The notes: generated by a model from the sequence alone, not told the origin. Counted from the stretch's first letter, positions 1 through 40,619 are shown. The stretch is DNA of 40,619 bases from Nocardioidaceae bacterium (GCA_013696555.1 JACCYJ010000185.1:1-40619), one strand, 5' to 3'. A program made the numbers and translations.

Positions 1-414
1 ACAGCGGTCGGCGGTGATGGCTCAGCAGCGACCAAGCGCGAGGAGCTTCGTCCACGCCCGTTCTGGTCAGGACGTGGATGCTCAAGACGGTCCGAGTCTG
101 AAAGAAGTTGACTCGGCGAACTGGTCCGGGCCTTGCCCTCCAGGGGCGACCCACCGACCGACCGTGACGACTTCCCCAGCCAGTCCCGCGGACCGATCTC
201 TCACCGGACGGACTAGTGCGGCTCTGGCTGGTGATCGGTAGCGTCCGGCGAGGACCAAGACGGTTTCTTCCGTCGCGGGGCACGGGTCACATAATGGGAC
301 GCGCAGGATCGTCTGGCAGCATCATCGCCTCCTGCTGTGGGGACCGTGCCTGGCTTCCTGTCCTGGACGGCTGTCCGGGTCGAGGTGGCCCCTTGGGCCA
401 CGTATTGTCGAGGT

Positions 415-906
415 ATGGCAGATGTTGAGCTGTTCAGCGTGAGTGAGGTGCGTCGGCGCACTGGGCTGAGCCGTAAGGCGCTACGGCTCTACGAGGAGGT
501 GGGGCTGGTGGAGCCCGCGGGGCGCACCGATGGCGGCTACCGCCTCTATGACGCCGGCGGGTTGCAGCGTCTGGAGCTGGTCCGGCGGGCCCGTGCGCTT
601 GGGCTGCATCTTCGACAGATGCCGGAGTTCCTCGACGTCGCCGAGGGGTGCTGTGAGAAGAGCCAGCCGGAGCTGCTGAGCATCCTGGAAGAGCAGCTCG
701 CTGAGACCCGGCAGCGGATGGCCGATCTGCGGGAGCTGGACGACACGCTGCAGAGCCAGCTCGAGCGGCTTACTGCCACCGACGGCGCTGAGCATCGCTG
801 TGAGGAGTTGCTGTGTACGTGCGGCGGGACGTGCACAGGAGATCGCGAACGCCGCGATGACGGGAACGACGAGCCCGCGGCGCATGGTGCTAACCCTGCC
901 GGGTGA
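415..906 (+). CDS. MerR family transcriptional regulator with Cys-rich C-terminus (metal-sensor-like)
   Basis: N-terminal FSVSEVRRRTGLSRKALRLYEEVGLVEPAGRTDGGYRLYD MerR HTH; C-terminal CC and CEELLCTCGGTC motifs; internal ATG at 415 fits the HTH start. Confidence 0.85.
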   Translation: MADVELFSVSEVRRRTGLSRKALRLYEEVGLVEPAGRTDGGYRLYDAGGLQRLELVRRARALGLHLRQMPEFLDVAEGCCEKSQPELLSILEEQLAETRQRMADLRELDDTLQSQLERLTATDGAEHRCEELLCTCGGTCTGDRERRDDGNDEPAAHGANPAG

Positions 907-990
907 CTGGCACGCCAAGGCAGCCCGCACCTGACCGCTTCCTCCGGGCTTGCTCCTCGGGATCCGGCGCACACCCGCCTCCGACTAATG

Positions 991-2194
991 TCAGTCGACG
1001 GGACCGTCCGGATCGGTTGGCGTGGGAGACGCTGCCAACGACAGGGCGCTGAGGCCGAGCAGCCCGGCAGCGACGAGAAGTACTCCTGCTCCCACGTAGA
1101 CGGCTTGGATGGACAGGACGTCCACGAGGAGCCCGGCCAGGGCCAGGGACGCGATCCGCCCGGTCTGCCAGACCATGGTGAAGGCGCTGAAGACCCGGCC
1201 CCGGTAGCCGGCAGGGATGCGCCGTTGCAACAGGGTGGTGTAGGCGATGCCTCCGGTGGAGGTGTTGATCCCGTAGAGCATGAGCAGCGCGGCGGGCACC
1301 CAGAAGCCGGTGAGGAAGGCCAGCGCGGCGTCGATGACGCCGCGGACCAGGTACGGGATGAAGATCAGCGCCGCGCTGTCGGTGCGGTCCACGAGGCGCC
1401 CGAACAGCAGCGGCCCGAGGAAGGCGCCCACGCCCAGGGCGGCGACCAGGAAGCCGAAGTCGGCCTCATCGACCCGGAGCTGTTCGCGGGCGAGGACGAC
1501 GAGCAACGCCCCGGTCCCCCCGACGCTGAGCACAGCGAGGACCTGCACCGCCAGCAGCCGCCGGATGAAGGGATCGGCGCCGATGAACGCCACCCCGTGC
1601 CGCACGTCGGTGCGCAGCCGAGGGCGAGCCGTCGCCTCGGTGGCCGGTGGTTCGGGGACGCGCAGCAACAGCAGAGCGGAGATCAGGAACGTCGCCGCGT
1701 TCAGGACGAAGGCGCCGTGCGGACCGACCACGGCCACCGCCGCTCCACCGATCGCCGCGCCCAGCACGTGCGAGGACTGCACCGCCGACCAGCTCAACGC
1801 GTTGGCCCGCCCGAGGACGTGCCCAGGGACGACCACCGGAAGCAGCGCCTGGTAGGCCGGGCCGTAGAACACCCCGGCCAGCGCGAGGCCGAACGCGAGG
1901 GCGTAGATGGCGGGGATCGTGGAGGTCTGGACCATCAGCAGCGCCAGCCCGCAGCGCACCACGTCGGCGACCAGCATGACCCGGCGCCGGGGCAGACGGT
2001 CGACGACCGCCCCGAACATGATCACAAGCAGGGCCTCGAAGACCACCGCCACGCTGACCGAGAGCCCGGAGCGGGTCAGGGAGAACATCAACGCCACCAG
2101 GGCGATGTAGTAGCGGGCTGTAGCCGGGGACCGAGAACAGGTCGCGGTAGCTGACGGTCCGTCTACTCGCGTCCGGCCCGGTGGAGTGGCTCAC
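991..2194 (-). CDS. MFS transporter, apparent single-nt frameshift near the N-terminus
   Basis: Frame 991..2097 encodes a multi-TM MFS protein (FGAVVDRLPRRRVMLVADVV); N-terminus MSHSTGPDASRRTVSYRDLFSVPGY lies in a different frame, junction about 2105-2130. Confidence 0.75.
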
Positions 2195-2254
2195 CGCCGC
2201 GGCTCCCAGCCGGCCGTCGGTGGGTCGCGGTGAGCGTGGTGCCCTGCTGCGGGC

Positions 2255-2803
2255 TCACCCACCGGGATGGACGGACACAGGGCGATGCGTGGGTGGGCGC
2301 GCGTGGGCGCGCAGGTCTTCGATGTCGGTGGGGATGGGCGCCGCCACGCTGAGCGCAGCAGTGCAGGCCACGGCGCTGGCCGCCAGCGATGCCACCGCCA
2401 GGCGGACACGGCCGGACATGGCCAGGCCGTAGGCGGCCAGGGAGAGCAGGAACACCACCAGCAGCGTGATCAGCAGGGCGGGGATGAAGTGCACGGTGAT
2501 GTGGAAGGCGAAGACGTCCATCCACAACACGTGCAGCACCCCGAAGATCAGGAACAGCACATCGGGGACGGCGCTGTAGAGGTGGCCGGCCCCGCCGGCC
2601 TCCCACGGCGCTACCGCAGGCCGCCCGTGCGGGCGGCGGCGGGAGGTGAGCAGCCGCACGGCTATCACCGCGGCCATGCCGAGTGCGCCGCCGAGCAGGC
2701 CGTGCAACCAGAAGTGGAACTCGGCGTCGAGCTGGGCGTAGCGCACGTACAGGTAGCCCTCGACGAGCAGCACCAGGACGGCGCTGAGGATTCGGCGGCT
2801 CAT
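2255..2803 (-). CDS. Hypothetical multi-TM membrane protein
   Basis: 182 aa with several hydrophobic helices; start overlaps the stop of the upstream gene (ATGA). Confidence 0.65.
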   Translation of the reverse strand: MSRRILSAVLVLLVEGYLYVRYAQLDAEFHFWLHGLLGGALGMAAVIAVRLLTSRRRPHGRPAVAPWEAGGAGHLYSAVPDVLFLIFGVLHVLWMDVFAFHITVHFIPALLITLLVVFLLSLAAYGLAMSGRVRLAVASLAASAVACTAALSVAAPIPTDIEDLRAHARPPTHRPVSVHPGG

Positions 2804-3432
2804 GGGAGGTCGTCCACGGCGTTGATGAGAACCTGGATCTCCGCGGCGTGCTCGCCGGGGGCGGGGTCGAAGGTCCGGTAGCGCAACTGGCCGCTGGCAT
2901 CGATCAGCGCGTAGCCGGGTCCGACCCGCCCGGCACTGGTCCTTAGGGCGTACCGCGCGGCCAGCACCGGGTTCCCGGAACGCACCACCTGCGTGCCTTG
3001 GATTGGGGGAAGGTCACACCCGCCGGTGCAGAAAACGACCACTGCGGAACGCCCGGGCTCGACGCCGAGCTGGCGCAGCACCGGCGCGGGCTCGTCGAGG
3101 TAGAGCAGGTCCAGCTGACGCAGCGCGGGGTCGGGGGCGATGTCGGCCCCCGGCGAGAGCAGGTAGGCGGCGACCCGAGAATTGTCACGATCCCCCACCC
3201 CGGCCAGGGCCGCCCACCGGGACCCGCCGCCGGACAGGAGAGCCGACCTCAGACTCGGCGACCATCCCGGTTCCCACCCTTGCCCGGATGCGTCCGCCGT
3301 CCGCCGGATCGGGCCAAGGGCACCGGGGGACCGGGCAGGGCGGCGGCGTAAGACCCCGAGACTGCACCGACAACCACCGGCCTGACGCTGATCACCTCGA
3401 CCGGGCCGCCAACGGCGCACCGAGGGCGCCAT
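2800..3432 (-). CDS. Thioredoxin/redoxin-like protein with CxxxC-type motif (start uncertain, possibly internal)
   Basis: Segment DLLYLDEPAPVLRQLGVEPGRSAVVVFCTGGCDLPPIQGTQVVRSGN...YALIDASGQLRYRTFDP resembles a thioredoxin-fold protein; ATGA overlap with downstream gene; N-terminal ~60 aa look non-coding-like. Confidence 0.5.
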   Translation of the reverse strand: MAPSVRRWRPGRGDQRQAGGCRCSLGVLRRRPARSPGALGPIRRTADASGQGWEPGWSPSLRSALLSGGGSRWAALAGVGDRDNSRVAAYLLSPGADIAPDPALRQLDLLYLDEPAPVLRQLGVEPGRSAVVVFCTGGCDLPPIQGTQVVRSGNPVLAARYALRTSAGRVGPGYALIDASGQLRYRTFDPAPGEHAAEIQVLINAVDDLP

Positions 3433-3670
3433 GACATGCCGGCGTCCCCATGCGGCGACACCGGCAGCGCTGGCCGCGGCGAGCGCTGCCCCCCTCGACA
3501 GCGCTCACGTAGCCGGCGACGACTTCCTCCAGCGCGGTGGCCCTCAGGCGCAGCGCCTGCAACTCCACCAGGAGCTTGCGACACTCCCCGACCGGAATGC
3601 ACGCCTCCTGCTGGTCCACCACCTCATGCTCCGCTCAACGACGGCACTAGCCTGGCTCGCGCCGAGAGAG

Positions 3671-3865
3671 TCAGGGCGTTGCACAGCCGCACGTGCAGCC
3701 ATTGCCGTGGCAGCCACAGGTACAGCCGGTATCCGTCCCGCAGCCACAACCGCAACCGCAGTCCACACGCGTCGCCGTGGAAGCCGACGCGGTGTCGGTT
3801 CCGGGACCGCAACAGCCGCAACTGCACGCCGAGTGCTGCTCTTGCTGCTCCTGCACCGTGGTCAT
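3671..3865 (-). CDS. Small Cys-rich metallothionein-like metal-binding protein
   Basis: MTTVQEQQEQHSACSCGCCGPGTDTASASTATRVDCGCGCGCGTDTGCTCGCHGNGCTCGCATP; 14 Cys in 64 aa arranged as CxC repeats. Confidence 0.65.
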   Translation of the reverse strand: MTTVQEQQEQHSACSCGCCGPGTDTASASTATRVDCGCGCGCGTDTGCTCGCHGNGCTCGCATP

Positions 3866-4376
3866 GTCGAACTCCAGTCGTATCGGTTTCTGGGGCCTGT
3901 CGCTGGCCAACGTACGAGCTGGCCCTAGGGGCCGGGTCAAGTTCGAGCCGCCGAGAGCGCCCTAGGTGATCGACCACGACGCCGGTGACTCCCACCGCGC
4001 GGCTGTCCCGTAAGTCGAACCCCAACTGACGGATGCGCAGGTCGACGCCGTCACTCGGGGCTGGTGTCTCAGATACCCCGTCCGGAGGGATTCTCAGTGG
4101 TCGGGGGCTCTATGCGCACGCCCAGACCCCGTTGATAGGGGTAGCCACACGCTTCTCCGACTGACTCGCCATGGCAGGGAAGGAGCGCCCGTTCGGGTAT
4201 TGGGCGTATCTGGGCCGTGCATGATAGCCAGGCTGCCTGCATATTGATGCGACTACGCAAACACAGTGAACTCGGCAGAGTCGGTAAACATCGCACCTCC
4301 GGTAAGGGACGTGGCGGCGCCGGCTCGCACCATCCCCGTCGTGCGTCTTTCCGCCGCCAGCGGTGACCGAGATGTA

Positions 4377-4467
4377 GCGGGCCGCTACCGTGGCCGGCCG
4401 CAGGCGAGGGTCCTCGCGTGGGGCGGGCCGCTACCGTGGCCGGCCGCAGGCGAGGGTCCTCGCGTGG
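4377..4467 (+). repeat. Perfect 46-bp tandem duplication (about 2 copies)
   Basis: GCGGGCCGCTACCGTGGCCGGCCGCAGGCGAGGGTCCTCGCGTGG at 4377 and again at 4423; each copy holds GGCCGGCC and GCGAGG-GT-CCTCGC palindromes. Confidence 0.95.
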
Positions 4468-4554
4468 TCATTCATGAACGCGGGGAAGTCGGCGTGGACA
4501 ACCGCCTCGTCCGAGAGTAGTTTCCAACGGAGTTTCGCGAGTAAGGACGACGCG

Positions 4555-5070
4555 ATGGGCGACGACGCCGAGACCGCAATCCTCGCCGGTGGATGCTTCT
4601 GGGGAGTCCAGGAACTTATGCGCAAGCAGCGCGGCGTGATGTCCACGCGCGTCGGTTGGTCCGGTGGGGACATTCCCAACCCTACCGAGGCTAACCCCGG
4701 CACCCACGCGGAGGCAGTCGAGATCGTCTTCGACCCGAAGCAAACCTCGTTCCGCGACATCCTCGAGTTCTTCTTCCAGATCCACGATCCGACGACGATG
4801 AACCGCCAGGTAGACGACATCGGCACCGAGTACCGCTCCGCGATCTTCCACGCGAGCGAGGAGCAGAAGCAAGTCGCCGAGGACACGATCGCCGACGTCG
4901 AGGCGTCCGGCCTCTGGCCCGGCAAGATCGTCACCGAGATCGAGCCCGCCGGGCCGTTCTGGGAGGCCGAGCCCGAGGACCAGGACTACCTGCAGAAGCA
5001 CCCCGACGGCGACGCATGCCATTTCCCGCGGCCGGGCTGGAAACTACCGCACCGCGAAACCGCGTCCTGA
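4555..5070 (+). CDS. msrA: Peptide-methionine (S)-S-oxide reductase MsrA
   Basis: [59 protein letters not shown] MsrA signatures. Confidence 0.95.
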
Positions 5071-5278
5071 CTCAGGTGGAAACGACCGTTTCGAGCATCA
5101 GACAACCAGCCGCTGCGACGGCACAGCCTGGCAATTTGCACCGTCGCATCGTCTGAGGCTGCTCATGGTCACGGAGCCTCTTCTCAACGGACGTGCCGGA
5201 GACGCTCCACCGACGTGACGTCATGGACCGGCACCGACGACTGACCGAGCTCGCGCTGGAGGGCACCGACGCTGTTGA

Positions 5279-5560
5279 TCACATGCTGTGCCATTGATGC
5301 GGGAAAGCTGGCTTCGGGTGGACGGACTCATTCCGAAGTTCGATGGCTCGCAAGACGTCCTGCCAGAGTTGGCCGCAGCGGTCAAGTTCCTTCCCCAGAA
5401 CGGCCGCCAAGAAGCAGATACGGGTCGTCAGGGGCATCAATCGCCTGCGGACTACGATTCGTCCCCTATCATCGACGGCCGCCTCCTTCTCACGGAGGTT
5501 GTCTCTGACGACAGACTCCAACTTCTCGGCGTGTGCTCTGGCGTGCGAATCCGCCGCCAT
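5279..5560 (-). other. Possible fragment of a HEPN-like protein
   Basis: MAADSHARAHAEKLESVVRDNLREKEAAVDDRGRIVVRRRLMPLTTRICFLAAVLGKELDRCGQLWQDVLRAIELRNESVHPKPAFP; RNxxxH-like motif. Confidence 0.3.
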
Positions 5561-5855
5561 GAGAGTTCGATGCCGCGGGGCGAATCGCGCGGCACCTACG
5601 ATGCGGTCATGGCCAAACGACTGCCAACCGTTACTCCCGGTCCCGCCATTGACGCGGGATCTGAAAGTATCTGGCTCGTGCCTATTTGACCCCGCCGACC
5701 ACGTCGACACGGATGGTTGGGGCACGAATGCAGTTCCACGAGAGATGCGTAACCCGCTGCGGCGAGGCCACCTGCAGGACCGTCGGCAGCCCAGGATCTG
5801 CACAGGTGCTGAGCCGGCGCTTGGCGTTGTCGGAGCTCGACTGTACTCTTGACAC

Positions 5856-7211
5856 ATGATCGAACTGGTGTTCGGACAGGAGGGCCGGATGAACTCGTCG
5901 GACGTTCCCGATGTAGCAGCCGCTTTCCGTACGCTCGGCTCCGCTGGAGACGACTCCGCTGAGCTGATCGACCAGATCTCAGGTCTCGAGGCGCTGAAGG
6001 CGATGGTCAGCGCCGCCCAGGCCAGGGCGACCGCGGCATTCGCCGCGAAACAGCGCGCCGTGCAGCGTGCCGCCGGTGTCCCTTCGCGCGACGTGGGCAA
6101 GGGCGTCGCAGCGCAGATCGCACTGGCTCGGCGGGACTCGGCAAAGGCCGGCGCACGGCATCTGGGGCTTGCCGAGGCACTGGTCAACGAGTTGCCGGAG
6201 ACCATGGCCGCGCTGGAGTCCGGGCTCATCAGTGAGTGGCGGGCCACCCAGGTCTGCAAGGAGACCGCATGCCTGTCGGTGGAGCACCGGGCTCAGGTGG
6301 ACGCAGAGCTGGCTGCCCGCCCCGGCGGGATGGCGGCCATGGGCGACAAGGAGATCGCAGCCGAGGCGCGAAGGATCGGCTACCGGCTCGACGCCCACGC
6401 CGTGACCCAGCGGGCCAGCAAGGCGACCAACAACCGCAACGTGTCGATACGACCGGCGCCGGACACCATGGCGTGGCTCTCTGCGTTGCTGCCGGTGTCG
6501 CAGGCAGTTGCCGCATACGCTTCGCTGCGCAAGACCGCTGACACCGCTCGAGCCGCCGGTGACAAGCGCGGCCGCGGCCAGTTCATGGCCGACACCCTCG
6601 TCGAACGCCTCACCGGCCAAGGAACCGCCGAGGCCGTGCCTATCGAGATTCAGCTTGTCATGACCGACCGGACCCTTTTTGACGGGGACAACGAGCCGGC
6701 CGAGCTCGAAGGCGCCTTGCCGGTGCCGGCTCCACTCGCGCGTAAGTGGCTGCGCGGGGACCCTCATGCCAAGCGGGGGAAGCAAGCGAAGGCGTGGATC
6801 CGGCGGCTGTACACCTCACCCACGACCGGGCAGCTGATCGCCATGGACTCCCGCCGCCGCTGCTTCGACGGGCTGCTACGTCAGTTCGTCATCACCGCCG
6901 ACCGGATTTGCCGCACACCCTGGTGCGACGCGCCCATCCGTCACATCGACCACCCACTACGAGCCGCCGATGGCGGCGAAACCAGCCTCGACAACAGCGA
7001 CGGCTTGTGCGAAGCCTGCAATTACGCGCGGGAAGCTCACCGGTGGGTCACCATCCGACTCCCAAACCGGGTGCTCGACATCGTGACCCCGACCGGGCAC
7101 CGCTACCGAAGTCGACCACCGCCCCCGGTTGGGCAGACCAGCGACCGCGCCTCGCCTCCGGTCTCACCCTCCGTGGTGGAGCAACGCCTGCGGGATCTAC
7201 TCGCCTCCTGA
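5856..7211 (+). CDS. DUF222 / HNH endonuclease domain protein
   Basis: DUF222-like N-terminal region and C-terminal HNH: CRTPWCDAPIRHIDHPLRAADGGETSLDNSDGLCEACNYAREAH. Confidence 0.9.
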   Translation: MIELVFGQEGRMNSSDVPDVAAAFRTLGSAGDDSAELIDQISGLEALKAMVSAAQARATAAFAAKQRAVQRAAGVPSRDVGKGVAAQIALARRDSAKAGARHLGLAEALVNELPETMAALESGLISEWRATQVCKETACLSVEHRAQVDAELAARPGGMAAMGDKEIAAEARRIGYRLDAHAVTQRASKATNNRNVSIRPAPDTMAWLSALLPVSQAVAAYASLRKTADTARAAGDKRGRGQFMADTLVERLTGQGTAEAVPIEIQLVMTDRTLFDGDNEPAELEGALPVPAPLARKWLRGDPHAKRGKQAKAWIRRLYTSPTTGQLIAMDSRRRCFDGLLRQFVITADRICRTPWCDAPIRHIDHPLRAADGGETSLDNSDGLCEACNYAREAHRWVTIRLPNRVLDIVTPTGHRYRSRPPPPVGQTSDRASPPVSPSVVEQRLRDLLAS

Positions 7212-7550
7212 CAGTGGAGAGCCGGGCGGCAGGGCGTGTGACGTCGAGACTGAGGACGACCACCGACCCTGGGTAAGCCACGGCATCACGTACGCCGAGT
7301 CCTTGCCACCCAAGTAGCCGTCCCGGGGTTCAGCCGGGCTCATTCACCGCTGGTGGCGATGCACGGCTGCGGGCGGCGGCGGACTGTCGGCGGTGATGAT
7401 CGCAACGTCCCTGGGCGCGCACATTTCCCTGGACGCCGCCGGCTCGCCGGCAACCGCGATCACCGCTATTGCCTCGACGGGTGTACGGCGGGAAACTCCG
7501 ACGCAAGTGGTCATCAATGCGTATGACCACAGGAGTATCGGGAGACAGAA

Positions 7551-8027
7551 ATGATCAAGCGGTTAGGAATCTCAGGAGTCGTTGTAGCGATTCTGGCCTT
7601 GGCGGTGGGGGTGGTAGGCCCAGCCCTCGGATCAGGTAGCCAAGAGGACGGCGAGCATCAACGCTGGATCCAGGTGACCTCGATCAACACGGAGGAAGAC
7701 TTCGTCGATGTAGGAGCGGAAGGGTTCAGCCTCGGCGACGAATTCATCTTCACCTCCAAGTTGATGAAGAACGGCAAGCAGGTTGGGCACGCGGGTGTCG
7801 TCTGCACCATCACCTCGACCAAGAACCGTGGGGAGTCCCAGTGTGTCGGGACGACCCGGTTCGATGGGCGCGGCCAAATCACCGTTCAGGGATTGCTCGC
7901 GGGCGAGCCGGAGACATTCGTGATCGCCATCACCGGCGGTACTGGTTCCTACGAGGGAGCAGAGGGCACGTTGCGAGTGCGTCAGTTCCCGAACAGGGAA
8001 ACGCTCACGTTCCACCTCAGCGACTAA
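7551..8027 (+). CDS. Secreted allene oxide cyclase barrel-like / dirigent-like protein
   Basis: Signal peptide MIKRLGISGVVVAILALAVGVVGPALG; AITGGTGSYEGAEGTLRVRQF motif typical of AOC-barrel/dirigent-like proteins. Confidence 0.75.
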   Translation: MIKRLGISGVVVAILALAVGVVGPALGSGSQEDGEHQRWIQVTSINTEEDFVDVGAEGFSLGDEFIFTSKLMKNGKQVGHAGVVCTITSTKNRGESQCVGTTRFDGRGQITVQGLLAGEPETFVIAITGGTGSYEGAEGTLRVRQFPNRETLTFHLSD

Positions 8028-8050
8028 CTGGCCCACGTTGTGATTGCACA

Positions 8051-8080
8051 CTTGGGGGCTGGCCTCGTCCAGCCCCCAAG
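8051..8080 (+). terminator. Stem-loop terminator
   Basis: CTTGGGGGCTGG-CCTCGT-CCAGCCCCCAAG: perfect 12-bp stem, 6-nt loop, 24 nt after the stop codon. Confidence 0.8.
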
Positions 8081-8384
8081 TATTAGGGCAAGAGGCTGCA
8101 ACCGTCGTCCTGAGGATCCGGCTGCGCCGCGACGGCGACGGCTGACGGTAGAACACCGCCTGCCTGGCACTGCGCGAAGGCTGCGTCACCCTTCGGGGTC
8201 ACCACAACCGCTCCAGGAACGCCGCCACCCGGGCACCACCGGGGGTCGGCAATGCCGACAAGTCCAACGGTTCAGCGGTGGTTTCACCGTGCAGACCGGG
8301 ACGGGTCAGTGTCTTGCCCTCGTGCACGAACGGGAGGAATATCCGAAGTGGCTCGGGCACCAACGCAACGGTTGGAGGACAGCC

Positions 8385-8681
8385 ATGTTTGCACGTGTAA
8401 GCACCTACGAAGGCAACGCCGAAGACTTCGACAGTGGCATCGAGAAGGTGAAGTCCGACCTAGTGCCGAAAGTTCGCGCCATTCCGGGCAACGCGGGTCT
8501 TCTCCTCATGGTCGACCGCGCTACCGGACGGAGCCTGTCCATTGCGCTCTACGACAGTGAGGAAGCACTTCAGGCCTCGCGGGAGACGGCGCAGGGCGTC
8601 AGGTCGCAGGCTGCGGACAGCATCGGATCGACCGTCACCAGCGTCGTCGAGTATGACGTCGGGGTCGCGGAGTTGTCCTGA
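8385..8681 (+). CDS. Antibiotic biosynthesis monooxygenase-like (dimeric alpha-beta barrel) small protein
   Basis: MFARVSTYEGNAEDFDSGIEKVKSDLVPKVRAIPGNAGLLLMVDRATGRSLSIALYDSEEALQAS pattern. Confidence 0.7.
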   Translation: MFARVSTYEGNAEDFDSGIEKVKSDLVPKVRAIPGNAGLLLMVDRATGRSLSIALYDSEEALQASRETAQGVRSQAADSIGSTVTSVVEYDVGVAELS

Positions 8682-9050
8682 CCAGATCCCGGCCCGTTCG
8701 TCGCGGCGAGTGAGTCGGCGCTACGCCACCAGGTCATACAGGGGTCGGAGGGGGTCATGGCCCGGGTCGTCATGCGGCACCGCCGGGGCACTCCCCAGGG
8801 GTACGCCGTACTCGTGACTCTCGGCGCCGGGCTCACGCACGGACCGACACTCACCTCACGCCGAGCAGTGAGGAACGGTTCGATTGCGACCTCTGTGCTC
8901 GCACTTGGCGCCATGACATGTGCGGCCGGTTGTGACAGGCAGCTGCGGCTTTCAGGTGTCACCGTCACGTTTGCTCGTGGCGGCGTAGGGAACGGAAGCG
9001 CCACTGCCCGGGCTTTCCCTTGAGGAATCACTGCACGGAAGGACGAAACC

Positions 9051-9197
9051 ATGCGGAAGGTAGCTGCACTGGCGGCTGTGGTCGTGCTGACGTTGACAGG
9101 CTGCGGCAAGGGCGACGACGTGGACGTGAACCCCGACAAGGGAGATGACGTCCCTGGCAACGTTGGCGACAAGGAAGACAAGGAAAAGGACGAGTGA
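9051..9197 (+). CDS. Small charged lipoprotein (48 aa), absent from the ORF track
   Basis: MRKVAALAAVVVLTLTGCGKGDDVDVNPDKGDDVPGNVGDKEDKEKDE; lipobox LTGC; upstream GGAAGGA Shine-Dalgarno-like sequence. Confidence 0.7.
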   Translation: MRKVAALAAVVVLTLTGCGKGDDVDVNPDKGDDVPGNVGDKEDKEKDE

Positions 9198-9318
9198 CCG
9201 GGGCGGAGGAGCCCCGCCACTGCAACACCGTCCCGGTGCTCCACCGCAGCACCTAGCGTTGTCTCGACTGCTGCGCGCTGTCTCGGCGTCCGAGCACCGT
9301 CGCCGTACCACGGGGCTC

Positions 9319-9762
9319 TTATACGTACCGACGGGCGACCACCTCGACACCGTCATCCACGGTCTCACCGGTCTCGCGAAACCCCAGTGAGGCGTACAAG
9401 CTCTTGGCGGCGGTGTTGTCCGGGGTGTAGCTGAGGGCAACCCCCGGGCAGTCGGGCTCGGCCTCGAAGCGTTCGATCAGCGTGGTGAGCGCGCTGCGGG
9501 CAATGCCGGTGCGCTGGGCTGCGGAGTCGATGACCAGGCCGCCGATCCATCGGCTGGCGTCGTCATCGACGCCCCACATGCAGAAGCCGACCACGGTGCC
9601 GCTGCGGGTTATAGCCAGCGGTTGCCACGTGGAGCCGTAGAAGCACAGACACAGGTAGTACGTCACCGCGGCGACGTACTCCGTCTGCTCCGGCCGGACC
9701 GTTAGCCCCGCGCACTCGCGCCAGTTCGCTGCGGTCACCGGCTCCAAGGTCAGGACGCTCAT
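9319..9762 (-). CDS. GNAT family N-acetyltransferase
   Basis: WIGGLVIDSAAQRTGIARSALTTLIERF and VALSYTPDNTAAKSLYASLGFRETGE GNAT motifs. Confidence 0.85.
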   Translation of the reverse strand: MSVLTLEPVTAANWRECAGLTVRPEQTEYVAAVTYYLCLCFYGSTWQPLAITRSGTVVGFCMWGVDDDASRWIGGLVIDSAAQRTGIARSALTTLIERFEAEPDCPGVALSYTPDNTAAKSLYASLGFRETGETVDDGVEVVARRYV

Positions 9763-9832
9763 ACGTACCCAGTCTGGGGAGTCTGCTCAGCCGTGCCAGC
9801 GATTTTTATCGTTGAGAGCACCGGTACGTCTC

Positions 9833-10378
9833 TTAGCCGCGAGCGACCCAGTCGTAGAACCGGTGGCGGCGCGGTGCCCAGTCCTTGATCCACGAACCGT
9901 CTCTGGCGGACTTGCCACCGACCACCGCGACCCGAATACTCCCCGGACGGTCCAAGCAACGCCGGGAGATCGTAAACGTCGACGTGTCGCGGCGGTAGTT
10001 CACGTTCATATCGAGTGGGCACGACCGCGGACCGCTGAGGTACTTCCAATGGCGCACTCGGTAGACGCTGTAGTCGGTCCCCGTACTCAGGCCACCACTC
10101 ACCCCGAACTCCGGCCCGACCCGACGCTTGTTCGTGTCGACGTAGACGGTCCAGCCGCCGGAGCGGCCGTCGACCAGGTCGTCATACCGAGCCGTCACTA
10201 CGACTCGCTGGAAGTTCTGCACCCGGACGTCCAGCACGTCGATGACAGCAGGTGCATCGCCGGCCCGGTCACGGAAGTTTTCACCATCCGCCTGGGCGGC
10301 AGGAGCCGTTAGCATCGTGGTAGCTGTCAGCGCTGCCATAGCGGCCGTCAGCGTCGAGAGTTGTCTGTTGTGCCACAT
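9833..10378 (-). CDS. Secreted protein of unknown function
   Basis: Signal peptide MWHNRQLSTLTAAMAALTATTMLTAPAAQA; mature part with D-rich N-terminus and paired Cys. Confidence 0.75.
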   Translation of the reverse strand: MWHNRQLSTLTAAMAALTATTMLTAPAAQADGENFRDRAGDAPAVIDVLDVRVQNFQRVVVTARYDDLVDGRSGGWTVYVDTNKRRVGPEFGVSGGLSTGTDYSVYRVRHWKYLSGPRSCPLDMNVNYRRDTSTFTISRRCLDRPGSIRVAVVGGKSARDGSWIKDWAPRRHRFYDWVARG

Positions 10379-10576
10379 GTCGACCTCCGTGTTCGAGTGG
10401 GTCTCGAGAGGAAGACGCGGCCCTGCTGAGTTTGGTTGCACGGCCGCTCGGCGAGGCGACCACAAGAGCACCATGCACATACGCCCCACCTCGTCCTGTA
10501 CTCCGTGGCGCTCGACTGCCGACGCCCATGTGCCCATGGTTACCGAAGTGACCCACGGGGCGGATTAGAACCCGGT

Positions 10577-11797
10577 ATGCGCACTTTTCGGGCCTGTCGG
10601 CATGGTCCTACCGCGCTGGTCGCGGGTAGGTTCGCGAGTTGGACGCGGCCGAGGGGGCGTATTAAAAGGCGGACGGAAGATGAGAGCAGTCATTCCGAAC
10701 TGGTCATCGCTTGTGCGGTTGTCGTCGTCTGCGGCCTTGTAGGGGCTTCGACAACGACATCCAACGCAGCCGTGCCAGTGCCGACGGCGGTGCCGGCCGA
10801 TGCGGAGACTGCACCGGTGAGTCATACCGGAGATGCGGCCGACGATCCCGCGCTGTGGATCAGTCCTAACGACCCGGCTGCGTCCCTCCTCATCGGTAAC
10901 GACAAGAAGGGTGCCCTTGTCGTCTACAACCTCGACGGCACGATCCGGCAGCAACTCACGACTAGCACAAGCTTCTGGGGCAACGTCGATGTGCGCCAGC
11001 GGGTGCAGGTCGGGTCGCGGACCCTGGACGTCGTGGCCACCACGAATGGCGGACTCCGGATGTACACGGTCGAGCCGTCCTCGCGCGAGCTGAGCCCGGT
11101 CACCGACGGGACTGGGGCAGTCCCCACCGGTGGCGGCGAAGGACTCTGCCTCTATGACAGCAGCCTCACTGGCGTTCTCTCGGCGTTCGTCATCACCCGA
11201 GCGGGTCAGGTCCGGCAGTACGAGATCCACGACTCGGACGGTGATGGCCTGCTCCAGGGCGTATTGCGGCGCGAGTTCCAGGTCGGCTCGGAGGCTGAAG
11301 GGTGCGTGGCCGATGACGAACACGGCGCTCTGTACGTCGCTCAAGAGGACGTCGGACTGTGGCGTTATGGGGCCGAGCCAACCGCGGGCAACGCCAGGAC
11401 GATGGTCGACGCCGTCCAACCGTCCGGGCACCTGGCCGCCGATGTCGAGGGCGTGACGTTGGTGGACTTGGCGGGTGGTGGTGGGTACGTCATCGCATCC
11501 GCTCAATACGTGGCCAAGGCGAATCAGTCGTACTTCACCGTGTACAACAGACGCACCAACGCCTACGTCGGCGCGTTCCGGATCGAGGCCGGCGTCACCG
11601 CCGATGGATGTGAGCGCACCGACGGGATCACCGCCTACGCCGGCGACCTCGGTCCCGCATATCCCTCGGGCATCTTCGTGTGTCAAGACACCAACAACCA
11701 GCTGCCAGGCACCTCAGGCAACCAGAACTTCAAGCTGGTCCGGCTGGAGAAGGTGGTCGATCTCAACCCGGGCTCCGGGGGCTCACTGACCGGATGA
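10577..11797 (+). CDS. Beta-propeller phytase (3-phytase-like), secreted; start uncertain
   Basis: GDAADDPALWISPNDPAASLLIGNDKKGALVVYNLDGTIRQQL...NVDVRQ, GEGLCLY, EGCVADDEHGALYVAQEDVGLWRY, DVEGVTLV, DGITAYAGDLGPAYPSGIFVCQD BPP motifs. Confidence 0.85.
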   Translation: MRTFRACRHGPTALVAGRFASWTRPRGRIKRRTEDESSHSELVIACAVVVVCGLVGASTTTSNAAVPVPTAVPADAETAPVSHTGDAADDPALWISPNDPAASLLIGNDKKGALVVYNLDGTIRQQLTTSTSFWGNVDVRQRVQVGSRTLDVVATTNGGLRMYTVEPSSRELSPVTDGTGAVPTGGGEGLCLYDSSLTGVLSAFVITRAGQVRQYEIHDSDGDGLLQGVLRREFQVGSEAEGCVADDEHGALYVAQEDVGLWRYGAEPTAGNARTMVDAVQPSGHLAADVEGVTLVDLAGGGGYVIASAQYVAKANQSYFTVYNRRTNAYVGAFRIEAGVTADGCERTDGITAYAGDLGPAYPSGIFVCQDTNNQLPGTSGNQNFKLVRLEKVVDLNPGSGGSLTG

Positions 11798-11833
11798 CCG
11801 CTTTCCGCGGTGGGCACCCTCTACGGTGCTCAC

Positions 11834-12058
11834 ATGGCAGCCATTGTCTTGCGCGTGCGACTCGTGGGCGGTGACCAGGTCGACGTCTCGCTCGACGACC
11901 CGAGCATCGCTGAGCCCGAGCAGTTGATCGAAAACGCTGTGGCCCTGCTGGCCAACGACTCCGGGGTGCTTCGTTGCACACACGGGGACCGACTCGTGGT
12001 GCTCTACGGCCGGGCCGTCGCCGGCCTGGAGGTAGGACCACGTGGCGCCGTGCTGTGA
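11834..12058 (+). CDS. Small hypothetical protein
   Basis: MAAIVLRVRLVGGDQVDVSLDDPSIAEPEQLIENAVALLANDSGVLRCTHGDRLVVLYGRAVAGLEVGPRGAVL; compositionally plausible. Confidence 0.55.
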   Translation: MAAIVLRVRLVGGDQVDVSLDDPSIAEPEQLIENAVALLANDSGVLRCTHGDRLVVLYGRAVAGLEVGPRGAVL

Positions 12059-12059
12059 A

Positions 12060-12419
12060 TCAAGCCACGCGGTGGCGCGGCCAAGCGAGCCAAATGACCC
12101 CAGCGGCGCCAGCCACCAATAGCCCGAGCCCCGGCGCGCTCCACCAATGACTCGGCAGCTCTACCAGCCCGTCTTGCAGCCGTTGCCTGGCCCCCATCAC
12201 CCACACCGCCCCCAGAGCCAGTGTTCCAATGCTGGCAACCAACACGAATCTGCGCATGATGCTTCTTTCTCTGATCGCGGCGGCCCGAAGTCTCAGGCAC
12301 ATCCACAACAGGTCCAGCCGATCCGCGACCGGTCGTTCGGAGCCCGCCAGCAAGTCGAGGACCTCGGTCCCGTACCGCCGGCGCCAGTCGGCTGGGGCCA
12401 ACCACAAGATCCTGCTCAT
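12060..12419 (-). CDS. Hypothetical membrane protein downstream of padR
   Basis: ATGA overlap with upstream PadR gene; two TM segments. Confidence 0.65.
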   Translation of the reverse strand: MSRILWLAPADWRRRYGTEVLDLLAGSERPVADRLDLLWMCLRLRAAAIRERSIMRRFVLVASIGTLALGAVWVMGARQRLQDGLVELPSHWWSAPGLGLLVAGAAGVIWLAWPRHRVA

Positions 12420-12739
12420 GCGGGACCAGCCTGCGGCATGGAGCGAAGCCGTCGCTGAGCTTCCGCGCTCACGGCTGCCATCGTCTGCACCTCGGTGCGG
12501 ACAAGTGCCAGCCCCGCCGGCGTCAGGCGGTACGGCCGCCTTCGACCGTCGGCGGCATCTTCGGCCACCAGGCCAGCGCGTACGAGCCGCGAAACTGCTC
12601 CGTACAAGGTGCCGGGGCCGGGTCGAGACCCGGTGAGGCGCTCGATGTCGTCGGCCACGGCGTACCCGTGCCTGGCTCCACCAGCCAAGCTGATCATGAC
12701 CAGCAGTGCCGGCTCACTGAATTTCGGCGATCGCCCCAT
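12416..12739 (-). CDS. PadR family transcriptional regulator
   Basis: LVMISLAGGARHGYAVADDIERLTGSRPGPGTLYGAVSRLVRAGLVAEDAADGRRRPYRLTPAG. Confidence 0.9.
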   Translation of the reverse strand: MGRSPKFSEPALLVMISLAGGARHGYAVADDIERLTGSRPGPGTLYGAVSRLVRAGLVAEDAADGRRRPYRLTPAGLALVRTEVQTMAAVSAEAQRRLRSMPQAGPA

Positions 12740-12766
12740 GGATCCCTTCCTATTACGCACACCGTA

Positions 12767-12781
12767 GTACGTTGCGCGTAC
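12767..12781. promoter_or_regulatory. Candidate PadR autoregulatory operator
   Basis: Inverted repeat GTACG-TTGCG-CGTAC just upstream of the padR start. Confidence 0.35.
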
Positions 12782-12860
12782 CATAGCAAACATCCCATGT
12801 ACCCACTGCTGCAGTGCATGGCAAGCATGGAACCGGATCAGGACGGGTACGACGACACCC

Positions 12861-13532
12861 ATGGCCGACGGAGTGCTGCTCGATGTCGACGGGACGCTGG
12901 TCGACACGGTCTACCTGCACGTGGTGGCCTGGCAGCAGGCTTTCCTCGAGCACGATCACGTGATTCCCTCGGCTCGGCTGCATGCTGCCATCGGCATGGG
13001 TGGCGATCGACTCGTGGCCTGGGTCGCCGGCGACGAGGTCGAGACCCACAAAGGCGACATGCTGCGGGAGCGCTGGGAGGTGCTGTTCGACGGGATGCTG
13101 GATCGGGTTCGCCCAACAAACGGGGCGGCCGACCTCGTCCGGACGATCAAGGACCACGGACTACCCATCGCCTTCGCGTCCTCCGGCAAGGACAAGCACC
13201 TGGCCGCCGCGCGCCGGCAACTCGACGTCGACGACTGCATCGATGCCATCGCCACCACCGACGACGTCGAGAGCTCCAAGCCGGACGACGACTTGTTGCG
13301 CGTCACAGCCGACAAGATCCACGCCGGTGCGCCGGTGCTGATCGGCGACTCGCCCTGGGATGCAAGCGCAGCCGCCAAGGCCGGCATGCCTGTCTTGCTG
13401 GTGCGCACCGGTGGCTTCAGCGACGCGGCGCTGCGGGAGCAGGGCGGCGCGAGCGCTCTCATCTTCGACGACCCAGCCGACCTGGCCCGACGGCTCGATG
13501 AGACGCCGTTGGGCCGTGAAAGGCGCAACTAG
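12861..13532 (+). CDS. HAD superfamily hydrolase (phosphatase/beta-phosphoglucomutase-like)
   Basis: LLDVDGTLVDTVYLHVVAWQQAF; FASSGKDKHL; LIGDSPWDASAAAKAGMPVLLVRTGG. Confidence 0.9.
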   Translation: MADGVLLDVDGTLVDTVYLHVVAWQQAFLEHDHVIPSARLHAAIGMGGDRLVAWVAGDEVETHKGDMLRERWEVLFDGMLDRVRPTNGAADLVRTIKDHGLPIAFASSGKDKHLAAARRQLDVDDCIDAIATTDDVESSKPDDDLLRVTADKIHAGAPVLIGDSPWDASAAAKAGMPVLLVRTGGFSDAALREQGGASALIFDDPADLARRLDETPLGRERRN

Positions 13533-14323
13533 ATCTCGCGCCAACTTGCGTCGGCGGTGTCGTGACCGTGAGCGGCCATCCCCATCAGGCCGCCGTCAAC
13601 CACCCACGACGTCGACGTCACGTATCCCGAGCGCGGTGATGCCAGGAACGCGATCACCGACGCCACCTCGTTGACGTGGCCTGGGCGCCCGAGCGGGTTA
13701 CCGGCACGGTCCTCGTGGTAGGCGTCCAGCTCCGCCTTGCCGGTCATGGGGGTCGCGATCTCGCCGGGGGCAACTGACACCACCGTGATGTCGTGCTCGG
13801 CCAGCTCCAGCGCCAGCACCTTGCCGAACATCCCGAGGCCGGCCTTCGCAGCACAGTAGGCCGACGACCCCAACCGGGGCACATGCTCATGGACGCTGGT
13901 CACGTTGATGATGCGTCCGCCACCGTACCTGGTCATCATGTGCCGGGCAGCTGCCTGCGCACACAGGAACGGTCCGTCCAGATCGGTTGCCACCACGTCA
14001 CGCCAGCTCTGGTAGGACATGTCGACCACACGGACCGCGGTTCCGGTGCCGGCGTTGTTGACGAGCACACCAAGTCCACCCAGCTGGCTCACCAGCTCGC
14101 CGATCGCGTGCGCGGCGTCGGGGCCAGCCAGCTCCTGGTGCGCCACGAAGCAGCGCTGGCCCCGTTGCTCGACCTCCGCCACGGTGTCGGCCGCGCCCGA
14201 CTCATCGGTGTGGAACGTGATGCCCAGGTCGAAGCCCTCGTCGGCCAAGACATGGGCGGTTGCCTTACCGATGCCGGAGTCGGCTCCGGTCACGATGGCG
14301 AGTCGGGGGTAGTGGCCGCTCAT
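13529..14323 (-). CDS. SDR family oxidoreductase
   Basis: AIVTGADSGIGKATA; NNAG; SSAYCAAKAGL; ATG at 14323 in ATGA overlap with upstream gene. Confidence 0.9.
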   Translation of the reverse strand: MSGHYPRLAIVTGADSGIGKATAHVLADEGFDLGITFHTDESGAADTVAEVEQRGQRCFVAHQELAGPDAAHAIGELVSQLGGLGVLVNNAGTGTAVRVVDMSYQSWRDVVATDLDGPFLCAQAAARHMMTRYGGGRIINVTSVHEHVPRLGSSAYCAAKAGLGMFGKVLALELAEHDITVVSVAPGEIATPMTGKAELDAYHEDRAGNPLGRPGHVNEVASVIAFLASPRSGYVTSTSWVVDGGLMGMAAHGHDTADASWREI

Positions 14324-15933
14324 CTCGACCGCCGCAGTCGGGCGTGGGCGAGAGCGGCGCGGGCAGCGTTGGAGCCGGGACCGCCGTGCACTCCGCCGCC
14401 GGGGTGCGCGGACGCCGAACCCAGGTACAGGCCCTTCACCGGCGTCTCGGCCCGTCCCAGCCCCGGCACCGGCCGGAAGATCAGCTGCTGGTGCAACGAC
14501 GACGTGCCTCCGTTCAGCGAGCCGTACTCGAGGTTCTCGTCGAGCCGCTGCAGGTCGAGGGGGCTCAGCACCCTGCGGCTGAGGACGCGAGAGCCGAAAC
14601 CCGGGGCATAACGTTCTACGCGGGCCTGTATCCGGTCGGCCATGCGTTCCCCATCCGAGTGGTCCCAAGTTCCCCGAATGCTGCCATCACCGGCATCGGC
14701 GCGCACCTCGTGCGGCACATGGGTGTACGCCCACGCCGACTCGGTGCCCTGCGGCGAACGGGTGGGGTCCGAGGTCGTCATCTGCCCGAGCAGCAACAGC
14801 GGTTCGGCGGGTACGGTGTGCGCGCCGATCTGGGCGGCAGTGATCACGACGTGGTCCATCCCCTCGGTGATGTGGACGGTTCCGGGCGAGCTCACCGGCA
14901 CTCCCTTCCAGGGGATAGGACCGTTCAGGGCCCAGTCGACCTTGACGGTGCCCGGGTCCCACTCGAACCGCTGCATGCGAGAGCACAGCTTGGCCGGCAG
15001 GTCATCCCACGCGACGAGTCCGCCGTACAACCGCGGCGCCGCCACATCAGCGACCACTGCCTTCCGTACGGAGATCCGCTCACCGTCGTCGGTCTCGACG
15101 CCCACGGCACGACCGGCCTGGACGACGACCCGCACGACACGGGCGCCACAGCGGATCTGTCCTCCCTGCGCCGTGAACCGGTCGGCGAGTGCCTGGCTGA
15201 GACGACCAGCTCCTCCCTCTGGCACCGGCCAGCCCACTTCGTGCCCGAGCATGCACAACAGCCAGCCCATGAGGCCGGACCCTGGAGCGGTCGGAGGGAT
15301 GTCAGCGTGACCGGCGTTGCCGCCGATCAGCACCCGAGCCGCCTCACCGTTGAAGCGCTCGCCGACGGACTGGGCGCTGGAAAGCAGGAGCTGGAAGAAG
15401 GCCAACCCGCCGACAGCGGGTGCTCGCAGCGCCAGTCCGAGGCCGTGGCGCACGGGTGGGAAGGGGGTGAGCAGCGCGCCGATCAGTGACGGCTTCACCA
15501 CGTCCCAGATCCGTTTCATCTCCAGCCAGGTATCACCGTCACCGGGGCTTCGCTCGTCGAGACCGGCCGCCGTCGCCGCCGCGTCGCGGTGCAGCATCGC
15601 CCACGAGCCGTCATCGAACGGTGTACCGACGACCGCCGGCGCGTGCCGCCAGACCAGCCCGTGCTTCTCCAGATCGAGGCGCTGCAACGTCGGAGACGCC
15701 GCGGTGAGGGGGTAGAACGAGCTGAACGTGTCGTGGATGAAGCCGTCGTGCACTGTCGTGTCACTGCGCACCGCGCCGCCGACGGTGTCCTGCGACTCCA
15801 CCAACAGCACCTCCCAGCCGGCGTCTGCAAGGAGGTTGGCCGCTACCAGGCCATTAGGTCCGCTGCCGATGACGACGGCGTCGTACGCCGCGCGACCCGG
15901 CACGGTAGTGTCCGAAGCAGCCATAACCGTCAT
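14320..15933 (-). CDS. NAD(P)/FAD-dependent oxidoreductase (phytoene desaturase-like)
   Basis: DAVVIGSGPNGLVAANLLADAGWEVLLVESQDTVGGAVRSD; C-terminal PVKGLYLGSASAHPGGGVHGGPGSNAA. Confidence 0.9.
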   Translation of the reverse strand: MTVMAASDTTVPGRAAYDAVVIGSGPNGLVAANLLADAGWEVLLVESQDTVGGAVRSDTTVHDGFIHDTFSSFYPLTAASPTLQRLDLEKHGLVWRHAPAVVGTPFDDGSWAMLHRDAAATAAGLDERSPGDGDTWLEMKRIWDVVKPSLIGALLTPFPPVRHGLGLALRAPAVGGLAFFQLLLSSAQSVGERFNGEAARVLIGGNAGHADIPPTAPGSGLMGWLLCMLGHEVGWPVPEGGAGRLSQALADRFTAQGGQIRCGARVVRVVVQAGRAVGVETDDGERISVRKAVVADVAAPRLYGGLVAWDDLPAKLCSRMQRFEWDPGTVKVDWALNGPIPWKGVPVSSPGTVHITEGMDHVVITAAQIGAHTVPAEPLLLLGQMTTSDPTRSPQGTESAWAYTHVPHEVRADAGDGSIRGTWDHSDGERMADRIQARVERYAPGFGSRVLSRRVLSPLDLQRLDENLEYGSLNGGTSSLHQQLIFRPVPGLGRAETPVKGLYLGSASAHPGGGVHGGPGSNAARAALAHARLRRSR

Positions 15934-16010
15934 CCCTTCTGCTGGTACCCGGCCATCATGTTCCCACCAGGACGAGCATCGACTGGACGCGGTCGGGGTA
16001 ACAACCGGAC

Positions 16011-16451
16011 ATGAGCGTCACCATCCGCGAGTTCCAGTGCCAGCCTGAGCACGTCTTCGACGTCTTGCGAGACGGGTGGTCGTACGCCGCGTGGGTGGTC
16101 GGCGCGGCGCGGATCCGCGAGGTCGACGAAACCTGGCCGGCCGTCGGGTCACGGTTACAACACTCGGTGGGTGTCTGGCCGATGATGCTGGGCGACAGCA
16201 CCGAGGTGGAGGCGATCGATCCGCCTCGCCTGCTGCAGCTGCGGGCGCGAGCGTGGCCGAGCGGTGAGGCGAGGGTGCGGTTCGAGCTCGAGTCCACGGC
16301 GGGACAGTGCCGCGTCGTCATCACCGAGAAAGTTGTGGCCGGCCCGGCCCGGCTGATTCCGAACGTGTTGGAGAACGCCTTGATGCACTGGCGAAACACT
16401 GAGAGCCTGCGCCGCCTCGCCTACCTGGCAGAGCGTCATTCCCGGCGCTGA
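16011..16451 (+). CDS. SRPBCC family protein
   Basis: PEHVFDVLRDGWSYAAWVVGAARIREVD... START/Bet v1-like pattern. Confidence 0.8.
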   Translation: MSVTIREFQCQPEHVFDVLRDGWSYAAWVVGAARIREVDETWPAVGSRLQHSVGVWPMMLGDSTEVEAIDPPRLLQLRARAWPSGEARVRFELESTAGQCRVVITEKVVAGPARLIPNVLENALMHWRNTESLRRLAYLAERHSRR

Positions 16452-17254
16452 CACGCATCAACTGTCACACTGATCACAGGCCTACGGAGATGTGGGCAGC
16501 GGCTGGTACCAGTCTTTGGAGCCTTGGAGGCATCCCCTTGAGCGCAACCGCACGGAGCGTCAACACCACGGGCCGTCCCCTCATCTGCCTCGTGGCGACG
16601 GCAGTGGGCGCGGTCTTCCTGCTCACCGCCGTTCTCGGCTTCGTCCCAGGAATCACCACCAACCTCTACGACGGCCTCGAGCTCGCCGGCCACGACGGTA
16701 ATGCCAAGTTGCTCGGTCTCTTCGAGGTCTCGGTCCTGCTCAACATCGTTCACGGACTGTATGGAGTGGCGGGTCTCGCGATGGCACGCACCGCGGCCAG
16801 TGCTCGCACCTACCTGATCGGTGGTGGGGTCATCTACCTGGTGCTGTGGATCTACGGGCTGATCATCGACCAGACGAGCGACGCCAACTTCGTCCCGCTG
16901 AACGACGCCGACAACTGGTTGCACCTCGGTCTCGGTGTCGGCATGATCGCGCTCGGACTGGTCTCCGGTCGGACGGACTCGCGCCGCACCTGATCGGTCA
17001 GAGAAATCGGGGCTGATGACCGTGGCGCCGTCATCAGCCCCGGATGCGGTAGGGCGGATGAGTTTGTGGGTGCCGTCGCACCATGGCAGCAGAGATGACT
17101 TGCCACACCGGCACACTGCCACTACCGGTCGCTTCACCTCGTGGGGAATGCCATCGGCATCGCGAATGACATCGGCGCCGCGCACCAGCATTGGACCGCC
17201 CGGGCAGAGCGTCACCTCGACCGCATGGTCGCCGCCACAACGACGCTTGGTCAC
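16436..17254 (-). CDS. CDGSH iron-sulfur domain protein (conserved part about 17040-17254; downstream antisense extension doubtful)
   Basis: VTLCPGGPMLVRGADVIRDADGIPHEVKRPVVAVCRCGKSSLLPWCDGTHK; no stop codon in this frame until 16436. Confidence 0.6.
   Translation of the reverse strand: MTKRRCGGDHAVEVTLCPGGPMLVRGADVIRDADGIPHEVKRPVVAVCRCGKSSLLPWCDGTHKLIRPTASGADDGATVISPDFSDRSGAARVRPTGDQSERDHADTETEVQPVVGVVQRDEVGVARLVDDQPVDPQHQVDDPTTDQVGASTGRGACHRETRHSIQSVNDVEQDRDLEETEQLGITVVAGELEAVVEVGGDSWDEAENGGEQEDRAHCRRHEADEGTARGVDAPCGCAQGDASKAPKTGTSRCPHLRRPVISVTVDACQRRE
16538..16993 (+). CDS. DUF4383 domain membrane protein (TTG start proposed)
   Basis: GLFEVSVLLNIVHGLYGVAGLAMARTAASARTYLIGGGVIYLVLWIYGLI...ADNWLHLGLGVGMIALG. 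Confidence 0.75.
   Translation: MSATARSVNTTGRPLICLVATAVGAVFLLTAVLGFVPGITTNLYDGLELAGHDGNAKLLGLFEVSVLLNIVHGLYGVAGLAMARTAASARTYLIGGGVIYLVLWIYGLIIDQTSDANFVPLNDADNWLHLGLGVGMIALGLVSGRTDSRRT
17009..17041. terminator. Bidirectional stem-loop terminator
   Basis: GGGGCTGATGAC-CGTGGCGCC-GTCATCAGCCCC: perfect 12-bp stem, 9-nt loop, between convergent genes. Confidence 0.75.
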
Positions 17255-18267
17255 GCCCGCGACCTGACCACGTCTCGGCGGCGTGACCCGACCTCACACG
17301 AACACATGGGCTCCGGACAACCGCCACGTGCGAGTCGGCTTACGGAGTGCGCGGACCGGACGAGACGGGCTCCTCGGTACGGTACCCCTCCCCGGAGACG
17401 CTGCAACACCGCGATCCAGATGCACACTGCCCGTTCAGCAGTCCACACCGGAGCCCACCACGCAGCAGTGGCAGCGAAGACATGACGGCCACCGTGTCGA
17501 CGTCTGCCGTACTCCGCAAGAACCACCGACGCCCCTGCCAACATGAGCGCGGACCTTCCGGCCGTGCGGCGGGCGGCAGCCACCGCCATGGCCGGAAGCA
17601 GAGCCAGCTCGATGAGTAATCGCCCCGGCTGGGCCAAGCTGTCGTAAGCCTGACGTACTCGCTGTCCGCGAAAATGCGCGATCGGGGGCGGTAGCCGCCG
17701 GACGTACACGTCAGAGGCCACCCGCTGGCGCCGGCCGTGAACATGCATGGTGCGGATCAGCTCGAGGTTCTCGAACAGCACCGCGCCGCAGTAGCCATTC
17801 GACCGCTCCAGGGCGTGGCGGCGGACTGCCAGGGTGCCCGGGTAGTCGGCCCCGAGGGCACGATTGAGCAGCGTGCGCGCGGTGTCCCAGCGCGCGTGCC
17901 ACGGTAGTGGGTCGAAGTAGTTCTGCGGCCGCACCAGGTCGACATCGGCCATGAGGTCGACGACCTGGCGCAACGTCGCAGCGTCGTAGCGAACGTCATC
18001 GTCGGCGATGACGACGACATCACCAGTCGCCGCTTGCAGCCCGTCGAGGACGCCGGCGACCTTGCCGTTGAGGCAACGCGACGACACCGGAAAGTGCACC
18101 ACCCGATGACCCCACTGACGGTGGTTGTCGGCGAAGACCTCCGGGGGCGACCCGTCGGCTACCACCACCTCTACGTGTGCGGCCAGCCACGTCAGGTACG
18201 ACGCCAGCTCGCGGTCGGGTGTCGGCGTCGGGCGCCGCAGCGGCAGCAGGTAGGTCGTTCGGCTCAT
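17251..18267 (-). CDS. Glycosyltransferase family 2
   Basis: VEVVVADGSPPEVF, GDVVVIADDDVRYDAATLRQVVDLM; ATGA overlaps on both ends. Confidence 0.85.
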   Translation of the reverse strand: MSRTTYLLPLRRPTPTPDRELASYLTWLAAHVEVVVADGSPPEVFADNHRQWGHRVVHFPVSSRCLNGKVAGVLDGLQAATGDVVVIADDDVRYDAATLRQVVDLMADVDLVRPQNYFDPLPWHARWDTARTLLNRALGADYPGTLAVRRHALERSNGYCGAVLFENLELIRTMHVHGRRQRVASDVYVRRLPPPIAHFRGQRVRQAYDSLAQPGRLLIELALLPAMAVAAARRTAGRSALMLAGASVVLAEYGRRRHGGRHVFAATAAWWAPVWTAERAVCIWIAVLQRLRGGVPYRGARLVRSAHSVSRLARGGCPEPMCSCEVGSRRRDVVRSRA

Positions 18268-19316
18268 GCCCTCGTCCGCGCGGTGCCATCAACGAGGTTC
18301 CGGAGAGCGGTGTCCCCCGCTGACCACGCATCGAGCAGCCTCTCTGCCGCCAAGGCGTCTAGGCGGAGACAGACTGCCGCGCCCCAGATGATGTCGCCGA
18401 TGAGCTCCGGCTCCGTGGCCGCGGCGGCACCGCACACGTCCCGCACCGCGACCTGCTCGTGGACGGCATCGGCCTCGACGTGCTCGTCGAAGTAGCGGGC
18501 AGCGGACTCTCCACCGCCCAGCCTCCGAACGGCGGCCGCGTACCGGCGGTTTGGCAGCGAGCTGCTGGCCTCGAAGGCGCCGAGGTGCCCGATCGCCGCC
18601 CCGCGGAGGCGTCGGTGCAGCCCGAACATCGACATCGCGTTGCTGGCAGCCAGGACCACACCGGGAACCCGATCGACGTAGGCGCCGTAGGAAGGATCGA
18701 GCCCGCAGGCGTCCAACGTCTCGGCGAACATGAGCGCGTGCAGCCGCGCCGGGCGGCCCGAGCCGTACTCGTCGAACTGGATCTCGGCGAGCGCCACCTT
18801 TGCCTTGCCGGTCAACCGCGGGATCGCCCAGGTGTGCGGATCAGCCTCCTTGAGCTGGTAGATGCTGCGGCAGATCAGAAACTCGGATAACTGCTCGCGA
18901 TCGGCGTACCGCTGCAGGTGACGCGCCAGCGGCGGCGACTCCGCGTCGCGTACCAGAGCGAACAGCTGATCCGCCAGCGTGCCGGCCGCTGACATGGCGT
19001 ACGCCACCAGCGCGTCCGTCTCACGGCGAAGCGCGGCCTCGAAGGCGCCCTCGATCTGGCGGCGCACCGCCAACGACTCCGGACGCCATTCCCAGGTCGG
19101 GTCGACGTCATCGAAACCCTGGTAGTGCAGCTCATAGAGCAGCCACAGCGACAGCTGCACATCGTCGGCGGTGATGACGTCACCGCCCGCCAGCGCGGCG
19201 GACACTCTCGCGTGCATGTCCGCTTCATCGAGCGCCGACCCGCTCGACAGCCACTCGGACAGCAGCTGGGTGACCGGACCCCGCGGACACGGCAGCAACA
19301 TTGCGACTCCCGGCAT
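18264..19316 (-). CDS. Iron-containing redox enzyme family protein (haem-oxygenase-like diiron oxidase fold)
   Basis: ELHYQGF, EIQFDEYGSGRPARLHALMF, RRLRGAAIGHLGAFEASSSLPNRRY, RYFDEHVEADAVHEQVA metal-ligand-type motifs. Confidence 0.8.
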   Translation of the reverse strand: MPGVAMLLPCPRGPVTQLLSEWLSSGSALDEADMHARVSAALAGGDVITADDVQLSLWLLYELHYQGFDDVDPTWEWRPESLAVRRQIEGAFEAALRRETDALVAYAMSAAGTLADQLFALVRDAESPPLARHLQRYADREQLSEFLICRSIYQLKEADPHTWAIPRLTGKAKVALAEIQFDEYGSGRPARLHALMFAETLDACGLDPSYGAYVDRVPGVVLAASNAMSMFGLHRRLRGAAIGHLGAFEASSSLPNRRYAAAVRRLGGGESAARYFDEHVEADAVHEQVAVRDVCGAAAATEPELIGDIIWGAAVCLRLDALAAERLLDAWSAGDTALRNLVDGTARTRA

Positions 19317-19469
19317 TCAGCGGTCGGAGCGGCACGTCCCGTACCCACGGCAAGCGTCTTCATGCCAACCGCCCGTCGCAACCACTCGTTCAGCCGCGAC
19401 TTCTCGTCCTTGGCCGAGGGCGGTGAGTCGGAAATGAACGAACCGCGGGAGGGGTACGTCGAGCAGCGC

Positions 19470-20426
19470 TCAGAAGGCCGAGGTCAACCGGCCTCGAGCA
19501 GCGTCGAGGACCTCCTCGACGCTCACCCGCGCCAGCGCCGAATCGGTGGTATCGGCCCACGGATCACCGTCTCCCGGGCCGTGCCAGATCACGGTGTGCG
19601 GTCCAGCGATCGGTGGTCCCCACAGCCGTGGTGGAGTCGGGCCGAAGAGCGTCACCGACGGCGTTCGGTAGGCGCCGGCGAGGTGAGCCACGCCGGTGTC
19701 ACCGCTCACCACCAGCCGGGCCGCTGAGACCAGTGCGGCCAGCTCATCGATCCGGGTCCGCCCGGCAAGGATCGCGTCGTCGGGCAGCCCAGCCCGCGAG
19801 GCAACCTGCACCGCGAGCGGACGCTCCCGCTCGGTGCCGGTCACCACGATGCGATGCCCGTCGGCTCGCAACGCGGCTACCAGTTCGCCGAAACACTCCG
19901 GAGCCCATTGCCGCGACCGGTACGCCGCACCAGGATGGACGATCACCGCGTCGGTCACACGCGGGCGGACCGGAGGCGGAACCAGAGCGACGTCGTCGGG
20001 ATCCGCGTCCACCACGAGGCAGGTCCGGACGAGCCGGCACCACCGCTCCCGCTCGTGCTCGTCCGGCCACCAGGTCGGTCCGGGAATGTCTGCCTCGACG
20101 CAGCCGAAGGCGATCGACGCGTGCGGGCGCAGCGATCCCAGGAGTCGGTGGCTCTGCGGACCACGCCCGTGCAGGTTGACCGCCAGCGCGGGTCGCGGCC
20201 CGGCCCAGCGCAAGGGTTCCAAACCAGCCGCGGGATACACCTCGTCGACGAGCCCGTCCGGGTCCAGCAGCAGCGTCTGCCACTGCGGTGCCGCCAACAC
20301 GATGCGGTAGTCGGAGAGCGCCGCGCGCAACGCCCGGAGCGCCGGGACACCCGCGAGTAGGTCACCCAGTCCCAGCGCCCGCAGGACGAATGCCGTCGGC
20401 GCCTGAGCAGCGCCGCCGCCGATCAG
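19470..20426 (-). CDS. Glycosyltransferase family 9 (heptosyltransferase-like); proposed CTG start
   Basis: VIVHPGAAYRSRQWAPECFGELVAALRADGHRIVVTGTERER...LVVSGDTGVAHLAGAYRTPSVTLFGPT; conserved N-terminus FVLRALGLGDLLAGVPALRALR lies upstream of the first TTG (20330). Confidence 0.8.
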   Translation of the reverse strand: MIGGGAAQAPTAFVLRALGLGDLLAGVPALRALRAALSDYRIVLAAPQWQTLLLDPDGLVDEVYPAAGLEPLRWAGPRPALAVNLHGRGPQSHRLLGSLRPHASIAFGCVEADIPGPTWWPDEHERERWCRLVRTCLVVDADPDDVALVPPPVRPRVTDAVIVHPGAAYRSRQWAPECFGELVAALRADGHRIVVTGTERERPLAVQVASRAGLPDDAILAGRTRIDELAALVSAARLVVSGDTGVAHLAGAYRTPSVTLFGPTPPRLWGPPIAGPHTVIWHGPGDGDPWADTTDSALARVSVEEVLDAARGRLTSAF

Positions 20427-21106
20427 GGCCAGGATCCCTCGACCGAGGGCGTCACGATCAGCTCGCGTACTTCACATCCCGGTGGCTGCCGCAGCGCGAA
20501 GAGGACCGTGGCGGCGACGTCCTGCGGGCGGTTGAGTTTGGCGTCAGGAGGCGGCTTGTACTGCTCGTCACGGCCGTCGAAGAAGGGTGTCTGCATGCCA
20601 CCGGGTATGAGCAGGGTGACGCCGATCTGCCCAGCCGTCTCCGCGGCGAGCGCGCGGGTGAAACCGACCACCCCGAACTTCGCGGCGCAGTAGGCGGTGG
20701 CGTCGCTCACCGCGCGCAGGCCCAGCGTCGAGGCCACCGTCACCACCCGCCCCTGGCGCCGCCGCAGATCGGGCAGCGCGGCCCGGATGACGGCCGCGGT
20801 GCCCATCAGGTTGACCCTGATCACCTGATCCCACTCCGCCGCCGGGACGTCCTCGAGCCGACCGCACGAGTCGATCCCGGCGCAGGTAACGACGGCATCG
20901 ATCCCGCCGGTGCGCGCCGACACCGCCCGTACGGCAGCCTCGGTGTGCTCCCGGTCGGCGAGGTCGACGAGCTCGGACTCGACGGAGCTCTCGGGCTCGA
21001 CCCGGTCCAGCACGACGGGCCGCCCACCTGCGTCGGTGACGGCCTCGACGACCGCGGCGCCTAGGCCGGAGACACCTCCAGTGACCAGTACGGTTCCGAC
21101 GTTCAT
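20423..21106 (-). CDS. Classical SDR family oxidoreductase
   Basis: TVLVTGGVSGLGAAVVEAV; ATAYCAAKFGVVGFTRALAAE; ATGA overlap with upstream gene. Confidence 0.9.
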   Translation of the reverse strand: MNVGTVLVTGGVSGLGAAVVEAVTDAGGRPVVLDRVEPESSVESELVDLADREHTEAAVRAVSARTGGIDAVVTCAGIDSCGRLEDVPAAEWDQVIRVNLMGTAAVIRAALPDLRRRQGRVVTVASTLGLRAVSDATAYCAAKFGVVGFTRALAAETAGQIGVTLLIPGGMQTPFFDGRDEQYKPPPDAKLNRPQDVAATVLFALRQPPGCEVRELIVTPSVEGSWP

Positions 21107-22536
21107 GGGCGGCTCTCCTCTGCGGTGATGGATGGAGCCTCGACCAGCGACGTGGCAGCCGTTCGGACGAGGGACGTGGTCGATCGGCCTTGCACGTAGG
21201 GGAGCACGACCGCCTGGCCGCCCCACGTGCGCAGCGTCTGGCTCTCGGGCAGCTCGCTGCCGGCGTAGTCGCCGCCCTTCGCCCAGATGTCCGGGCGGAG
21301 GCGGCGGAGCGCGACGTCCGGGGTGTCCTCGTCGAAGACGAGCACGGCGTCGACACAGCCGAGAGCCAGCAGCACCCAAGCCCGGTCCGCCTCGCAGACG
21401 ACGGGCCGACCGGGGCCCTTGAGGCGAGCAATGGACGCATCGGAGTTGAGGCAGACCACAAGACAGTCACCCAGGCTGCGTGCCGATCGCAGGGTGGCCA
21501 CGTGACCGGCGTGCAGCAGGTCGAAGCAGCCGCCGGTGGCGACCACCACACCTCCGGCAGCTCGAACCGACGCGACAACCTGCGCGGCCGCTGGCAGCGC
21601 CTCACGGTCGGGTGCCACGGCGCTGCGGCGGCGCGCGAACGCGGCCGCCCCGCCGTGGCTGACGTGCTCGGATGCGGCGAGGACGGCCGCCTGCACTGCC
21701 TCGGCGGTCACCATCCCCGAGCCCAGCGACGTGGCAGCGGTCACCGCGAACCGGTCGCCGGCCCCGCAGGTGTCGCCGCCGACGGCGACCGGTGCCGGAA
21801 CGACCACCGGCGCGTCGCCGCCGTAGGACAGCAAGGCACCCCGCTCCCCCAACGTCACCGCCACGGCGCGGTTCCGCCACGCAGACACCAGCCCCGCGGT
21901 GAGGTCGGTGAGGGCGGCCAGCGAGGACGAGCCGCTCGCTGCCGAGATGCCGTGCCGCTCGGCCCAGATCGCCACCTCTGCGGCGTTGGGCGTCGCCAGA
22001 TGTACGCCGGCAACCGGAGGCTCCCCACGAGGGTGCGGGTCCCATACCACCGGTACGTCGCGTACCCGCTCGCGCAGGCAGTCGCGAACCTGCGGGGATG
22101 CGGTGAGGCCGCGACCGTAGTCGGCGACCAGCACCACCGTCGCGGCGCGCAGGGCCGCGGCGGCTGCGGCTGATAACTCCTCCACCAGGCCGGCCTGTCG
22201 CCCGCTGTCCAAGCGGACGAGGGTCTGCCCGGCGGCCCGGATTCGACGCTTCACCGCTGTTGTGCCCGGCAACGGCAGCGGGACGACCCGCACTGCTGGC
22301 TCGAGCAGCCGCTTCAGGTCGGCGCCGTCCTGGTCGTCGAACCAGGGGGCTATCAGGACCACGTCGTGGCCGTCCACCGCTGCCATGGCAGCGGCCAGTG
22401 CTGCACCGCCGGGCCGTGGGGAATCGACGACATCGTCGAGCACCGGCACCGGAGTGTCGGGGCACAATCGGCTCACTCGACCGACAACGTCGATGTCGAG
22501 CATCGCGTCCCCGATGACGACCAGGAGCCCCCTCAC
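21103..22536 (-). CDS. hldE: Bifunctional HldE-like heptose-phosphate kinase / heptose-1-phosphate nucleotidyltransferase (GTG start)
   Basis: PfkB part VVIGDAMLDIDVVGRVSRLCPDTPVPVL, AVGGDTCGAGDRF; C-terminal VVATGGCFDLLHAGHVATLRSARSLGDCLVVCLNSDASIARLKGPGRPVV...DIWAKGGDY. Confidence 0.9.
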   Translation of the reverse strand: MRGLLVVIGDAMLDIDVVGRVSRLCPDTPVPVLDDVVDSPRPGGAALAAAMAAVDGHDVVLIAPWFDDQDGADLKRLLEPAVRVVPLPLPGTTAVKRRIRAAGQTLVRLDSGRQAGLVEELSAAAAAALRAATVVLVADYGRGLTASPQVRDCLRERVRDVPVVWDPHPRGEPPVAGVHLATPNAAEVAIWAERHGISAASGSSSLAALTDLTAGLVSAWRNRAVAVTLGERGALLSYGGDAPVVVPAPVAVGGDTCGAGDRFAVTAATSLGSGMVTAEAVQAAVLAASEHVSHGGAAAFARRRSAVAPDREALPAAAQVVASVRAAGGVVVATGGCFDLLHAGHVATLRSARSLGDCLVVCLNSDASIARLKGPGRPVVCEADRAWVLLALGCVDAVLVFDEDTPDVALRRLRPDIWAKGGDYAGSELPESQTLRTWGGQAVVLPYVQGRSTTSLVRTAATSLVEAPSITAEESRP

Positions 22537-23159
22537 GAGAAGCTCCCGACTCCGTCGACCGGCAGCTGGTCCGGAGCGGCTTCGACCACAGTCAGCGCCC
22601 GGTCGAACGCGGCACAGACCAGATGCAACGCCACCAGATGCATCTCCTGCACGGTGGCGGTCGAGCCGGCCGCTACCGCCAGCACCTCGTCCGACTCCTC
22701 GGCCAGCGGGTTCGGGCGGGCGCCGGTGAGCGCCCAGACCCGCAGACCACAGCGCCGGGCGCGACGGGCTGCGGCCACCACGTTGGGGCTGCGGCCACTC
22801 GTCGACAGCACCGCGAGCACGTCTCCGGGGCGACCGTGTGCTTCCACCTGACGGGCGAACAGCTCCTCGGCGGGATAGTCGTTGGCGATGGCGGTCAGCG
22901 TGGAGGTCTCCGCGCTCAGACAGATGGCGGAGAAGGGTGCCCGGTCGTCTCGGTAGCGCCCGACCAGCTCGGCCGTGAGGTGCTGAGCCTGGGCAGCGCT
23001 GCCGCCATTGCCGACGGCGAGCAGCCGGCCACCACCTTCGAGGACTATCGCCAGCTGTCTGCCCCAGCGGTTGGCGATCGCGACCGAGGGTGCGAACTCG
23101 TCGAGGGCTGAGCGCAGCATGCGGAGATGGTCGAGGCCGTACGGCACGGGCATCGTCAT
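22533..23159 (-). CDS. gmhA: GmhA-like SIS-domain phosphoheptose isomerase
   Basis: LLAVGNGGSAAQAQHLTAELVGRYRDDRAPFSAICLSAETSTLTAIANDYPAEELFARQVEAHGRPGDVLAVLSTSGRSPNV; VQEMH motif. Confidence 0.88.
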   Translation of the reverse strand: MTMPVPYGLDHLRMLRSALDEFAPSVAIANRWGRQLAIVLEGGGRLLAVGNGGSAAQAQHLTAELVGRYRDDRAPFSAICLSAETSTLTAIANDYPAEELFARQVEAHGRPGDVLAVLSTSGRSPNVVAAARRARRCGLRVWALTGARPNPLAEESDEVLAVAAGSTATVQEMHLVALHLVCAAFDRALTVVEAAPDQLPVDGVGSFS

Positions 23160-24364
23160 CGCAGCGCCTCCGCGGCCGGGGCCGACACCGACTCGACGAC
23201 GCGGGTGTAGACGTCCTCGGTCTCGGCCGCCACCTGCTCCCACCGGTAGTGCTGGTGGGCGCGGTGCACGCCTGCGGCACCGTAGGCCGCCCGGCGTCGA
23301 CCGTCGGCCAGCAAGTCGCGCAATGTGATGGCCAGCAGGTCCGACCGCCGAGCTGGGATGAGCTCCCCGGTCACTCCCGGAAGGATCGTGTCCAGCAGTC
23401 CGCCAACGGCCGACCCCACCACCGGTCGGCCACATGCCATCGCCTCCAGCGGCACGATGCCGAAAGGTTCGTACCACGGCACCGCCACGACCACGTCGGC
23501 CAGCGCGAACACGGCGGGCAGGGAGTCGTGGCAGACACGTCCGAAGAACTCGATCCGCTGCAACGATCCGGCTGCCGCCGCGCGCCGACGCAACCGCTGC
23601 ACCTCCGGGTCGAGTGCCAGGGAGTCCCGCGCCGGTCCGCCCACCACCAGCAGCTCCACGCCCGGCAACTCGGCCATCGCGTCCACGACGTCGGCGACAC
23701 CCTTACGCTCCACGAGCCTGCCGACAACGACGAGCCGCTGCTTCCCGTCGCCCGGGTGCGGTGCGGGCGTGAAGCGGGCAACGTCGACGCCACACGGGAC
23801 CACGCTGACCTTTGCCCTGGGCAAGCCGGCCCGGCGAAGCTCCGCGACCTCGTCGCTGCAGGTGGCGATCACGTGGTCGACCGTCCGGCACAGCTCGCGT
23901 TCGACGCTGGTACGAGCCAGCGGGCTGGTGTCATGTGCGCCCTGGTAACGCCGCTTGACGGTTCCGAGCGCGTGGAAGGTCTGCACGACCGGAATGTCGA
24001 GCGGCCCCGCTGCAGACGTCGCCGCGGCACCGCTCATCCAGAAGTGTGCGTGCACGACGTCGGGGCGCTCCGCCGCCCACCGAGCGGCGAGATAGCGCGC
24101 GAAGTCGGCCATGAACGGCCACAGCTCGTCCTTGGGCACCTCACTCGGCGGCCCTGCGGGCACGTGTTCGACCAGGTAGCCATCCGGCGCACGCAACCGC
24201 GTCGCCACGGCGGCGTCGTCGCGGCGGGTGAAAACGGTGACCTCGTGTCCACGCGACGCAAGGTGAGCTGCCAGCGCTGCTACGTGCACATTCTGGCCAC
24301 CGGCGTCGACCCCGCCCACAGCGCCCAGCGGGTCTGCGTGCTCGGACACCATCGCGATTCTCAT
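23156..24364 (-). CDS. Glycosyltransferase family 4
   Basis: MVSEHADPLGAVGGVDAGGQNVHVAALAAHLASRGHEVTVFTRR; VPWYEPFGIVPLEAMACGRPVVGSAVGGLLDTI. Confidence 0.92.
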   Translation of the reverse strand: MRIAMVSEHADPLGAVGGVDAGGQNVHVAALAAHLASRGHEVTVFTRRDDAAVATRLRAPDGYLVEHVPAGPPSEVPKDELWPFMADFARYLAARWAAERPDVVHAHFWMSGAAATSAAGPLDIPVVQTFHALGTVKRRYQGAHDTSPLARTSVERELCRTVDHVIATCSDEVAELRRAGLPRAKVSVVPCGVDVARFTPAPHPGDGKQRLVVVGRLVERKGVADVVDAMAELPGVELLVVGGPARDSLALDPEVQRLRRRAAAAGSLQRIEFFGRVCHDSLPAVFALADVVVAVPWYEPFGIVPLEAMACGRPVVGSAVGGLLDTILPGVTGELIPARRSDLLAITLRDLLADGRRRAAYGAAGVHRAHQHYRWEQVAAETEDVYTRVVESVSAPAAEALR

Positions 24365-25437
24365 CGGATTCCATCCTTTGGCCTCGGTAGCAGGGCAGCA
24401 CCCGCAGGCGACGCCCCGACCAGTTGGGATCCTTCGGTCAGCTCGTGCACCGCGGCGACGACCCGGTGCGGCGAGACAGATGTCAGGCAGGGGTGTCCCG
24501 GCACGGGGCAGTGCGTCGCGCGAGTATCGCGGCAGGCAGCGTCCTGGTCCCCCAGCAGCACATGCGGGACGCGGTACGGCGCCCAACGCACCGCGGGCAC
24601 CGTCGGGGCGTACAACGAGACCACCGGGCTACCAACCGCAGCGGCCAGGTGAGCCGGACCGGTGTTGCCGACGACGACCGCGGCGGCGCCGGAGATGACG
24701 TTCGCGAGCCGCGGCATCGTCGTCCGGCCGGCCAGGTTGATCCCTACACCGCCGGTCGCCAGCTCACACAACGCGGTTTCGGCTCCGGAGCCCGTCACCA
24801 CGACCTGCCATCCGTCGTGCGCCAAGAGCCGCGCCGCCTCGGCGTACCACTCCACCGGCCAGGCGCGGGCCGGGACCGACGTCCCCGGGTGCAAGACGAC
24901 GTACCGGCCTGAGCCGACGAGGTCAGCAACGTCGGGCAGCGGACTCCGCAGCCGCAGGCGTCCGTCGTCGCCGGACGGCAGCTGGAAGCCGGCGGCGCGG
25001 CACAACGACAAGGCGCGTTCGGCCTCGGGGATGTCCTCGTCGACGTTGTGGCGCACATCGAGCAGGGAGCCGGGGTAGTCGACGCTGATGGCAGCGATCC
25101 ACGGCACGCCGGCCAGGCGCAGCAGGAGCGCAGTGGGCAGCGGCGACTGGTGGAACGACGTGAAGATGACGGCGCCATCAAAGCCGCGTTGGGCCAGGTC
25201 CGCGACCAGCCGGGCCACGTGCGCGGCGTCGACCCGCGGTGGCTGTCCGTCGATCCACGGGCAGCGCCACACCAGAACCTCGTCGCCGCCGGGGAGCAGT
25301 CGAGCGGCCTCGGCACCGTGCGGACCGGCCAGCACGACCACCTCGTCGGCGCCGGCCCGGAGCGCGCGGAGCGCCGGCCCCGTCAACACCACGTCCCCGG
25401 CGTTATCGAGCCGCACGGCGAGCAGCCGGGCGCTCAT
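24361..25437 (-). CDS. Glycosyltransferase family 9 (heptosyltransferase-like)
   Basis: LAVRLDNAGDVVLTGPALRALRAGADEVVVLAGPHG; VVLHPGTSVPARAWPVEWYAEAARLL; VVVGNTGPAHLAAAVGSPVVSLYAPT. Confidence 0.9.
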   Translation of the reverse strand: MSARLLAVRLDNAGDVVLTGPALRALRAGADEVVVLAGPHGAEAARLLPGGDEVLVWRCPWIDGQPPRVDAAHVARLVADLAQRGFDGAVIFTSFHQSPLPTALLLRLAGVPWIAAISVDYPGSLLDVRHNVDEDIPEAERALSLCRAAGFQLPSGDDGRLRLRSPLPDVADLVGSGRYVVLHPGTSVPARAWPVEWYAEAARLLAHDGWQVVVTGSGAETALCELATGGVGINLAGRTTMPRLANVISGAAAVVVGNTGPAHLAAAVGSPVVSLYAPTVPAVRWAPYRVPHVLLGDQDAACRDTRATHCPVPGHPCLTSVSPHRVVAAVHELTEGSQLVGASPAGAALLPRPKDGIR

Positions 25438-26945
25438 CGGGCACCGCTCAGGAGCCAGCTGGCGGCGGCGTCCAGGTCGCGCTGGACGTAACGTGCCGCC
25501 GCTACCTCTGTTGCCAGGGTGACACCGGTCGGCACCAACACACCGGTGGCACCGGCCGCTTCGGCCGCCTCCACGTCGGTACCGATGTCACCGACGACGA
25601 CGCACCTCTCCGTCGGAATGCCGAGCTCCTCGCACGCGGACTTGATCATGCCGGGGGCGGGCTTGCGGCAGTCGCACCCGTCGTCGCGACCGTGCAAGCA
25701 GACTCGCCACACGTCGAACGGTCCGAGCAGCTGCTCGACCCTGTCGTTGACGGCCGCCAGCTGGGCGGGGACGATCCGTCCCGAAGCGACGCCTGACTGG
25801 TTGGTGACCACGCCCGTGCGCACCCCGGCTGCACGCAGCCGCTGGAGTGCCTCCCGGGCGCCGATCAGGGGCGCCACCCGCGCCGGCTCGGCGTTATAGG
25901 GGACATCGCTGACCAACGTGCCGTCGCGGTCGAAGAGAACCAGCTCGGGTACGCCTTGCCACGGTCTTGCCTTCCGGTGCCGCCAGAGTCCGGTCAGCGT
26001 GTGCCAGGTAGCTGCCGGAGGGATCGCGACGCTGGTCAGCAGCATGCGGCGTACCTCGCGCCGATCCCGCGGTCCGGGCCAGATGCGAGCGGTGGCCAGC
26101 TCGGTCACCCCCACCAGCCACGCACAACCTGCCGCCGAGGCGATCCGCGGATGTCGGGCGATGGCCGCACCCATTGCCAGGGTGCCCGCGATCGTCGTCG
26201 CCAGGTGCCGGCGCCGCCGACCGCGAGGCGCCGCGGCGCGGACACGCCAGCCACCACTGTGCACCCGTCGCATCAGCGCGTCGTCGGCGTTCCCGGCCTG
26301 TTGCCGCACGCTGACCCAGTCATCGCTGGGGCGTACCGGGTGAGTAACCCGGCGGCTTCCCATCACCAACGCTCCGCCGGAGTCGAGCACCCGCAGGCCG
26401 AGGTCGGCGTCCTCGCGGTAGGCGCGCGGAAACCGTTCGTCGAAGCCACCCACCGTCCGCAGCGCAGCGCGCCGGTACGTCATGTCGGCGGTGATCCACG
26501 AGGCCGTCGCCAGTCCGGCAGTGGACCGCTCCCAGTCGGTGGGGCGCCGGTCGGCGGGTAGCGGTACCTGGACCCGGCCCTGGATCCCGGCCACCCGGCA
26601 TTCCGCCGCCGCCAGGTCGTCGGCGAGCTTGCGGGACCAGTCCGCAGCCGGGACCACGTCATCGTCGAGAAAGCTGACCCACGGTGTCCGGGTCGCCCGC
26701 CAGCCGACATTTCGCGCCCGCGCCGGTCCGCCGCCGTCCGAACGCAACACGATCAGCCCGCGAAGGCGCGACTGCATGGCCGAGAGGTCCAGCGGATCTC
26801 GATCGGCCTGTGCCGCCGGCCGATCATCGACAACCACAACTCCTGTCGGAAGCGGCCCAACGCCGTCGGCCAGGGCCGTCAACAAGTGGTGCAGGCTTGG
26901 TCGGCCCAGCGTCGGGACGACCACGGTTGTCGGCACCGTCTCCAT
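25434..26945 (-). CDS. GT2 glycosyltransferase fused to C-terminal GmhB-like HAD-IIIA phosphatase
   Basis: N-term TTVVVPTLGRPSLHHLLTAL...SFLDDDVVPAADW; C-term LVLFDRDGTLVSDVPYN...TNQSGVASG...CLHGRDDGCDCRKPAPGMI...VVGDIGTDVEAAEAAG. Confidence 0.9.
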   Translation of the reverse strand: METVPTTVVVPTLGRPSLHHLLTALADGVGPLPTGVVVVDDRPAAQADRDPLDLSAMQSRLRGLIVLRSDGGGPARARNVGWRATRTPWVSFLDDDVVPAADWSRKLADDLAAAECRVAGIQGRVQVPLPADRRPTDWERSTAGLATASWITADMTYRRAALRTVGGFDERFPRAYREDADLGLRVLDSGGALVMGSRRVTHPVRPSDDWVSVRQQAGNADDALMRRVHSGGWRVRAAAPRGRRRRHLATTIAGTLAMGAAIARHPRIASAAGCAWLVGVTELATARIWPGPRDRREVRRMLLTSVAIPPAATWHTLTGLWRHRKARPWQGVPELVLFDRDGTLVSDVPYNAEPARVAPLIGAREALQRLRAAGVRTGVVTNQSGVASGRIVPAQLAAVNDRVEQLLGPFDVWRVCLHGRDDGCDCRKPAPGMIKSACEELGIPTERCVVVGDIGTDVEAAEAAGATGVLVPTGVTLATEVAAARYVQRDLDAAASWLLSGAR

Positions 26946-28582
26946 CAGCGGACTCCCGGGCGACGTACCAGGAATGACCCGATGGCAAGCAGGTCGACCG
27001 GTGCCGACCCGAAGCACTCAAGCGCGTCGCGCGGGTCATCCACCATTGGCCGGCCCGCAGTGTTGAGACTGGTGTTGACCACCACGGGCAATCCGGTGCG
27101 CCGTTCGAACTCTCCCAGCATGCTCGCCAGCAACGGCTCATCGGCGGCGTCCACGGTCTGCACTCGCGCCGTGCCGTCCACGTGCACCACGGCCGGGATG
27201 CGGTCTCGCCAGGCAGCGTCCACGTCGTGGACGAACAGCATGTACGGCGACGGGAGCGGGCCGCGGCTGAAGATGTCAGCTGCCCGCGTTGCCAGCACCA
27301 TCGGTGCCACCGGGCGGAACTGCTCGCGGCCCTTCACGTCGTTGAGTCGCTCCAGATTGGCGGCGTAACCCGGGTGTGCCAGCAGCGACCGGTGACCAAG
27401 GGCGCGGGGCCCGTACTCGCTACGGCCCTGGAACCAGGCCACGACGCCGTTGTTCGCCAGGCTCTCCGCCACGGCGGCGGCAACGTCGGACGAACGCTCG
27501 TACGGGACCCGGGCGGTGTTGAGCCACGCCTCGATCTCGTCGTCGTTCCAACCCCGGCCTAGGTCGACTCCTGGCATCGGCGCGGGAACGTCACCGTCGC
27601 AGCGGGCGACGTGCAGGGCACCGCCGAGTGCGGTGCCGGCGTCACCGGCGGCGGGCTGCACCCACACCCGTTGGTACGGCCCTTCGGCCGCCAACCGGGT
27701 GTTGGCAACGCAGTTCAGCGCCACCCCGCCGGCCAAGGTGAGCGTGTCGCTCCGGGTACGCCCGTGCAGCCACCCCGCCAGCTCGAGCAGGATCTCCTCG
27801 AGCCGAAGCTGCAGGCTGGCGGCCAGGTCGGCGTGATCGCGGGTCCATTCCGCATCGGCGGCCCGGGCCTTGACCAGGCTGTTCCAATCGACCGGGTAGG
27901 TCCGAAAGCCGCCGTCGCCACTCGTTCGGATCGTCTGCCGGAGCTCGGGCAGGAATCGCGGGGTGCCGTAGGACGCCAGCGCCATCACCTTGTACTCGTC
28001 GCTACTGCGAAGGAAGCCGAGATGCTCGGTGACGTCTTCGAACACCAGCCCGAGCGAGTGCGGCAACTGCTGGCTCGCCAGGATCTCGAGCCGTCCCTCG
28101 ACGTATCGACCTGCCAGGTGGCTCACCGACTCGCCACGACCGTCGAGCACCAGAACGTCGTTGTCGGCGTACGGCGAGGCCAGTCCGGCCGAGGCAGCGT
28201 GCGCGACATGGTGCGGGACGTAGCGAACCTTGCCCGGGTCCAGCCCGGGCAACGCGGTGGCCAGGAAGCCCGGTGCCGCCCGGGCGTACGTGATGCGTAG
28301 GTGGTCCCAGGGGTCGTGCAGACCCATCGAGTCGGCCGGTCGAGCCAGGGCCGGGTCGAATGAGTACGCGACGGCGTCGAGGTCCGCGGCGTCGATGCCG
28401 GCCTGCTCGAGGCACCATCGGGCGGCCTGCTCCGGTAGCTCCCAGGCGGAGAAGGGGACTGGTCGTTTGCCATGCTTGCGCCGGCTGAACCGCTCCTCTT
28501 CCCCCGCTGCCACCGTCTCGCCGTCCACTACGAGCGCAGCTGCGGGGTCGTGGAAGATCGCGTTGATCCCGAGGACCTTCAT
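26945..28582 (-). CDS. Carbamoyltransferase (NodU/CmcH family)
   Basis: MKVLGINAIFHDPAAALVVDGETVAAGEEERFSRRKHGKRPVPFSA; HHVAHAASA; LAGGVALNCVANTRL; QGRSEYGPRALGHRSLLAHP; FRPVAPMVL. Confidence 0.95.
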   Translation of the reverse strand: MKVLGINAIFHDPAAALVVDGETVAAGEEERFSRRKHGKRPVPFSAWELPEQAARWCLEQAGIDAADLDAVAYSFDPALARPADSMGLHDPWDHLRITYARAAPGFLATALPGLDPGKVRYVPHHVAHAASAGLASPYADNDVLVLDGRGESVSHLAGRYVEGRLEILASQQLPHSLGLVFEDVTEHLGFLRSSDEYKVMALASYGTPRFLPELRQTIRTSGDGGFRTYPVDWNSLVKARAADAEWTRDHADLAASLQLRLEEILLELAGWLHGRTRSDTLTLAGGVALNCVANTRLAAEGPYQRVWVQPAAGDAGTALGGALHVARCDGDVPAPMPGVDLGRGWNDDEIEAWLNTARVPYERSSDVAAAVAESLANNGVVAWFQGRSEYGPRALGHRSLLAHPGYAANLERLNDVKGREQFRPVAPMVLATRAADIFSRGPLPSPYMLFVHDVDAAWRDRIPAVVHVDGTARVQTVDAADEPLLASMLGEFERRTGLPVVVNTSLNTAGRPMVDDPRDALECFGSAPVDLLAIGSFLVRRPGVR

Positions 28583-28622
28583 GCTCACCTCGCCTGAGTG
28601 TCGGTGACCGGAGGGAGGTGGA

Positions 28623-29729
28623 GTGCCCACTTCTCCGTCCGAGAAACGCTTGTCGGCGGAGAAGCACGTCTCGGTGGGCATGAAAGCGCGGCTGCCGGGC
28701 AACAAGGTGCACGTGACGCTGCGCATCCTGCTCTGGCACGTCCACGGCTCGTGGACCACGTCCCTTGTCCAGGGCACACACGAGTACGTGCTGCCGGTCA
28801 CGCCCGGGCGCAACGCCGACGGTCTCGGCCGAGCGCGAACCTGGGACTGGCCGCGGAACGCGGTCGAGGTCGCGTGCGATGAGCTGGCCGACATCGACCT
28901 CGACCTGGTGATCGTGCAGCGGCCACACGAGCTGGACCTGGTGGCTGGATGGACGGGCCGTAGGCCCGGGCGGGAGCTCCCGGCCGTCTACGTCGAACAC
29001 AACACGCCCGGCCGGGACGTTCCGTACACCCGACATCCGTTAGCTGACCAGCCGGGCATCCCGATCGTCCACGTGACGCACTTCAACTCGCTCTTCTGGG
29101 ACTGCGGGGACGCACCGAAACAGGTGATCGAGCACGGGATTCTCGACCCCGGGCACCGGTACTCCGGGGAGTTGCCCCGGGCCGCGGTGGCGATCAACGA
29201 CCCCGTCCGCCGAGGCCGCGCCGTCGGGACCGATCTGCTCCCGCTGCTGGCGCGGGCGGCCCCGCTGGATGTCTTCGGGATGCGGACGAGTCTGCTGGCC
29301 GACGCGGGTGACATCCCACCCGACCGGTTGTCGACCTTCGACGGTCTCACCCAAGCGCAGCTGCACGCCGAGATGGCCCGCCGCCGGGTCTACGTCCACA
29401 CCGCGCGCTGGACCTCACTCGGCCTGTCGCTGCTGGAGGCCATGCACCTGGGGATGCCGGTGGTCGCGCTCGCCACCACGGACGTCGTGGCCGCCGTACC
29501 GCCCGACGCCGGCGTGGTCTCGACGCGTCCGGATGTGCTTGCCGATGCGGTGCGGCGGTACGTGCATGACCCCCTGCTGGCGCAGACCGCCGGCGCCGCC
29601 GCCCGGGAGGCGGCACTGACCCATTACGGGCTGCGCCGCTTCCTCGCCGACTGGGACGACCTGTTCGAGCGGGTCGCCGCCCGCCGGGGCGGGCGCCCGG
29701 CGTCCCTATCCCACGTGAACGTGGGATAG
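28623..29729 (+). CDS. Glycosyltransferase (start uncertain; 28680 ATG also possible), divergent from the carbamoyltransferase
   Basis: RILLWHVHGSWTTSLVQGTHEYVLPVTP; VYVEHNTP; VYVHTARWTSLGLSLLEAMHLGMPVVALATTDVVAAV. Confidence 0.85.
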   Translation: MPTSPSEKRLSAEKHVSVGMKARLPGNKVHVTLRILLWHVHGSWTTSLVQGTHEYVLPVTPGRNADGLGRARTWDWPRNAVEVACDELADIDLDLVIVQRPHELDLVAGWTGRRPGRELPAVYVEHNTPGRDVPYTRHPLADQPGIPIVHVTHFNSLFWDCGDAPKQVIEHGILDPGHRYSGELPRAAVAINDPVRRGRAVGTDLLPLLARAAPLDVFGMRTSLLADAGDIPPDRLSTFDGLTQAQLHAEMARRRVYVHTARWTSLGLSLLEAMHLGMPVVALATTDVVAAVPPDAGVVSTRPDVLADAVRRYVHDPLLAQTAGAAAREAALTHYGLRRFLADWDDLFERVAARRGGRPASLSHVNVG

Positions 29730-29731
29730 GG
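29704..29731 (+). terminator. Perfect hairpin overlapping the glycosyltransferase stop codon
   Basis: CCCTATCCCACGT-GA-ACGTGGGATAGGG, 13-bp stem; encodes SLSHVNVG-stop. Confidence 0.65.
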
Positions 29732-29800
29732 GCACTTCACACGGGTTCGAACCCATTGGAAGTGACCCTGGTCCATTGGAAGCACGAGCCCGCGGACAGG

Positions 29801-30781
29801 CTAGGCCGACTGGCGGGCCGCTGCAGTCTTCTTGGCCGACGACTTCTTGGCGGCCTTCTTCGCGGGTGTCTTCGCGCTCGTACTCTTGGGCGCGGGCTTC
29901 TTGCCACCGGACTGCTTGGCTGGAGTCTTCTTCCTGGTCTGCTTCGGCGGCTCGGGCTCGTCGACGGCCACCACCGCTGGCGTTGCGGCAACTCCGGCTC
30001 GCGCCTCCTGCGCCCGTTGCACGCTTCGTTGCAGCGCGGTCATCAGGTCAACCACCTCGGCGTCGTCCCGGCCGCTGGCCTTCGGAGCCAGATCGGCCAC
30101 GTCACCACCGGAGACCTTGGTGTCGATGAGCGTCTCCAACGCGGCCTTGTAGTCGTCCTCGAACTGGTCGGGATTGAAGTCGCTCACCAGGCTGTCGACC
30201 AGCGAGCTCGCCATCTGCACTTCCTGCGGCCGCAGCTCGACCTCCTGATCAAGGATGTCGAACGCGGGCTTACGGATCTCGTCGGGCCACAACATGGTCT
30301 GCAACACGATCACCTTGTCGCGTACCCGCAGCACCGCGAGCGTCTCGCGCTGCCGCAACGCGACCTTGACGACCGCCATCCGATCGGTCTCTTGCAGCGC
30401 CTCCCGCAGCAACGCGTACGGCTTGGCGGCCCGCGAGTCAGGCTCCAGGTAGTAGCTCTTGTCGAGCAGCATCGGGTCCACTTCGCCAGCGGGCACGAAC
30501 TCGACGACATCGATCTCGCGGCCGGTGGCGACTGGTAGCGAGTCGAAGTCCTCCTGGGTCAGCGTCACGAGCTTGCCGTCGGAGGTCTCGTACCCCTTGG
30601 CGATGTCCGCGAAGCTGACCTCGCTTCCGCACACGTCGCAGGTGCGCTTGTAGCGAATTCGGCCACCGTCCTCCCGATGGACCTGGTGAAACCGGATGTC
30701 GTGGTCCTGGGTTGCGGCGTACAACTTCACTGGCACGTTGACCAACCCGAAGGAGACAGCGCCTTTCCAGATCGAGCGCAT
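29801..30781 (-). CDS. ku: Non-homologous end joining protein Ku
   Basis: MRSIWKGAVSFGLVNVPVKLYAATQDHDIRFHQVHREDGGRIRYKRTCDVCG; Lys/Ala/Pro-rich C-terminal tail. Confidence 0.97.
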   Translation of the reverse strand: MRSIWKGAVSFGLVNVPVKLYAATQDHDIRFHQVHREDGGRIRYKRTCDVCGSEVSFADIAKGYETSDGKLVTLTQEDFDSLPVATGREIDVVEFVPAGEVDPMLLDKSYYLEPDSRAAKPYALLREALQETDRMAVVKVALRQRETLAVLRVRDKVIVLQTMLWPDEIRKPAFDILDQEVELRPQEVQMASSLVDSLVSDFNPDQFEDDYKAALETLIDTKVSGGDVADLAPKASGRDDAEVVDLMTALQRSVQRAQEARAGVAATPAVVAVDEPEPPKQTRKKTPAKQSGGKKPAPKSTSAKTPAKKAAKKSSAKKTAAARQSA

Positions 30782-30870
30782 ACGCGACACCTCTCGAATC
30801 CGCTGGTAGGACAGGGATCGTACGGGAAGCATGGCGTGCGACGCGCAGAATTACCACTCAACCACACGAC

Positions 30871-31821
30871 ATGGCAGGTCGGAGGACGTCGGTGCCCCAT
30901 CAGCGCGAGACCGTCGAGATCGACGGCAGATCGGTGCGGGTCAGCAATCTCGACAAGGTGCTCTACCCCGATGACGGCACCACGAAGCATGACGTCATCG
31001 AGCATTACCTGGAGGTGTCCGAGGTCATGCTGCCCCAGTTGGCAGGCCGCCCGCTGACCCGTAAGCGCTGGCCGAACGGAGTCGCCGCCGAGGCGTTCTT
31101 CGAGAAGAACATGCCACGCGGCGCTCCTGCGTGGGTGCGCACCGTCGTCCTCGACTCCCCTGGCAGCAGCAAGGGACGAGAGACCATCACGTATCCGGTC
31201 CTCGAAGAGCTGGCCGGGTTGATATGGGTCGCCAATCTGGCAGCGCTGGAGCTTCACGTGCCGCAGTGGACGGTCGGCCCGCGCGGCGCCGTTCGCGACC
31301 CCGACCGGCTGGTAATCGACCTCGACCCCGGTGCCCCAGCCGGACTTCGCGAGTGCGTCGAGGTCGCCGTCGCGGTGAGGGAACGTCTCGCCGCCGATCG
31401 GCTGAATGCGGTGCCGGTCACCAGCGGCAGCAAGGGTCTGCAGATGTACGCGCCGGTCAGCGGGCGTCAGTCAGGTGAGGTGCTGCGCCAGTACGCTCGC
31501 CGATTGGCCGAAGAGTTGGAGCGCGAGCTGCCTCAGCTGGTCGTGTCGCGGATGACCAAGTCCTTGCGACCCGGCAAGGTGCTGCTGGACTGGAGCCAGA
31601 ACAATCCGGCCAAGACCACGATCTGTCCGTACTCCTTGCGCGGACGCCCCCAGGCCAACGTCGCCTGCCCACGAGCGTGGTCCGAGCTCGACGACCCGGA
31701 GACACTGCGGCAGGTCCACCGGACCGACATGGCCGCCAGGTTGGAGGCGTACGGCGACCTGGCCGCGGGTCTGCTGGCGCGGGGTCCCGGTGTACCGACA
31801 ACGGAGGCACGCGGTCGGTGA
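30871..31821 (+). CDS. Stand-alone LigD-type NHEJ DNA polymerase/primase domain protein
   Basis: VSNLDKVLYPDDGTTKHDVIEHYLEVSEVMLPQLAGRPLTRKRWPNGV; LVIDLDPG; VTSGSKGLQMYAPV; DWSQNNPAKTTICPYSLRGRPQANVACP. Confidence 0.95.
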   Translation: MAGRRTSVPHQRETVEIDGRSVRVSNLDKVLYPDDGTTKHDVIEHYLEVSEVMLPQLAGRPLTRKRWPNGVAAEAFFEKNMPRGAPAWVRTVVLDSPGSSKGRETITYPVLEELAGLIWVANLAALELHVPQWTVGPRGAVRDPDRLVIDLDPGAPAGLRECVEVAVAVRERLAADRLNAVPVTSGSKGLQMYAPVSGRQSGEVLRQYARRLAEELERELPQLVVSRMTKSLRPGKVLLDWSQNNPAKTTICPYSLRGRPQANVACPRAWSELDDPETLRQVHRTDMAARLEAYGDLAAGLLARGPGVPTTEARGR

Positions 31822-31883
31822 GACTGACGTCGGGCGAACCTCGCCCGGCGTGTCGACGTAAGAGCATCGGCCGGCGCTCGCGG

Positions 31884-32843
31884 TCAGTGGCGGACGAGGG
31901 CCTCGATGCGCGCCACGGCAGCGGCCAGGTCGAACACCCGACTCATGATGCCCGGGTCGGCGTCGATGGTGACACCGTCCCAGCCCGGTCCACCGAGCAG
32001 CACGTGCTGCGGCCCCAGCCCGCCGACAGCGGCCAGTGCAACGACGTCGGCATTGGTCCGAGGCATCGTCGCCCAGACGAACACGGCGGTGGGTGTGCGC
32101 CGCTCCACCGCAGCCGCCAGGGGGCCCGGCGGAGTACGGGCACCGAGCGTGACACTGCTGATCCGTCGCTCCGCCAAGGCGGCCTCGAGGGCCAGCAGTG
32201 GCAACTGGTGCTGCTCGTCCTCGGCACTGGCCATGAGAACCTTCGCCGCGGCTACCCGATGCACTCGACGCGCCCGGATGACCGCCCGCAGCTCGGCTCC
32301 CAAGCGCTCACTCATCAGGTGCTCCACTTCGACGCCCAGCTCACCGGCGCTCCAGCGCCGGCCGATCTCGCGAAGCGCCGGGACCACAACATGGGTCCAA
32401 CCTGTGACGACCCCGTTTCGCTGCAACACCTGCGCGCTGACCCGCGACAACGTCGCCGCATCGAGGTCGGCCGCCGCTCGTACCAGCGCCTCGGAGCTGT
32501 CGCTGGCCCCCCGTGACGGCCACTGCGCCACCGGTGATGGGATCCTTCGTGACCGAGGCTGCAACTCGTGCGCGTCCCTTGTCAGCGCGACGATGGCGGC
32601 TTGGGCAGCAGGTACGCCCTCGTCGGTGAGCCGGCTCATCAGCGCGAGTCGAGCTACGTCGGTGTCGGTGTACCGGCGGTGACCCCCATCGGTCCGTCGG
32701 CTGGGGCCGAGTCCGTACCGGCGGTCCCACGTTCGCAGAGTCGGACCGGCAATCCCGAGTCGCGTAGCAACCGCGCCGACACCCCAGAGCAATTCTCCAG
32801 AAGCGTGCAGCGCGCCCACGGGTGTACCCGGGATCTGGTCCAC
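31884..32843 (-). CDS. MerR family regulator with cobalamin-binding-like C-terminal domain
   Basis: VGAVATRLGIAGPTLRTWDRRYGLGPSRRTDGGHRRYTDTDVARL; RRWSAGELGVEVEHLMSERL; EDEQHQLPLLALEAAL. Confidence 0.88.
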   Translation of the reverse strand: MDQIPGTPVGALHASGELLWGVGAVATRLGIAGPTLRTWDRRYGLGPSRRTDGGHRRYTDTDVARLALMSRLTDEGVPAAQAAIVALTRDAHELQPRSRRIPSPVAQWPSRGASDSSEALVRAAADLDAATLSRVSAQVLQRNGVVTGWTHVVVPALREIGRRWSAGELGVEVEHLMSERLGAELRAVIRARRVHRVAAAKVLMASAEDEQHQLPLLALEAALAERRISSVTLGARTPPGPLAAAVERRTPTAVFVWATMPRTNADVVALAAVGGLGPQHVLLGGPGWDGVTIDADPGIMSRVFDLAAAVARIEALVRH

Positions 32844-33010
32844 CTGACCTCCAGATCCTCAAGGAGCGTGAAAGAACACTGCCGCACGTACAAGCACGAT
32901 TGTGCGCCCGCCCGGCGAAGCCTGCCACAAGAAGCCGCGATGAGGCTTGCAAAGTGCATCGATTGTGAGTAGATTTTGAATCAGATCAACCACGCCCGAG
33001 GAGTAACCCC

Positions 33011-33295
33011 ATGGCTAACATCTCACGGCTTCCCTCGCCGTTGATCCAGGTCTATGAGTGGCAGTTCGACGGCGCCTGCACTGAAGCCGATCCGGAGTTG
33101 TTCTTCTCCCCGGAGTCCGAGCGCGGCCCGCGCCGACTGGCGCGAGAACGAGGCGCCAAGACCCTGTGCTCTCGTTGCCCGGTGATCGAGCAATGTCTGG
33201 AGCACGCGCTCAAGGTGAAAGAGCCATACGGGGTCTGGGGCGGCCTGACTCCTGGCGAACGGGCCAACCGAAGCGCCAGTACCGTCGCCAGCTGA
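33011..33295 (+). CDS. WhiB family transcriptional regulator
   Basis: DGACTEADPELFFSPE...KTLCSRCPVIEQCLEHALKVKEPYGVWGGLTPGER: four Cys plus GVWGG. Confidence 0.95.
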   Translation: MANISRLPSPLIQVYEWQFDGACTEADPELFFSPESERGPRRLARERGAKTLCSRCPVIEQCLEHALKVKEPYGVWGGLTPGERANRSASTVAS

Positions 33296-33300
33296 CCCGC

Positions 33301-36297
33301 TCAGCCGTAGAAGCTGCGCTCCACAGCGGCTCTGGCTCGGCGAGTCGCCCGCCGATAGTCGTCGGACATCCGCTCTGCCTCAATTGGCGCGTAACCCAGC
33401 ATCCAGGCAACAGCCGCTCTATCCCGCTGGTCGCGCGGGAAGCTGTCGGACGGTCTACCCCGGACGAGCGTGACGGCATTGCGGATGCGGCTGGCCAGTC
33501 GCCAGGCCCGGGCCAGCGCCCGGCCGTCCGACGGGTCAAGTAGGCCGGCCCGAACAGCCGCCTCGAGAGCGGCCGACGTCCGAGTTGTCCGGAGGGCGGC
33601 AACGGAATGGCCGTGACGCATTTGCAGCAGCTGAACCGTCCACTCGACATCGGCGAGCCCGCCGCGGCCGAGCTTCAGATGGAGATTCGGGTCGGCACCA
33701 CGGGGCAGCCGCTCGGCGTCCACTCGGGCCTTGATCCGACGGATCTCGGTCACGCCCGCTTCGGTCAACCCCTGCGCGGGCCAGCGGAGGGGATCGATCA
33801 GCTCGGTGAAGCCGGCACAGACCGACTCGTCGCCGACCACGGCCTCCGCACGAAGCAACGCCTGCGCCTCCCACACCACCGACCAGCGCGCATAGTAGGT
33901 GGAGTACGAAGCCAGCGACCGTACCAGCGGGCCCTGCTTGCCCTCCGGGCGCAGCGAGGCGTCGACCGGCAACGGCGGATCGTCGCCCGGGCTGCTCAGC
34001 ATCCGCCGCATCTCCTGCGCCACCGCAGACGCGGCGTCGGAGGCGTCGCGCTCATCTTCATCGGGATGTGGCACGTGGACGAACATGACATCGGCGTCGC
34101 TGCCGTACCCGATCTCGTGGCCGCCGAGCCGGCCCATCGAGACGACTGCAAGGGACGTAGGGAGCGGTCTGCCGAGGGCCCCCGCGACCGACGCCGAAGC
34201 GGCCGCCAACGCGCCGCTGAGCGTAGCGATCGTGACATCGGTCAAGGCCTCGCCGACGCCCTCCACATCGACCCGGCCCAGGACGTCCGCCACGGCTATC
34301 CGGCACAACTCCCGCCGGCGCATGGCGCGGACGGCCCGGGCGGCATCGTCTGGATCCGGATGGCGTTGCACCGTCGCCGTCATCTCGGTCAACAACTGCT
34401 CACGACTGCGGGGTCGCAGTTCAGCATCCGCGCCGAACATGGCCACAGCGTCCGGCGCTCCGTCGAGCAACCCGGTCGCGAAGCGGCTCATCGACAGGAC
34501 CCGCGCGACCTGTTGCGCCGCCTCGCTCTCGTCGCGCAACTGGCGCAGGTACCAGTGCGTCGAACCCAGGCTCTCCGAGAGCCTGCGGAACGCGAACAGC
34601 CCGGCATCGGGGTCGGGGCCCTCGGCGAACCAGCCCAGCATCACGGGTAGCAGTTGGCGTTGGATCGCCGCCCGGCGCGAGATTCCCGAGGTGAGTGCCT
34701 CCAGGTGGGTGAGCGCGCCCCGCGGATCGGCGTACCCTAGCGCGGTCAGCCGTGCCCGCGCCTCCTCAGCTGTGAGGCGTATCCCGTCGGCCGGCAGGGC
34801 CGCGACCGCCTCCAGCAGTGGGCGGTAGAACAGCTTCTCGTGCAAGCGCCTGACCTCGCGGCGATGCCGGCGCCATTCGACGCCGAGCTCAGCGGCCGGA
34901 TCAGCTCGGTAGCCGAGGCTGCGTCCAAGCCTGCGCAGATCGTCGTGGGAGTCGGGCATCACGTGGGTACGGCGGAGCCGGAACAGCTGGATGCGGTGCT
35001 CCACGGTGCGCAAGAACCGGTACGCCTCGGCCAACGCCGCACCGTCGTCGCGACCGATGTAACCACCGCTGGTGAGCGCCTCGAGAGCGGTCAGCGTCGT
35101 CGGGCTGCGGAGTGACTCGTCGGCTCGGCCGTGCACGAGCTGAAGCAGCTGCACGGCGAACTCGACGTCACGCAGCCCACCCGCGCCGAGCTTGAGCTCG
35201 CGCTCCCCACCACCGGCGGGCAGCTGCGCCACCACCCGACGTCTCATGGCTTGCACATCGGCAACGAAACCGTCGCGCTCACACGCCTGCCACACAAGGG
35301 GATGGACGGCTTGGACGTACCGCTGCCCTAGCTCGACGTCGCCGGCGACGGGACGAGCCTTCAACAGCGCCTGGAACTCCCAGGTGCGCGCCCACTTCGC
35401 GTAGTAGGCAAGGTGGCTGCTCAGCGTCCGGACCAACGGACCGGATCTGCCCTCGGGCCGCAAGGCGGCATCAACCTGCCAGATGGTGCCTTCGACGGTG
35501 TGCGCCGAGCAGATGCGCATGAGCTGACCGGCCACCCGGCCCGCCGCACGCAGCGCCGAGTCGTCAGCGACACCTTCGGCCGGCTCGTGGACGAAGACGA
35601 CATCGACATCACTCACGTAGTTGAGCTCGCGTCCCCCCGTCTTTCCCATCGCTACGACTGCCAACCGGCAGGCCGCCGCAGCTGGTTCTCGGGCGCGCGC
35701 CACCGCCAGTGCGCCCTCGAGCGTGGCGGCCGCGAGGTCTGCCAGCGCGGCACCGGTCTGCTCGAGCTGCCATCCCTCGGTGAGGTCCCGCGCCGTGATG
35801 TCGAGCAAGTGCCGGTGGTACGCCAGCCGCAGCGAATCCTCGGCAGTGTGGTCGTCAGGCGCGGCCAGGGGCGTGGGGTGGTCCGGATCGGCTCCGACGG
35901 CGGTGAGCAGATCCACACGTAACCCATGCGGAGCCCGATCACCCTCCGCGTTGACCGCCAACTGCGCCCACACGGTGGGATGGCTCGCCAAGAAGTCGCC
36001 CCACGCCCGGCTGATACCGAGGACAGCCATGAGTCGGCGACACAGCACGACATCACTGTCAAGGGCGGCCACCAGCTCGCCCGAGTTGGTGACCGCCGCG
36101 CTCAGACGCCCCAAGGAGGCCAGCGCCTGATCCGGATCGGCGCACGATGTGACTGCGCTGAGCACCTCCTCGCTGACCGGCCCTATCAGCTCGAGGTGAC
36201 GGGAGGCAGCCGCGCTGTCGCGGAAGCCGCCACGGGCCAGGCGTGCACCCATTTCCCGATCGGGCGCGACCGAACTTCCTGGAAGGTCACCGGCCAC
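33301..36297 (-). CDS. glnE: Bifunctional [glutamine synthetase] adenylyltransferase/deadenylase
   Basis: 998 aa with duplicated nucleotidyltransferase motifs (MGKTGGRELNYVSDVDVVFVHE and MGRLGGHEIGYGSDADVMFVH). Confidence 0.96.
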   Translation of the reverse strand: MAGDLPGSSVAPDREMGARLARGGFRDSAAASRHLELIGPVSEEVLSAVTSCADPDQALASLGRLSAAVTNSGELVAALDSDVVLCRRLMAVLGISRAWGDFLASHPTVWAQLAVNAEGDRAPHGLRVDLLTAVGADPDHPTPLAAPDDHTAEDSLRLAYHRHLLDITARDLTEGWQLEQTGAALADLAAATLEGALAVARAREPAAAACRLAVVAMGKTGGRELNYVSDVDVVFVHEPAEGVADDSALRAAGRVAGQLMRICSAHTVEGTIWQVDAALRPEGRSGPLVRTLSSHLAYYAKWARTWEFQALLKARPVAGDVELGQRYVQAVHPLVWQACERDGFVADVQAMRRRVVAQLPAGGGERELKLGAGGLRDVEFAVQLLQLVHGRADESLRSPTTLTALEALTSGGYIGRDDGAALAEAYRFLRTVEHRIQLFRLRRTHVMPDSHDDLRRLGRSLGYRADPAAELGVEWRRHRREVRRLHEKLFYRPLLEAVAALPADGIRLTAEEARARLTALGYADPRGALTHLEALTSGISRRAAIQRQLLPVMLGWFAEGPDPDAGLFAFRRLSESLGSTHWYLRQLRDESEAAQQVARVLSMSRFATGLLDGAPDAVAMFGADAELRPRSREQLLTEMTATVQRHPDPDDAARAVRAMRRRELCRIAVADVLGRVDVEGVGEALTDVTIATLSGALAAASASVAGALGRPLPTSLAVVSMGRLGGHEIGYGSDADVMFVHVPHPDEDERDASDAASAVAQEMRRMLSSPGDDPPLPVDASLRPEGKQGPLVRSLASYSTYYARWSVVWEAQALLRAEAVVGDESVCAGFTELIDPLRWPAQGLTEAGVTEIRRIKARVDAERLPRGADPNLHLKLGRGGLADVEWTVQLLQMRHGHSVAALRTTRTSAALEAAVRAGLLDPSDGRALARAWRLASRIRNAVTLVRGRPSDSFPRDQRDRAAVAWMLGYAPIEAERMSDDYRRATRRARAAVERSFYG

Positions 36298-36370
36298 GGT
36301 CCAAGGCTACCGGCCAGAACTTGTGGCCGTGCCAGTCGCGATATATCGTCGACCATTCGCAGTTAGGAAG

Positions 36371-37018
36371 ATGCCGATGTCGACACCAGGGCCTGGGAAA
36401 GGGCGCTCATCACCGTTGGGTGCGCCACCCGGCGCGGGACAAGGGCACGGGCCATGGCGGGGTCGGGAGACAGATGGCTGGGGAACACAGTTCGAGGGCG
36501 GCCCCCCCTGGCTGCGCGCCTTCGGGGGATTGGCCGGGCCGCACTTCGGCTCCCCCGGTGGTCCCCGAGCAGGCCGCGGGGACGTACGGCTGGCGTTGCT
36601 TGGCATCCTGGCCGAACAGCCCATGCACGGGTACCAACTCATCCGCGAGATCGCCCGTCGCAGCCGGGGCAGCTGGCGGGTGAGCCCGGGCTCGGTCTAC
36701 CCCACGCTCTCCCAGTTGGCGAATGAAGGCCTGGCCGAAGCCGAAGAGGGTGACGGCCGTCGCGCCTACCATCTCACCGATCTTGGCCACCGCGAAGTGC
36801 GCGAGCGCAGCGACGTGTTCGATGCGCTGTGGCTGATAGCTGAAGACGGTGAGGGCAACAGTCATCGTGACCTCGCTGGCTTGGCCTTCGGCGTGGGAGC
36901 CGCCGCCATGCAGGTCGCATCGGCCGGGACCGAGGACAACCGAGCCGCGGCCGCCGAGCTGCTCGAGCAGACCCGCAGGTCGCTGTACCGCTTGCTCGCC
37001 GACCCCGAGGAGACCTGA
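36371..37018 (+). CDS. PadR family transcriptional regulator
   Basis: GDVRLALLGILAEQPMHGYQLIREIARRSRGSWRVSPGSVYPTLSQLANEGLAEAEEGDGRRAYHLTDLG. Confidence 0.92.
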   Translation: MPMSTPGPGKGRSSPLGAPPGAGQGHGPWRGRETDGWGTQFEGGPPWLRAFGGLAGPHFGSPGGPRAGRGDVRLALLGILAEQPMHGYQLIREIARRSRGSWRVSPGSVYPTLSQLANEGLAEAEEGDGRRAYHLTDLGHREVRERSDVFDALWLIAEDGEGNSHRDLAGLAFGVGAAAMQVASAGTEDNRAAAAELLEQTRRSLYRLLADPEET

Positions 37019-37107
37019 CTCGATGGCTGCCAGCGCTGGTCGCAGACCTGCCCCGCCCTGCAGTTGTTTCGCCACGACCGACCGGACGGCGACGGCTCCC
37101 ATCGAGG

Positions 37108-37242
37108 ATGGGGTTGCCGCTTCCGCTGCTGCTGCTCGCGCTGCTGACCAGCATGATGCTGATCGTCCCTGGACATCCGCCGTTCCCGCTGTTGTGGGTC
37201 GCGGTGGCCATGCTGTGGTGGCGGCGCGGCTGGCGGGCCTGA
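37108..37242 (+). CDS. Putative 44-aa membrane protein
   Basis: MGLPLPLLLLALLTSMMLIVPGHPPFPLLWVAVAMLWWRRGWRA; two hydrophobic segments; not in ORF track. Confidence 0.45.
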   Translation: MGLPLPLLLLALLTSMMLIVPGHPPFPLLWVAVAMLWWRRGWRA

Positions 37243-37305
37243 GGGACTACGCGCGACAAGCCCTCAGCAGCCGCTGCGGACGGCGCTCTTCCGGCGAGGT
37301 CCGGG

Positions 37306-37599
37306 TCACGGCTGCCAGACGTGGATGACCGGTAGCGGGATCCGCTCCGGCTCCGGTGGGAAATCGTTGCCGAAACGGCTGCTGAGGAGGGGGTGGACAA
37401 CAGGGTGTAGTCGGTCCTCGGCGAAACGGTCCCAGTCCTCCTCCGACTCCCAGACGTCGAAGTAGCGCAGGCCACCCTCGGGCCGCTTAACCGCGAGATG
37501 TACGACGAGTCCCTTCGGTGGCTCGTCGCCGAGACCATCGAGAACCCGCTGGTAAGTGGCGGCATCGATCGGGACGTCCTGCGTGAACGCGTAAGTCAT
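37306..37599 (-). CDS. Hypothetical protein (dimeric alpha-beta barrel-like)
   Basis: MTYAFTQDVPIDAATYQRVLDGLGDEPPKGLVVHLAVKRPEGGLRYFDVWESEEDWDRFAEDRLHPVV. Confidence 0.75.
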   Translation of the reverse strand: MTYAFTQDVPIDAATYQRVLDGLGDEPPKGLVVHLAVKRPEGGLRYFDVWESEEDWDRFAEDRLHPVVHPLLSSRFGNDFPPEPERIPLPVIHVWQP

Positions 37600-37641
37600 G
37601 GCTCCTCCATCACTTGATCCGAAGATACTTCGGATGGAAGT

Positions 37642-38319
37642 ATGGTCGCCGTGACAAGGAAGGTCAAGAGCCGGCCATACGACAACGCCGGCCGCCAGAC
37701 GCAATCGGAAGGCACGAGGCAGCGAATCGTCAGGGCCGCTCGCGACCTCATGATTGAGCGGGGATACCAGGCGACGACGGTCGCCGCGATCGCCAGGAGC
37801 GCTGGTGTCCATATCGACACCGTTTACGAGTTGGTCGGACGCAAGCCGGTGCTGTTGCGGGAGCTGATGGAACAGGCCCTCTCCGGAATCGACGGCGCCG
37901 TCGTCGCCGAGGAACGGGACTACGTCGAGGCGATTCGGGCTGAATCTGATCCGGCGCGGAAGCTCACCATCTACGCCGGAGCCGTGCGCCACATCCAGAC
38001 TCGCATGGCACCGCTCTTTCTCGCGCTGCGTGATGCGTCGGCGAGCGAGCCCGAAGCCAAACAGGTCTGGCGGGAGATCAGCGAACGGCGCGCGGCCAAC
38101 ATGCGCAAGCTGGCTCGCGACCTCGAAGCCGCTGGCGGGTTGCGCGCCGGCCTATCCATCGACGAGGCCGCCGACGTCATCTGGGCAACGAACAGCTCCG
38201 AGCTCTACGTACTGCTCACCGTCGAGCGGGGATGGCCTCCCGATCACTACGAGCACTGGCTGGCCGATACGTGGTGTCGCCTCTTGCTACGGACGCCGCC
38301 AAGCTCAGAGCTGAGTTAG
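37642..38319 (+). CDS. TetR family transcriptional regulator
   Basis: RQRIVRAARDLMIERGYQATTVAAIARSAGVHIDTVYELVGRKPVLLRELMEQAL. Confidence 0.93.
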   Translation: MVAVTRKVKSRPYDNAGRQTQSEGTRQRIVRAARDLMIERGYQATTVAAIARSAGVHIDTVYELVGRKPVLLRELMEQALSGIDGAVVAEERDYVEAIRAESDPARKLTIYAGAVRHIQTRMAPLFLALRDASASEPEAKQVWREISERRAANMRKLARDLEAAGGLRAGLSIDEAADVIWATNSSELYVLLTVERGWPPDHYEHWLADTWCRLLLRTPPSSELS

Positions 38320-38327
38320 TCGCTGGG

Positions 38328-39665
38328 TCAGAGCACCGGAAGCATCTGGTCCAGCTCGAACTGGGTGACCTGCCGGCGGTAGTCCAACCACTCCGCCCGC
38401 TTGTTGCGCAAGAAGAAGTCGAAGACGTGCTCGCCCAGTGTCTCCGCCACCAGCTCACTGCCCTCCATCACCCGGATCGCTTCGTCGAGTGTGCGTGGCA
38501 GGGGCGCGATGCCGAGCGAGCGGCGCTCGGCCTCGTTGAGCGACCAGACGTCGTCCTCGGCCTCGCGGGGAAGCTCGTACCCGTCCGCGATGCCCTTGAG
38601 CCCGGCCGCCAACAGCAGTGCGTACGCGAGGTACGGATTGCACGCGGCGTCGATGGACCGAAATTCGATCCGTGTCGACTGCCCCTTGGCCGGTTTGTAC
38701 ATCGGCACCCGGACCAGGGCCGAGCGGTTGTTGTGACCCCAGCAGACGTGTGCCGGTGCCTCGCCACCACCAACGAGTCGCTTGTAGGAGTTGACCCATT
38801 GGTTGGTGACCGCGGTGACCTCAGCTGCATGGTGGAGCACACCGGCGATGAACGACCTGCCCACGCGCGAGAGCTGGTACTCGGCACCGGCTTCGAAGAA
38901 AGCGTTGCGGTCACCCTCGAACAACGACATGTGGGTGTGCATACCGGAGCCGGGGTGGTCGGTGAACGGCTTCGGCATGAATGACGCGAAAACGCCCTGC
39001 CCGAGCGCGACCTCGCGTACGACCACCCGGAACGTCATGATGTTGTCGGCGGTCGACAGCGCGTCGGCGTAGCGCAGGTCGATCTCCTGCTGGCCGGGCG
39101 CACCCTCGTGGTGGCTGAACTCCACCGAGATGCCCATGAGCTCGAGCATCGCGATGACGTCACGGCGGAAGTCGCGATTGGCACCCTGCGAGGTGTGGTC
39201 GAAGTAACCGCTGGAGTCCACTGGCACCGGTGACGTCCCGGCAGCGGGCTGACCCTGGAAGAGAAAGAACTCGATCTCGGGGTGGACGTAGAAGGTGAAC
39301 CCCAGGTCGGCGGCCTTGGCCAGGCTGCGCTTGAGCACGTGGCGCGGGTCGGCGTACGACGCACCGCCGCCGGGAAGGAGGATGTCGCAGAACATCCGCG
39401 CAGTTGCGATGCCGTCACCGCGGGTCGGCAGGATCTGGAACGTGGCCGGGTCAGGCCGGGCCAACATGTCCGACTCGTAGACCCGGGCGAAGCCTTCGAT
39501 GGCGGAGCCGTCGAAGCCGATGCCCTCCTCGAACGCCGACTCCAGCTCCGCCGGCGCCACCGCGACCGACTTGAGGAACCCGAGCACGTCGGTGAACCAC
39601 AGCCGGACGAATCGCACCTCGCGCTCCTCGAGCGCACGCAGCACAAAGTCCTCCTGCTTGCCCAT
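38328..39665 (-). CDS. glnA: Type I glutamine synthetase (GlnA2-like)
   Basis: RFVRLWFTDVLGFLKSVAV; GIGFDGSAIEGFARVYESDM; HPEIEFFLF; MPKPFTDHPGSGMHTHMSL; NRSALVRVP. Confidence 0.96.
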   Translation of the reverse strand: MGKQEDFVLRALEEREVRFVRLWFTDVLGFLKSVAVAPAELESAFEEGIGFDGSAIEGFARVYESDMLARPDPATFQILPTRGDGIATARMFCDILLPGGGASYADPRHVLKRSLAKAADLGFTFYVHPEIEFFLFQGQPAAGTSPVPVDSSGYFDHTSQGANRDFRRDVIAMLELMGISVEFSHHEGAPGQQEIDLRYADALSTADNIMTFRVVVREVALGQGVFASFMPKPFTDHPGSGMHTHMSLFEGDRNAFFEAGAEYQLSRVGRSFIAGVLHHAAEVTAVTNQWVNSYKRLVGGGEAPAHVCWGHNNRSALVRVPMYKPAKGQSTRIEFRSIDAACNPYLAYALLLAAGLKGIADGYELPREAEDDVWSLNEAERRSLGIAPLPRTLDEAIRVMEGSELVAETLGEHVFDFFLRNKRAEWLDYRRQVTQFELDQMLPVL

Positions 39666-39891
39666 GGCGGTCAGTCTGTCGGTGCCCTGTTACGCCGGTG
39701 TTACGCCGTCGCGACGGTCCGGCCACGCGACTGGCGCAGTTTCGTCGCTTCGCTCGCCCTGGGACGACCAATTTGCGCCACTCGGCAGTCGCAGGCCCAG
39801 CAGGCTTGCGTCACTCGGCAAGCGACGCTCGGGAGTAGCAATCGGATTACGCTTCTGGTCGAAACCGGCCGCGAGGTGCACCGTTGGCGGC

Positions 39892-40236
39892 ATGGGACGC
39901 ATCCATAGGTCGATCGCCGTTGCGGTGGTTACGGGCTCGCTGTGTGCGTGTTCGAGCGACTCATCCCCGGTGCGAATCACAGGGGCGACAACAAGCACCT
40001 CTGCAGAGGCCCGAGCCTCGGCATCCCCCGTGACCGGCTCGTCTTCGGATGGTCCTGTGGTGGCCGCTGGCAAGCGGACGCTCGTCCCCAACGTGGCGGC
40101 GCTCACCCCGACCGACGCTGACACCGCCTTGCGTGCGGCCGCTCTGGAGCCGACGTGGAGGTACGCGGACGATCGAACTGAAGCAGCCGCCGGCGATCGT
40201 CCGCCAGCATGGCTACCAGAGTTGCGACCGAGATGA
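39892..40236 (+). CDS. Lipoprotein with a partial PASTA-like domain
   Basis: MGRIHRSIAVAVVTGSLCACSSD lipobox-like; TLVPNVAALTPTDADTALRAAALEPTWRYADD PASTA-like start, then abrupt end. Confidence 0.6.
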   Translation: MGRIHRSIAVAVVTGSLCACSSDSSPVRITGATTSTSAEARASASPVTGSSSDGPVVAAGKRTLVPNVAALTPTDADTALRAAALEPTWRYADDRTEAAAGDRPPAWLPELRPR

Positions 40237-40612
40237 ACGAGAGCAGGTCGAGGGCTAGTACGCCGGCGAGTGCGAATGACAATGCCACGGCCGCAATGAC
40301 TTGTAAGGCCGCGACGCTCGTCTGCCGTGCGCGCAGTTGCGCGAACAAGGCCAGTGGCAGGACCACGGCGGCGATGGCGCCGTACGCCGAACTGAGGACG
40401 TTCGTTCCGTCGGAGGTGTAAGGCGGAGTGAACCCGCTGACCAGGTCGATGACTCCGAACCCGACTGTGAGCCAGAAGAGTGCGAAGAGGACGAGAGCGA
40501 TTTGGAAAGCGTGCCCAACACGCGAGCCGCCGCCAACGCTGCCCTTCTCGGTACGGGCCACGCGCAAGACTTTACGCCTCGCCGGTCCGCCGAGGGGATC
40601 AACAGCCGCCAC
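40103..40612 (-). CDS. Hypothetical membrane protein
   Basis: Multiple TM segments (FQIALVLFALFWLTVGFGVIDLVSG; AAVVLPLALFAQLRARQTSVAALQVIAAVALSFALAGVLALDLL). Confidence 0.65.
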   Translation of the reverse strand: MAAVDPLGGPARRKVLRVARTEKGSVGGGSRVGHAFQIALVLFALFWLTVGFGVIDLVSGFTPPYTSDGTNVLSSAYGAIAAVVLPLALFAQLRARQTSVAALQVIAAVALSFALAGVLALDLLSFISVATLVAMLADDRRRLLQFDRPRTSTSAPERPHARRCQRRSG

Positions 40613-40619
40613 GAACGCA

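Follow-up and report, generated by a model that had tools for sequence, protein, structure and literature searches.

A stretch of DNA from a Nocardioidaceae bacterium, 40,619 nucleotides long (the window) and part of a 2.8-Mb draft genome, carries overlapping genes for a haem-oxygenase-like diiron oxidase/oxygenase (HDO), a GT2/GT21-like glycosyltransferase (GT2) and a CDGSH iron-sulfur protein. This trio follows a set of heptose genes, and a sequence-only reading had placed it in the heptose operon, with the CDGSH protein perhaps passing electrons to the HDO in an oxidative tailoring step on a heptose glycoconjugate. We asked whether the trio is a late part of that operon or a module of its own, and what role a CDGSH protein might play beside an HDO.

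The three proteins encoded in the window

The HDO reading frame proposed from the sequence was borne out in position and strand (Table 1), and PF14518 spans its product as a full-length family member. The AlphaFold model (pLDDT 93.6, pTM 0.93) is predicted to adopt the helical HDO fold. Foldseek placed the model closest to HrmI (E=1e-10, TM about 0.7), followed by SznF and RohS and then FlcD, and a profile of 47 HDO relatives compared with the PDB retrieved RohS (best, E=4e-17), HrmI and SznF. Fold and profile thus lead to the same three closest characterised enzymes, HrmI, SznF and RohS, all of them N-oxygenases.

Seven diiron ligands are predicted in the HDO, namely E157, E183, H193, E249, H279, D283 and H286, and all seven are invariant in alignments of 20 (A1) and 47 (A2) sequences. 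Six of these (E157, E183, H193, H279, D283 and H286) make up a set of 3 His and 3 carboxylates (3H/3C) and align with E189, E215, H225, H311, D315 and H318 of SznF, with identical spacing in the phmmer and profile alignments; the roles of the SznF residues are taken in part from PMC13108848. The remaining ligand, the invariant E249, aligns with SznF E281, at a position where HrmI, a 3H/3C enzyme, has a Glu too. We take SznF E281 to be the extra Glu of the auxiliary helix in the 3H/4C set, and its numbering agrees with the count in the profile alignment. Because the seven ligands are invariant and keep the SznF spacing, the metal site of the window HDO appears intact, in keeping with its initial assignment as a diiron enzyme.

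The central domain of SznF, the streptozotocin N-oxygenase, shares with the HDO the PF14518-type fold and the ligand spacing, including the position of the putative extra Glu, whereas the window HDO lacks the cupin domain and is only about 20% identical. In the literature that we found, no dedicated CDGSH partner is described for SznF, and the HDO family is spread through the actinobacteria rather than bound to one biosynthetic cluster. RohS, the 2-aminoimidazole N-oxygenase of azomycin, is shorter (306 aa) and a pathway enzyme, and no azomycin genes were seen at the window. The lysine N-oxygenases HrmI and BelK provide the best fold match over the full HDO length, and we know of no CDGSH protein or stress promoter for either. 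They share 20% identity with the HDO and are described as 3H/3C enzymes (PMC13108848).

The GT2 carries the invariant motifs ADDDVR, FE..E and QR.RQAYD and a helical C-terminal part (alignment A3). Its model (pLDDT 92) has a GT-A fold with long C-terminal helices and is closest in the PDB to PcManGT and BcsA (cellulose synthase), and on the strength of this resemblance and of the helices a lipid-linked acceptor is plausible.

The CDGSH domain is real, while the end assigned to its gene in the sequence-only reading was misplaced. The motif CRCGKSSLLPWCDGTH is an intact CxCxxSxxxPxCDGTH, whose 3 Cys and 1 His follow the type 4 NEET pattern. Type 4 CDGSH proteins such as RsCISD likewise have a single motif and are bacterial/actinobacterial (PMC3174974), but they are small, unlike the frame found here; they are also without an assigned partner, whereas the group to which the window protein belongs is tied to an HDO. 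Mycobacterial and Streptomyces members of this group have a CDTSH variant. The stop at 17034, at which the gene had been ended, belongs to the frame of another ORF (17034-17327), and the CDGSH frame has no stop before 16436, running antisense through the convergent DUF4383 gene. Because CDGSH orthologues end naturally about 5-30 aa past the motif (about 23 residues after it in another genome of the same genus, mostly 5-21 residues after it in other relatives), the window gene appears either to have lost its natural stop or to contain an assembly or sequencing error. The genes had been described as joined by ATGA overlaps, which holds for HDO and GT2; the GT2/CDGSH overlap is GTGA instead, since the CDGSH start codon is GTG.

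Table 1 Features of the HDO locus, in window coordinates
Feature	Position	Strand	Details
SigB/SigF-type promoter candidate, GCAT-N15-GGGTAC	19341..19365	-	24 nt upstream of the HDO start codon; -10 element, 19346-19341
HDO, haem-oxygenase-like diiron oxidase/oxygenase	18264..19316	-	350 aa; PF14518 E=5e-57
HDO stop/GT2 start overlap, ATGA	18264..18267	-	4 nt; from the sequence
GT2/GT21-like glycosyltransferase	17251..18267	-	338 aa; PF13506/PF00535
GT2 stop/CDGSH start overlap, GTGA	17251..17254	-	4 nt; from the sequence
CDGSH open frame as it stands	16436..17254	-	GTG start at 17254; 272 aa; beyond about 17030 probably run-on, antisense to DUF4383
CDGSH [2Fe-2S] domain, motif CRCGKSSLLPWCDGTH	17063..17197	-	PF09360 E=3.8e-13; all four predicted cluster ligands
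DUF4383 gene	16490..16993	+	convergent with the CDGSH frame

Pairing of HDO and CDGSH genes across the actinobacteria

Both HDO and CDGSH were found in 37 of 59 genomes of the order and neither in 20, with one genome carrying each of them singly (Fisher p=1.5e-13, a nominal value in that the 59 genomes are mutually related and phylogeny was ignored). For such genome-level p-values, two further samples and the changes in gene orientation on a tree provide a partial offset. The pair occurs in same-strand, convergent and divergent orders, with about 22 orientation-state changes on a quick HDO tree, through which adjacency is retained. The overlap is exactly 4 nt in 31 loci, and fusion proteins of HDO and CDGSH were absent from the 69 loci that were readable for fusion. 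The 4-nt overlaps and the retained adjacency fit co-production of the two proteins.

The same association was seen more widely, with home-made gene calls in the fetched loci. In a set of 80 named loci, drawn from a wide range of actinobacterial genera, a strict motif placed a CDGSH gene within 3 kb of the HDO in 76. At least one of the loci counted as negative (L068) was overlooked by the motif, as Pfam detects its CDGSH. In a phylum-wide sample, CDGSH genes were located no more than 3 kb from 20 of 24 high-scoring HDOs and from none of 39 lower-scoring PF14518 proteins, so that among PF14518 proteins the link is specific to the HDO subfamily of the window. The corresponding count in a class-wide sample was 45 of 54 HDO loci (within 3 kb). 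The exceptions in this sample, which carry an HDO without CDGSH, are one clade at family level (f67) and a small number of others; the genes beside these HDOs included no ferredoxin or Rieske protein that could stand in for it. Since some genomes keep the HDO alone, CDGSH is not strictly needed by all HDOs.

Thus, the co-occurrence of HDO and CDGSH is beyond chance, and the coupling suggested for them at the window proved to be strong. Neither of the two outcomes named in advance as refuting it, loss of the metal ligands or a lack of co-occurrence of the two families, was observed. A chance adjacency of unrelated genes has nothing in its favour beyond general possibility, is already refuted by the co-occurrence data and can be given practically no weight.

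Third genes, neighbours and a SigB/SigF-type promoter candidate

The coupling of the GT2 to the HDO, also put forward in the sequence-only reading, is genuine, and the GT2 is an almost exclusive partner. The subfamily of the window GT2 is a narrow one (45-56% identity), present in 10 of 150 genomes of the phylum and adjoining an HDO in 9 of these; among the relatives it is confined to genomes with an HDO. The GT2 may precede the pair, separate its two genes or follow it, and its presence changes about 26 times on the tree. Across 184 loci, the GT2 is found in 50 and an NPPY-type methyltransferase in 27, with both together in none, a pattern to which clade structure contributes. A HemK2/MTQ2-like methyltransferase with the NPPY motif occurs in Streptomyces, Kitasatospora and mycobacteria, and the f67 clade has a second, different NPPY methyltransferase type.

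Beyond the third gene we found no conserved wider cluster, the most frequent Pfam family accounting for at most 5 of 136 flanking genes. Stress-type genes recur among the neighbours, including SigB/SigF factors, YbdK ligases, DUF4383 and SRPBCC proteins, and SigB homologues lie within 4 kb of the pair in 11 of 184 loci. In Streptomyces and Kitasatospora the pair is adjoined by SigB/SigF factors, STAS, ATP-binding (anti-sigma-like) proteins, CsbD and YbdK, and one Kitasatospora locus has a SpoIIE/ATP-binding/STAS/CsbD set near it. A hint of an arginine pathway was set aside, as it came from isolated cases only (a dimethylargininase beside the HDO in Kitasatospora and an arginine-deiminase-like protein in L077).

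Because the recurrent neighbours are stress-type genes, we searched for promoters upstream of the HDO. The initial scan covered nine types of motif, SigB/SigF among them, after which the pattern GNNT-N14-16-GGGTAY was fixed. Of 39 distinct relatives at the level of the order, 18 had this pattern, against 1.4% expected from background; it was also present in 10 of 38 loci of an independent set fetched afterwards, against 0.6% expected (p=5e-14; the reversed control gave 2 matches). Motifs of the IdeR, Zur, LexA, SigR and sigma-70 promoter types were missing from the HDO upstream regions or not enriched there. The HDO-upstream motif agrees with the SigF consensus of M. smegmatis, GTTT-N14-19-GGGTA (PMC4694148), with a second published consensus, GGWWT-N16-17-GGGTAY (PMC7693655), and with a similar element for SigH of Actinoplanes (PMC11205660). 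In the named set, which is rich in Micrococcales, few loci carry it (5 of 80), so SigB/SigF control of the HDO is not universal.

Published expression data from M. smegmatis may bear on the same question. Expression of MSMEG_1771 (methylase), 1772 and 1773 (conserved hypothetical) depends strongly on SigF, 1772 being driven from the promoter of 1771 and 1773 from a separate one (PMC4694148). Cells taken through spray-drying cycles show increased levels of all three (PMC5445863). A mycobacterial-type locus in our set (L109), from a large genus taken to be Mycobacterium, consists of a methyltransferase, a CDGSH (75 aa) and then a convergent HDO, and we infer from gene order only that MSMEG_1771-1773 would be the same three genes. 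The exact M. smegmatis promoter string, used to place MSMEG_1773, had no match in 397 genomes of the L109 genus. The upstream motif and the gene neighbourhoods point to a stress regulon of the SigB/SigF type.

These observations bear directly on the heptose operon. The position of the trio 3' of the heptose genes and in the same direction is as the sequence-only reading described it, but a 153-bp gap separates the HDO from the GT9 gene (19470-20330) and holds the SigB/SigF-type promoter candidate, which would give the trio a start of its own. Apart from one weak GT9 match in L026, a heptosyltransferase (GT9) in the neighbourhood of the trio was confined to the genus of the window, where it also occurs as a fragment. 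Tailoring of a heptose-containing glycoconjugate of the neighbouring operon by a CDGSH-driven HDO would account for the gene order at the window and for the fragment in the same genus, but other relatives, L026 excepted, have no heptose gene beside the trio, and the neighbours elsewhere are diverse. With the heptose link failing beyond the genus and the promoter and context pointing to a stress regulon, this proposal is unsupported; we consider it very unlikely and rejected it as the main reading. The best explanation is that the trio is a stress-response module of its own rather than the tail end of the heptose genes' operon.

Proposed function of the module and alternative roles for CDGSH

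We propose, with moderate confidence, that the trio is a SigB/SigF-controlled stress oxidation module, made up of an N-oxygenase-like HDO, a dedicated CDGSH protein that is probably its donor, and an optional tailoring step. We infer the electron transfer, the N-oxygenation, the order of the steps and a protective role as follows. A SigB/SigF-type sigma factor would switch on the SznF/HrmI/RohS-like diiron HDO, and the single-motif CDGSH [2Fe-2S] protein would most likely give electrons to the diiron site after each turnover, allowing the re-reduced site to bind O2 again. The HDO would most likely N-oxygenate, or otherwise oxidise, a small metabolite that is probably widely available. The HDO product would then be modified by a third enzyme, which is a GT2 of the membrane type at roughly one locus in four, including the window, and an NPPY-type methyltransferase at others; some loci would manage with no third enzyme.

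Electron donation is the simplest role for the CDGSH protein and a reasonable one by analogy with AibH1H2/AibG, in which a dinuclear oxygenase is likewise encoded with its own small [2Fe-2S] Rieske protein (PMC10811679), although the folds differ from HDO and CDGSH on both sides (amidohydrolase-fold for AibH1H2, Rieske for AibG). The most specific form of the proposal, that the CDGSH/NEET protein is the physiological donor of the HDO, under SigB/SigF-type control in many actinobacteria, and that the product is an N-oxygenated stress metabolite which is then glycosylated or methylated, we put forward tentatively.

Iron delivery by the CDGSH protein would give the same genomics as electron donation. 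As a dedicated cofactor-maintenance partner, it might supply iron to a labile diiron site, or hold or repair that site, and HDO clusters are notably labile (PMC13108848). The fixed pairing and the 4-nt overlaps fit this role equally well. NEET clusters are also known for cluster and iron transfer, and NEET proteins are reportedly able to release their clusters. The genomes that keep an HDO without CDGSH argue against such a need, as does the assembly of known HDOs in vitro from added Fe(II), and we regard iron supply as unlikely, though still a live alternative.

It is also unlikely, in our judgement, that the HDO acts as an oxidant scavenger, reducing peroxide or O2 with CDGSH electrons, like rubrerythrin with rubredoxin-type iron, and protecting the cell in drying or oxidative stress with no product made. 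SigB/SigF-type control would suit such a role, as would the induction after spray-drying cycles of the SigF-controlled M. smegmatis cluster with its inferred orthologues (PMC5445863). In Acinetobacter baumannii, the HDO-domain protein DtpC limits H2O2 and protects against drying, and requires its predicted metal ligands to do so (PMC13232832); DtpC is from a Gram-negative organism, has no reported CDGSH and is likened to the window HDO through the shared domain. Against scavenging, the alternation of GT2 and methyltransferase beside the HDO suggests a chemical product, and the closest structures are N-oxygenases that act on substrates. The stress oxidation module with CDGSH as probable donor is the reading that we retain.

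We found no paper in the open literature describing the pairing of HDO and CDGSH. A review of HDOs is silent on ferredoxins and on electron donors to these enzymes (PMC13108848), and a 2011 survey of CDGSH types does not mention operon context. With a phylum-wide pair, a third enzyme dedicated to it and a promoter of the stress type, the question of what feeds HDOs electrons or iron becomes testable, and the same pair makes testable what bacterial CDGSH proteins do. If CDGSH is indeed the donor, this would provide a physiological partner for an HDO family and assign a function to a sizeable group of CDGSH proteins from bacteria. Should the link to stress hold, the module may be an actinobacterial counterpart to the HDO-dependent desiccation tolerance of Acinetobacter.

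Genes between and beside HDO and CDGSH

In L106, one of the loci fetched from other actinobacterial genomes that carry the haem-oxygenase-like diiron oxidase/oxygenase (HDO), a GT2 remnant of ~70 aa lies between HDO and the CDGSH gene, indicating that the GT2 is able to decay while the pair persists. Three further loci (L175, L176 and L180) belong to one clade in which HDO is present, CDGSH is absent and HDO adjoins an NPPY-motif methyltransferase of the clade's own; no replacement redox partner for CDGSH is visible beside HDO in this clade.

Reading frame and motif of CDGSH

The CDGSH frame of the window lacks its normal stop and runs to 272 aa, antisense across the DUF4383 gene, which either stop-loss or an assembly error could explain. 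The CDGSH partners of mycobacterial and Streptomyces HDO loci (L107, L108, L109, L111, L112, L113, L144, L146) carry a CDTSH variant of the motif, in which all four predicted ligands are retained.

Genomic surroundings and possible substrate

The heptose-type cluster, here in what is probably an actinobacterium, comprises a PfkB and cytidylyltransferase fusion (HldE-like), a SIS protein (GmhA-like), a GT4, two GT9 and the GT2-HAD fusion. The genes adjoining the trio are kept in the genus's other genome (L102), and DUF4383 is found again close to HDO in several further genera. The second GCAT-N-GGGTAC site is possibly another stress promoter. The dimethylargininase and arginine-deiminase-like neighbours, both isolated cases, hint at a possible guanidine substrate for HDO.

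Coordinates of features in the window and in other HDO loci
Feature	Location	Strand	Context
GCAT-N-GGGTAC, second site	window 12825-12850	+	immediately 5' of HAD hydrolase gene at 12861
CrtO/CrtI-like FAD oxidoreductase, SRPBCC and DUF4383 genes	window 14320-16993		adjoin trio (HDO, GT2, CDGSH)
CDGSH frame	window 16436-17254	-	
Heptose-type cluster	window 21103-26777	-	
GT2 fused to HAD phosphatase	window 25434-26777	-	part of heptose-type cluster
NodU/CmcH-type carbamoyltransferase	window 26945-28582	-	upstream end of heptose cluster, adjoins GT2-HAD fusion
GT2 remnant	L106 (G003:C3, genome:contig), about 1191-1421		
Dimethylargininase gene	L111 5094-5915		directly upstream of HDO
Arginine-deiminase-like gene	L077 9119-9892		directly upstream of HDO
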